DNA of 64,000 nucleotides, from contig BQUP01000009.1 of the NCBI GenBank assembly GCA_022835595.1, forward strand, positions 744,001 through 808,000, read 5' to 3'. The first letter of the stretch is position 1. Every line of letters begins with the position of its first letter. Source of the stretch: Cystobasidium ongulense (lineage: Eukaryota; Basidiomycota; Cystobasidiomycetes; Cystobasidiales; Cystobasidiaceae). The notes under the pieces were generated by a model that saw only the letters and a program-made list of their open reading frames with translations, ran no database searches and was not told where the DNA came from. A program made the translations under genes and the position numbers. Below are positions 1-64,000 of this stretch, piece by piece.

Positions 1-12
1 TTGACTATTAAC

Positions 13-1737
13 TCACCACTCTTGCGCTGCTAATTCAACAATTGGCCGAATCGCCTTTCTACCTTTGCCGTCTCCTTGCTGTTTCCACGCATATCGCTGA
101 TGTCCAAAATCTTTCTCATCATGCCACACTTTAAGCTTCAAGTCCTTACTCTTCTCAAGCGAGTTCCTAATCTTGTGATAGATCCGCTCGGCCTCATCTT
201 CCGTCAGACGCTGACCATGGCGGACAAGCAAGATGATCTCGCGGACTTTTGTACCATCGTCTTCTTTCGCTTTCGTCAGGATGACTAGCACATCGATCTG
301 ATTCTCCCTGAGGAACGTTCGACTTTCACTTGCCCAGCCTTCTTGCGTCTTGTTATGCGCCTTTTCGATGAGTTTTGAAAAGCGGTGTGGGACATTCGCA
401 TAACCAATATGCACGGGCTTTGTCGAGTTGTACATGATATCGCCCTTGTAATCACGCCTGTAATAAATTGCAAAGATGAGCGTGGAAAGCAGTCATATCC
501 ATGTTTCGCAGAACAAAGATCTTACTGGTACAACTGCGTGATATTCAAATCTGCAATATCGTTCTGTGCCTTCTTCATTGTCTTTTTGATCCTTTTTGAT
601 TCCTTCTTGATGTCACCTTTGCTATACGAGGTATACGGGAAGATGCCATTCGCAGCTTGCGTATCTTCAGGGCTGACCTTCTTCTCCTTCAAGCCGTTCG
701 TGTCAAGGGACATAGTGGCGAACAAAATGTCTGCTAGCTCCTTTGGGATATCTGATCCGTGCTGACTTTGCTCGTCGAGAAGTAGCTGGGTCACAAGCGA
801 GGTAGTCGAGCCGATCATCTTGATGATCCCTGTTCGCATATTGGGAATTAGTCGACGGCCCCTTTAGAGAATGGCTGATGGTTGGCTTACGTGGGTTGGC
901 AGTCGCGTTGCGGCCACGGTCGGCATGACTGACACAGAGCAAATGTGAGCCCGCCCAGTCTAAGTACGCATACTTGATAATCTATAGACCTACTGATCTA
1001 TCATGCCTAAGAGGGGCACATTCTGCCAGTAAGAAAGCGGTCGATTGTGGTCGGTAAGCACAATTCCCCTGATCATCTGCGATAGCTTGTATCGGGGCCA
1101 CTTCAATTGGTCGAGAGCTGTTCGTAAAATGTGTAAAAGCTTGTCAACAGATGCAAAATCATGGACGTAGGTACACATGTACTCACTTAGGATCGCCTCA
1201 TGCACAGGCTGTAGTTTCGCATCATGCATGAGCAGCTTATTCTCTGGCCTGTAGTCGAGGACTGCGCTTTTGATCTGCAACAGGGCGACTGCTTTGAGTG
1301 GGTCGATATTGCGGTGTGAGAGCCAGTAGGCAGTGGCCAGCGATGAGACCAGGGAGTCGGTGTCTGTCAGTGTTACGCAGAAGGGGCAAATTAATCGACA
1401 CAGAGTCTTCAGTGTTGCGACATGTGAGGGATGCTCGCCCACCTGCTGCCTCGTTGCCTACGACCACGACCCACTCGTTGGCGCCTCCTTTTTCCAAACT
1501 CTCCAAGAAGCCGTCTTTGGCCTGCCGACACCACTTGTCGAATGCGGCTTCTTTGTGAGTGAACGGCGCGAGGGTATTGCTGCCGCGACTAAAAGCATCC
1601 TGTATGATTTCTGGGCCTTTTTGGAATACTTGTTGCTGTTGGAAAGGATTCGAATAGATGAAGGTGTTTGCGGGCAGAGCTAGAGCTTGAGTGGCGAAAA
1701 ATGCACTCGCGGCAATCAAGCTGCTAGAGAGCTTCAT
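13..1737 (-). CDS. PPX1: Secreted or vacuolar exopolyphosphatase, PPX1-like (DHH/DHHA2 family)
   Basis: Enzymes of this family release phosphate from the ends of inorganic polyphosphate. Six exons fit in phase: 1443-1737, 1187-1363, 994-1117, 891-928, 526-829 and 13-457, giving about 460 aa against about 400 for yeast PPX1. All four DHH-family motifs are visible: GNEAADTDS (motif I), VLTDHNRP (II), DHHAD (III, made only by joining exons 3 and 4) and SLDTNG (IV). The DHHA2 part carries IDVLVILT and ends AAQEW. The reading starts MKLSSSLIAASAFF..ALA, a convincing signal peptide that cytosolic yeast PPX1 lacks. An in-frame ATG at 1806 would add 24 residues and hide it, but the ATG at 1737 has a good context (AAAAAAATG). 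A GTGAGT overlaps the stop, so a further exon beyond the left edge cannot be excluded. The gene is divergent from the phosphate exporter. Family assignment is strong; location is inferred from the leader alone. Confidence 0.85.
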
Positions 1738-2763
1738 TTTTTTGAGAAGAGTGCTGGCTTGCTGTGAAGATGGAAGAAGCCCAACGTCAGCTGCGTTGCC
1801 TGCCATGTTCAGGGGCTGACTTGTTGACCCAAGCCTACATTCCCGAAGTCGTTCTTCTTCTGGTCGGTGACGCTATTTGTGGCTGCACGTGCAGAAAATG
1901 AAGCCAGGTGGTCGCGTGCTGCTGGCTTCAAGAAGGAACGACTTGCAGTTTAGGGAATATCGCGGAGAGAGAAGAATTATTGTAGCTGTGGTGATGGAGA
2001 AGAGAGAGTCTGAGAGCAGCAGTTGGATCAATGAAAGTCGGAGTTGAGGAGCACGAATGTTTCCACTGCAGATTCATGGGGCTCTTTTTTCAATGAGACC
2101 GGCGACATGTACGCATGACGGTCATCTTCCGACGCTTAACTTACCGTCACTCGCGAGTCACTGATCAAAGAGTATTGAATAAGTAGTTATGGCACGTTTA
2201 TCGTCATTGATGAAGGAGAAAGCTGCTCGGTTATTAACAGCTCAAAGCAGTGGTGGAGGAAAAGTTAGGCGCGGCTGAGTCAGCAGTTGCTGCTTGTGGG
2301 AGCACGGCGGTCAATGATCAAGTTGCGCTACAGTGGGGACTGGGCAGGGAGCACATTGCGGATGCGCGTGTACATGGGACAGCCGTGATTGGCCTGACCT
2401 GTGAGTTGCTGTCCTCGCCGACAGTCGTGGTCCTCGTGGAGTTGGCAAATATATACACTGCAGTGTGCAGTAGACCGAGAGCGGTCACTTCTTCCCTATC
2501 CACCTCGACACCACAGGTCCATGACGCAATGGGCTCACGGCTATCCTATCACGGTCACGAGCAAACGAGCGCGGCCTTCACCATGAGCGACTTGTCCTGG
2601 TCATTTCCATCTTGATATGGCTTCCGTCGAGGCAAGAAGCCTGATCGACGACGACGGACTTATAGAGAGCCAGCAAGAGGCATACACCGCCTAAGTCCAG
2701 TGCTGCCAGCAGGCCAAGCTTCGAGGTCTCGGTAGCACTCGTGTCGCGATCTGCTACGCTAGC
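1738..2763. promoter_or_regulatory. Shared promoter region of the exopolyphosphatase and SPX-EXS exporter
   Basis: About 1 kb between two divergent start codons. It holds a perfect 12-bp palindrome CTGCACGTGCAG at 1883-1894 with core CACGTG, and a CACGTT at 2193-2198. Both match the core and variant sites bound by Pho4-type bHLH factors in yeasts. One CACGTG in 1 kb can arise by chance, so this is suggestive only. The open frames in this stretch (for example 2250-2615) look like noise. Confidence 0.4.
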
Positions 2764-5700
2764 ATGGGCTTCAGATACCAGTTGGAGCAGGAAATTGTCG
2801 AGGGTGAGCTTCTTCGCTCGTGCTGCGATGCGGCCGCCGCACAGCTGGCTGCAGCTGCAGCTGCACCTGGCCCATCCTTGTCTGCTTATGGCTTTCCACG
2901 AGCCGTCCTTAGCTGGCATCTGAATCTGTCCTTTCGCTCCCGCCCATACCTGGCTCTGCTTCCTACTACTGTGTCGCCACCAATACTACATAAACCATTA
3001 ATGATATACCGTACATCCGCAACCACTCACAGAATGGCGAACACGCTACCTCGACTACCAGAAGGTGAAGAGTCTCATCGAGAAGAGCAGTAATAGTGCG
3101 ACTGGGACAAACACCGAAGATCCTCAAGCTTGTAGGGGCAAAAGCGTGCTCAATGAGCAGGGGCAGCAACAGCAAAGAACAAGGTCAACCGATTCTCTTT
3201 CTTCTTCGCTCACCATCAGAGGTAATGCTCGCAATGCGGCTGGGCACAACAGCACCGCTCAGGCGTCAGTGGCCGAGCGCGCACCCAAGCGGGATAGCAA
3301 GATTCAGGAAATATTTGATTACCTTGATGAGCAGCTAGAAGATGTGAGTGCCCTTGATTTAGTTCACTCAAAACCGGTCCACAAGCTGACGTCCGCTCCA
3401 CCTTCAGGTCGAAGAATTCTACCAGGACCTGCTTGGAAAGGCAAAGTCTCGCTGCAAGCTGTTGGAAGATCAGATATCGCAGCTGACGGAACACCGAGAC
3501 GAATGGCTGCATCTCTACCGAAATGTTCCTTTCTTTGTTCAACCTTTTCTGCGCGCCACGAGACTCCTCAAGGAGCGAATCTTACCCGAGTCTGGGGAAG
3601 GCGCAGAACAGAAAAAGATCTTCAGGTCCGATTACAAGCGCGAACCGCACCGCTTTGGCGCTGCAAATCGCAAAATCGAATTGGCACTCTGTGAATACTA
3701 TGTCTATCTCGGCTCAATCTCCAATTATTGCTTGATCAATAAAGCAGGCTTTGACAAGTGCGCTAAGAAGATCGAGCTGGATTTGGGTGTAGTCGACTGC
3801 AGACCAATGTACCGAATTAAGGTCGACGACATGGGCTTCGGACACGCATATGCGCTCGCAAATCTGCAGACAAAGACGGAGATGCTATACGCACAGAATT
3901 TCGAAGACCAGCACTCCCCTAAAAAGGCGGCTCACAGGCTGCGCGCTCTGACAAGACCAGGCGAAGCGCACTCCTTTGCTGTTGCTCGGGCGGGATTCTT
4001 CCTCGGGATGGCAGTGGTGATGACAACCCTGGGAACCATGAACGGTAAGCCCACACTCAGTTAGTATAGGTGTCACTAAGAGATGCTAAGCACTGCGCTT
4101 GACAGCCCTAAATCCGACAGTTGGCCACATGCTGCCGCAGCGTAAAACACGTGAGTTCGGTCTTGAATTTGTGCCGATTATTGGAAAGTTAGCCGACAAA
4201 ATTGCCTGCTACAGTTCTCCAAATATACTCTGCCTTTGCTCCTCCTGTGCTCCTCGCGCTCAGCATGGGCCTCAATCTAATAGCTTGGGCGAAGGCACGA
4301 ATCGATGTTCCCGTTGTCTTCTCTTTCGATAGACGGACGCATATCCATCGGCATGCTTTCTTCGAACTTCCAGCTTTCTTTCTTTTCACACTGTCCCTCT
4401 GTTTCTACGCTTCTTTCAGCGTCTGGACCTGGACTCGAACTTTTCCACCTACCATTTGGCCAATGTTGTGGCTTGTCAGTTCGCTGGTGCTCTTGACCAA
4501 TCCTCTTCCATACTTTCACTACCACGCAAGATGGTGGCTGGTTAGAAGCACCTTCAGGGTGTTTGCGTCCGGATTGATCCAAGTCGAGGTGAGCACCGTC
4601 TCCTATGCCAGGAATCTCACAAAAGTAGGCTGATGGCGGCTGCGCTTGGCAGTTCCGCGACTTTTTCCTCGGAGATCAATTCTGCTCCCTCCACTACTCT
4701 ATGGAACAATCTTACGGTGAATTTCGTTCGGCTCGCTCGTTATGCACGAGTGCTGCTGACCTTTACCGCATCTCCCATTCAAAGTCCTGGGCTGCGCATA
4801 CAAACATCACTTTAACCCGAACGTAGCCGAGATGTGCGATACCACCTCAACGTGGATCACGCCAGTGCTTGCGGCCCTTCCATTCATGTTCCGGACTGGA
4901 CACTCGATCCGCCGGTACTATAATCATCCAGAAACAAAGTGAGGCTTTGCACATCATTGATTGAACAGTCTAGTCTGCTAATCATTCATTATGTCGCGCT
5001 TTCAGGACCCACATTCTGAACATTTCAAAATACACGCTGAGCGTCGTTTATCAGTTCCTGTATTACAATTGGCGCATCAATGGTCCGTACATTGTCGATC
5101 GATAAAGCTTTCAGTGTTCAGTGAGCTGACGAGGTGCAAATTGCAGGCTCAGGTGGCGGTACACGATTTGCCTGCTTCATTGTTGCTGGAATCGCGAACG
5201 AGGGTGCCAGCTACGTGTGGGATATTCTGATTGACTGTAATCTGCTGCAAAGGGGTGCAAAGTACCCACTGTTGCGCGACCAAATGTCATACTCTCATCC
5301 ATGGGTGAGCGATTCTCACATTCATCTCCTAATAATATCAAAACCTCGCTAATGCGGGAATCAAGGTCTACTACGCTGCTATGTTTCTTAATCTACCTTT
5401 GCGATTCAGTTGGCTTCTTCACTTGTCACCTTCGCCAGGTCCAAGTATTATTGGTCCTCTCAACGCTGGCATTGATGTAGCCCGCCGATGCATGTGGAAT
5501 GTGAGTCGATGATCTCTGTACAGCGGCAGAGGTGACGTGCCTGTCGTTGACACGGCCTTCCAACTACGCTGCAGTTCTTCCGGATCGAATCAGAGCACCT
5601 TGGTAACGTTGACGACTTCCGTGCCGTGCGAGATTGCGTAAGTGCAAGCTCCGCCTGAGCCATGTCATTCGGGGTCCAAGAGTAGCCTATGCAATGCGCT

Positions 5701-5930
5701 AATACCCCCTCTTTCCGTTCTGTAAGCCCTTGCCGTACGAGAACACGGAAATGCCTCGGTCCACTCGACGGTCTGATCCTCCTGATCAAGACAACGCAGG
5801 TTCAGCGCACAGTAGCGATAGTTCAAAGTCGACAGACGACGATGAGAGAACCCCCCTGGCCAGCATCGGTCGCAACTCGCCAATGAAACGCAGGGGCCGC
5901 AGATCATCATACGGCACTATATCAGTATAG
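2764..5930 (+). CDS. SYG1: SPX-EXS phosphate exporter, SYG1/XPR1 family
   Basis: This membrane protein family senses inositol pyrophosphates through an N-terminal SPX domain and exports phosphate through a C-terminal EXS domain. Twelve exons join in phase: 2764-2803, 3033-3343, 3408-4044, 4106-4150, 4215-4588, 4653-4716, 4785-4938, 5006-5082, 5147-5304, 5366-5500, 5575-5637 and 5727-5930, about 753 aa. Splicing the tiny first exon to the second gives MGFRYQLEQEIVEEWRTRYL, the classic SPX start. NKAGFDKCAKKI is the lysine-rich last SPX helix. Several hydrophobic helices follow (for example QIYSAFAPPVLLALSMGLNL), then the EXS signatures FRDFFLGDQFCSL, RRYYNH, YYNWRIN, YVWDILIDCNLL and FFRIESEHLGNVDDFRAV. 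The tail of about 60 residues is rich in Ser, Asp and Arg and is probably a phospho-regulated cytosolic end. The acceptors of exons 10 and 12 are AAG rather than CAG. Confidence 0.92.
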
Positions 5931-6765
5931 AGGTACTTCTGCATACCATAGTAGACTCTTCCTGCATTTCTCCAAATGTATCATACCCAATATCATAGAG
6001 CTGCACTGCGTGTGAGAGAGTCCTCAGTTGGTGGCGTGTATAGAGTCTAACATATAGAGACGGCGAGCAGTCGTTCTGTCGGTCTTGTGGAGCTGCCCGT
6101 CAGTGGCCAGCGTGGTCTTGTCTTCTTGACGATGATGGCGATGGTCGCAGCGACAAGCGTTGAAGTAGTCGGAAGTTGATCTGTCGCCGACTCCCTAGCA
6201 ATAATGGAGGCGTCTGAAGCTGGAAGTGACGGTCGCAGTGGGGAGAGTAGTGATATCAGCGGTAGCAATCAGTCTCTGCGCAGTCGTTGGCAGGAACAGT
6301 CTCTGCTGTCCAGAAGAGAGCAGCATGGAGAGGGAAGCGAGGTCGATTGCCTTTTGCAAGGACGATGTAAAATCAAAGCAGCAGGCAGACCGGCTTGCCT
6401 TTGCAGCCTCATCTCCTTCTTACAAGACTGATTCGTGCACATGTGCTGATGGCTGGCAGTGTGGTACTGCTGGGCTGGACGGCTCAGTGCGGAATCGCCC
6501 AGAGCCATGCGCGACGATGCCATGCCCCGAGTCGCAATGCTCACAGTCAGCTGCTTGACTGACAGACAGGCAAACCTCAGTCGACTGCAGTTGCGACTGA
6601 CCAGCTAGCTACTGGACTGCCGCATACCCGACCGTCGCGTTAAACGGGCCCGACGATACTGACCTCGATAGTTCACTGATTGCACTATTGTTCGGCCCAT
6701 CAAGTGCAGGACGACTTGGTGCATCACTGCCCAGGAACTCAGCTTACGGGCCTTGTATCGACGCT
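5931..6765. other. Intergenic region, no gene seen
   Basis: It holds the 3' flank of the SYG1-like gene and the presumed promoter of the first F-box-like gene. The overlapping open frames here lack splice-compatible structure or recognisable motifs. No RNA gene or repeat was found. Confidence 0.4.
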
Positions 6766-7912
6766 ATGTCTTCAAGAATGCTTGCATTCTATGCCTCTTT
6801 TCAGGCGCGGCTGCTGTCTGGGCGACGACACATACACGGTTTCGCAAAGACAAGGAGGAAGCTTCCATTCTTCATCCTATCAATAATCGTTACTCTTTGC
6901 GACAACGAAACAAGAATGAATTGCGCGCTCTTAAATCGAGAAGCGTACACCTACTTGCGGCATTGTCTATATCGCAATCTGGTAATCTCGTCCAGGGCAC
7001 AGCTTGGACTCTTCCAAAGTTGGATCCTCGAACAAATTCGAAGAGGTGAGCTCCTACGCAGTCTGCGAAGCAGACGATGGACATGTATCTGCTAACAAAG
7101 AAGGACCACATCCTTTTCCAGGGAAGGCAAAGGACACTTTGCGGTTTGTACAAACGTTTCAATATACTCCAGTCATCGAAACACAAACATCGGCAGGACG
7201 TAACGTGCTTCGGCAGCTTCAAAGAATCCCAGGAATCGGCGAAAATGGCAAGCATCTCTTTCCGAATCTTGAAAAAGCAAGTTTAAGTTTGTTCGTCAAC
7301 AACGGCGCGTTCAACTTGACCGATCCAGACAATAAAGGGCAAAATAGCTTCTTGTCTCAAGTTCGGATGCTATCTTTACACTACTTGGCCTGCCATAGTG
7401 CTGGCGCGCATCGTCTACCTCTCAAGTACTTGGGGCTAGCGAACATTACTTCGATCCAAGTCAGACCGCCTATAGGAACAGGTCCATGCCCTAACATAAT
7501 TCCACTATTGCAAGATGCTTATCACCTGCAGTGGATAAGGGTAGACTTGCAAGACCATCTAGACTTCTGGAATCAGTCTTCTGGGACTTCCCGGCGCCCT
7601 ATGCATGTCGGTTCTTACGCACAAGACGTTTTAGGGATGATCCACGATTTTATGAAGTCATCAGCAACGTCTTCATCCAGTCTGCGGACGTTGATATTCA
7701 AAATTCGAAGAGATCAAGCTTATTTTCAGGAGTATATAAAACTTGTTTTGCAGGACCATTCTGATGTCACCCAGGACAACTGTAGTCGGGTGCAGTGGGA
7801 GATCAATGATTCAGCACCATCGGCTCCGGTTCTTTCCGCTGTGCAAGCTAACGGCATGGATGACCATGCCCGAGCCTCCGCAGAAGCTCGTTCGCGCTGT
7901 GTATTGATGTAA
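6766..7912 (+). CDS. F-box-like protein with C-terminal CaaX box (array member 1)
   Basis: Most divergent member of a five-gene tandem family. Two exons, 6766-7045 and 7122-7912, give about 356 aa. The phase-1 intron carries a GTGAGC donor, and its CAG acceptor follows a TTTTC tract. Exon 1 holds an F-box-like helix block (ILSIIVTLCDNETRMNCALL then LRHCLYRNLVI) that lines up with the same block in the neighbours. Exon 2 aligns with theirs over KDTLRFVQTFQYTPV and LQRIPGIGENGKHLFPNL and then becomes leucine-rich. The last four residues are CVLM, a canonical CaaX prenylation signal of the farnesyl type; no other member has it. F-box proteins recruit substrates to SCF ubiquitin ligases; that role is inferred from a weak domain match. 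The start is uncertain (6766 or 6778). Confidence 0.6.
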
Positions 7913-8450
7913 ATTCCTTGATCAACCTAAGATAATATGGACGAAAAGTAGACCTTGTACTTTATGACAGTTTCATTGGCTCCTCCTCTCTCTCTCTCTG
8001 TCTTGAATTTTCAATCCAACATCTAGTGGCGATTGCAGCTGGATACAATGAGGGACACTTTCTGACATCGCTGTGAACATACTCCGTGCTGGCGGAGTAT
8101 GTTCACAGCCGGAGTTGAAAGACGTTTGGAGTCGGGCCATGCATGACGGACATCGTTCACATACAGTACCGACTGACTTGACGCCTCTGTCGGACAAGCT
8201 AGTCCTGATCTGTGCGGTAGGCCAGCTTGGATGGGCTGCTTTCCTAGGCGCTCTCGGTCCCTTTAATCATAGCGGGAGTTGATTTTTCTCCTTAAGCAAG
8301 CGACCGGAATGAGGGAAGAAAACGGCTCCCGAGGATCCTATCACTCTGAAATCCGATAGAGCTGGTACGTCACAATTGCAGGCGGGCATACTTGACAGAC
8401 TTATCTGATCCAACCGACAGTACGGACTTGACATTCTTGTCAGACATGTC
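7913..8450. other. Intergenic region with duplicated promoter and a perfect hairpin
   Basis: It carries a CT-dinucleotide run near 7985-8000 and the hairpin at 8070-8109. From about 8107 to 8256 it matches 11834-11966, upstream of array member 4, so members 2 and 4 share duplicated 5' flanks. Confidence 0.6.
8070..8109. repeat. 17-bp perfect inverted repeat with 6-nt loop
   Basis: The left arm at 8070-8086 (GCTGTGAACATACTCCG) is the exact reverse complement of 8093-8109, with the loop TGCTGG at 8087-8092. The paralogous flank near 11825 keeps the downstream sequence but not the two arms. No ORF or known element is attached. Confidence 0.9.
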
Positions 8451-9711
8451 ATGCCTTGCTTCAAGTCAGCCACTACTCTGAAGGATGATCCAAGCTATGA
8501 TGAAGGACCTTCCTCTGTTATCCTTCCCAACTCGCATCGACTGCCTCTGACACCAGGCTGGATGCGGAGTCCAACTATACGCGAGATGAAGGCAGCACGG
8601 CCGAATGTCGATCCAAGCCAAGGAATCGCCAACAGTAGACATGTAGCCGCGCGCTCCTTGGACAGGTATACCATCCTTAATATCGCCGAGATGTGCGATA
8701 CACCTACAAAGGCCGCGTTGTGTGGATTGTCAAGAGAGCTACGGGGTCCTCTGCAGAGGTCACTCTTTCGGTGTGTAGATATTCAAGGATCCAATCAGTT
8801 AGATGCGTTTGTTCGTTGTGTCGGGGACGTACACCAGGAGAATGATACTGACAGCGAGAGTACCAGTAAGTCAGGACATGATCCAGTCTCAACTCATACA
8901 CTGATCTTCATTCAACCGGCAGATCGGATGCGTACCTTGCTAGCCCAAGTCGAATGCTTCGTTTTTCGCCCATTCATACCATGCCGCCTGTTCCTTTACT
9001 ATACCCCCGAAGACAGTCTGTTAAGGCTCTGTCAGATCCCTCGAAGAACGAAGACTGGGAAGGCGATCTTTCCCAGACTCCAGAAAGCGAAATTAGCTTT
9101 CGATAGACCTCCCTATCCAATGGCCGCGTTGGTAGACTCTCACACTCATCCTCGTTCAGGTGGAAGCAACTGCTTTCTGTCGGTTGTCAAACAGCTGTCA
9201 ATCGATAAGCATACTGTAGAAACGTTTCAGAATGCATGCCCAGCCTTGGAAGATCTGGGCATCCACGATGTGACTTNNNNNNNNNNGACAGGCTCCCCAT
9301 GCTGTGGTAGCACGTTCCTTGAGAGGACAAACATCACTGGAAACTGTCGTTCTCCACATCGAAGACCAACTCACTTTCAAACAAGGGATCTCCGGACGAA
9401 GACGAAGGATCGAGCACATCGGAACCTACGCCAAGGAGGTAGCAAACTTCCTTCGGGCATTCACGGAGAGCGGGAGATGGCCTAGACTTGCAAGAATCGT
9501 GATGGTTGTAGATGACGACCAAGCACTTGACTTGATTCCTTGTCTTGCGCAGGCCTTATGGAAGGGCATGGACTCTGCGCGAGTATATCCTGGGATGCCA
9601 TCCCCAGGGGAGGTGTGGAGGTGGATGGCCGAGAGGCTAGTCATCAAATCCGCCAGTGCAACTGAGCGGCCTCTGCTTGATATATCGAAGTGCTACTTCG
9701 GGATGATGTGA
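8451..9711 (+). CDS. F-box-like protein, array member 2 (interrupted by assembly gap)
   Basis: The exons are about 8451-8865 and 8923-9711, with a phase-1 intron (donor A|GTAAGT at 8866, acceptor CCGGCAG ending at 8922). The intron is 57 nt with no in-frame stop, so retention would keep the frame open. The F-box-like block reads YTILNIAEMCDTPTKAALC..LFRCVDI. Exon 2 shares RMRTLLAQVECFVFRPFIPC, KAIFPRL.KAKLAFDRPPYP and FQNACPALEDLGIHDVT with members 3 and 5. The frame changes across a 10-N gap at 9277-9286. Alignment with member 3 predicts about 24 real bases there, which would restore the frame, so the break is probably an assembly artefact. The start Met is uncertain; the N-terminal extension is longer than in members 3 and 5. 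Confidence 0.65.
9277..9286. other. Assembly gap (10 Ns)
   Basis: A run of exactly ten Ns lies inside array member 2, in sequence shared with members 3 and 5. This is typical of a placeholder where near-identical repeats could not be joined. Comparison with 10906-10935 suggests the missing stretch is about 24 nt. Confidence 0.97.
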
Positions 9712-9714
9712 AAT

Positions 9715-10171
9715 AGACGGTGCTGGGCCACGAGGGCTAGCTGTACTGTTATAGTACATATTGCTGTGGCGCCTGATTTATTGAGATCGTTGAAATGCCA
9801 GCATGTACCGTATCTAGAATATAAGAACAACACCTCTGCGATTTGTGCGAGCAGAGAGAAAGATACCGCTCTTCAGTTGGGACGGGGCTCCTGAGGTAAG
9901 GGAGCGAACAAAGTAGGAAGCGGTTCCCGAAGATCCCGACAAGTCTCATTCCGATAGGCCTCGTATGCCAGAGTTGCACTTGCGCGTACTTGCCAGACTC
10001 ATCGTCTGATCGACGGTACGGGCCTTACGGACTGACTTGACGTTTGTTCTTGCTTGACAAACTAGCGCCTAACTGGAACGATACCCAGGATTTGATGCAA
10101 ACTTTCATTTCTCATACCTTTCAACTCACCTCGAGCCTTGAGATCAGGCTGACAGAGAAATCCATACGGAC
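9715..10171. repeat. Duplicated intergenic segment, copy A
   Basis: It sits downstream of member 2 and upstream of member 3. It is nearly identical to 13315-13766, at a spacing of about 3.6 kb. It holds the hairpin TGTACT-GTTAT-AGTACA at 9742-9758, which is kept in copy B. It is the presumed promoter of member 3. Confidence 0.85.
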
Positions 10172-10413
10172 ATGACAGCACCAAGCGCGAAGGCCAGCCG
10201 GCGTCTGGATAACAATCTAATTTTGGTCGTTGCCGAGATGTGCGACGCGCCTACGAAGGCCGTGTTGTGCAGATTAGGCAGACGATTGCGGGGTCCTCTG
10301 CAAATACTGCTATTTCGATGTGTAGACATTGGAGGACCAGACCAGCTGGATGCGTTTGCTCGGTGTGTCAGGAAGGTATCCAACAACGACGACGCTGAGA
10401 GTGAGATTGAGAA

Positions 10414-10454
<41 letters not shown>

Positions 10455-11419
10455 AGGTATCCAACAACGACGACACTGAGAGTGAGAGTGAGATGAGTGG
10501 CTCGGTTTCTATATCAGCTTTGAAAACTGAGTTTTATTATTGTGATTGTGCAGATTGGATGCGCACTCTGCTAGCCCAAGTCGAATGCTTCGTTTTTCGC
10601 CCATTTATACCCTGTCGTCTTCTCGTTAATTATACACAAAAGGACAACTTGTTGAAGCTCTGTCGAATTCCTCGAACAACGAAGAATGGAAAGGCGATTT
10701 TTCCCAGACTCCACAAGGCGAAACTAGCTTTCGATAGACCTCCCTATCCACTGGCCGCGGTGGTAGACGCTCACGCTCGTGTTCTTTCAGCTGGAAGCAA
10801 CTGCTTTCTGTCGGGTGTCAAACAGCTGTCAATCGATAAGCATACTGTAGAAACGTTTCAGAATGCATGCCCAGCCTTGGAAGATCTGGGCATCCACGAT
10901 GTGACTTCAGTACACCTCGCTTGCGGATATCAACAGGTTCCCCATGCTGTGGTTGCACACTCCTTGAGCGGACAAGCATCACTGAAGACTGTTGTTCTTC
11001 ACCTGGAAGACCAACTCACAGTGAAACAAGGGAATTCCGGACGAAGACCAAGTGTCGAGAACATGGATTCCTATGCCACAGAGGTAGCAGAGTTCCTAGC
11101 AGAGTTCCTTCGCTCATTCACAGAGGTAGCATCGTTCTATCGGAGATTCACGGAGGTGGAGCTATGGCATAGACTTCCACGCACCGTGCTGGATGTGGGT
11201 CACGAGCAAGCACTCGATTTGGTTCCCAGTCTGGCAAAGGCTCTTGCCAAGTGTGTGCTGTCTGCATGGACGTACGGTCGCATGCCATCCCCGTCGTGGC
11301 CAGAAGAGAGGTGGGTCTTGCTGGCTACGATGCTGGTGGTCCGATCTGGCAGTGCTTCTGAGCGACCTCTGCTGGGCATGCCGTGGTCTTCTGCTTTGCA
11401 GCTAGATAGTGTAGAATAG
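10172..11419 (+). CDS. F-box-like protein, array member 3
   Basis: The frame is open from 10172 to 11419, but comparison with members 1, 2 and 4 indicates a phase-1 intron ending at 10553 (GATTGTGCAG) with a donor at about 10482 or 10488. The protein is about 390-415 aa depending on splicing. The F-box-like block is LILVVAEMCDAPTKAVLCRL then LLFRCVDI. A Ser-Glu repeat encoded by (GAGAGT)n follows. Exon 2 is a leucine-rich region with VKQLSIDKHTVETF, CPALEDLGIHDVTSVHLACG and SLKTVVLHLEDQL. Relative to member 5 it has a local tandem duplication near 11090-11160 that repeats the EFLRSFTEV segment. It is nearly identical to member 5 with 5' and 3' flanks included, so the duplication is recent. 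SCF substrate adaptor function is an inference. Confidence 0.7.
10397..10454. repeat. (GAGAGT)n microsatellite at the exon-intron border
   Basis: Six-base units encode Ser-Glu if translated. A shorter block at 10478-10493 lies next to the likely donor. Unit number differs from the copy in member 5. Confidence 0.85.
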
Positions 11420-12039
11420 ATTTTGTGTGGCTTCTGTCAGTAGGCAATTAGACGGCGGGATGGAAAGCGGGAATGGAAAGCGGGAATGGAAAGCGTTAGT
11501 GAGGGCGTCAGTTGTAAATCAGTTGCATGTCCTCGTGCTGCTCGACGGTGCTGTATGGTCTTGCTGCAGTAATCTTGAACATTTGGTCTTGATATTGCAA
11601 CACTGGGGGCCAGGCAGGAGCAGGGTCGGCTCTTCCAAAAGGCAGCATCGAGGTGTGGTGATGGTGCTCTAACCAGCCCTTGCTAGAGGCTTGAAAGCAT
11701 TAACACTTGTTGGTGGAAGGTGTTGAAGCAAGTTGTACACTTTTATTCGATTGCCTTTTCAAGATCTCGAGCTGCAAGCAGGAAGGGTAGCTAGCTATAG
11801 ACTGGCTTGCCTTTGCATACTCCGTTCTGTCCGGAGTTGAAAGACGTTGGAGTCGGGCTCACGTATGACGGACAGCGTTAACACACAGTACCGACTGACT
11901 TGACGCCTCTGTCGGACAACCTGGCCCTTGTCTGTGCGGTGGACCAGCTTGGATGGGCTGCTTTCCCGCTTGCGAAAGGGTCGACTTGGCTAACCTCTCG
12001 AACATACTACGGGCAAAGGTATTACATCACTCAGGCGAC
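11420..12039. other. Intergenic region between members 3 and 4
   Basis: It begins with the 3' flank shared with 15000-15120, including tandem copies of GGGAATGGAAAGC. It ends with the promoter-like block 11834-11966 shared with the region upstream of member 2. The ORF at 11427-11672 lies across the repeat and looks like noise. Confidence 0.5.
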
Positions 12040-13250
12040 ATGAGCGCATCAAGCGAACATGAAATTCAAGGAGGGAGCGCTGGAAGATGGGAAGACTCGT
12101 GCCTTTTGAACAGCGATCTAATCATCAAAGTTGCCCAGTTCTGCGATACGCCCACGAAGGCCGTAGTGTGCAGGCTGAACAGTCAACTAAGGGATTCTCT
12201 GCAAATGGTGCTATTTCAGCGTGTAGAGATCCGAGAGCGGCATCAGTTGGATGCCTTCGCTCGCTGCGTCCAAGAGGTTAGCAATGACATTCAGGACGGA
12301 CGTGAGCGTGAGTCAGGAGACAAAACAGTCCGATTTCTTCTGTAGAGGAATGCTAAATCTTCCGTCAACGAACAGATCGAATGCGCATTTTGTTGGCTCA
12401 GGTTCAGTGCTTCATTCATCGCCCGTCTATATCTCCTCTTTGGTCTCAGATGTACCACCCAGAAAGCACTATCTCCAAGCTCAGCCGTATTCCCCAAACA
12501 ACAAAGAGTGGAATGGTGATTTTTCATGAACTTGTACAAGCGAGATTGACCTTCACGCCGAATTTCTACCTGGAACCTCTACCTAATGTGGAAACTCCTC
12601 CTCCAGGTGTTCTACCTAGTGAAGGCTACGAAACGTGCTTTCTGGCGAATGTCAAAGTTCTGCGTTTGGACGAATTCGCTCCTCAACCCATCCTCGATTT
12701 AGCGCCAGCTTTTCGAATGCTGGGAATCCGAAATTTGGTTTCAGTGACTCTCGTTTGCAGTTTTGGGCAGGCTCCCTATGACGAGGTGCCATTGTACTTC
12801 AGATCACAGCGAGGATTACAAAGTGTGACAATACTTGACCAAGACCACTGGAATTTTGATGGCAGAGTTTACTACCAGACGACTAGAGATCTGGAGAGAT
12901 ATTCGGGCGATCTAGAAGAGTTCCTCCTGTTCTGGAACATGGAAAGTGTATGGCCGGACCTCGCAGAGCTCGTCCTCCATACAGCTCGAGACGAGTCCCG
13001 GGAATTGATGCCAAGTATTGAAGAGGCACTCTTACACCGTGCTTCGTCAGCGCAGTGGAACTTCGTGACCAGCAGATTCTGCTACAAATTCGGCTCGAGC
13101 GGTCCTGTCCAGCGCCCTTTTTGGGGGAAGGTACATCCAAGTCCGCCCAGCGACGACGATTCCTCCGACGATGGAAGTTCGGATGACTCTCGCGACAGGG
13201 CCCCCAGCAACGATGACCACGCAGATCTGGATGCCTCAGCAGTAAATTAG
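12040..13250 (+). CDS. F-box-like protein, array member 4
   Basis: The exons are 12040-12307 and 12376-13250, about 380 aa. An in-frame stop inside the intron (near 12343) proves that the region must be spliced here if the gene works. Donor C|GTGAGT and acceptor AACGAACAG give phase 1, like the other members. An upstream in-frame ATG at 11953 is less likely, because the ATG at 12040 aligns with the start of member 3. The F-box-like block is DLIIKVAQFCDTPTKAVVCRL then VLFQRVEI. Exon 2 starts RMRILLAQVQCFIHRPS. The body is much more diverged than its duplicated flanks. The C-terminus is an acidic Asp-Ser tail (SDDDSSDDGSSDDSRD) absent from the other members. Confidence 0.65.
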
Positions 13251-13314
13251 TGGCCACATTCTCGATAGGGATTGCGACTAATACGCCGCAATGTAGCAAT
13301 TGGATAGTTTGGCA

Positions 13315-13766
13315 GAGGCCACGAGGGGCTAGATGTACTGTTATAGTACATATTGTTGCGGCGACTGATTTGATGAGATCGTTGAAATGCCAGCATGTAC
13401 CGTATCTAGAACATCAGAACAGCACACCTCTGCGATTTGTGCGAGCAGAGAGAAAGACGCCGCTCTTCAGTTGGGCCGGAGACTCCTAAGGTAAGGGAGC
13501 GAACAAAGTAGGAAGCGGTTCCTGAAGATCCCGACAAGTCTCATTCCGATAGGCCTGGTATGCCAGAGTTGCACTTGCGCGTACTTGCCAGACTCATCGT
13601 CTGATCGACGGTACGGGCCTTACGGACTGACTTGACGTTTGTTCTTGCTTGACAAACTAGCGCCTAACTGGAACGATACCCAGGATTTGATGCAAACTTT
13701 CATTTCTCATACCTTTCAACTCACCTCGAGCCTTGAGATCAGGCTGACAGAGAAATCCATACGGAC
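13315..13766. repeat. Duplicated intergenic segment, copy B
   Basis: Near-identical partner of 9715-10171. It includes the hairpin TGTACT-GTTAT-AGTACA at 13334-13350 and the same 5' flank up to the start codon of member 5. Confidence 0.85.
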
Positions 13767-13990
13767 ATGACAGCACCAAGCGCGAAGGCCAGCCGGCGTC
13801 TGGATAACAATCTAATTTTGGTCGTTGCCGAGATGTGCGACGCGCCTACGAAGGCCGTGTTGTGCAGATTAGGCAGACGATTGCGGGGTCCTCTGCAAAT
13901 ACTGCTATTTCGATGTGTAGACATCGGAGGACCAGACCAGCTGGATGTGTTTGCTCGGTGTGTCAGGAAGGTATCCAACAACGACGACGC

Positions 13991-14030
<40 letters not shown>

Positions 14031-14999
14031 AGTGAGAGTGGGACTGAGAGTGAGGGTGAGAGTGAGAGTGAGAAGGTTTCTAATAACAACGACACTGAGA
14101 GTGAGAGTGAGATGATTGGCTCAGTTTCTATATCAGCTTTGAAAACTGAGTTTTATTATCGTGATTGTGCAGATTGGATGCGCACTCTGCTAGCCCAAGT
14201 CGAATGCTTCGTTTTTCGCCCATTTATACCCTGTCGTCTTTGCAAGGGTTATACAGCGGAGGATATCTTGTTGAAGCTCTGTCGAATTCCTCGAATAACG
14301 AAGAATGGAAAGGCGATTTTTCCCAGACTCCACAAGGCGAAACTAGCTTTTGATAGACCTCCCTATCCACTGGCCGCGGTAGACATTTGGGCTCTCACTT
14401 ATACTCCTTCAGGTGCAAGAAACTGCTTCTTGTCGGGTGTCAAACAGCTTTGGATCGATAAGCATACTGCAGAAACGTTCGAAAATGCGATCCCAGCCTT
14501 GCAAAATCTGTGCATCGGACAGGTGACTTCAGTACACCTCGCTTGCGGATATCAACAGGTTCCCCGTGCTGTGGTAGCACGTTCCTTGAGCGGACAAACA
14601 TCACTGAAGACTGTTGTTCTTCACCTGGAAGACCAACTTACAGTGAAACAAGGGAATTCCGGACGAAGACCAAGCATCGAGAACATGGATTCCTATGCCA
14701 AGGAGGTAGCAGAGTTCCTTCGGACCTTTACGGAGCTCGAGCGATGGCCTAGACTTGCAAGCACCGTGCTGGATGTGGGTCACGAGCCAGAACTCGAGTT
14801 GGTTCCCAGTCTGGCAAAGGCTCTTGCCAAGTGTGTGCTGTCTGCATGGACGTACGGCCGCATGACATCCCCGTCGTGGCCAGAAGAGAAGTGGAACTTG
14901 CTGGCTTCGATGCTGGTGGTCCGATCTGGCAGTGCATCTGAGCGACCTCTGCTGGGCATGCCGTGGTCTTCTGCTTTGCAGCTAGATAGTGTGGAATAG
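13767..14999 (+). CDS. F-box-like protein, array member 5
   Basis: Near-identical to member 3 from start to stop, with the same N-terminus (MTAPSAKASRRLDNN) and C-terminus (SSALQLDSVE). The probable phase-1 intron ends at 14172 with a donor at about 14101 or 14107; the whole span is also open. The Ser-Glu microsatellite at about 13991-14074 is longer and more interrupted than in member 3. The two copies differ mainly in patches, for instance around 14249-14275 and 14380-14430, which suggests gene conversion or local selection. As for the other members, only the F-box-like block and leucine-rich content support a ubiquitin-ligase adaptor role. Confidence 0.7.
13991..14074. repeat. (GAGAGT)n microsatellite in member 5
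   Basis: Same repeat as at 10397-10454 but longer, with interruptions such as GGGACT and GAGGGT. A short second block at 14096-14111 contains the candidate donors. Confidence 0.85.
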
Positions 15000-15333
15000 A
15001 GGTTTGTGTGGCTTCTGTCAGTAGGCAGTTAGACGGGGGGATGGAAAGCGGGAATGGAAAGCGTTGGCGAGGGCGTCAGTTGTGAATCAGTTGTAGGGCA
15101 TCGTGCTGCTCGACGGTGCTGTGTCGTATTGCTGCCAGTATGTATTGATCTCGAAGAAATGATGGAAATGCCACCCGCTGCGATTGGAAGAGAGCAAGAG
15201 AGCCCGCTTGCTTGTTCGAGAAAGAAAGTCGACACGGGTGTCTGGCTCTCACCTTTTCGCAGTGGACAGACTCGAGCAGACCAGGACAGCAGCAACCCCC
15301 CGTCCACACTAGACACACGCACGTCCAGCAGCC
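15000..15333. other. Duplicated F-box flank abutting the MPP-beta promoter
   Basis: 15000 to about 15120 matches the 3' flank of member 3. The remaining 210 bp or so is the presumed promoter and 5' UTR of the peptidase gene. The long open frame 15054-15824 runs through that gene's introns and is not a gene. Confidence 0.5.
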
Positions 15334-17258
15334 ATGGCTTCCCGACTTCTCGTCCGAAATGCGGCAAAGCAGCTGAGGTCAAACTCGATATTCAAGCCGG
15401 TGGGTCGCATGCACGGCGTGGACAGCGAGCAGAGCTGACAGAGTGCTCCACACCACACCTATGCACGCCTCCGTCCATTGTGACTTTGCTGGAACCGCTC
15501 CAGGCTTCCGCCCTGCGACCCTATGCTACCCAGATACCCTCTGGATCGCACACCCAGATCACGACGCTGCCCAACGGCTTCACCGTCGCTACAGACGCTG
15601 CTCCGTATGCGCAGACTGCGACTGTTGGTGCGTCAGGCTCCTCCTCTCGCCGATATCGCTCCCAACACCTGGCTAATTCGTCCGATCTCGCTCCCACAGG
15701 CGTCTGGATTGATGCTGGAAGCAGAGCAGAGAGCAACGCTACAGAGGGCGTCGCTCACTTCCTAGAGCATATGGCTTTCAAGGTGGGTGGATTTATTCAT
15801 ATTCGTGGACCTGCTCTGAGCTGACCTTCTTCGCTCTCACACTCCCCGTCGTTGTGCTTGCTCGCGCCATTCACAGGGCACTGGAAGAAGATCGCAACAC
15901 CAGCTAGAGCTAGAAGTAGAGAACCTAGGAGCTCACTTGAACGCATACACATCAAGAGAACAGACAGTATACTATGCAAAGTCATTCAAAAAGGACATTG
16001 GCAAGACAGTCGACATCATCTCTGACATTCTACAAAATTCAAAACTAGAGGAATCTGCTATTGAGAGAGAAAGAGATGTCATCTTGAGAGAACAAGAGGA
16101 GGTGGACAAAATTATGGAAGAGGTCGTCTTTGATCACTTGCATGCCGTCGCTTTCCAGGGTGAGTCAGTCTTTGGCGCAAGGCTTTTGCTCGCTCGTCTC
16201 GGGGAGTTAGACCCTCTCTTCGAGCAGGATCACAGAGGAGTCTCTTGCGAACTCAATACTGACAATGCTCCTTTCCGCATTCCTATGATTTGCAATTCAT
16301 CGCTTAAATGCCAACAGGCCAACCTCTCGGCCGAACAATCCTCGGACCCCGCAAGAACATCCTCTCCATCCGCAAGTCCGACCTCCAACACTACATCAAC
16401 GAAAACTACACCGCCGACCGCATGGTCCTCGTTGGATCCGGTGGCGTAGAGCACGAATCCCTCGTCCAACTCGCCTCGCAACATTTCGGTGAGATGCAAT
16501 CCTCAACCAAGCCACTCCGACTTGGAGGAGCCAAGAAGACGGGCTTTGTTGGATCAGAAGTCAGAGTTCGTGATGACACCATGTCTACACTCAACTTGGC
16601 TATCGCATTCGAAGGTGTCGGCTGGAACTCACCAGACTACTACCCCATGCTCGTCATGCAATCCATCTTTGGCAACTGGGATAGATCACTAGGCGCCTCA
16701 CCCCTTCTCTCTTCACGACTATCACACATTATCCAAACCAACAACCTAGCGAACAGCTTCATGTCATTCTCAACTTCATATTCCGATACAGGATTATGGG
16801 GTATCTACATGGTCTCTGAAAACTTGACGAATTTGGATGATTTGGTACACTTCACAATGAAAGAATGGAGAAGAATGTCGACTTCACCCATGGAAGCAGA
16901 AGTTGAGAGGGCAAAATCACAATTAAAAGCTTCTTTATTATTAGGTCTAGATGGAACTACTGCTATTGCTGAAGATATCGGTCGTCAATTGATTACTTCT
17001 GGAAAGAGACTTACCCCTAAAGAGATTGAAGCTGCTGTTGATGGTGTCACTGTCAATGATATTCAGAGATGCGCTCAGAAATACCTGTGGGATAAGGATA
17101 TCGCTATCGCTGCTGTCGGTCCTACCGATGGGTGAGTGCATTCTGCCAGACAGACTTTTGCTCCGCCTGAACGTCGCACTGATTCAACATTGTGTCTTTC
17201 TCACAGTCTCCTCGACTACAACCGCATTAGAAACGATACAGCTACATTGCTGTACTAA
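15334..17258 (+). CDS. MAS1: Mitochondrial processing peptidase, beta subunit
   Basis: Catalytic subunit of the matrix protease that removes presequences from imported proteins. Six exons: 15334-15399, 15504-15627, 15700-15782, 15877-16159, 16318-17131 and 17207-17258. The N-terminus [17 protein letters not shown] is basic and free of acidic residues, as expected for its own presequence. The zinc site HFLEH (inverted HxxEH) sits in exon 3, and [20 protein letters not shown] is the typical downstream block with the distal Glu ligand region [12 protein letters not shown]. The glycine-rich loop that marks the alpha subunit is absent. The C-terminus [16 protein letters not shown] matches the family end. 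The 3' half of the coding sequence is visibly more AT-rich than the 5' half. Confidence 0.93.
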
Positions 17259-17737
17259 TCGTGAACCAACGTTAGACCTTATGGGATAGCAGCTACTGGT
17301 CGATCTGGTCGATGGCAAATGTCTGATACGAGGATCACGAGGCAATCAAAGAAGGCTAGCTGTTGGAAGGCACATCTTTAGAGGGCTTTATCCGGTGCTG
17401 GCGTATAACTTGGTTTGTACTCTTTGTTCACTGTGTCCATGTCCAAGTCGACTAGTCGAAACACCTGCTACTCCAAGCCTGTCCCTTATTCTCTTTCTCT
17501 TGCTGTGCAATACTACCCACCTTTATACACATTACTGGATTCGACTGAGAGGTGTCCGGACATCGATATGTAGCTTTTGCCACTGTATGCATGCAAGCAA
17601 GCAGCCATCGACGACTGCGGACAGCCTTTCTTCACTCCAACCAACTGGATTGGGTTCACTAAGCTCTATCATCATCTGTACCGTGAAGCATGCTGACCGG
17701 CATCACGACTGGCTGAACAACTGCCAGCTTGCTCGAC
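17259..17737. other. Intergenic region, no gene seen
   Basis: Between the peptidase stop and the LCCL gene start. The open frame 17395-17901 has no motif and overlaps the next gene in another frame. Confidence 0.4.
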
Positions 17738-20627
17738 ATGTCCGCCGCTTCATCGCACCAGCAAGCCACCATCAACGACGACGACGAGAAGCGACAGCAG
17801 CAGCAGGAGCAGGACACATCGATACCGATAGCGCTCGAGACGGCAAGCAGCAGCAATACCACCACCTCGAGCAGTACGGACAATCTCGCGGGCAAGAATG
17901 AGCCTGACATGGAAGCTGGTGGTGGTGTTGACGATATGCGCAGTGGACGACGACGGCGAAGTGGCAGCAAGGATGAGAAGACTACGCCCTCGATGAATGC
18001 TGCTGCTTTGCAATGGGAGAAACCGCTCACTCCAGACGAGAACCACACAAATACTCAATACCTCCCTCCATCCTTGTTGCGATCATTCACCTACATTCTC
18101 TCCCTACCCATCATTAAACCCATAGCAAATTATATATCAGGCCCATCAAGACTTGCATCCTCTCAGCCTCGTCTATGGAACTTTGGATTTATAGACCAAT
18201 ATATCGAGAAACCTCTGGTTAGATATACCAAGAAATGGACCCGATTACCTATCATATTATGGATATTCCTATTGGCTTGGTTCTTGGGATTCACTTTCCT
18301 AGCTAGAGCAGCATGGTGGACTTCAGGAGTTGGAAATAATGTGGAATGGTTGAGTGGAACATCGACATACTGGCAGAGAAATGATGGATGTGGTTTGGGT
18401 GAGTCTGCCCAACAACCTGGTTGTTTTTATACTTGATTGAAAGTCGCATAAAGAGCTGAATCTGGATACTATATCGCGCATACGTAGATGGTCAAGATTG
18501 CGCACCGTTCGATGGATTCACTGTCGCGTATAGATGTCCGAGTAAAGTCGCCAGCACGCGCCTACTCAACTATCGAGCGTGAGTACAAGTCATCGGCCCA
18601 GTTGATGTGTACCGGATGCCTACTTTAGCGGAGGCTTTGATCTGATCTGTTAATTATTTCTCGTGTGCGCAGTGTCGGAGATCAAGAAGTCATATATCAG
18701 CCCCTCGTCATAGGAGGTGGAGATGAACTCGGAACCTACCGAGCCGACTCTTTTATATGCTCAGCCGCTGTGCATCGGGGCTTGTTCACAGTGCGTGCCA
18801 GAATGTCAATTTATCCTTATATGAGGCATAGATAGCTGAAGATCCTAATTCAAATCACCCCTTTTTGGATCGTTTTCACTCTATCCGCTATACACTCACT
18901 CTGTTTTTCCCAAAAAACAAAATAGGATGGAAAAGGAGGATGTTTAACACTACAAGCGATAGGTTCATATACGAATTATCAAAACTCGACACAAAATGGA
19001 ATATCAAGTACCTCATTCAATTCTGAATTTCCATTCGCTTATAGATTTTTAGATTCTCTCTCTTCTCAGAAGAACTGTAGAGATTTGAGAGATGATATAC
19101 TCATTTTTAATACTATTATGAGTACGGCTTTTGGTTTACTTATTAGAGCTAGTGCTGGTGTGTTTTATTGGGTCAGGTGAGTTATTTTATCAGCTTCCTT
19201 TATGCTGTCTTTTAAGCTTGATCCCACATTGTGAAGTTTACCCTGACCTGCTTTGCTGGTTCTTCTGCAGTGTCTACTTTGGATTCTGGCATGTTACTCT
19301 GGCAAGTGACCCCAGAAGCTTTCCACGTGAGTCAATGGCAGCTATACAATCTTCACAAACAGGATTAGGCAACTCATATCACTCTATGTTTTCTTAAACA
19401 TGGTTTTGCAGCCGATCTGGCAGGAGCTTTTGAATCTTTCCTACCTACTCTGTTCTTCTGCTATGCTTTCTATCGCTTCGCATATCGATGGGTATTACCT
19501 GCATTCAATAATAGGATATTCGAAAGGACAATTTGGTTTTATGGACCTTTTTGGGTATTTTTGCTTTCGAATGTGAGTTAGAGAAAGACACCCGAAATCC
19601 GGTTTAGAGGCAAGAGGCCAAAATGGGATTGCGAAACTGAACAGTGTGTTTGTTATCCTATTCGCAGTATACTTTGGATAAGATACCTATTGATCGACTG
19701 ACTGCGAGCGACATCAAACAGCAAGCCGGAGGAATAGCGGCTATCGTAGTACTCGTCATCGTCTTGATCATAGTCGTGAGATTATGACACTCCCAGCGCA
19801 TTAAGTCCCAACAAATAGCTGATTCAAATCAACACGCGCTTCTTTCTCGTTCACCAGGCTATCAATCAAGTCCGAGTAGTTCGAGTGACAGGCTGGCTGC
19901 CTTATTATCTTGGCTGGTATATCTTGGGAGGTCTCATTATACTCATACTGAGTCAACTGCCAGGCCTGGTCCTGCGAATGTGAGTCGCGTTGTTTGCCTT
20001 TAGAAAGCCATACGACCGGATATGCACTAAAATGCCTCTACAGTCACCACTACATCGCTGCAATGTGCCTAATACCAGCCACTGCCTTTCCGACACGGGC
20101 AAGCTTAGTCTACCAAGGGTCAGTCTCTAGAAGCACTTGTACTTTGTGATTGTGCGGTAACAACTAGCTAAAGCTTGTCCACATACAGCATTCTACTGGG
20201 ACTCTTCCTAAATGGTGCTGCTCGATGGGGCTTCGATTCAATTCTTCAGACTGTTGATGAAGTACGCCGGGATGCTGCATTGGGCAGCGACTTACCTTCT
20301 TTTAATCTTACTTCCCTCGATACCGCCAATCCTCTAATAAGCTGGTCTGCAATTCCCGATTCACTAAGCTCTTCGTGGGACGGGTTTGCGTTAATCATCA
20401 ACGACGTACTACGCTATACTGGCCAATCTACCAATTTTACCATGCCTACTACAGCTAGTAATACAACAGATGGAAACACAGCCTCATCTACAACTTGGAG
20501 AACCGATATACCTTATTACATAAGACTGGCCTACACTTCTTCAGGCTCAAGTGGCGATTTTACGAAAGCTGCAATCGCTTGGCTGGGTAATGGAACATTC
20601 GTCGAGCCACCTCCTGGACCGTCATAG
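17738..20627 (+). CDS. LCCL-domain multi-pass membrane protein
   Basis: The start ATG at 17738 has the context GACATGTCC. Exon 1 runs to 18398 (TTGG|GTGAGT); the next exon begins after GTAG near 18488, and further short introns follow to the stop at 20627. The N-terminus is low-complexity (Gln, Ser, Thr, acidic). A transmembrane helix ILWIFLLAWFLGFTFLA is followed by the LCCL domain: CAPFDGFTVAYRCP, VASTRLLNYRAVGDQEVIYQ, DSFICSAAVHRGLF and GGCLTLQAIGS, with the paired cysteines of the fold. After that come about seven hydrophobic helices, including ILGGLIILILSQLPGLVL. The fungal family of this layout is widespread but has no settled function. Several exons between 18540 and 20190 were placed by eye and could shift by a few codons. 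Confidence 0.82.
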
Positions 20628-21126
20628 TGGGAGAGGGGCATTGTTCTATTGTTCGTGTTTAGGTATACTTGTATAATTGCAGATTCATCCATTTGTAGCA
20701 TTTCGCATCGACGCAACTATCGAGCAGGTAAGGAAGAGAAATGCTAAAGATCCTTAAAGATCCCTCGATATCATCTCAGCAATAAGGCAACACTGCTGAA
20801 CTACTCAAAATTGAAAAGAGACGAAAATGCTGTTCCATTGTAAGGCTAGTGAGGTCCGGCTGACACTTCATCGAGACTCCACCGTCACACCTCAACACCG
20901 CCCGGCAATTCGACCATTTGACGTTAGGTATCTCACCAGTGAATGTTTGCCAGACAGCAATACCGTCAGTTGGCGGAACAGTCTCGCATAAAGCTGCGGT
21001 CTGTGTGTTCCGCTTTCGCGCAGTACGATATCCTTTCAAGATTGCTATTCGTTTTGATTTCTCTTTCTTACACCTGCTTGAATCCTGACCAACTTTGTTC
21101 ACAGCATCAAAACCTAAAAGTAGGCC
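20628..21126. other. Intergenic region, no gene seen
   Basis: Space between the LCCL gene and the SET gene. The minus-strand frame 20776-21102 and plus-strand frame 20943-21230 show no motif. Confidence 0.4.
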
Positions 21127-22360
21127 ATGTCATCTTTAGACGCGTTCGTTCAGCTTCAGCCATACGATCCACGTGTGTTCAGCACCACATCCATTTCTCC
21201 GTCGCCTTGTCTCGCCTCACAGTTGCCTAATGAGGTAAAAGCTTTGCTCGGGTGAGTCATGCAGAGGTGGTTATGCGAACAAGGCACATACTTACTTACC
21301 CTCCCTTGCGTTCACAGAAAGCCCAAGCTCGAATTCGATGAATCAGTAAATGAGAAAGATGACCCACCTTTCGAAATAACAAACATCGAAGGAAAAGGTG
21401 AAGGGCTTGTAGCTACTAGAGATCTCGTACCGGGTGATTTCATCATTTCTGGAAAGGTCGAACTAACAGCGGGTATATTAACACCGAGTGTTGACGAATT
21501 GGATCGGATGCTGTCACAGTTGTCTACTGAAGATCGTGGAGCGTTCAACAGACTCCACAATTGCTATACTGATGAAGAACCAGGCGGCTCAGCTTACATA
21601 CCACCTGACATTATCGGAAAATGGGAGACCAACGCTTTCGCAATAGATGGTGGTTGTCAAATGGTTTTCTTGGGAGCCATTACAAAATTAAATCATGCTT
21701 GTAGAGAAAATGTTGCCAAGTATTACTGTTCGAAAACGAATACCTCAACAATCGTAGCTTGTGATTACATCAAGACAGGTCAAGAATTGGTTTTCTCTTA
21801 TGCAGATCCTTTGCAAGATTGTCATTCACGAAGGCTGAGCACCATCAATTCTTGGAATTTCTTGTGCCTCTGTGACGTGTGTACTCAGGAACCTGAAGCA
21901 TTAGCTATTAGCGACGAGAGACGGATGAGACTTTCGCGCGTAGCGCGAATCGAGTTGAAGAAGAGACTGCACCCCGAAAGACGTATGCAACTGGTAAGCG
22001 CTGGCCTGGATCCATACATTTCGGGCACATTTCCATCTACTGACCATCCGAATTACAAATTAGCTCAAAGAGGCGCTCGACCTATGCAGAGCTGAAGGCC
22101 TCTACAGTCTTCAGCATTTATTCAGTGTTGCATGTGTCGAGCTCTGCGCTGATCTGGATTTGGAAGAACAAGTATCAGCATGGGCAGCGATTGCTGCTGA
22201 ACATCTGATAGCCGATCGAGGAATCAAGCACGAGGAAGTGCTATTTATGCAGCGCTGTGTGCGAAACCCTCGGATTGTCATCCAGATTGTGCGCGAACGG
22301 GAAAGTTGGCTGAAAAGACTCGGAAGGTTTATCGCAGTTATTCCAGAAATTATATGTTGA
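21127..22360 (+). CDS. SET-domain protein, probable lysine methyltransferase
   Basis: Three exons, 21127-21251, 21320-21993 and 22064-22360, about 365 aa. The SET core is visible in order: GKGEGLVATRDLVPGDFIIS, the NHxCxEN motif (LNHACRENVAKYY) that helps bind AdoMet, GQELVFSYAD, and a post-SET cysteine cluster (WNFLCLCDVC). There is no MYND zinc finger, so it resembles the SET5/SMYD-like SET proteins of filamentous fungi rather than animal SMYDs. The C-terminal 100 residues are helical with no named domain. Substrate unknown. It is convergent with BFR1, with 400 bp between stops. Confidence 0.85.
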
Positions 22361-22759
22361 CCAGACGCCGTCTGCGTTCCTCTGACTAGACATTGACGCA
22401 TTGTATCGCCCTGTAAGCTGACAATGTACATTGAGCAGTAGTGCTCGCTGAAGCCAGAGTAAACAAGTTAGTATTGGTGTTTACGAGTAGCAAAGTGTAA
22501 TAGTCTGGTGTGCGCGAGTCCGTAAGTACGATTCATGCGATGGCACGACCGGATGTCAAAATCCAGCACAGGGCGACAGACACAGGGAAAACATAGCATG
22601 GATAGTGCTTCTTTTGCCAAAATACTCAACTGTAACCCTTGATGACGATAAGAATGTGCTATTGTGAAGAGGAAAGACGGTTGCAGTTTCAATATTTTGA
22701 TGCATATCTATAGGGTACTTGCTTGCTCAATCGAATCCCTAGACGAGCAGCGAAGCATA
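22361..22759. other. Convergent 3' intergenic region
   Basis: Between the stops of the SET gene and BFR1. Nothing beyond presumed 3' UTRs is seen. Confidence 0.4.
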
Positions 22760-24770
22760 CTATGCTTCAGCCTTGTCATCTCCTCCATTGGCGACGGAGA
22801 GCTTTCCGACGCCATTGGTGGCAGCATCTACCCCATTGGTCTTGCTCTCATCTGCATCTGCAGTGGCATCATCGCTGCCATTTTGGGCTGCACCCGAGGC
22901 GCTCTTCTCTTCTGCTTTACGAATGCGCTCTTCGGCTTCTGCAATGCGCTGCTTGGTGACTTGGTCCTGTTTAAATTGAACAAAGATGGTACATTAGACC
23001 CTTCGCAAAGCATCTTCCTTCATACACCGACGTACCTGATTTTCCTTGAACCACGCTTGCTTCTCTTTGAGAGCATCAACAGTCTTAGGAACATCCTCTC
23101 TCGAAAGCGGAACAGAGATGTTGAACTGTAATAGCGCAGCAACAGTCTGGAATGGGACGTTCATCGTAGCAGGACCGGAGCTTTCCTTCTCCTTGCCAGT
23201 ATCGACACGTTTGGCACCTCCCTTCTTCTTGCCCTTTGCACCACTAACAACAAAGAATGATTGATCCGCCTCTTGTTTCTTCTTCATAACCACGGCACCT
23301 TGTGGAATTTCATCTTCAACCTTGCGCATTTCAAGCGAAGGTACATTCTGAACACCAGATTCAGGTGCCGATGCTGTTGATAATGTAGGTTCTGGCACTG
23401 ACGAAGCGCCGCCTTGGAAGCGCTGGAAGTACGTGATCAGGGTTGTGCAGTCTTCAATTTCGCGCTCGAATGCCGGGGCTTGTGCTTCCTCTAGCATACG
23501 CTCTGCGACCTCTTTGCGCTTGTTATCTTCGTATGCACGTCGTTCAGCTTGCTGACGCTCGATACGCTTGGATCGCTCTTCGTTTACTCTTGTGTCTAAA
23601 AGAAGAAGGCTCGTCAGAAAGGGCCCTGTGAGTCTACAGAACGAGGCCTGCCGGAATAGCCAATGGAAAGTCCACCTACAGTATCGGTCATTGGCTTCCT
23701 TGAAGTTACCAGCAGACTCCTTCTTTCTGCTCCATAAGGCATTAACCTCCTCATGAAGCTTATTTCTCTCATCGTATAGAGCATCTCGGTTCTTGTTGCC
23801 AGCGTCGAGTTCCTGATTGAGCTCATCAAGTTCCTTCTGAATAGCTTCGTAGCGTTCATTCAATGCTTTATATTCGGGATTGTCGAGGGTACTCTTGAGC
23901 TCCTCAATCTTTGCTTTGTCTGCATCAATGGACTCTTGAGCTGAACCGAAAGTGTCGAAAGCCTTGCGGGCTCGACGGAGGTCGCTAACTTCGGACAAAG
24001 CCTTCTTCTCTTCAACTAGTCGCATTGTGCCGCTTTCGACTTGCTTTTCAAGGTCTCTGTGGTATGGGAAGGTACAGTGAGTATAGTGTCTCGTATCGTA
24101 CGCATAAGAGGCTAGATTTGTTTCCTCACTTTATGCGAGCATCTGTAATTAAGGTGGTACGGGGGAGCGCAGTTCAGTCAGCATAGTCCACGATGCCAGC
24201 ACAAGCATATGGCAGATAGCGGGGCTCACCAATTTCCTCGACGGACTTGTGGTTGCTTTTTGACTTGGATGTGTTCATATCCTTGATCTTCTTGGCCACT
24301 GACTCCTGGAGCGCCTTCATCTGGTTGAAGGTCGAATTTCTGCCCTCTTTGAAGCCAGCGGTTTTGCTTCTGATCTCTGCCTGTTCAGCTCGAAGCTGTT
24401 TTCGCTTCTCTCCAGCTGGGCCTTGTCCTGACGAGTCGGCGATGCGACCCTTGATCTTGTCCTGGAGCGACAGCACAACGTCAGCAAGGGTGCGAAGACA
24501 TCCGCCATACTGCTCATGACCCACCAGCTGAGCTTGCTTGCCAGCCAGCTGAGCCTTGATGGCTTCCTGCTCCTTGTTGTAGAGCTCTCTGTCGGGCTTG
24601 GACGAGGTCGCGTATTCGACCAGTGGTTCGTCGAGCACATTCACCGCCGAAGCAGCCGACTTGGCAGAGGCATTCTTGGATGATCCCACGGGGCCTGTCG
24701 CAGCGGGCTTGACTTCCTTGATGGCTCCAGCCTTTGCTCCTCCAGCTGCTTTCCCGTTTGCGGCGGCCAT
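22760..24770 (-). CDS. BFR1: Bfr1-like polysome/ER-associated coiled-coil protein
   Basis: Yeast Bfr1 binds ribosomes and mRNPs at the ER and was found through brefeldin A resistance and ploidy control. Four exons: about 24231-24770, 23681-24060, 23041-23597 and 22760-22980. The order fits the family: a low-complexity Ala/Lys start, a long coiled coil (LYNKEQEAIKAQL, RLVEEKKALSEVSDLRRA, LDNPEYKALNERYEAIQKEL), the charged KRIERQQAERRAYEDNKRKE segment, a middle CTTLITYFQRFQG block, and the C-terminal VPFQTVAALLQFNISVPLSR / TVDALKEKQAWFKENQ motif. The end is rich in Ala, Asp and Gly. The length of about 565 aa exceeds yeast Bfr1 (470). Confidence 0.88.
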
Positions 24771-25498
24771 GATGTGTGGGTGTGTGAGCTATCGAGACTG
24801 AGCCTGGAGGAGCATGGCGGATAGTCAGGACGGTGCTGGCGAGCGAGCAAATCAGTCTGCGCACCTTGTAAGTCAATGCTCTCTTCGTCGTACGTCCAAG
24901 CGGATCAGTCGTGTGTGCGAGCAGAAGAAAGCCGTCGAGGTTTTGATTGCTGCTTCTTGCCCTCCAGCCAACACGGCTTTCGACGAATCATGACCCCAAG
25001 CAGGTGTCTACTGGCAAGAATGAGACTGCGAAGATGCTGTGTCCAAGTCCGCCAGGTTTCTCTCCCTCACCCAGTACATGCATGCAATACGGGCGGCCTC
25101 GCAGTCTAGAAAGGATGGTTCAAGACGGCCCGCATCCTCGAATGCAGCACTCGTCCCTTTGAGATGGTGTATCGCCTTGCTTTCGAATACAACGGAATGA
25201 CTGCAAATGCTGCGAGTCCAAGGCGACCCTCGGTCGATGCCTTCCAGCTGACGGGATAGTAGCCTACCATACTGATTTCAGACGGCAGCGACACACTGCT
25301 TCCGGAGACCATTCCAGCGCTGCACAGTGTGAATCAACCAGTGCTGCAAGTGAACGGCATCAGCTGTTAAGACTCCCGCCCTTGTTCAAGGTCTATGGCA
25401 ACCCGCTCGCAATACTGGCCAAGATAGCATAGCAAGGACAGGAAAGGTGGAGCAGGCCTCCGCAGAGTAGATCTCTGCAAGCTCACGGATCACAGCGC
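24771..25498. other. Divergent promoter region between BFR1 and the BTB gene
   Basis: Start codons face away from each other across 728 bp. Several short open frames on both strands (for example 24876-25162, 25106-25312) show no motifs. Confidence 0.4.
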
Positions 25499-27859
25499 AT
25501 GGGCAGACGTGAGCGAAGGCGGAGTCATAGCCCTTCGTCATCATCAGGCTCGTCCTCGTCAAGTGACGAAGAAAGAGGCCGACATCGCTCCCACAAGAGA
25601 TCCAGCTCAAGATCAAAAACAACCTCCAAGCATAGAAGGTCGTCTTCTAGATCCACAAGTCGCCGCGACATGGGTCACGGCGAGCACCGGGACAGAGACC
25701 GACATCGCCGCCATAGCGACAGGGATGACCGCAGCAGCTACAGAGAGAGGCCGCGCACACCGCCTGCACCTCAAGTGCCACTATATGTCCCAGATCATAA
25801 AGGTCCACGCATTGCAATGGTTCTCCTGCTTGGTGCAGAGGAGCGGGAGTTCCGGCTGACTGAGGCGCATGTAAGCTATACAAACCCGGTAGTCTGTTTT
25901 TCCATATACATTAGTGACCTGATGAATTCCTGGCACAACTCCTTCAACAGATTCTCTTCGATTCACCTAATGATCTGACATCGACCTACTACGCCTCAAC
26001 AGAGTCAGCTGAAGCCAATGGCCCGCCTAAAACATACCGCCTTCCAGATCGCGATGCTGCCATTTTCGAAATCATCTTTCGCTATCTGAACAGAGAACAG
26101 GTGCTTCCCCTGCGAAGAAGTGCCTGCCCAACCTACTTATCATATGAACAGACTTTGTCCAAATTGGCAGAAGAAGCTAAATTTTACCGGTTCACAAAGT
26201 TACAGAGGGCACTACCTCCCCCGCCTTCTGCTAATGGAGCAGGCGTAGCTAACTTACACGCACCCGAATACGCAAATCGATATGCTGCATCATCAAGGGG
26301 TACGCCTACCCCGCAGTCTACCTACCTTCCTCTTCCAGCTGTTTCGGCGGTTGCGCCTTCGCCTGTGCCTATAGCAGCGCCTCTTCCACCTTCAATAGTC
26401 GCTCCGTTAGCTGGAAACAGCTTAGGCATAGATACAGATACACAACATATCAGTAAACACAGATCACACTCAAAAGCACCGTCACTTGCGTCTTCGCGTC
26501 CACCATCGCGCTCCCATTCTCGCAGAACATCAGTAGCGGAACCCCCTGAACCACCTCCGCCAAGCCTCTCCGCATACATCTATAGACCAGGCCAGTTTGG
26601 TGTACGACGAGGAGAACCGCTGTTTGAACTTGTCGACTATCCAGACGATGTGCCGATGCCGCATTTGTTTCTTCGCGTAGTGAATGCTGAGATCAAGTGC
26701 GTTCACGTTCTTCACAGCAAGTAGCCGAGCCACTGGTTGACATGATGCATCCTCTCTAGATTTTCAGCATTCCGCAATGAAACGAACCAAGACGTGTACG
26801 AGTTGCGATGGTCACTGCGGGTATTGGACGAACCATCTACTCGTGAGTACGAATCAACGCCGCATGGAAGACCATTTCTAACCCGATATTACACAGGGGC
26901 CCTGGCTTATCGCGTCCAAGACTCGACAATCAAAGCAGTCGATTCACACCTCCGAATGAACGGGGTTATCGGTGACATGACCTGCCGAGATATTCCCCTG
27001 CGCATAAGACACTCGACTCCTGGACATTCGGGTCGACAAAGTAGCATGTCAGACTATAACTTACCCGCAAATGACGACAGCGGGGTTTATACAAGCGATC
27101 TTGAAGAGCTTTTGAGTCTGATTACATCACAAGGTACGTGGTTGCATGCCGATTTGAGCATTTGAATTTGCATATTGAACCTTTGTCTGAATACTTTAAG
27201 GGTATGTTAAATGGCCAAGAATATGGCAAGACACCTTTGACGATGCAACACCAATTGCATCACTCCATCAAAGAGTATGTTTAACATCTTGCGAAGTTCT
27301 GCTAGACTTGGAATTTCCAGAAGATACAGCTGAAATCAGCGCAGAAGTAGGAGGAAGAGGTTTCGTCCTAGACTATGAAGACGAGGAAGATCTTTTAGTG
27401 AGGAATTATCGTGCTATACTGCATGGCATCAAGGTGGACACGCGAAAGATGAGGCGACTTAGCGAGTTGGACGAGCTTGATCCTAGTACAAAACTCGCTA
27501 AGCAGGTGTCTGAACGCTTATCTGTCAGCTCTGTGCAAAACAGCAAGGGGCACGGACACGGTCATTCTCGCTCATCTTCGCGTCCCCATGAACCTGAACG
27601 ACCTCTAGCACCACCTAGACCATCATATCACGATCGCCATCTTTCTAGAGCAAGTCAGATTCGAGATTCACCAATTCCAAGGCAGTATGACCATAATAGC
27701 TCGTCTTCCTCGTATCAGCACTCCGACCCGGGGACTGCCCGCACATCTGATTCAGGATACCTTGGCCTGCCCGAGGATCGCGACTATCATGATGCTACGG
27801 GTCGACCGAGAAGCACTGCCAGTGAGGAGATTAAGAGGAGAGTCATGTCGCGCTGGTAA
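25499..27859 (+). CDS. BTB/POZ-domain protein with RS-rich N-terminus
   Basis: Four or more exons: from 25499 to about 25870, from 25953 to about 26703, from about 26761 to 27134, and from about 27202 to 27859. The first 90 residues are Arg/Ser/His-rich with RS dipeptides (SSSRSKTTSKHRRSSSRSTS), like SR-type proteins. Next comes a BTB-like fold: IAMVLLLGAEEREFRLTEAH, ILFDSPNDLTSTYYAST, then YRLPDRDAAIFEIIFRYLNR, close to the K-channel tetramerisation type. A proline-rich linker (25 prolines or more) precedes a conserved-looking domain with FELVDYPDDVPMPHLFLRVV and YVKWPRIWQDTFDDA. The tail is again Ser/His/Arg-rich. The function is not known; BTB domains often bind cullin 3 or self-associate. 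Confidence 0.72.
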
Positions 27860-28373
27860 TGCAGTTGTGTTCGGCCTGATGTTGGCGGTCATACAAGTCA
27901 TGTATTGTATCGCAGTAACGCCCTTGCTTTTTTGTTCTCAACGCAAATCCGGCAGCAGCGATGTACCTCATACTTGGCTGTGTATCTTCCTGTACTGACA
28001 TCTTCCGGTACTGACTAGATTCCGGAGCGTCAGAAACTTGTACAGAAGCGAGCAGCGACCAAGTCACAAGAGTCGTGCTTGTCTCGTTAGCGTTATGGGA
28101 AGATAGTGATAATTTCCTTCAGGACTCGATTATATGGCTGAAGCGGGCTAGGGATAATCTGAAGAATGGGGCTTGAGCCAAGTACTGCCGGGGGGAATGA
28201 TTGTGAATGAAGGTTCAGAGGAAAAGAAGAAGTATGAGGGAAATCCGCGTAGCGCAAGTCAAATAACGTCTTTTGAGGATTTTAATCCTTGAGAGATGTA
28301 GGGTGAATAAGGCTTTGTGCTGTATGACATTTGTCTATGTAGTATGCGTTCTTTCCATTCACTTGGTAAAGTT
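27860..28373. other. Convergent 3' intergenic region
   Basis: Between the stops of the BTB gene and guanine deaminase. No supported gene or repeat. Confidence 0.4.
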
Positions 28374-30319
28374 CTACAATAAACGCTTACCAGCTACCCA
28401 GACTCCAGATCTATCATGTACTGACCCTAAACTCCACCATTTCTCTACTACATCTTCTAATCCCACTTTTCCAGTTGGGAAACTGTCTTCAAAAAGATCG
28501 ATATTACCTTTTCGGATCTGTTGATCTTCATCATCCGATTGAAGCTGTATGAGCTGAGCGTCGAAACTCTTGCCTTGTTGGAAATTGCCCAAGTATGTTT
28601 CACGATTGATGGCTTTAGCACCGCCTAGAGTAACGACGTAGATGGACTCCTTCCATGTTATATCCAGTTTTCCATTGCTTGACGACTCGATTCCAGCATT
28701 TTTATTTGATGCAACAAATGGATCTGAAATTTGATCCTTCCGGCGCCCTTCACGACTCCGGGCAACGCCCACCGACCATCGCATGGAATCATTCAAGCTT
28801 ATGCTGTAACCGCCAGCTATATCGCTGCCGAGCCCTACCTTGAGATCATTGTCAAGCGCTTCACGAAGAGGAAAGGCTCTTTCGCTAAAATAGGTGTTTG
28901 AAAGCGGGCAATGCGATACACTGCTGCCTCTTGCTTTGAGAAGTTGCATGTCATTGGCGTTTATGTGTGTAGAGTGTGCGAAGAGGGACTTTGCAGTAAG
29001 CAGGCCAACCTGATAATGAAGCGCATTAGCTCAGGTTTTCTTCATACGAATGTGTTTTGGGATTACCTCGTCAAACAATTCACTATCGGTTTGATTCCCG
29101 TATATGCTTTGTGTGAAAGCGACTTCGTCTCCACTCTCACTCAAGTGACTCTGTATATCTACCTGCCCATCTTTAGCTATCTTAGCTAGGCCGTGCAGCA
29201 AGTCCTTTGAACAGGTTGGAAGAAAGCGAGGTGTGATGATAGGCTCGACCAGATGCTTGTGTTGAGCGGGCTCGCTCGTGTACTTGCTGCGCATGACAGA
29301 AATGAATTTTTCAGTTTCTTTAAGCGAGTCGGTGGTCGTTTCGGTATAGTAGCTGCATTCAGATGGCATGGAAGGAGTTTCGAAGTCAGATAAGCGCCCA
29401 CACAGACACGTAGTGAACCTGGATGAGGGAGTACATACCTTGGGCTGTTTTGGTCCATGTTGACCTTTCCAACCAGAGCACGTAGACCAGCGTCGGCGAA
29501 CGCGTCCGCCAGGACAATGCTGTGGAGTGGGGTGTGGTAAGCTCTCGTGTGTATTGGGGGATCACACAATTGTACGGTACTGACTTTGCCTCGGTACTTA
29601 TTGTCCCGTATAAAGCCGCACATGTGGTTCCGTTCTCTATACACCGCTTGGCTAGTCTCGTGTAAACCTTATTGCCCAATCCGTGAGGGTCTGCATCTAT
29701 TCGACTTTCGGATCTGAAAGTATACTGTGATACTGGATTATCAGCCGAGTTCGGCCAGCCTCGGATTAACTGTCTTTCGAGGACCCAACCGACCTTTTCG
29801 AGCCATTCCATCAGCGGAACATCGAGAGCTGTACCAGCATACAAGTATTGTGGTGCATGCAGATGTGTGTCTGGCATAGCCATCACCGGAAGAAAGCTGC
29901 TTTAGCTGACTTGTCCGGCCGGCTTTTCCGTGTCACGTGAAGACTATCTTCTGTCCAGCAAAGCTCACCGATAAAGCCAGGCAGAAGGAAAGAGTGTGGA
30001 TTTGCAGGCTGGATCAGCTGTATTGTAGAGTCCGAGGCCAGTGCAGACTGCAGGACATGTTCGTTGCCCTGTCTGGGTAGGAGGAATTCAATGAGGCCCG
30101 ACTGATGGACGCCTGGATGGCGGAAGGACAGGCAGTGATAAGAGCATGGCGAGCGAGGCAGCAGGCGCAGAGGGAGCAGTCTTTAGCATGCTTGTTCACG
30201 AGAGCATCTTCAAGGAAGAACAGCGTCGCACCGAGTAGATGGTCCTCGAGAAGTGCGAGCGAGCGGTCTTCCAAGGCGTGGACGACATTGCCGCAGTAGA
30301 GCAGCGCGAGGCTCTCCAT
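28374..30319 (-). CDS. GUD1: Guanine deaminase
   Basis: Zinc amidohydrolase that converts guanine to xanthine. Exon 1 (30232-30319) and exon 2 (29969-30112) give MESLALLYCGNVVHAL..DHLLG then LLPGFI. Exon 3 from 29870 adds DTHLHAPQYLYAGTALDVPL, so the HxH metal motif is completed just after a splice junction. Other ligands and signatures: KVNMDQNSP, QSHLSESGDEVAFTQ (His), LFAHSTHINANDM (His), SHCPLSN and LGSDIAGGYS (Asp). The C-terminus GVWVAGKRLL matches the family. Length is near the usual 450-480 aa. It is convergent with the BTB gene and sits head-to-tail behind MSH5. Confidence 0.93.
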
Positions 30320-30728
30320 GGCGGACGGGCAGACAGCGATGAGAGAAGGTGAAAGAGGCGTCTACTGTGCCATCCCAGCGAGATTGCGATGTCGGATGTA
30401 CAGCTCGTTGGTGGAAGAGCAAGAAGCGATAAGGAGACGGCATGTGGATTTGAAGAAGAAGAAGCCGCTGACAACTCTGCTTACATCAGCAAGTATTGGG
30501 AAAGTGAACCGCAGATTGCATGCAGCAACGAAGCAACATGCTGGCAGGCGATGAGCAGACACTTGATGGATAAAATAGATCAGGTGCCTGCCTGTGGAAA
30601 AGAGAGGATTTACTTTCCTTTAAAAATGGTACCCGCTTCGTCTATCTGTGCTCGAAATATGCTACAGTTGCACGTAACTACTACCCAATTCTGTCCTATT
30701 CGTACCAGAACATGTATTAACGAATTGA
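30320..30728. other. Intergenic region between MSH5 stop and GUD1 start
   Basis: Presumed MSH5 3' UTR and GUD1 promoter. Plus-strand frames such as 30389-30886 overlap MSH5 coding sequence and are shadows. Confidence 0.4.
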
Positions 30729-33700
30729 TTAATTCGCACCCGCACCTCTTCCTCTGCGTATGGGCACAACTTCATCTGCTTCCTGAATATAGTCAACTCC
30801 GAGAACATCCGCCAATTTCTTCATGGACGAGATGTGGTTTCCATCTCCATCATTTGCATCCCAATCTACCTGTAGTAAACGTCTGACAATCTGTTCAGCT
30901 TCCAGTAATTCCTTCTCATCCTCTTCCGTCATTTGAGGATCCATGATCTCATGTACATTGTACAAGGAGATCGCAGTGCTGACCTCCAATGCTCTGTCGA
31001 CGATTTTGGTAGGTATACCGAAAGACTCGGCACAATGAAAGGCATAACTCTTGAGACACAAGCCTGGTGCCAGTCTGTTTGGGAACAGGTCAGCCATGAA
31101 GCTACACCAGACGCGAGAGTGCAGTGCTGTCCTCACTTGAATAGCGGAGTCACGTTGACCACCTTGCCCTCGGCTTTCGGATCGGAAGAGCGTGTGGTTT
31201 CTCTATCGATAATGAGCTCCATATGTGCCAGTCCGATGGGTAAGCCACGTTTAAGAAAGTCATTAAAGAAAATCTCATGAAAGTGTGTTGCCAATATAGT
31301 CTTCGGCAGTCGATGGCCTTTCGTAACGAGGTGCTTGACGAGTCCCACGAATAATGCAGCACCATCTACAGACCGACATCAGCGTTCCATGCACCCAGTC
31401 GGATAGATGGAAAGTCAACAAGAACTCACCGACGGAATTGGTACCCTTGCCGAACTCGTCAATGATAAGCAAACTGCGCTCAGTACAATTGCGGAGCCTG
31501 AAAGACGAAGGTCAGACGTGCCCCTTGTAAAGCTAAGTACCATACGAACATTAGGGAGATCTGCTGCAGATCTATCATGAAGGCACTTGTGCCCTGAAAT
31601 CGCTTGAGTCAGTCAAGTGCAGAAACAGTCTCCAGGCTGACTACTATGCTTACTCTAGAAACACTCTCTCGAGTCGTAACACGCGTCATAATCTTGTCTG
31701 TCAAGCCAATGATCGCTTCATCGGCTGGCACGAAGCTGCCAATATGTGCCTATTCCCAGGAAGACCTAACAGTCAGCGCTTGCAATCTCATCATCTGAAA
31801 AGGAAAGGAAAATTAGCGTACCATGTAAACAATGATAGCCACCGACTTGAGGAAGACACTTTTTCCGGACGCATTGGCTCCAGTGAGGATGAGAACAGAA
31901 TCATCCGGACTGAGCAGGGTTTCTTCCTCTTCTTGTTCCTCGACATCCTCATCATCATCAACTTCAACAGCCTTAACTGTACCATCTTCCATCTTGACAT
32001 TGACAAACTTTGTCTTCGTTTTCATTAATTCATCCGCCATATTTTCTGCTTCTTCCCTTGGGACGCCATTTGCTATGGCAGAATTGACAGCTTCTGATCG
32101 CTCAGCGGCTCTAGTTGCCGCTTTTAAAGCTTTGGCATCGGGTTTGTTCTGTATTTCTTCCAGACGTGCTTTAGTTACTCCTCTTCCTCCAACTAGATGA
32201 GCATCATTTGGACGGCTATAGTGAGAGGTGCTCAGCCAATGACAACGAAGGAAGAAATGCTTTCAAGCCTTACAAGTCGTCTACAACTTGCTGCACTAGG
32301 GGATGCTTGCCCTGTGTTATTCTGAAACAGACCTGCATGAGAACCAAACACTCAGGTAAGACAGCCTGGCAGCTCACCTGACCACATTGCTTTCCGTGAT
32401 GACTGGTCTAGTCCAGGTCACTATAATCCGATGTGATCAGCTTTAAATAACCGCATACTGATCTGACACTCACAAGTTCGAGCCGCATCAGCAAATGCCA
32501 GCAAAACATCCAGCTCTGCCAATACATCAGCAACATCACAAAGTGTTTCCTGAACTACTAAAACTTGTTCTAGCATGACCTGAACTAGTTCAACTTCTCT
32601 ATCAACTATAAAACCATGTAAATCACCAACATGGGTATCCAAATCTCTCATTTCTTGATTCTTGTAATAAACTGAGATTTCAGTACTAAATTGAAATTGC
32701 CATCCAGCTGGTGTAGCTCGGTCCATTATTGGATTTGGAAATTTTTCGGGTAATGGAACGGCACACAGATAACCTAGCTGCGGGAAATAGATTACATTCA
32801 GAGACTGGCAGAAATCCGGGTGAATGCTTTTTGAGATGTGTTGAGCTATCTTTGACTACAAAGAGTCAGAAAGTATGGTAAGTCACCGCAGCAACCAAGT
32901 ATCTGTATACGCGGAGGTGTCTTACCAGCATGGACGGAAGGCCATGATAAGTTCGGCGGTTGTCGTCGAGCCTCTGGTCGATACCTTCTTGAATGCACAC
33001 TCGATGATGTTCTTTCGATTCGGTCCAGTCGATCTACATATTCGCGTTCATCGTCAAAAGTAGGTCTTGTATTCCGAAAGGCACAGTATCGAACTCACTT
33101 TCGTATCGATCATCTCATTCAACTCGGAAAAGAGACCTACTTCGAAGCTGTCACATAGCTGATAACTCTCCTTGTCAGCTACTTGCGTTGCTTTTGACAC
33201 ACGTCATGCAAGAGCTTACCTTTTGAAGAATAGCTACATCCTTGCCACCCATCAGATTGCCGATGAGGTCTCTGACAGAGATGCACGCGCTTAAGAACTG
33301 CGAAGAGAAGCCTTTAGCCATTTGTAAATACTTTGCAAGTAGAGGACAAAGTGTTGTTTACCTGTGCCAAAGCATACCATTGTTGGACAGGATCATGACC
33401 AGCAATGAGAGCTTTGAGTAGCCTTGGAACATTCTTGACTGTAATAATTTTCTGAATGTTCTGAGATATGTGAACTATTTGAGCAGGGGTCATGGCAGAT
33501 CAGACCAAGATGAGCTTAGAAACACGTTGAGAGAGACCTGTCCAACAGGAACGCTTACTGTTGTCCTGTCTTGAAAAACACTCGACTGCGTTCAGACGAT
33601 CATTGATGACCTCTGCTTCAGTGGAAGGCTGTAATAGCCAACGTTTTAGTAGAGCTTTGCCTAGTCCAGTCTTTGTGGTATTTAGCATATCTAGCACAAC

Positions 33701-35509
33701 GGAAGAGATATGTCAGTTAAGTCTTTTCAGAACGTGCGGTAATAAAGAAAAGAATATATAGCTTACTGTACAGAGAAAGTCCCTCCTTCTTGATGGATGA
33801 GCTGATGTTTGCATGGTCTTCAGTTTCGAAGATCTGCAAAGAGACTAGGGTGTCCGTGTTGACCAGCATAGTCTTCCTCCTGTGAATGCCAAACAAGAAA
33901 CGCGTCAAGAACAGGATTCAAGCGTATTGGAAAGTATGAAAGTATACGCACAATGAGATGAGTTCAATCGAAGCTACATTTAAGCTCTTCCTTTCTCCAG
34001 CCAATTCTCCTATGTTGCGTTTTCGATTCAAATAGGAGAATAAACAGGCCACAGTTTCGAGCTGAAATGATCGTTACGGCAGCCTCACATTAGCTTTTGT
34101 ACAGAAGAGATGCTCTAGAAGCATGACGAATGCTTACCGATTTTTCCGAATCGAGCGTAACACTACCACCTAATCTAAGTGAATTAACAAATCTACCTAA
34201 TTGTCCTTGACGCGGGGCGACTCTTCTCTTTCTTAGCCTCATAAAGTCTTGAGCTCCCCTCAATCCTCCCTGACCGACCGGAACGAGTTCATCTTCTGAA
34301 CCGTGACGGTTTCTGCTATTCATTCCGTCTTCTACTAATTCTTCTTCGCCTGTAATCACTGGCAGGTCTAAAAGATAGCTTCGGCCTTGAGAGGCCTGAA
34401 ATTCGCGATTCGGACGGATCTCTACAGTTGGAGTGAAGCCTCCTGCAGCTTGTGATACTTTGAAAAACAACGTAAGATGAAGCGTGCTTGAAGGTGGAAT
34501 GCATTCGGTAGATGACAAAGACCACTTACGCTTCTTTTTGATTCCCTCGACTAGACTTTCGTCGGCCCGATTTGAAACGAGAGTGAGATGTGGGTTAACT
34601 TGGTCGATGACTTGTATAGAATGAAACCGGTCAGTCTTCTCATCTGAGAGAAACATGATGGAACAGCTCACTGTTCAAAGCCATGTCGAATTTGGAAGAA
34701 TCCAGTTGATCTTCGATGAGAAATAGCTTCATGTGCATCGGATCATAGTAAGAGCAGCCGATCCTTCCATTGAAAGAGGTTATGCAGAGTACGACCTGTG
34801 AGAAAAGACAATAAAGTGGAAGACGGGTTGGGACGAGGAGCGGAGACGAGGCGGCGAGAAGAGGGAACACATGCCACAAACAGAAAAGCACGACAGCAGA
34901 AGGGTTAAAGATGCAAGATAAAAGGAAATGACGCGTGAAGACGAGAGCAATGGGAAGCCGAAGGGTGTGTTAGCTATCGGGCTTGACGGTAAACAAAACT
35001 AATCTTGCCTTGTCAGCAAAGTCCACGAGGTCTTCAGGGTCTCCATTACCAGAGGAAGCACCCTGCATGGTCGTATCGGGGTGCTGTGCATTGCTTTGGG
35101 AATAGCTTGACGCGTGTGCCGTGCTGTTGTTTTGAGGCATCGGCACAACAGTGTGGCTTCGTTCTCTTGCAGCGGCGGAGACAGCAGAACCTTGACGCTC
35201 GTTCGTGACCGTGACTGAGCGTTGCCTGTTGTCACTGTCTTCTTCGAACTGGCTGTTGGAGTCATCGTCATAGTAAACAGGCTCCTGCTGTGAGTGATGC
35301 ATGTCGTCGCCCTGCTGGAAATCGCGATAGGACGAGTCCAGAGTCTCGAGGTTTGATTCGGTCTCGTCTGCAGTACCGCTCACTGTCGTTGTATCTACTC
35401 CAGCACGACTGTCTGCGTGCAGTCTGCTGCTGCCAGCTGCCAGGCGTCTGCCTCGCGGGCCTGGGATGGGCGACCTGGACAGCGCTGTCTGCACCCGTTT
35501 AAGCGTCAT
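30729..35509 (-). CDS. MSH5: MutS homolog MSH5, meiotic crossover factor
   Basis: MSH5 pairs with MSH4 to stabilise recombination intermediates and promote crossovers in meiosis; it does not act in mismatch repair. The gene has many introns (a dozen or so). Exon 1 (35009-35509) is a low-complexity Ser/Asp/Gln leader; exon 2 starts at 34795 with VVLCITSFNGRIGCSYYD. The lever/clamp core is LDMLNTTKTGLGKALLKRWL (near 33690). The ATPase shows Walker A TGANASGKSVFLKSVA (near 31881), Walker B LLIIDEFGKGTNS (near 31470, the MSH5-type DEFGKGT) and ATHFHEIF (near 31310). An acidic insert (VEVDDDEDVEEQEEEE) lies just before Walker A, which is unusual. Intron 1 appears to use a GC donor (35008). Late exons are very AT-rich compared with exon 1. 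It is divergent from NAS2, 226 bp apart. Confidence 0.9.
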
Positions 35510-35735
35510 GGCGGGGGCTTGTCATGCAGTGAGAGTGATTGAGAATAGATCTGTGTGCTGTACTGGCCTGTATTGAGGTGTATTGTTGCTGTCGTGTTTT
35601 GGAGAAAGAGAGAGCCTGCATCAATGTCTTTCGAAATGGTCTTCTTCTCCTTCGCCACAACTCGAGCATCACAACGACAATTAACGAGAAAGCAAGCAAG
35701 CATACATCCGCGACTCGGCGAAGACGCACACTCAG

Positions 35736-36686
35736 ATGAACATGGGACGGAAGCTGCCTGAGCCTCCCTCGATACCGTCCCAGGATGCTGCCGAAGAAGC
35801 GAGGTTGGAAGCACTCGAGCTGATGAAGGCGAGCGACGAGGCTCTCTCGATGCAAAGAGCATGTCGAGCTGACTTTGATAGAGCTTTCCAACCTCTCCAG
35901 CAAAAGGACACGCTCGAGAAAGAACTCATGGAACTGCATTCCAACCTCCAAAACCAGAATGCGGAGCTCGGACAGTCGTTAATCGACGACGAAGGCTTTC
36001 CAAGAGCTGATATAGACGTGTACAGCGTCAGACTGTCCAGAGTGTGAGCGTACAATGTCATGCTTGTCGTGTTACTCATGCTTACTACCTCACTCACTCC
36101 ACGCTGCCCTTGTAGCCGCGTCATCGAGCTCCGCAACGACCTTCGAGCACTCTCAGACAAGATCAAAGAGCTCCTAGATGTGGTCTTTGCCAGGCCAGAG
36201 CCATCAAAGGGAGAAGCTAAACCGATAGAAGAGGTGCTTTCGATCCCTTTCGCAAATTGTAACGGCGTGGCTCCTGGCAGTCCAGCAGCAATAGCTGTAA
36301 GTTACGCACACATACAGTCTTCTGATCAGCCAAACTTATTATTGTTCGCTTCACTATTGTATCACACTTCTGGTGACAGGGTCTTTTGAGAGGCGATAAA
36401 TTTCTACGCTTCGGCACAATCAACTCTTCGAATCACGAAAACCTTCGAGCTGTGGCCACTGAAGTTCAGGAGAATGAGAACGTAAGCAAATGGGCACTTT
36501 TCACTATACAGAGTAATGAACAGACTTTTGACTATATACTCTACCTATCTTGCTCAGCGTACTGTCACAATAGACGTTCTCCGAGTAGTAGAAGGATCAG
36601 CGGAGGAAACGAAAATCAGTTTGGTTCTGATTCCGAAGAGCTGGTCCGGTCGAGGCCTTCTGGGATGCCACATTGTCCCAATCTGA
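35736..36686 (+). CDS. NAS2: 26S proteasome assembly chaperone Nas2 / PSMD9 (p27)
   Basis: Nas2 binds the Rpt5 ATPase C-terminus during assembly of the proteasome base. Exons 35736-36043, 36116-36296, 36380-36481 and 36558-36686 give about 239 aa, close to the family size of 220. The N-terminal helical hairpin runs through ELMKASDEALSMQRACRADF to VIELRNDLRALSDKIKELL. The PDZ domain begins at FANCNGVAPGSPAAIAGLLR, which is the family signature, and continues GDKFLRFGTIN to VTIDVLRVVEG and LIPKSWSGRGLLGCHI. A second Met two codons in (35742) could also start the protein. Confidence 0.92.
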
Positions 36687-36949
36687 GCAAGCACGTCAGC
36701 AGATCAGCCGCGCTCACCCCACTTGTCGCAGTCAATACTTGGTGATATATATGTGCACGTGCTTTGTGATGGTGTTACCCTGTAGCATAGCTTTTCGACC
36801 GCTTGGAGGCAGTCCAGCTGTAGAACGTATTTGGCTGCAATGCTGTATCAACTCAATGCATTTGTAATCATAAAGAACATAATCCACATCAACAGTGTAA
36901 CTTGCTTTCCAACCTTGCCACCTTTTCTCTCTCCATCCAACCCCCAACG

Positions 36950-39480
36950 ATGGCGCGACCGCGCTGTCCCATCTGCAGGTCGCGTCGCTGGCACCGCGAC
37001 CGCCAGTCCGGCCTGGTGGTGTGTGAAGAAGGCCATATCCTGCAGGTGAGCAGGCAGGCCTCGCGCTTTCCAGGCATCTTGCGGCGTGTCCTGGACGCCC
37101 GACCAGCCTCGATATATGCTGACAAGGTGCACAACGACGCCCACCGGCGAGCAGGGCTACAGACAAGAAGACAACGAAGCTGAAGGACCTTCGCAACATG
37201 CTGTCATCCGGAGAAAGCTTCGAAAGAACAAGGAAAGACAAGCGAGAAAGACTGCTGATCCTGATAGTGGGCAAACTTTCGGTGGCTGAATGCCCATCCC
37301 ATTCAGGCGTGACTGACACGGAGGCTTGCATCCAGTCTTCCATGGTCCAAGACTACGCTTCCTGTATCACCAGTGTGCTCAGATAATCCTCCGAAAGCAG
37401 ATCGCAGCGATGATTCAAGTCTGGAAGCTACCGGCCGAAGTAGAGGTGTGTCTAGACATCTTCCCCAAGTCGCTCTAGCACGCAACGAGATTCACTGATC
37501 TTTTAAACGAAACGTACTGATCAGACCATCGCACGCGACTTGTGGGCTATGTACGTTACGCTGACCAACTTGGAAGCAGAGCCATTCAAGGATGGCGACG
37601 AGGAGCACTCCGAACCAAGCTCGCCCGAGAAAGCAGCCCATCATGACCGTGACCCAATCCAAAAGATATACGACGCGCTGAGCGAAAGTGAAGACGAAGG
37701 GATGCCTCCCTCGGCAGGTCGCGGATTTGGAAGACGTAATACAGATACCCAAGATGAGGAAGAAGAGGTAGTGAATCCTCCCCAGAACGATCTAGATGGA
37801 CACGAGGACAATGTGAAGAATCAAGCTTCAGAAGGGAAAAAGAAACACACTCCGAATAATCAGCCATTCAATCCCGCTGGAAGGCTGAGATTGCAGTACA
37901 CGCTCGTCATATGCTATCTATCTTGCTTAACACTAAGGATACCAATACTCATGAAGGACATGCTAGAGTGAGTCCATCTTTCTTCCAACATCATACAATT
38001 CATTCACTCACACAGAAATCCAATTTCGCAGCCTTGCGGAGTCCTACAAGCTCGACTATCTGGAAGCTCTGCAGGCCATACCACCCGACATGCGTAAACA
38101 TCTCAACCTCGCTATGACAGACCACGAACTTGCTCAAAGTGTAGGTACCAAGATTAGCTCTAAGTAAATTAGAGTTGCTTACTAACAGTATCGAATAACA
38201 GCATGTTCTACCTATTATCGGAGAAGATTCCACTTCAACACAGCTCAGCTTCGCCCCTTCGGTGAACGCCTTTGCGCGGATGTTGCATACGAATTACTCT
38301 GTGACGTTTCCAGATATAAACGCTGCTCCGATATTATACAAGACAGTACGGGATTTGGGTCTTCCTCGTGAGTGATCACGTCCCTCTCCAGTCTCAACAT
38401 AGTGCTAAGACATCTCTCGTCTCTCTGGTAGCGTTCATCTATCTCGTAGCGAGACGAGTACTCATTAATCTAGGCTCGACGCTCTCACTCAGTGTCCCAA
38501 ACGGCACAAAACTGCGAGAGTTTCCGGATTTAACGCTAGCAGCCAGCATCGTTTTCATTATCAAATTACTATGGGGTCTAGATGGAACATCAAGAATCCC
38601 ACAAGGACCTGATGATATGATCTCCGCATTGCCTCGCCTCAACGAGTGGCTTGACTTTTCGGAAACTTTACAAAAACAGTTTCCAACCACCTCAGTTCCG
38701 GTAGCTGCTATGTCGTAAGTAGACAAATCACTGTAAGAAGGTCGTTCCGTTGGAAATTGATTTTCTTTAATCTCCAGTCAAGACGTGACATCTCTGAAGA
38801 CAGAGGAAGTAGACGATTTCTTGGCCTTTTTTCAAGAAAGACTGCTCGTCGATGACGATAAAGACGAAAGTAAGCTCTACTCAGGAATTCTTACTCTGAT
38901 AACCTGTGCTAAAGGCTCTTCCCTCTTTATTTTAGTCGTTCTGGGAGTTCTGTCTATGCCAAAAAGTGGTGCCAAGATGGTAGACCGTTTCCTTCCTTTG
39001 CATCTTTTGCCCGCTCCATCAAGCACGAATAACGAGACAGGAGAAGCGAAGCGTGAAGAGGCGATACGCCATTTTTACGCGCATGCATCAATGCCAATAC
39101 CGAATGAAGCATCCTCGTCAGAGCCTCTTTTCCCGGGACAACAGTATAAAATCTATAATGCACGAGACCACGACGGTACTTTATCTCACGACTACCAGCG
39201 CGTATTAGAGTTAGTGAGTCAGGTGACAGGCATACAAAGTTCAGTCATCGAAAGTGCAGCCTATAGGATGGAGAACGAATTTATGAAAAAAGAAATGGGA
39301 TGGAAGGTTGGACTAACTCAAATCGATCAACTGCCTGTTCAAGGTATAGAGACACAAATGTATGGAAAGATGAGAGAAAGAGGTGGCATAACACCTTGGC
39401 CCAAGGAAATCCAACCTAGCGCGAGATCAACAAAGCCGGAAAAGGAAAAAACTTTGCTTGCTCCGAAGATGTTGGTGTAG
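36950..39480 (+). CDS. RRN7: RNA polymerase I initiation factor Rrn7 (TAF1B family)
   Basis: Rrn7 is the TFIIB-like subunit of the Pol I core factor at rDNA promoters. Exon 1 (36950-37045) encodes exactly MARPRCPICRSRRWHRDRQS through EEGHILQ. This contains the zinc ribbon CPIC..CEEGH and the SGLVVCEEGHILQ motif that typifies the family. Exon 2 starts at 37155 with GYRQEDNEAEG. Later exons carry an acidic insert, a cyclin-like region (RLQYTLVICYLSCLTLRIPI, ESYKLDYLEALQAIP, LYKTVRDLGLP, AASIVFIIKLLWGLDG) and the C-terminal YKIYNARDHDGTLSHDY block. A 66-nt intron at 38870-38935 leaves the frame open if retained. It is convergent with CFT2, with 114 bp between stops. Confidence 0.88.
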
Positions 39481-39594
39481 ACAGCGAAGGCCGGGAACGA
39501 ACAACGACCGTTATTTGGTTTCTGCAGCAGTTTTAATCTTGCATATCTTTACACTGTTGTTGGCAACAGTATTTTGTACTATTAGACTACATCG

Positions 39595-42500
39595 TCAAGC
39601 CGATGCAACTGCGTGCATATCGTAGATGGCTGCTCGGACGGCATAAAACGTATCTCCCGGGGCACCTTCCAATACTAGCTGTTGACCTTCTTTCCTAACC
39701 ACCACCCTTTCACCCGAAGTGTCCAGAATCTCATCTTCCTTTTCAGGCGTAGGAGACGCTCGACTAGCAGCAGATAATTTTGCCAATCTTGATGATCTCG
39801 TTTCTTTCGTTTTGGAAGCGCTAGGTGGCGCTACCTGTATTGTTTTAAGTGGTCCGCATACTAAGGTGCCTTTGGAAAACGCGACTGGTACATTGGCGGC
39901 ACTTAGGTTGGCTTTCAGCAAGGCTAACTTGATATCACCGATGAAGTGAGGTGCGGGAAGTTTGGGAAGTAAAGCGTCTTCGTCTTGTATGAGCATATCT
40001 GACATTGAACTCGATGGTGACCCAAGCGATTCTGCTGTATTAACTAAATCGGCGCCAGAAACAGGAATGAGTACTGGCAGTGTCGATTCGTCGGATGTTC
40101 CAATAACACCCTTGACAGGAACGACTTCAAATCCTTCAATCTGACGAGCGCGAGGATAGGTCAGCAGATTGCTTCCTAGCGGTAAGGAAAGATGATATTG
40201 AGCTCACCTTCCGAAGTGCCAAAGCCGTCATCAGACTATCGTCCAATCTAAGCGAGAAACTCTTCGTCACATCCGCAATCTTTGTCTTTTCTCCCACACA
40301 AGGAGTAAAGATTGAATCTTCCGGCAAAGTTGCAGACGTAACTGCGCTAGCTAGATCTTGCGTGGATTCAGGATCTCCGTTGATCAAGACCAGTTTCTTA
40401 GGTTGTATTAAAGGTAGAATTGATCTCAATGCTCTTCCATCTGCTTTTCCTTCCATATCTACGACCAAAACTTTGCATCTAACTTGTATGGCCAGATCTT
40501 CAATAATAAACTTGTGAGGAGGTTCTTGACGTGCTTTCTCTTCGTCATCGTCTTCCCCTCGTTTCCGTTTACCCAGCGTACCGGTGTTTGCTGCATCGGC
40601 GTTTTCAGCATTCATAGCAGCTTCTATTTCTTCCGGTGCCTTGTTACGCGTTTTCCAACCTTCGATATCTACGGCTTCGCCATATCCATCTACTCTTTTC
40701 TTGCGTTCAAAGAATGGGAACATTCTGTATCGTGTATTCTGCCCTTGATTCGCGAGGGGCACGCTCATGTTCTTCAAAGCGTTTGCAGAGTTGTTTTGTC
40801 GGACATAGATATCAAAACCACCAACTTGTGATGCTCTTGTATCGTCCAAGAACTCGTCCCATGCTCCTGTACCAGCATGTGTCATACCCAGTTCATTACC
40901 AAACTTAGCAAGACCACGTTTCCAACTCTTGATAGCGGGTCCCGAACCAGGCTCAGCGTATGCTGCTGAACCAGCACCAGGATCTTGCGATAAATTGACG
41001 CCGTTTTCACCCATCACAGCTTTGACCTGAGCGTTCTCATCTCCCATGCCACCTTCAAGATCAGATTGATCAGAATCATCTTCATCATCAGAAGAATCAC
41101 CCTCTTCATCATCATGAGCTTCCATCATTCTTCTATTTCTTTCAGCCATAGCTTTCATCTTTTGTTCCCTTTCTTTATTAGCTCTTTGTTCTTCTAAATA
41201 ATTCATTAATTCTTCTCCTTGTAAGACTACTTTCTTCCTCATCTTGAGACGGATTGTAGTCGATGATGTTATTGCTTCTGTTGATTGTTGCTTATCAAAA
41301 TCTACTACTTCACCTACTTTGCCTGTTCCAAAACGTGTCGATGCAGGTTGACGACCATTCCAGAGGTTGAATATGTGGGAGGTCATCGAGGCTGGCGGAC
41401 CGGGATTTGTAAGAAGAATAAGGCAACGTGGAGAATTTAGGAATGTGGATACGAGGAGTTGACGAGAGTAGCCATATGAAAGGGAATCAGGAGCGACGAG
41501 AACTAGCTTGGGATGCTCAGCTGGATATCGCGCCAGGAGCTGTTCTGGCGTTTCGAACATGCGAACATTCCTAAAAGATAGGAAAAGGCCGGTCTATCTG
41601 TTAGTGCTGATTTAATGAATGTGAGGCAAAAGTCGGATGACCTACTTGAACCGCAATACACGCTCCCGTTCTCCTTCGTCTACGCCGAGCTGACCACCAA
41701 ATGCTTCCGCTAATGTTTTGACAGTGAACAATATATGTTGTGCGTTCTTCGATACGAAACAAAGCGGGTAGTTGGGCGAAAGAGTAGAAAAAGCCCAGTG
41801 TTGCTCCAGCAAGACCAATATCTCAATGAAGCGTCCAATTGTATCGATTGGCAGCAGTATACTCTGATTTTCTTCTCTAAGGGTGTGGGTGATAGTGTCT
41901 AGCATAGATTTATCCCTTTCTTTAGCTTTAGTAGCTATTTTCAAGCTTTTATCAGCTGGAATGATCAAAGTACCAATCCGTCTTATAGCTTCATTCACTT
42001 CCATTCTACCATCTTTACCTCTAATCAGGAAAGAAGCGGGATCTAAAGTTCGTTCTTTTACGTGATTGAAAGTTGGCGCGTATAATAATGAATCCGTTGT
42101 TGCTGAACGTAAGGACCATAATGTTCCTCCTAGCGTAGTGCCGGCGGGATGGGCGAGGAGTGAGAAGGGAGAGTTGGCACGTCCTGATAATCGCACTACT
42201 TGTGAGTATACGACTGGCGTAATCCGTGAAAAAGTAAGTTGAATCTCTTCTTTTGTCACTCGCCATGCCGCATCATCGGCTCGCTGGTCGGTGGCTTCCG
42301 CTCCTTCAGTCTTTACGTGATTGCCTTTCGTGTCTTTGCCATTAGCTTGTGTTTTGGTTTTCGAGGTCGGTATCAAAGATGACGATGCGGATGCAGACGG
42401 ATCGCGAGCTTCTTCACTCGCGCGAGATTCTACCCATTCTTCAAGCGTAAGTTGGCCAAGTGTCCGACATGGGAAAGTGGCATATATAGGACAAGCGAGA

Positions 42501-43121
42501 CGGAGTCGGGAGACGAGATAGGGCAGTAGACCGAGGGCCTCTACTGTTGGAGAGGACAAGAGGACGAGAGTGAGGTGTGGGGCGAGTCTGTGAGCCAGGG
42601 TATGGTAGTTGGTAGTTCGGTATTGACGAGGAGTAGGGATATGGACGTGAAAGCCGGTTCGCCATGGATGTCGGCAACCAATTGCGATAGTTCAGTCCAG
42701 CGTACGGAAGGTGAAGATGAGTGTTCACAAGCAGGTCAGACAGCAGACATCGAGTCCAATTGCAAGTAGTGTTTGAAGTCGTGTTCAAAGTAAGGTGATC
42801 GAAGAAGCACCATCAGCATTTCACAGAGCTGACAGTGAGGACAGCCAGTACGCACTCTTTCAGCCTGTCAAGATATTCAACTCTGTCTTGCGTATAGTTC
42901 TCTCCGCTCATTTCCTCTCTATGAGCGTTGATTCCGCAATCCAAGAGTATCTTTGCATCGTCGAATTCGAGGAGATGGCATAGTGCTCTGGTTGATCCTG
43001 TCTGCGCGCCGCTGAGGGGAGTTATGCATATCGAAGCGGCTGATTCTTCTCCTGTAGGTATGGCTTCTGCCGCTGCTGCTATCCTGCTGCAGTCCGCGTC
43101 TTCGTCCATCGTGGCTTCCAT
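39595..43121 (-). CDS. CFT2: Cleavage and polyadenylation factor CFT2 / CPSF100
   Basis: Inactive metallo-beta-lactamase/beta-CASP partner of the pre-mRNA 3' endonuclease. Exon 1 (43121 to about 42860) gives ITPLSGAQTGSTRALCHLLE and ILLDCGINAHR. After a 260-nt intron come ELAPHLTLVLLSSPTVEALG and LGLLPYLVSRL. In the metal site the family's usual HxHxDH is replaced by SSPTVEALG, as expected for the catalytically dead CPSF100. The rest is mainly two long exons, 41642-42559 and 40136-41560, plus the last part down to 39595. It contains the beta-CASP region (ILLTNPGPPASM, LQGEELMNYLEE), a very acidic linker (DDEEGDSSDDEDDSDQSD), and C-terminal LVLINGDPESTQDLAS and FIGDIKLALLKANLSA. The start could also be 43109. 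Confidence 0.9.
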
Positions 43122-44183
43122 GGACGCGGTCGAAGGACAAGCTGCAAAGGTTGGACCCACTCCATCATGACCAACTTCTGCAATCAACAGCGAGCAATCT
43201 TCAGACATGCATACATGTGATATGCGAAACTCAAGCACTGGATTGCTCGCGGATGCCGATACAATGATACGAATGGCATCAACCGAGTCGAAGAGGTGGC
43301 AAGATGGACTGACCACCCTATGAGCCTTGTGGAAGACCTCTCAAGCACCCTAGAGTGTCAATGGACACACATTGTACATCTAGCATCGTCGTATGGACCA
43401 TGCCAATGACTGACAAGGCAAGTCTGGCACAAATGATGTACGCCTTGTCCACATAAGATAGATGCATAGGTAGTCCAGAAGCGTGTCAACTGAAATGTGC
43501 AAGAACCTGACATTAATTTATCGGAATGCCAACTCTGACGTCGGCTGAGTAGCTGACATTGTGTCCTTCTGGTTTTGTGTTACTCGTTGATGAGTTCCGA
43601 AGCTACAGAGGTATATAGCCTACGTTGACTAGCCTATTGGAAACATCTAGTAGGCCGCCGCTGCCCTTACGGTGTATCCTCAGCATACCTAAACTACTCA
43701 AGACATTGGCTCATCACTCACTTACCGGCAAGGTGTGCAGGATCTCAAAGTATCTGTTGTGTTGCCACGTTGGCGTTTGATCCTCGGGGTCAGCTTATAA
43801 CAGCTAGTACCTGGTGATTGTGATGCATAAAATGTCACTCCTTACGTATGAGTGAGATCTAGGTAGTCAGGCGCTGTCTTGTATGCTGCATTGCGACTGT
43901 ATTGTGTTATCATCTCGCTTCTAGTCGCAGTCGCGTCACAGCCCAGGATATGCTGGACTGCTCGAGCAAGTGTGCACCCATCACATTGAAGACTTTCAGA
44001 CTGCTAACAACGCTATCCTGAGCCTGTCCTGCCTACTTTTGCCCACCTCGCTCGCCGCCGCATTCCAGGCCTCACCACACCAGCATCCCACGTCGCAGCT
44101 CTCTCCCGCTCCATCCAACTCGACCAACCCGCTGCACTCGGCAGATACACACATACACATCTACTCTCCTACAATCTACAGCC
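43122..44183. other. Divergent intergenic region between CFT2 and ARF1
   Basis: About 1 kb. A minus-strand frame continues upstream to 43316 but lies beyond the chosen CFT2 start and may be 5' UTR. No motif, repeat or RNA gene was recognised. Confidence 0.4.
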
Positions 44184-46302
<2,119 letters not shown>

Positions 46303-47334
46303 GCGCAGTCATTATCCCCAGCCGGAATGACCGAGCTTTGAGGGTACTCTCCTCCGAAAGCTCGTATCTTAAAACGCCTCAAGAATGCAGAGTTACAATG
46401 GCTCTATCTGGTATGATCAGACACATATATTAAATTACCTATCCTCGGAAAGTGCTCGCTTTTGGAAGTATGCGCGTATTTTCCCCTCTTTCCTCACTCA
46501 ACCCCTCCTCAACGATATTATACAGATCATATCATATACAATATCCCAACTTTCGATACGACCTCAATCCCCTACACGTTTCTCGATGCTCTTGTGGATT
46601 TCCGAACAGCAAGCTTCAGAAATTCAGCAGGGAACTCCGCACACGATTGGACAAAGTACGAGTCGAGCTAGGCCCTACCAGGCAAAGGAATGGCAACACT
46701 AAACTCAGTTAAACTCAGTTATTGATAGGCAGGAGGATACGCAGATCAGCAGTGTTCCCGTTCTTTCTTGAGATTCTAGCTGTTCACCATCGCTGCCTTT
46801 CCTGCCTTTTAGTGCCTGTTCTTGTTGTACTTTGTCAAGTCCATGCATCCACTCTCCAGCACCTCACCCTTATTTTCCCCCCTCTCTCTAGTCTTTTGTT
46901 CTTTTATGAAATAGGATGCTCGCTGTTACACCAGAGTTGAGTGTGTTGCCCTTGCTCGTCCTCAATCTGTTGCCATGTTGCCTGTTAGCCCTCGCATTGG
47001 CAGGAATTGCGCGTGTCTTTCAGCTAGAGAGACGGGCCTGCCGGCCAGGAATCGGTAGCGAAACGATAAAAAGCACCATACTTGATGAAGTGATACAGAT
47101 TATTCATATTAACGCTGCATAGTATCCTTCTACTGCTTGATTCTGGATTTACATGATTTATTGCAGTTTTTGGAAGATGACTTCGAGGTGAGCCTTCCCT
47201 GTGGGCAATTCTGCGCCACCACTAAATCTTCCGCGGATTTTGGCTCGAGGGCGCGCAGACGGCACAGCGCAGGACGGGCAATCCAGGCAAGCAGTAGACC
47301 CACCCACGACATCAAGATCCACTCGATATCTACA
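46303..47334. other. Intergenic region upstream of RPL36
   Basis: ARF1 3' flank and RPL36 promoter/5' UTR. It holds a 10-bp tandem repeat (AAACTCAGTT twice, near 46700) and pyrimidine tracts near 46880. Overlapping open frames at 46385-46712 and 46916-47122 show no motif. Confidence 0.4.
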
Positions 47335-48310
47335 ATGGCTGTGGAAAAGAAGAGTGAGCATGACGGATGGCGGCTGCTCTCGCTGGTCGGCGTGTCTGGG
47401 CTGGAGGAGTTGGAATGGTGTGGTGGTGGTGGTGCAGCATGGGTGATCAAGCAGGACAGCATGGCAATGCATTCAAGAGATGGGAGGAGCAGTAGTGGAT
47501 AGACAGACAGCAAGACAGTGGACATCAAGTGTACATGGAGCACAGCTTGCTGCACAGAGGTCGCAAGCTTGAGCGATGCTGCGATCACGTTGGAAGGAGA
47601 ATTATCACCACACCACGCCATGAGCCATCGAGATAGCCAGACTAGCTAGAGAGCAGGCTATGCTACAGCATGTGTACTTACATCCACTGTTCTGTCTCTC
47701 CCAGACATCCCATGGGGACTCAACAAGGGTCGCCCAACCACCCTTCGAACAATGAAGGAAAAGCCATCAAACAGAAAAGGCAAAGCTTCCAAGCGTGCCG
47801 AGTTTGTTAGAAACATTGTCAAGGAGGTCGTTGGACAGGCTCCTTACGAGAGAAGAATCATGGAATTGTTGAGGTGAGAACTCGTTTTGCATCGGGATGA
47901 GAGCAGCATGGCGGGATTTGGAAGATGAGGGCAAGGCGTCAAGGTTGCTGGACGATGCAACATATAGGAGACTAGAGGAAGAGCACAATAGTCCAGATGT
48001 CCAGGAATAGCTGGAGCGCTATGTCTGGTCCCGAACTAGACTACCACCTTCGAATGCAAAAGGGGCACGCAGCAGCAAAGTCAAGAAACACCAACAATGC
48101 AGCAGCAACTCACGTCAAGCCATGCCGCTCTCCCCCGCTTGCACATCTTGAACAGTAAACTGACATCACCTATTCCTTTCGTACAGAAACGGCCAAGACA
48201 AAAAGGCACGTCGCATGGCGAAGCGCCGTCTAGGAACACTACGACGAGGCAAGAGAAAGGTTGATGAGCTCACCGGTATCATCGCCGAGCAGAGAAGAAC
48301 TGCCCATTAA
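47335..48310 (+). CDS. RPL36: 60S ribosomal protein L36 (eL36)
   Basis: Large-subunit ribosomal protein. Exons 47335-47353, 47705-47873 and 48187-48310 give about 103 aa, the normal size. Exon 1 encodes only MAVEKK. Exon 2 gives [20 protein letters not shown] and [20 protein letters not shown]. Exon 3 gives [20 protein letters not shown]. The introns, 351 and 313 nt, are long for this window, as often seen in ribosomal protein genes of fungi. Confidence 0.95.
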
Positions 48311-50270
48311 GCTCTTCAACACACCTCGATTCGATTGTCCATTTTCAACTTCGACTCATATCCTCATACGCATGCCATTACCAATTGCCTTAAACCGAAG
48401 TTGACACGCTTGAATATCATCTAAAATACGATGCGACATCAAGAAGGACACGAAAGTTATGATAACTGGGATTCTATGCATCTGGAGATATGGTTAGGTG
48501 TTGGTAGAGTGACAGTCAAACCTCTTCTTTTGACTTGTGCGAGTTGTTAGACTCATTTCGATAGCCGCGCAATGCATTTTTTCAGTTCTTGACAATTGAC
48601 TGATGTGAAGCCCTGATGTTTTCCCTCGCTGACTTGACTTGTGCTTCCGGCTCCAGATGCGAAGTAATCTGATTCTGGAAGCTCATGTTTCATACCGCAA
48701 ATCACACACTTCTCTCGCCTTGAGCAATGCAGGCAATATGCAGGTCCTCTCCTCCCCAGCCTCCCAGCTCTACATACAGCTTTGGCTACCTGAATCTGCG
48801 AGCTTTTGTGTGCCTCGCTAGCTGTAGCTCATCTGATTGTTCGCCCTAAACCTGTCATCCTAAGTATTTCTTGCAGAGACGACCTTCATTTTCCAGTTCA
48901 CATATTTATGCTATGAACAGAGTTACCTTCCTCCAATCTGGATTAGCAAAACATGTCAAGCACGCTCAGGAGTCCAAGTGAGAATTTTCCTGTGTTTCGC
49001 TTCCCTTCTATGGATATTGGATATCCAGGATCGTATCCCTAAATGATTCCTGCGCTTTTGGAAGACAGTAAACCTTCCATGCTCACTCAGCATAGTGGAA
49101 GTCTGGAAGGCTTCACCCTTCCGAATTTGGGGTATAAAAGGCGTGCATTCTGTCAGGGTCGTCTTTCTTCTCTCTTCTTTTTCTCTTCGTGGCCTCAAGC
49201 CACAGCCAACCTCCCAACTGCAGTACAACAGAAGATTGGCCTGCCACCATCCTTTTCAACATAGGAAATCGCAGCGCAATTCGACGTATTCAAGCTTAAC
49301 TTGTTAATGCCTCCTTCTGCCGATATGCATTTACTGCAAACCCTGCGTTTCCGTAACCTTTTTCTTTTCAGACCCCACTAAATGCTCGAATATGGTTGAG
49401 GTATTTTTCAAGCGCTACGAATATTGACTGCGGGTACGTATATGGGACAACCTTCTCTCATTCTTACGGCTAAAGCTAGTGACTTTGTACGATCCAACAG
49501 GTTTAAACACTAATACTGTAAAGCCTGTCAAAGGACTCATGCAAACCACACCAAACACCGGCTGGCAATACGCAGACACTTTCACAAAGTTCCGAGCTGT
49601 CCACCGCACACTCTGTACATTTCAGACAGGCCAAGACACCGGGCCGACGCGAATCTGACTGTCTCTCGGAAAAGTGAAGGTATTGAAGAGGAGTGCATCC
49701 TTCAGGCTGTCGGAGTCTACGATTCCTCCTCGTCCGGCAGTTCCAAGACGTCCTATCACGAAAGACTAGTGCACCTGCTTGAATGAAAGTAGCACTCTGA
49801 TCATGGCAGGAAACTTCAACTTTTTCAAGGAACGTAATTTTTTTTAGCAATCTTAAGTCTGTCCACACCATAGTGTTCAGTATCGACGACTGCGAGGCGT
49901 CTTTCGGGCCAGCGTGCTTAGCAGTAATTACCACCCGCAGTCGGCTCTAGGGCAACAATCGAAATCGGCATTTCCGATAAACTCCTCAAGCCTCTCTCAA
50001 GCCTCGACATCGCTTTCATCGGTTTGACGTTGTCCGTCTGGAGCAGCAAGTCCATACAGGTCTCATTGTGGCGTTGGGGTCCATCGTCTACTGGATGTAG
50101 CGGAGGTGATGGGCCGATTGCGGTATAACACGCGGCAGATTGTACCACGCTAAAAGAATGGACCAGTTGGTCCAGGCGATGAGTGCGGAACTTGAAGTAC
50201 TGCTCGCGGGAAAACAGCCGGCATGGTGCAACAAATCCAGGATCACTCGTGGAGCTAGAATTTTCCTGCT
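48311..50270. other. Gene-poor stretch with an orphan TATA-like promoter
   Basis: Almost 2 kb without a supported gene. At 49131-49142 the sequence GGTATAAAAGGC is followed by a long pyrimidine tract (about 49160-49195), resembling a core promoter, but no convincing ORF follows. Minus-strand frame 49503-49934 and plus-strand stretches near 49500-49620 are open but lack starts and motifs. Confidence 0.35.
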
Positions 50271-50637
50271 GTGCATGTCTACAGGTGTCCTTATCCTATC
50301 GTCTCTGGCGCGTTAGAGGCGGAAGATCTCCCTCTTGATCCATACTGGCTGGGTCTTTGGCTTGGTGATGGCTCGCAACGCTACTACTATCAACGGTCGA
50401 GCCCCGACACCTTCTACATCTTCGAGCTTGTCTGCGAGTGCACAAAGTCCGGGAACTAACAGAAGCAGTGTGATAAACACTGCTTCCTCTCCAGCTACTT
50501 CCAAAGAGGTAACAGCTGGATTGAATTGTAAGGCTGCTCTATTTGGGAGAATCCTTGCCAAGTGCCGACTTGAAGCCTTTGCTTACGAGCAAAGAGCGAC
50601 CAACGGCGAGGTCGGGACACATTGGCCGAAAATCTAG
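50271..50637 (+). pseudogene. Decayed LAGLIDADG / Hint-type homing endonuclease fragment
   Basis: One frame reads VYRCPYPIV..LEAEDLPLD then PYWLGLWLGDGS. This is the first LAGLIDADG helix as it appears in fungal intein-type (PRP8/VMA-like) and free-standing Hint homing endonucleases. The next family block continues in a neighbouring frame (RNATTINGRA, then NTASSPATSKEVTAGLNCK), so the copy is interrupted unless unseen introns rejoin it. No ATG start, intein N-terminal Cys block or C-terminal His-Asn block was found nearby. Homology rests on the PYWLGLWLGDG motif and its flank; there is no host exon around it to suggest an intein still in place. Confidence 0.5.
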
Positions 50638-53121
50638 CACCTCAGCCTTATCAAGCGGCCCTAGGCTTTCCAAACTATCACTGCCCCGTGGAAGAATGTA
50701 CGTAAGTGATAATACGGGCTGAACGGGTTTCCAAGCTAGAAAACGAATTCAAGCCTGGAATAGAACGGTAGGCTAGTTCGGTTCACTTGAACCGACGAAC
50801 AGACGCTCACATTTTCGCCTTGTCAAAATTTTAACTTCCAAACCTCACCTCTACCACACCGAATTAAAATCTTCAACTACCAGAGGCAACAATCCTTTCC
50901 TCATCGTTTTGAAAACCCCAACCAAAGACCCGGCGTCTCTCCTCAATCCTCTCGATCCCGCCGACGGTCCCAACTTCAACCGCCGCAATCATGCTATTCG
51001 AGAGCTGGTAGAAGAAGGGCTCCCCATATCCTCTGAGCACGACGAGACTTTCAAGGCGGTGCCGTGGCACCTGGCATTTGTCTACAAGGCGGAGAAACTC
51101 GAAAACGAGAACGACTTGGAGGTTATAAGAGACCTGAACAACGTCGGGCGTGACGACACCATCATTTATTCGGACTTCGAAGAACACCGACGGAAAAGGA
51201 AAGCTACAATATGTCCAAACAAAATTGCGCCTACACCAGCAGAAGATGGGTTTTACTACTGCCTGGTCAACGGACGTTCGTATTCGGCACCTACTATGAG
51301 CTCCATCATGACGCATCAAAAAGGCAAAAAACTGTCCGGCCAATATCAAGGCAGCGTATGCGATTTATTATCGCCTCTACTCACCACTTCCTGGTATACT
51401 TACTGTCCTCCTTGCACAATGTCTACTTACCCTCCCTTCAATATCCTTACATCCGCTTGGGACACAAGCAAACCAGTCTGACGTCTACTGTTACAGTCAC
51501 TGAAAAACTGGCCGGCCAATACCAAGGCAGCGGATGGAATTTATTACCGCCCTGCCGAAGGGTGTACGTTCTGGACACGAAACGTTCGACTAAACCGTGA
51601 TGACAGACACAAAGCTTGTCGAAAGTAAAGATGCCCTTACGCTAACTACAAAACTCCTCCTTCGGCTAGACGAGTGGTTGACAAGGAAGAAACAGACGTA
51701 CCTGTACAGATTCAGGGAAATTAATTGGATGCAGCAGGAGAATCCGATGAAGGTGGAGTAGATGTTGACGGAGGCGCTACGTTCAGTAAGAGACGGTTCT
51801 TCATCTTGATATGGCAATATGTGCTGATCTTGCATGTGAGCAGAATCAGAATGCTGGTCGTTTTGCGGTACTCAAAACGTTTGCCTCCGCCAGCTACGCT
51901 AGACATAGATGAAGACGTAGCCAGGCAAGAAGCGGCGTGGATTCTCGGCGAGCACCTGGCTAACCACAATGTCGACACGCATCCGCCCTTCATACCTGTA
52001 CACATCGAAGTGCGATCATTTGCGATGAATTTTGGGCGAGATGCCATCGGTATGTTGTCTCAACTGCCTTGCATAGAAACTGCGAGGAAAAGCTCGGTCC
52101 TGACCTTTGGATTTGACCGAAGACGATATACGTTCACACTCAAACTCCGAATCAGAAGCAATGGACCCTGAAACGATATATCGAAGCCATTCTACAACTT
52201 TCTCCAAAAAGCATGGCTATGAAATGGACACGGGTGGCCCTTCCTATCGCTGTTCTACGGCTAGTCATTGACACGTAGGAACGGCGAAAGGCACTTCCCC
52301 CAAACAAAGCATTGCCGCAACGCAAGTTTCTCATCCACATTGTGGTCAATATGCTGTGTGCCTCAGGCAGGCGTAACCATGCTTTTGGTCATGACTAGGC
52401 AAACCCCTAAGCCGCATGCTGGTAGAAAACGGGAAGGAGCCCCACCATCTGCGCCACCAGGCTCTCAGTATATTGCGAGGTGCAGAAGCGGGTACAGGTC
52501 AGAATTCAGGACCTGTATGGTCAATACTGCCTAGATACGCGCCAGCACGGAGTCGATCGCCTTGCGAGTAGGTACCTGTCGATCCTATCAGGCACGCAAT
52601 CCGCTCTAACTAGCTACCACGTTATTTCTCTCCGTCTACCAGGCGACGCAGTCTTCGGCAAGGCTGTACGGGCATACTACGAAGAAGCATCGGGGGAGAG
52701 GATGCCCATGCCTGCCAGGAAAGGTGGTCGATCAGCCAATCCTCGCTATTGTAAGTACTAAGCACTGATAGCCTAACAAATACTGTACTATGCCCCAATA
52801 ATTTACTGATCATCTGCTACTTCTGCTGACAAGGCCACCGAGGAAGACATGCGCAGCAAACCTCGAACGAGAAAGAGACGAGTTCGCACAGCGAAAGTTC
52901 TTCCAGTAAGCCGGTTGTCTGCATTGAGAAAAGAGACGACTGCTAGTTCCAGTTCAAAAGCACCGGCCTCGCAAGGGCAAGGCTAACAACCAAAAGTCCG
53001 ATGAAGACGAGGGACAAGCTGCAGGAACAGTAGCGATCACCATTTGGATTCGTTGGGCTGCCACAATAGTGGAGTTCGGTACGACGGTTAACTTAATACA
53101 GACACCGCTGTATGAAAATTG
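50638..53121. other. Region of unrecognised open fragments
   Basis: The frames 50909-51481, 51725-52171 and 52480-52761 (plus) are longer than neighbouring noise and have protein-like composition (for example DLYGQYCLDTRQHGVDRLAS), but they lack ATG starts and known motifs. Two diverged copies of a stretch encoding GQYQGS lie at about 51336 and 51512. This may be the remains of one gene linked to the homing-endonuclease-like fragment, or of several. Confidence 0.3.
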
Positions 53122-56100
53122 CTATCTTCCGTATCCCAGGTAGCCATGTGCCCGCCAGTATGAAATCCAAGCATCATAATCAGCAGGACCCAGTTGTGAC
53201 ATGCCTCTATGGGTCGAAGATAGCTCCACCGCACGATCACTGTAGGCTCGAGGAATTCCGAAAGCTTCTCTGCCCTTCTCATTCGCGCCAATCGGTTTGC
53301 GCTTGTATATCTCGAGCATTTTTCCTGCTGGGTTAGCGACCAGATCATCGATCTTCGCCACTTCGGCTATCCATTGTTCAAATGGAACGATAGGAAGCTT
53401 GAGTCTTGAAGCGACATGTTGTATCATTTGATCCCATCTGATTCACAGCGACGTCAATAAGCTGAGCTGAAGTATTTGGTGGGCGAGAACGACTCACGTA
53501 ACAGGCTGTGGGTGAACCAGGTGGACAGTACCATAAGCGTTCTCGTTGAGAGCCATTTCGACCATGCTCTTGGCTGCAAGGTCGACTGGCAACCACGCAA
53601 CGGCCTGTGAAAAAGAAAGTCGTTAGAGCTGCAGTACCTGCAAGGGCTTTCGGCTTAAAACCTACATCTTTGCCTGCAGGTAGCATCCTGACTGTTTCGC
53701 TAGACTTGAGGACCATAGGTCTAACCAGAGTCAATGGTCAACATTAAATCCGTATTCACCTTCTGCGACAAAGTCACCCACAGCCAATCGGTAGTGTTCC
53801 AGCTGCCATTGACGCGAGATCCAGATAGCTGACCGATTCTTGCATTGACATACGGCAAGCCTTGCACAGATGCCAGTAAGCGTTCAGCTATATATTTACT
53901 TTGGCCGTAGCCGGTAGGCGCGACATTCATAGGATCAGCACCTTCTTCTCTAACCCAACCGGTAGGATGCGAAGAGACGACGCTAATTGAACTGGCATTG
54001 ATGATCTTTGGCGGAGTAGCGAAGGGGGAAGAAGTGGCCAGATTAACAAGATTGAGTGTTGCTTTCAGTTGTGGCTGTAAAACAAGGTTATCAGCTATCT
54101 GACTGCAAGCAAGTAGCGTCTGACGCACCTCAAACGAAGGTAAGCTAAGATTGAAGTCCAGTCGCCAAGCATTATGCATTATGACAGTGACACTGTCCCT
54201 AATTTCATTGTATTTTACCTGACTCAAGCCGAAACGATCTTGCTCCAAGTTGACGTCGAGACATTCAACGCGAGGGTCGTCCACCAGGGATGAGTCCAAA
54301 CCACGGTCAACCAGACTCTCTTTCTGCCTTTTGGCTCCCGAAGAGCGGCCTGGACGATTTAAGGCGTAAATCTTTTTCACGCCTGGACGCTTGTAAAGGA
54401 GATCCAAGATGTAGCATCCGAGGGTACCGGTTGAGCCCTTGTAAGAGTACAAGATCGAATCAGTTCCCGCAGTCAACAATCATGTCAGCTGTCACGGCGA
54501 GCTTACAGTAACGAGAGCTACAGCTGATTCTGGTCGTTTCGCAGTGCCACGGTGCGCTCTGACCTGGCTCGACCAGGTTGTTGCAGCTTCTTCCAGCATC
54601 TTTACAGTATTCTCCTTCGACACAGCCGGACCCAAATCATCGCTTGTGACTAGCCTATGTAAGGCGGCTGCCAGTTTCTCGATGGTCGGAAATTGATAGA
54701 CCAGATTGGGCGGAAGTGGCGAAGTTTTGAGATTTCTTTCACGGAGTGCGCTAGTCAATCTATGCCTGACGAAAGTAGCTTGCAGACTGGGGAATTCGTA
54801 AATCAGCTAGTTCTCTCTGAAAATTTTCGGCAGCGACTGCAGACTTACCTATCAAAGCCTTGAGTAAAAAGATCCGCATCCTGAACCAAGTCGCGCCCGC
54901 TGACTTCTTGTACAAGATCCCTGACGTAAACTTGCAGAGATGGAATATCGAGATTTTCTGGCATGACTAAATCAGATTTAGCTGCTGCTTCTGCTGCCTC
55001 ATAGATTGCATCGACTTCATTGGCGTACGCATCTAGTGTGCGCGGTCGTGAAACAGTTCCCTTCGGTGTTAAGAGGAAAGGTTTTTCGGGACTTGCGAAA
55101 AGGATCATCTCCTTGAAGAGGCGCGAATGACCTGTTGAAGATGTCAGCGTAAGACTTTGCCAAGGAATGTGACGACCGAAGAAGACTTACTTGGCGCGAT
55201 AGCATTGGCTCTTTCCACATATTCCCTTTGAATGCATAAAAGTCAACATCGTGACAATGCTGGAGGAGCGTACAAACTTACCAGACACAATTTCGCATGT
55301 CGGACAAATCAGCATTCGTACTGATATTATGCGCCTGATTGAGCTCTATAAGGACGCCATTATGGAACCGTCCACGACCAAAGTAGATGGCATTCTTGAC
55401 ATCTGGATGTCCTCGAATTATACTTTCCATAGGTCCAGGGTTAGTCTTCTCGCCTGTACTTAACATAAGTTGATCATCGGTTCTTCCGACTATCTTAAAA
55501 AAGCCTTTTCGTGTTGGATGAAGTTCGACCAAGTCGCTTGTTCGGTAGATATGGTTTTCTTTGTCGTTGAAAACCGAAGGTATATGCGTTGGAGTGCACT
55601 GGTGACAACGATGAAGGACAGAATAATCAATACTGATTCGATTGGCAAATTGACATATGCCATTGTAATTGAACTCACTCCGAAGCAAATCTCATACACT
55701 TTGCCATGCTCGTCTCTGGGCTCGAAGATCGGTTGTGCCTGCGACTTGAGCAATTAGCCGAGCAAGCACCGACTAGGGAGCTGCCATGAAGCTTGGCTTG
55801 CTACTACCCACATTCCTTGTGCAGGAGATGTACTCCCAATCTTTCCCGTAGTGCTCCTTTGGTGAAGGATTGCTGAGCACACCCTGTTAAAAGAGCCAAC
55901 ACAGATCAGTACTGGATTGACTTGAACTGCCCGAAAACATCCTGGACATACCACTTCAGTAGTGCCCCAGCCCTATAGAAAGGAGAACAGCATCAGCTCA
56001 CATCTCCATGAATACGATCTACGCAACATAGATGCTCACGTTTAGAATCTTGACGCCACGCTCGACCAAGGTATCTCCCACAGGACTAGGAAGTGGACCA

Positions 56101-57494
56101 CCACCGACACGTAACATTTTGAGAGTCTTTAGAAATTCGACTGCATCTGGATCTTTAAGCCATTCTACAAGATTAGTAGGCGGTCCAGTGCCTATTGTGA
56201 TCTTTGTAAGTTTCCAGGCTGCTATGACTCGCTCTGGGTTAGGTCTAACCGGAGGTTCGAGAGGTTCGAAAGCTGCGATATGACATCCAGAAGCTGATGG
56301 TACAGCGACACAGTCTGAGAGAGAGAGTAAAAGTGGTGGATGATCAGTCTTATCTCAGGGCAATATGTTCAAGAAGTCAAGCGTACGGAAAAAGCCCCTG
56401 CACGCGGAAGGAATTTTAGCTTGAGGTCCGGAGGTAAACTAAATAACCGCGCTTACATGCCATGGAATGGAGGAGCAGATTGTATGCCAACTCTCTCGCC
56501 ACACATGTCATGGTGACCGTACAAGGGAATACGAGCCCATTGCAGTACACCAAGGTGAGAAAGAGGGATAGGTTTCGGGCTAGACGAGAGGTAATCAGAA
56601 AAAGAAGAAAGTAGCGTATGATTTTGCTGCTCTGAACTTACAAAGCAGTACTTCCACTGCTATGGATTATCAACGCAGTTCCATTATTATCCTCAGGAGT
56701 AGACATAGGAGGTAGCAACTCTCTTTCATCCGTTCCATCGATTTTGAAGATATCATTGAATAGAGGACTTTCTACAATCTTGATTTTATCCCCGATCTTA
56801 GCTCGAACGCCGTCTAGTAAGACTTTTTCGGTGAAATCGGAGGAGCCGAATACTAGACACGTATTGCTAACTGCGAGTAAGTGCACGACTCCATCTAGTG
56901 CATTACGTGGACTGATGAGGAAGGCTATGCATCCTGCGCGTAGTATACCAGCCTGTTGTGACAAAGCGAGTCTTTCTTTCAGCATGCGCTCGTGACTCGA
57001 TGTGCGCGGAGATCTGTCCACCCACCATTATGGCGTTGTACGTCCTGCGAATCGATATGAGAATTAGTATGAGGTATTTTAGTACGCTTCGGGTGAAAGC
57101 AGACCACTAACATTGTATCGCGACTAGCAAGTACGGCGACTACCGGAACAGAGGTTGTAGGCTGTACATCCTGCAGTGATGCCTTGAGAAGCTTGGCGAC
57201 CCTAGCAGCCCGTTGTAACACTTAAGCCATAAGCGAATGATCTCAATTTGCCAATTAGTAGTAAGTCTACACTCACTCATGCATAGCACCTTGCAAGTGG
57301 CGCCAAGTTACCTCTTGCAAATGCCCATCGGTCTTAGGATAGACCGACCAGGTATGATCTGCACTCTTCTCTCCATGCCAATCAACGAGCATAGGAAGGC
57401 TCAACGAGCCATCTAAAGGCGGTTCAGTGAAAGTTGACGAGTTCTGTCCATGGTGAGTAACGAAATCGTCGGTTGGAAGGAGATTTGGTGGCAT
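53122..57494 (-). CDS. Adenylate-forming reductase (A-T-R, NRPS-like carboxylic acid reductase)
   Basis: Such enzymes activate a carboxylic acid as adenylate, load it on a carrier arm and reduce it to aldehyde with NADPH. The gene has many introns; about 1,050-1,100 aa. The A domain starts directly (PPLDGSLSLPMLVDWHGEKS) without the N-terminal extension of Lys2. It has LIIHSSGST near 56650 (core A3), GWGTTEVGVL near 55930, and YRTSDLVELHPTRKGFFKIV then GRTDDQLMLSTGEKTNP near 55520. The carrier motif DLFTQGFDSL is joined across an intron at about 54847, with the Ser that takes phosphopantetheine. The reductase has GSTGTLGCYILDLL (NADPH loop, near 54430) and GYGQSKYIAERLL (Tyr/Lys pair, near 53910). 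There is no condensation domain and no other tailoring gene beside it. The substrate cannot be told from sequence. Confidence 0.85.
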
Positions 57495-58665
57495 GGTCCA
57501 GGTGAGGCGATGATAATCTGGATAACTTGGCTGAGCAGAGGTGTAAGAAAGTGAGAGACAGAGAAGCTATGAACCCTCTCGGTCTTCTATCTGGGGCACC
57601 ACTATGTATAATCATGCCCCGGACAGGCGGGAGAGAAGAGCTCAACTCCACCCGACGCTGCCGCTTGCTTCGGACGTTGCTCTTCTCGATAAATATACCT
57701 TCGGCAGCGGCATTGTGCAAGAATCTCGGCATGGTGGTGTGTGCTTGTGTATTTATGGCAGTCTACAGCTCATGCATGGCCCTTTCCGCTACCTCCGACT
57801 GCTACTGTAGCCGTCTGGCTTGTCGGACTTGCGTTGCACTGACTCCGGCGCACCTCTGTCGAGGCGGACAGCATGACACCTGCTGGCGGACTACAGCAAG
57901 CCTCCGGTGAAGCTATGGCTGCAGATGTCGGCGTGCTGCAGTCCTCGTTGCGCGCGAGGAAAGAAGCAGAGGATGCTCCGACATGTGGCAGCTTGAGCAG
58001 CTCGATCACCTCATTGGGAGTAATGACCAGCCTGCCGTCTCTGTCTGCACTGCTGAAGGCTGGGTAGTAGTATGGATGGTGATTGGACAGATTGACATAG
58101 TCATCGGCCCTTTTGTATTCGCCTCCCTGTAGCAGCTCTGGAATTAGATTCGTCAGACTACCATAGAGTGGCAAAGCAAGTGTGTATCATATAGGTTGTC
58201 CACTCTCTACGCCCTTTGACGCTTACACAGCTCGAGTCATCAGGGACGATGGACTCAGATCTTCCTGACATGATTCCGATCCTCCCGAGAAGCTCTCCGA
58301 TAAACCTGCTCTCACCTGCCGTGCTTCTCCTTCAGCCACCGTCGCATCCATTATCACCTACAGCATCGCGGATCGTACTTTATGTCGTGCTGTGCACTTT
58401 GCGTTATAACGACTGTACTATGATCAGCCTGAAGCGTTCCTTCGGTTGCCCTGCTCTGGGAGCGGGTATATATACGCCAGAGTTGTCTTGACCTGATGAG
58501 GATACACCCGGCTGTGGATACAAGTAATCCAGATACGAACGAGCATTTATATTCTTGGGATAACTTCTTGCATCATAGCTGATTGTTGAAGGTCTATCAA
58601 GCCCTTGCTGTATTAGACTCTGCGTACTTTCGCTTGCGTGGCCGGACGATTATGCGAATTGTCTA
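57495..58665. other. Intergenic region with one possible small exon
   Basis: Promoter side of the reductase gene. A minus-strand frame at about 57770-58150 contains YYYPAFSSADRDGRLVITPN, faintly EF-hand/EH-like, but it has no ATG and I could not find an upstream exon in phase. It is left uncalled. Confidence 0.3.
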
Positions 58666-59256
58666 TTATAGATACATTCCTCCTTCCTCTTCTTCAGCTT
58701 CTTGTTCTGTGTGAGTGTCGCTCTCTCGACTGCTACTTGTCTGAACATTTCGCCCTTGAGGAGCTTGCGTTTCTCCACTTTGAGTAGATGACTGAGGCGT
58801 AACATCTCTAGCCGTAATGGCAGTTGTATTTGGATCCAAATCGTAATGCCTGTTCGTAGGATCAATGCCCAATCGTTTCTTCAATACGTATATGCACATT
58901 TCAATGCGTTCTTTCTGAGCTAGTATAGCTTGTTCGTTTTCTTGTATGACAGTTTGGAACATGTTGGAATCTTCTTCCGAGAGTACGTCTTCTGTGGATG
59001 AGATGGAGTCGTAGAGGGTTGCATTTGTTGATGTTAGCATTGCTATTGATTTCTGCAGACGGAGGATCTCTGCGGGCGGTTTACAGAGAAGTGTGTATAG
59101 TCAGTCAAAGAATGGCTTCAAGTGGCGTTAGAAGGTGATGACGAGGAGGGGCAGCGGACCTTCGGAGACGAGATTGGTGTCGAGGTCGTGCAGTTCTTGT
59201 ATGGTGTATGGATGGGAGTGCTTGGGGATCATTGGAGCCACTTGGTGGCCAGCCAT
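58666..59256 (-). CDS. Small acidic coiled-coil protein, unknown
   Basis: Two exons, about 59164-59256 and 58666-59078, joined in phase 1 to read NLVSEEILRLQKSIAMLTST. About 168 aa. The N-terminal MAGHQVAPMIPKHSHPYTIQ precedes a helical stretch (EILRLQKSIAMLTSTNATLY, FQTVIQENEQAILAQKERIE) with heptad-like spacing. The C-terminal third is Ser/Thr/Gln/Glu-rich. I do not recognise the family. The splice is supported by GAAG|GTCCGC and CCGCAG, the donor being weak. Confidence 0.55.
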
Positions 59257-59701
59257 GCTCGTCCTCCAGTCTACTCTAAGCCAGTGACAATCTTGTGGGT
59301 TCCCAAATGACAGCGACGGGGCTACAGTATGTAGAGTCCAGACGGTGGTCGTAGATACAGTGTGATAGGATGGAGTGGGTGAGAGGCGAGATGCATGCAG
59401 CTTTCTCGACACTGTTCAATCACCATCAGCTCGATCATCATCAGCATTATCAGGACAATCAAGCACACTCTATTGACCAGCCTGGAAGGCATTCACACTT
59501 TGATGGTGGGTCAGTACCCTTTGCAGTGATGCTAGTGATGAATCTGTGTTCCGTGCCCTTCCTTGCAATACTATTCATTCATTCGCCCGCCTTCTATGCT
59601 CTTTCCTCGTTGGGAAGCGATAGCCGGACAGCCTTGAAGCTTTCCTCTCTCTCTCCCACCCACCCACCAGCACTCCCTCCAACCAAGCATAGTAGTGCAC
59701 C
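59257..59701. other. Divergent promoter region
   Basis: Between the coiled-coil gene and the CCDC47 homolog. It holds short CATCAG-like repeats near 59425 and a CT-rich tract with CCCACCCACC just upstream of 59702. The frame 59370-59945 is a shadow across the next gene. Confidence 0.4.
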
Positions 59702-61466
59702 ATGCGACTCTCTTCCGGCGGTCCCCTCCTCACCCTGCTCGCTGGCCTCGCTGCTTCTGGGTCCAACGCCGGCTTCCTGGACAAGCTCACTGGACAGTTC
59801 AACAAGCCCGCCTCTGGGACCCAGATCCATCTCGCAGCAGACCCAACTCCCCCAGCTGAGCCATCACTCGATGCGTTCGGAGGGTCTGCACCTGGTCACG
59901 TCCACATCGAACCCGTTCAAGCGGGCGCGCCATCCATTGCCATAGGACAGCCTGCCGTAAAGACTCAGGCGGCCAATGTTCCTGTCACTACTGCCGTTCC
60001 AGTCCAAGAAGCGCCATACGAGGGCACAGAGTACAGATGGAAGATGTTCAAGGTGAGCTTCTGGCTGCTGCTGTTGCTTGCTTGAGAGAATAGTCCCGCT
60101 GAATCAAGCTGCCGATCATCCTCATACCCCCATACCACCCTCAGTTCCGTCCTGCCGAGTTCTATACTGAAGGCTTGTTGTTGTGAGTGGGTACTCTCTA
60201 CTTCTCAAGGCCAAGTAACTGATCGCCCTCGTGTCAATTGCAGCGGCGGAATGCTCCTCTTCATCGGCATCTCATTCGCAGGAAGAAAGATGAACGAAGA
60301 CCAAGCAGTCGCATGGAACAAAGCCAACATCTCCACTCTCACCGACAACTTTGCTTCCTACACCGCCGTCCCTAAGAGTGTGTCGCTCACTCGTGTCAAC
60401 CCGGCAACATACGTAGGACACGGCTCAGGTCGACGAGGTACCTCTGGATTCGCCGTCAAGATCTCCACTGTACCCCGCCATGACTTGTTTACCTTAGCAT
60501 TAGAAGCAGGCTGGAAGATTTACGATCTAACATACGCTTCAAACGCTGGCACGGTAACTTTAGATTTTGAATTAGATACACCACTTTCATCAGGAAATAA
60601 CAATACTACAAAAGGAGCAAATAAAGAAGATTTCGTTTGGGCATTAATAAACAAACATATAATACAACAAATTAGAGATGAAAGATTTGATTTACAAGCT
60701 TTTACTTCAGTTTCTGAACCTCAAATTCTACAAGATGCAGCTGGAAATGACGAATGGGCTACTTTTACTGAAGCAAATGCTTTAAATGATTTCTTTTTGA
60801 AAAAATCAAATGTTGGTATTGTCGAGTTATTGAGGGATGAGAAACAAGCTGCAAAATATTTGAGAAGTATCGTTATTTCGGATATCGTTAAAGAACGTCC
60901 TGATGAAGCGTGAGTTTATCCCCCTTTTCAATCTTTAGGCGATTTGCATCCTGATATATGCACCCGCTAATCTCTATTTCGTCCATCTCCAGTATACTCG
61001 AACAAGTTGGAGCTATCCCTAAATCTAGAAGACTAACAGTCGTCTTCGACCTACCTTCAGCCTCCAAAGCTGAAGAAAGCAAACCTATCCTCGAACTCGC
61101 TCTCAACTTGATCGATGTATTAGCAGGTAGCAATCTACCCAATGAGATCTTGAAAAAGACTGTAAGCGAGATATAGTTCCCAATTACACATTTTCAATCC
61201 TTTCGTATCGAATACTGACGTGACGTGTGTTGACTTGCCTTTTAAATCGGTAATAGCAAAAGAGAAGACAAGAAGTATACTCATTATTACTACAAGAATC
61301 ACGTAAAGAAGCAAAAGAAAAAGCGACAAGTTCGGCAAGATCAATAAAATTGAAATCTGAACAAGATAAATTGGAGAAAATGAATCCGGTTGAAAGAAGG
61401 AAGTATGAATTGAAACAGAAGGAAAAAGAGATGAGAGCCATGGCTAAGAAACAACAGAAGAAGTAA
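59702..61466 (+). CDS. CCDC47 homolog (DUF1682), ER membrane insertion factor
   Basis: CCDC47 is part of the PAT complex of the ER multipass translocon and binds calcium. Exons 59702-60052, 60145-60182, 60244-60909, 60993-61161 and 61257-61466 give 477 aa. It has an N-terminal signal peptide (MRLSSGG..LLTLLAGLAAS), a luminal low-complexity stretch, the motif EYRWKMFK-FRPAEFYTEGLLL, and a membrane helix GGMLLFIGISFAG. The cytosolic DUF1682 body follows with DNFASYTAVP and RRLTVVFDLPS. The C-terminus is strongly basic and coiled (KSEQDKLEKMNPVERRKYEL, ending MRAMAKKQQKK), typical of the family's ribosome-facing tail. GC falls from 68% at 59701-59760 to 28% at 60601-60660. Confidence 0.92.
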
Positions 61467-61795
61467 AGATCTGCATAAAAAAGGGTCAAAGTAAAACGAA
61501 AAAGAATGAGTAAAGTAGTAAAATCAAATCCGTTTGTTATACGGGTAAATCTATTGCTTTAGCTCCCTTGCTTGAACTTGATTGATTCGCAAGGATGCTT
61601 AAACTATGAGCATGCCTAAAAAGGAAGGATTGACTAAGTATATCTACTGAAAATCCAAACAAGCAAAACAGAAGGACGTCCAACGAAAAGTCAAAATCAA
61701 ATATAAAAAAGTATCTGGCTGTGTGGCGGGGCGCACCTATTTTGGTAAGCCGAACGGACAGTGACCTGGAAGCTACTCGACGGCATGTGATAATT
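61467..61795. other. AT-rich convergent 3' region
   Basis: Short convergent space between the CCDC47 homolog and the next minus-strand gene. AT-rich, no feature recognised. Confidence 0.4.
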
Positions 61796-62725
61796 TCAAA
61801 GCTTGGCCGAAGATTCCACTTTCCTCAAGGGACCCTCTGTTGGAGCAAAGCTACGCACACGTGTGATAGCTACTTTCCGACTCTCTTTCTCAGCAGACTT
61901 TATCTTTGAATCATTTAAGAAGGCTATCCGTTTTTTTCCAAAGATTGGAACGGCATGTCCTGCGAAGGGACGAGCGCTACCCTGTTGCATCTTGTTTTGA
62001 ATCACTGGTAGTCTGATCTTGAAAGGTGTTTTCGGGTCTTCATCGCAGTATCCTAGGCGGGACAAGCACTCTCTCCCTGTTCTTTCGAGAGCGTCGTCCC
62101 CGCGCCTCTGCTTGCTGGTCATCTTGATCAGCAAGTGAGGGTATATTAGCAGCCATACGAAATCGAATTCGGAAGCAATCGTAACGAGGCGAGACTTTTG
62201 CATGTGAGGCGCTACTTGTTTCAACCACCGGTCTTGCTTCGCAGGTCCTAAACTTCCCAAGTCGTTCAACCGCCCGTCATGCAATATGCGCAGGCTACCG
62301 GCAGTTTGCGCAGTACCGTCATATGACGGCGAGGTAAAAAACATTGCATTGTAGTCTATGGAGGGTTGACGGTCGAGATACCCCTCCCGAGCAGCCTCTA
62401 AAACACTGTTGGGCTGCAAGCACACCGGATTTTTGTTTCTTGTATCTTCTGATACCATGCGAAAGAGCTTTCTCAGAGCTGGGATAGCATTCTCCTTTGG
62501 GGACATATTTTCAAGGGTCCAGAGATAAGCTTGCCGTCCGACTTCAACCTGATCTAGCATCTGCTTGGATGGGCCGGGTGTCGATTTTGTCACGGGGGCG
62601 GTGACACGACCTGCTTTAGTAGTAGTAGTTGTAGATAAACGCACGGCTTGCAGTTCTTGCGCTGGCGTTGAAGCTTTCCCGGCTTTGCCGTTGCCCATTG
62701 GCAGGCATCTGTCGAAGCACCCCAT
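61796..62725 (-). CDS. Single-exon protein of unknown function
   Basis: An intact intronless frame of about 309 aa from the first ATG (62725). The same frame stays open upstream to about 62815 without an ATG, so a spliced first exon is possible. It starts MGCFDRCLPMGNGKAG; Gly2-Cys3 recalls doubly acylated proteins, but Arg at position 6 fits myristoylation poorly. The middle (QAYLWTLENMSPKENAIPAL, DYNAMFFTSPSYDG, SEFDFVWLLIYPHLLIKM) looks folded and the C-terminus is basic. No family is recognised. It is one of few intronless genes here, which could mark a young or transferred gene. Confidence 0.5.
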   Translation of the reverse strand: MGCFDRCLPMGNGKAGKASTPAQELQAVRLSTTTTTKAGRVTAPVTKSTPGPSKQMLDQVEVGRQAYLWTLENMSPKENAIPALRKLFRMVSEDTRNKNPVCLQPNSVLEAAREGYLDRQPSIDYNAMFFTSPSYDGTAQTAGSLRILHDGRLNDLGSLGPAKQDRWLKQVAPHMQKSRLVTIASEFDFVWLLIYPHLLIKMTSKQRRGDDALERTGRECLSRLGYCDEDPKTPFKIRLPVIQNKMQQGSARPFAGHAVPIFGKKRIAFLNDSKIKSAEKESRKVAITRVRSFAPTEGPLRKVESSAKL

Positions 62726-63319
62726 CGGTGTGCTTGTCGTTCCAGTGAGCAGGTGAAGGAGCAGTAGCGATGTGTCCGGATTCACAGTGAAATCAGCAGG
62801 AGGGCCATAGAATGGCGTGTGCGTTCACATTTTGCATGCGCAGGAGGGCAAGGCTCTGCAACGGCCGGTGCAAGCTGCACGCAGGTCACGCGCTAGGTCC
62901 AATGTGCATAGCCCAGCACACAGCATGAAGCGTGGTTGGAGGATCTTTGATGTAGAATCCTATCACACATCGCTAGATTGCCCATTTCGAGCAGCTCTAC
63001 AGCTCCTCTGTACTGTCGCAATTGCCTTGCAGCTTCATGGGCCTTGCAGCTTTATAGGCCTGTCGCATCGTTGACGGTGGGCTCGATAGCATGCGCTGGT
63101 CTTGCTGCAGCACTGCCCCAAAGGCTCGTTTGTGTATCAGATCTTCTGGACAGCTCAGAGCGATGTAGTAAGTAGCCTGAAGTCAAAAGAGAGCACAGAG
63201 AAACCCTCGAGGATATCCTTCATTCGAAAAGGCAATCGAGGAATTGATGGATGCCATTGACATGGATAACATGGAAGACTGCTTTTGACTGACCACCACA
63301 GCAGCAACTTGGCTGCAGC
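62726..63319. other. Divergent promoter region, no gene seen
   Basis: Between the unknown gene and POM152. Open frames at 62817-63175 (plus) and 63155-63493 (minus) show no motif. Confidence 0.4.
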
Positions 63320-64000
63320 ATGGCATCCTCCTCGTCTGGAGGCGCGCAGCAGAGAGCGCCGTTTGGCAGTGGTGAAGCTGACACCAGTCCGCTGATACCG
63401 CTCGAGTATGCAGATGCTCCGAACCAGCGATTCTATGCCGTGAGTGGACGACATCAAGCGAGCATGTATCATACTGGACATGCTCTGATGCATGCTATAT
63501 CCCCAGGCCTCGCTCTTCGCCCTCCAGCAATCCTACAAGCTCTTCCAGTTCCTCGAAAGCTACATTACCGCTTCGAGTACGAGCACATCAACAACGCGGA
63601 CAACGCTCCTCCTCAAATGGGCATGCTATGACATCCTGACGCTTTACTTCATCCTACCTCGTCTGCGGATACCACGGCTGTCCTTTATCGAAACAAGAAT
63701 CAGACTCGGCCTTGTTGCTGCTGTCCTGCTTCTGAACTGGATATGCATTGGAGACTGGAGATTCGCAAATGCTCTGGGACTCTTGAGCTTCTTTCTCCCT
63801 ACAAGTTGGCGAGGTGAGAGACATGTACATCAGTTGGGCCTCTCAAGTGGGCGCTAATCTGTAGTCCTTGCTTCACAGACTACTTTGACTTTGACCTCGC
63901 TATCCTAGAACACCGGATACGACATCACAAGCTAGTCAATCCAGCTGCACACATCCTTGGATCAGTCACAATCCACATCTTGCCCCATTCCACAGCCAAG
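63320..64000 (+). CDS. POM152: Nucleoporin POM152, N-terminal part (runs off the window)
   Basis: Integral membrane ring protein of the nuclear pore. Exons 63320-63439, 63507-63813 and 63879 onward, open at the right edge. The N-terminus is Ser/Gly-rich, then SPLIPLEYADAPNQRFYA-ASLFALQQSYKLFQFLESY. Hydrophobic helices follow (KWACYDILTLYFILPRLRIP, RLGLVAAVLLLNWICIG, ALGLLSFFLPTSWR). Exon 3 gives DYFDFDLAILEHRI, NPAAHILGSVTIHILPHSTA. The HIL...TIHILP.STAK block is the hallmark at the start of the luminal Ig-like repeats. Those repeats lie outside the window. Confidence 0.88.

What the first reader, a model, noticed from the sequence alone, without database searches (positions are those of the whole stretch)
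13..5930. Divergent polyphosphatase / phosphate-exporter pair with candidate Pho4 sites
A DHH exopolyphosphatase and an SPX-EXS exporter lie head to head with 1,026 bp between start codons. The shared region holds a 12-bp palindrome with a CACGTG core at 1886-1891 and CACGTT at 2193-2198, the core sites of yeast phosphate-response bHLH factors. Polyphosphate breakdown and phosphate export are two steps of one pathway, so co-regulation under phosphate status is a reasonable hypothesis. I know of no described linkage of these two genes. Two short motifs alone are weak evidence.
Basis: partly seen in the sequence, partly recalled or inferred. Interest (0 to 1): 0.72.

Follow-up and report, generated by a model that had tools for sequence, protein, structure and literature searches.

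The report
Head-to-head polyphosphatase and phosphate-exporter genes
A fungus carries a gene for a polyphosphate-cutting enzyme, probably a secreted or vacuolar one, back to back with a spare phosphate-exporter gene, and the DNA between them holds a site that resembles the control sites of its own phosphate genes; the genes are real, shared control is plausible but unproven.

Summary
A six-exon DHH/DHHA2 exopolyphosphatase gene (13-1737, minus) and a twelve-exon SPX-EXS gene (2764-5930, plus) are divergent, with 1,026 bp between start codons, CTGCACGTGCAG at 1883-1894 and CACGTT at 2193-2198. Both proteins look intact. Two things change the interpretation. The phosphatase begins with a signal-peptide-like segment, as does a paralogue elsewhere in the genome, so it probably acts in a lumen or outside the cell; its phosphate would not feed a cytosol-to-outside exporter. 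And both genes are extra copies: another PPX and another SPX-EXS gene lie unlinked. I calibrated the motifs on this genome. PHO84, PHO89, PHO81/GDE1-like and VTC4 (4 of 4) share GCACGTTCG upstream; the pair lacks it. A site model from those genes still scores the pair like them (0 of 125 background windows as high; 0-4.8% across model widths), but a CACGTT-only model does not single it out (14 of 146). The pair sits inside a tandem array of unrelated genes, which keeps chance adjacency open. No fungal relatives were available, so conservation is untested. Co-regulation is partly supported, most plausibly for the phosphatase side.

The parts
13..1737 (-). DHH/DHHA2 exopolyphosphatase gene, 460 aa; introns at 1364-1442, 1118-1186, 929-993, 830-890, 458-525
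   Evidence: Model; Pfam DHH and DHHA2; best PDB match 2qb6 'Exopolyphosphatase' 5.2e-21
1678..1737 (-). Signal-peptide-like N-terminus MKLSSSLIAASAFFATQALA; an in-frame upstream ATG near 1805 (MAGNAADVGLL...) is a possible alternative start
   Evidence: Read; highest 15-residue hydropathy 1.82 here against 1.32 in the rest; the paralogue L066 begins MLVHSLAAYSLAAATLAAALP
1738..2763 (.). Shared intergenic region, 1,026 bp
1883..1894 (.). 12-bp palindrome CTGCACGTGCAG with CACGTG core 1886-1891, 146 bp from the PPX start codon
   Evidence: PHO-site model score 14.8, the region's best
2193..2198 (+). CACGTT, weak by the genome's own PHO-site model (score 7.0)
2764..5930 (+). SPX-EXS gene, 753 aa, 12 exons (2764-2803, 3033-3343, 3408-4044, 4106-4150, 4215-4588, 4653-4716, 4785-4938, 5006-5082, 5147-5304, 5366-5500, 5575-5637, 5727-5930)
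   Evidence: Model; Pfam SPX and EXS; best PDB matches SLC53A1/XPR1 5.9e-48 and 'Protein SYG1 homolog' 9w0x 7.9e-47
7115..7909 (+). Right-hand neighbour: member A of a tandem family; its closest copy found (61% identical) flanks the pair on the left, in L051 6902-7795

Best explanation
A head-to-head pair of extra phosphate-metabolism genes. One encodes an intact DHH exopolyphosphatase that enters the secretory pathway and trims polyphosphate to phosphate in a lumen (vacuole, acidocalcisome) or outside the cell. The other encodes a second SPX-EXS phosphate channel/exporter, gated through its SPX domain by inositol pyrophosphates. The CACGTG palindrome, 146 bp from the phosphatase start codon, is most likely a site for a CACGTG-binding bHLH factor of Pho4 type that switches the phosphatase on when phosphate is scarce; the exporter may respond through the same region. 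Shown here: gene structures, domains, kept active-site and transport residues, extra-copy status, resemblance of the site to the genome's own PHO sites. Inferred: secretory location, catalysis, transport, bHLH binding, response to phosphate, any effect on the exporter.
For: Domains and gene models. Metal-site motifs GNEAADTDS, TDHN, IDHH and LDT line up with solved exopolyphosphatase 2qb6. The nine transmembrane phosphate-coordinating residues named for SpXpr1 (PMC13083964 section 7) are all identical here, and so is F427. Signal-like N-terminus in this phosphatase and independently in its paralogue. PHO-site model from PHO84, PHO89, PHO81/GDE1-like and VTC4 upstream regions: pair 15.6 bits against 13.7-16.1 for those genes each left out in turn, 9.3-11.7 for six other phosphate-gene upstream regions, 0 of 125 background windows as high; 1 of 300 Markov sequences of the same region. 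Model widths: 0 to 4.8% of 2,490 overlapping windows as high by sum.
Against: GCACGTTCG, present upstream of 4 of 4 reference genes, is absent from the pair; nearest copies on the contig are 119 and 216 kb away. With a CACGTT-only model 14 of 146 background windows match the pair. By best single site, 25% (bare core) to 0.5% (14-bp model) of windows reach the pair. The second site, CACGTT at 2193, is weak. Of the seven other genomic copies of the 12-mer, ten neighbouring ORFs scanned gave no phosphate gene. The unlinked SPX-EXS gene has no CACGTK in 1,001 bp upstream; the unlinked PPX has two CACGTT but no CACGTG and no GCACGTT. None of the bHLH genes could be named Pho4: of two tried, one gave Pho4 only at E 0.46.
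Confidence: 0.42

Rival explanations
1. Chance neighbours. Two duplicated genes came to lie head to head in a stretch that was rearranged by growth of a tandem gene array; the E-box and CACGTT are incidental.
For: The pair is an island between members of one tandem family: three coding copies to the left and five to the right, all on the plus strand, the two nearest being 61% identical. CACGTG alone is in 15% of windows. The other secretory phosphatase (C1) and the other EXS genes (C5, C6) are not linked to each other. With a recalled gene number near 6,500, any two of about 25 phosphate genes would be head-to-head somewhere in roughly 2% of genomes (inference).
Against: Summed PHO-site score reached by 0 of 125 background windows.
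Confidence: 0.38
2. The palindrome is a real site for another bHLH factor (Cbf1-, USF- or SREBP-like), unrelated to phosphate.
For: Seven bHLH places in the genome, among them a Cbf1-like basic region (L047, my reading) whose surroundings hold five CACGTG. The 12-mer is a perfect palindrome, whereas the reference PHO genes share the asymmetric GCACGTTCG.
Against: The 5' flank of the palindrome is G, not the T that I recall for Cbf1, and the word GCTGCACGT also occurs upstream of PHO84 and PHO89.
Confidence: 0.15
3. The phosphatase is an ordinary cytosolic Ppx1 and the hydrophobic start is an annotation accident.
For: Yeast Ppx1 is cytosolic (recalled). No transcript evidence; an in-frame upstream ATG exists.
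Against: The first exon holds no other ATG before the catalytic motif than 1737; the paralogue has an independent hydrophobic start with small residues where cleavage is expected.
Confidence: 0.2

Closest known systems
Yeast-type exopolyphosphatase Ppx1 (PDB 2qb6)
   Same: DHH and DHHA2 domains, aligned metal-site motifs, E 5.2e-21
   Different: N-terminal extension of about 85 residues that starts like a signal peptide; about 26% identical to the other PPX of the same genome
XPR1/SLC53A1, S. pombe Xpr1, S. cerevisiae Syg1 (SPX-EXS family)
   Same: SPX plus EXS; the nine transmembrane phosphate-coordinating residues and F427 of SpXpr1 identical
   Different: A second SPX-EXS copy in the genome, about 34% identical to the other one over 638 aligned positions that include introns; SpXpr1 N-loop Y160 aligns with K194 in a weakly aligned stretch
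Fungal PHO regulon promoters (Pho4 sites CACGTG/CACGTT; PMC10437122, passages read)
   Same: Both core words present; summed site score in the range of the genome's PHO84, PHO89, PHO81/GDE1-like and VTC4 upstream regions
   Different: Lacks GCACGTTCG, which those four have
Predicted-secreted exopolyphosphatases in rust fungi (PMC9370660, Table 3 row seen)
   Same: Exopolyphosphatase listed among secretory/effector classes of basidiomycetes
   Different: No sequence compared; gene linkage not discussed in the passages read

Membership tests
DHH-family exopolyphosphatase (Ppx1 type) | DHH plus DHHA2 domains | tested here: met
   Both above Pfam cut-offs
DHH-family exopolyphosphatase (Ppx1 type) | Metal-site motifs (GNExADxDS, DxN, DHH, DT) | tested here: met
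   Alignment with 2qb6; motif meaning recalled
DHH-family exopolyphosphatase (Ppx1 type) | Polyphosphate hydrolysis | not testable with these tools
   No assay
DHH-family exopolyphosphatase (Ppx1 type) | Cytosolic, no signal peptide (as in yeast Ppx1, recalled) | tested here: inconclusive
   Start looks like a signal peptide by hydropathy and by its paralogue; no signal-peptide predictor, no transcript
SPX-EXS phosphate exporter (XPR1/Syg1) | N-terminal SPX and C-terminal EXS | tested here: met
   SPX profile matched over positions 1-182 of 340
SPX-EXS phosphate exporter (XPR1/Syg1) | Phosphate-coordinating residues of SpXpr1 | tested here: met
   Nine of nine transmembrane residues identical; of two N-loop residues D158 aligns with D192, Y160 with K194 (weak stretch)
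SPX-EXS phosphate exporter (XPR1/Syg1) | Phosphate export | not testable with these tools
   No assay
PHO regulon member (Pho4 target) | Pho4 core sites in the upstream region beyond chance | tested here: inconclusive
   Sum score: 0 of 125, 0-4.8% by model width; CACGTT-only model 14 of 146
PHO regulon member (Pho4 target) | The 9-mer GCACGTTCG shared by this genome's reference PHO genes | tested here: not met
   Absent from 1738-2763; none on the contig within 119 kb
PHO regulon member (Pho4 target) | Transcript response to phosphate | not testable with these tools
   No expression data
Conserved divergent gene pair | Linkage kept in relatives | not testable with these tools
   The genome has no relatives here; two scans of viral contigs found no relative of either protein; fungal collections not held

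The most novel reading that the evidence does not exclude
The pair is a two-gene module for polyphosphate mobilisation across an inner membrane: a lumenal, signal-peptide-bearing DHH exopolyphosphatase frees phosphate inside the vacuole or acidocalcisome, and the second SPX-EXS protein, sitting in that membrane rather than the plasma membrane, lets it out to the cytosol under inositol-pyrophosphate control, both driven from one Pho4-type site. That would be an EXS counterpart of the lumen-to-cytosol step that Erd1 performs at the Golgi and (recalled) Pho91 at the yeast vacuole.
Probability: 0.12. Interest if true: 0.65.

Novelty: new member of a known kind. Interest (0 to 1): 0.4.

Why it matters
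How fungi turn stored or external polyphosphate into usable phosphate, and where their SPX-EXS exporters act, is little studied outside two yeasts. A secretory-pathway exopolyphosphatase joined to a spare SPX-EXS gene gives one concrete, testable case. The genome's own candidate PHO box (GCACGTTCG upstream of 4 of 4 reference genes, 93 copies genome-wide) also gives a way to predict its phosphate regulon.

Tried and rejected
Hexamer counts alone: CACGTG and CACGTT are not enriched in the window, so they carry little weight by themselves.

Other copies of the 12-mer as a guide to function: I scanned ten ORFs chosen from the seven other loci (4 kb each); they gave an SDR enzyme, an OMP decarboxylase, an FHA protein, two matches below the curated cut-off (FAD_binding_4, AMP-binding) and five without a match. 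No phosphate gene among those ten; the remaining ORFs were not scanned.

More reference PHO genes: searches for BTA1-type DUF3419 and for phosphoesterase PF04185 found nothing in this genome, so the reference set stayed at four. Their start codons were set by eye from exon fragments, so 'upstream' limits are approximate; the PHO81/GDE1-like sites in particular may lie near or inside undetected 5' exons.

Naming the Pho4 gene: two of seven bHLH places were compared with PDB; one gave MAX, SREBP and Cbf1 first, the other Pho4 third at E 0.46. Not decided.

Relatives: none for this genome; viral contigs gave none for either protein. The genome-contig collection (bacteria and archaea) was not scanned. 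Rfam on window 1-16000: no match. Two intergenic ORFs: no Pfam family above cut-off. Structure prediction was not run: the proteins are spliced and so are not letter-for-letter translations of the DNA, which the tool asks for. The family search with DHHA2 missed the window's own gene, so its count was a lower bound; the protein search found three DHH genes.

Literature: searches were listings; none of the titles or abstract openings listed describes linkage of a PPX and a SYG1/XPR1 gene. Searches held no paper. In one search only 10 of 305 were listed and none of those held either gene term.

Full report
The observation. On the minus strand, 1737..13, a gene with five introns encodes 460 residues with DHH (8.2e-10) and DHHA2 (3.8e-8) domains; the best solved relative is exopolyphosphatase 2qb6 (5.2e-21). 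On the plus strand, 2764..5930, a gene with eleven introns encodes 753 residues with SPX (2.3e-17) and EXS (4.5e-82) domains; the best solved relatives are SLC53A1/XPR1 chains and 'Protein SYG1 homolog' 9w0x. Between the start codons lie 1,026 bp. They hold the 12-bp palindrome CTGCACGTGCAG (1883-1894) and CACGTT (2193-2198).

The two proteins look intact. Motifs GNEAADTDS, TDHN, IDHH and LDT of the phosphatase line up with 2qb6. For the exporter I used the phosphate-coordinating residues given for fission-yeast Xpr1 (PMC13083964; I read section 7 and passages). The nine transmembrane ones (D431, R479, R486, N499, K502, Y503, D547, R614, R621) are all identical here, as are F427 and R485; D489 is N and E631 is D. 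Of the two N-loop residues, D158 aligns with D192 and Y160 with K194, in a weakly aligned stretch.

The phosphatase is probably not cytosolic. It starts MKLSSSLIAASAFFATQALALPA: one basic residue, a hydrophobic stretch and small residues before LP. The highest 15-residue hydropathy is 1.82 there against 1.32 in the rest, and there are four N-glycosylation sequons and one cysteine. A search of the whole genome with this protein found three DHH genes: this one, one at C1:1982.8-1984.5 kb that is 30 to 48% identical by segment (41% over the last 148 residues), and one at C1:2857.9 kb (32% over part; 26%). The first paralogue also begins with a hydrophobic segment, MLVHSLAAYSLAAATLAAALP. Caveats: no signal-peptide predictor was available; an in-frame upstream ATG near 1805 would place 21 to 22 residues before the segment; and the third gene, which I call the ordinary PPX, also has an upstream in-frame ATG followed by a hydrophobic stretch, so its own location is not settled.

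Both genes are extra copies. EXS domains occur at three genes: C5 (with SPX), C6 (no SPX found; Erd1-like by that token) and the window's C9. The DHH and EXS genes elsewhere are on different contigs, so the linkage is not general for either family even in this genome.

Calibrating the motifs on this genome. I located PHO84-, PHO89- and VTC4-type genes and an SPX-ankyrin gene of PHO81/GDE1 type and took about 1 kb upstream of each (685 bp for the last), with start codons set by eye. One 9-mer, GCACGTTCG, is upstream of 4 of 4. It occurs 93 times in 19.77 Mb against 240 for the reversed control word; by chance all four genes would share a given word of this rarity with probability 5e-10, or 6e-5 after allowing for all 9-mers. 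I take it as the likely PHO box of this fungus. The pair lacks it; the nearest copies on the contig are 119 and 216 kb away.

Does the pair nonetheless resemble PHO promoters? A 14-bp model trained on the CACGTG and CACGTT sites of those four genes gives the pair a summed score of 15.6. The four genes, each left out in turn, score 13.7 to 16.1. Six other upstream regions (the other SPX-EXS, the other PPX, the secretory phosphatase paralogue with 898 bp, the SPX-RING gene, the SPX transporter and the EXS-only gene) score 9.3 to 11.7. None of 125 background windows reaches the pair by sum and 1 by best site; with 21 windows from loci picked for the 12-mer added, 2 and 3 of 146. Of 300 Markov sequences, 1 and 4. 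The result depends on model width: 4.8, 4.7, 0.7, 0.8, 3.6, 3.6, 2.5, 2.0, 0 and 0% of 2,490 overlapping windows by sum, and 25 to 0.5% by best site. A model of CACGTT sites alone gives 14 of 146. Requiring a G next to both core words, a rule chosen after seeing the sites, 17 of 2,450 windows qualify, 3 of 4 reference genes and the pair. Almost all of the pair's score comes from the palindrome (14.8); the CACGTT at 2193 scores 7.0. I read this as moderate support for one site, 146 bp from the phosphatase start codon, and little for a second. The finding was picked because it held such words, which inflates the apparent rarity.

The neighbourhood. The pair is an island in a tandem array. Protein-level matches put two members of one family at -1098..-205 and 7115..7909 (61% identical), and six members of a second, related family at -4526, -2898, 8922, 10550, 12372 and 14172, all on the plus strand (negative numbers: L051, left of the window). 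Pieces tested had no Pfam family above cut-off. Either the array grew around the pair or the pair moved into it; both favour a recent, perhaps accidental, neighbourhood.

Mechanism. A secretory phosphatase frees phosphate outside the cytosol. An XPR1-type protein in the plasma membrane drains the cytosol. Those are not successive steps for one pool, and in phosphate starvation one would expect the first on and the second off. So if the region is PHO-controlled, the phosphatase is the likelier target. The alternative that makes the two genes successive steps is an inner-membrane EXS protein that passes phosphate from lumen to cytosol, as reported for Erd1 at the Golgi (PMC5714488, abstract opening in the listing). 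That is the novel reading; nothing here tests the membrane.

Literature. Fission-yeast Xpr1 exports phosphate, while budding-yeast Syg1 had no demonstrated export (passages of PMC10704438 and PMC13083964). Pho4 sites are CACGTG or CACGTT (passage of PMC10437122). Cryptococcus polyphosphatases Xpp1 and Epp1 affect virulence; the paper's text has no 'signal peptide' and no 'secreted' (abstract and passages of PMC11977306). A table of enriched rust-fungus effector classes lists exopolyphosphatase (PMC9370660), so predicted-secreted forms have been listed before. I found no description of the linkage in the listings, of which I read only listings apart from the papers named.

Verdict. Real genes, correct coordinates, an unusual combination of two extra copies, moderate evidence for one PHO-type site, no evidence on conservation or expression. 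The phylum was not tested; the gene content is fungal.

Noticed in passing
L051 3475-7795 (left of window) and window 7115-14972: The pair is embedded in a same-strand tandem array of eight related coding copies (two of one family, six of another); four pieces tested have no Pfam family above cut-off and look F-box-like to my eye.
   Followed up: partly
L038 2792, L039 3413, L040 2371, L043 3843 (G000 C8, C3, C4, C2): Candidate PHO box GCACGTTCG upstream of VTC4, PHO89, PHO84 and a PHO81/GDE1-like gene; PHO84 and VTC4 share the longer word GCACGTTCGTGAAG. 93 genomic copies of the 9-mer give a candidate phosphate regulon.
   Followed up: partly
L066 900-2636 (G000 C1:1982.8-1984.5 kb): A second DHH exopolyphosphatase gene with a signal-like start, not linked to an EXS gene found here.
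   Followed up: partly
window 9277-9286: A run of ten N inside one member of the tandem array.
   Followed up: no
L047 1352-3152: Five CACGTG within 1.8 kb around a bHLH gene with a Cbf1-like basic region (my reading); possible self-regulation.
   Followed up: no
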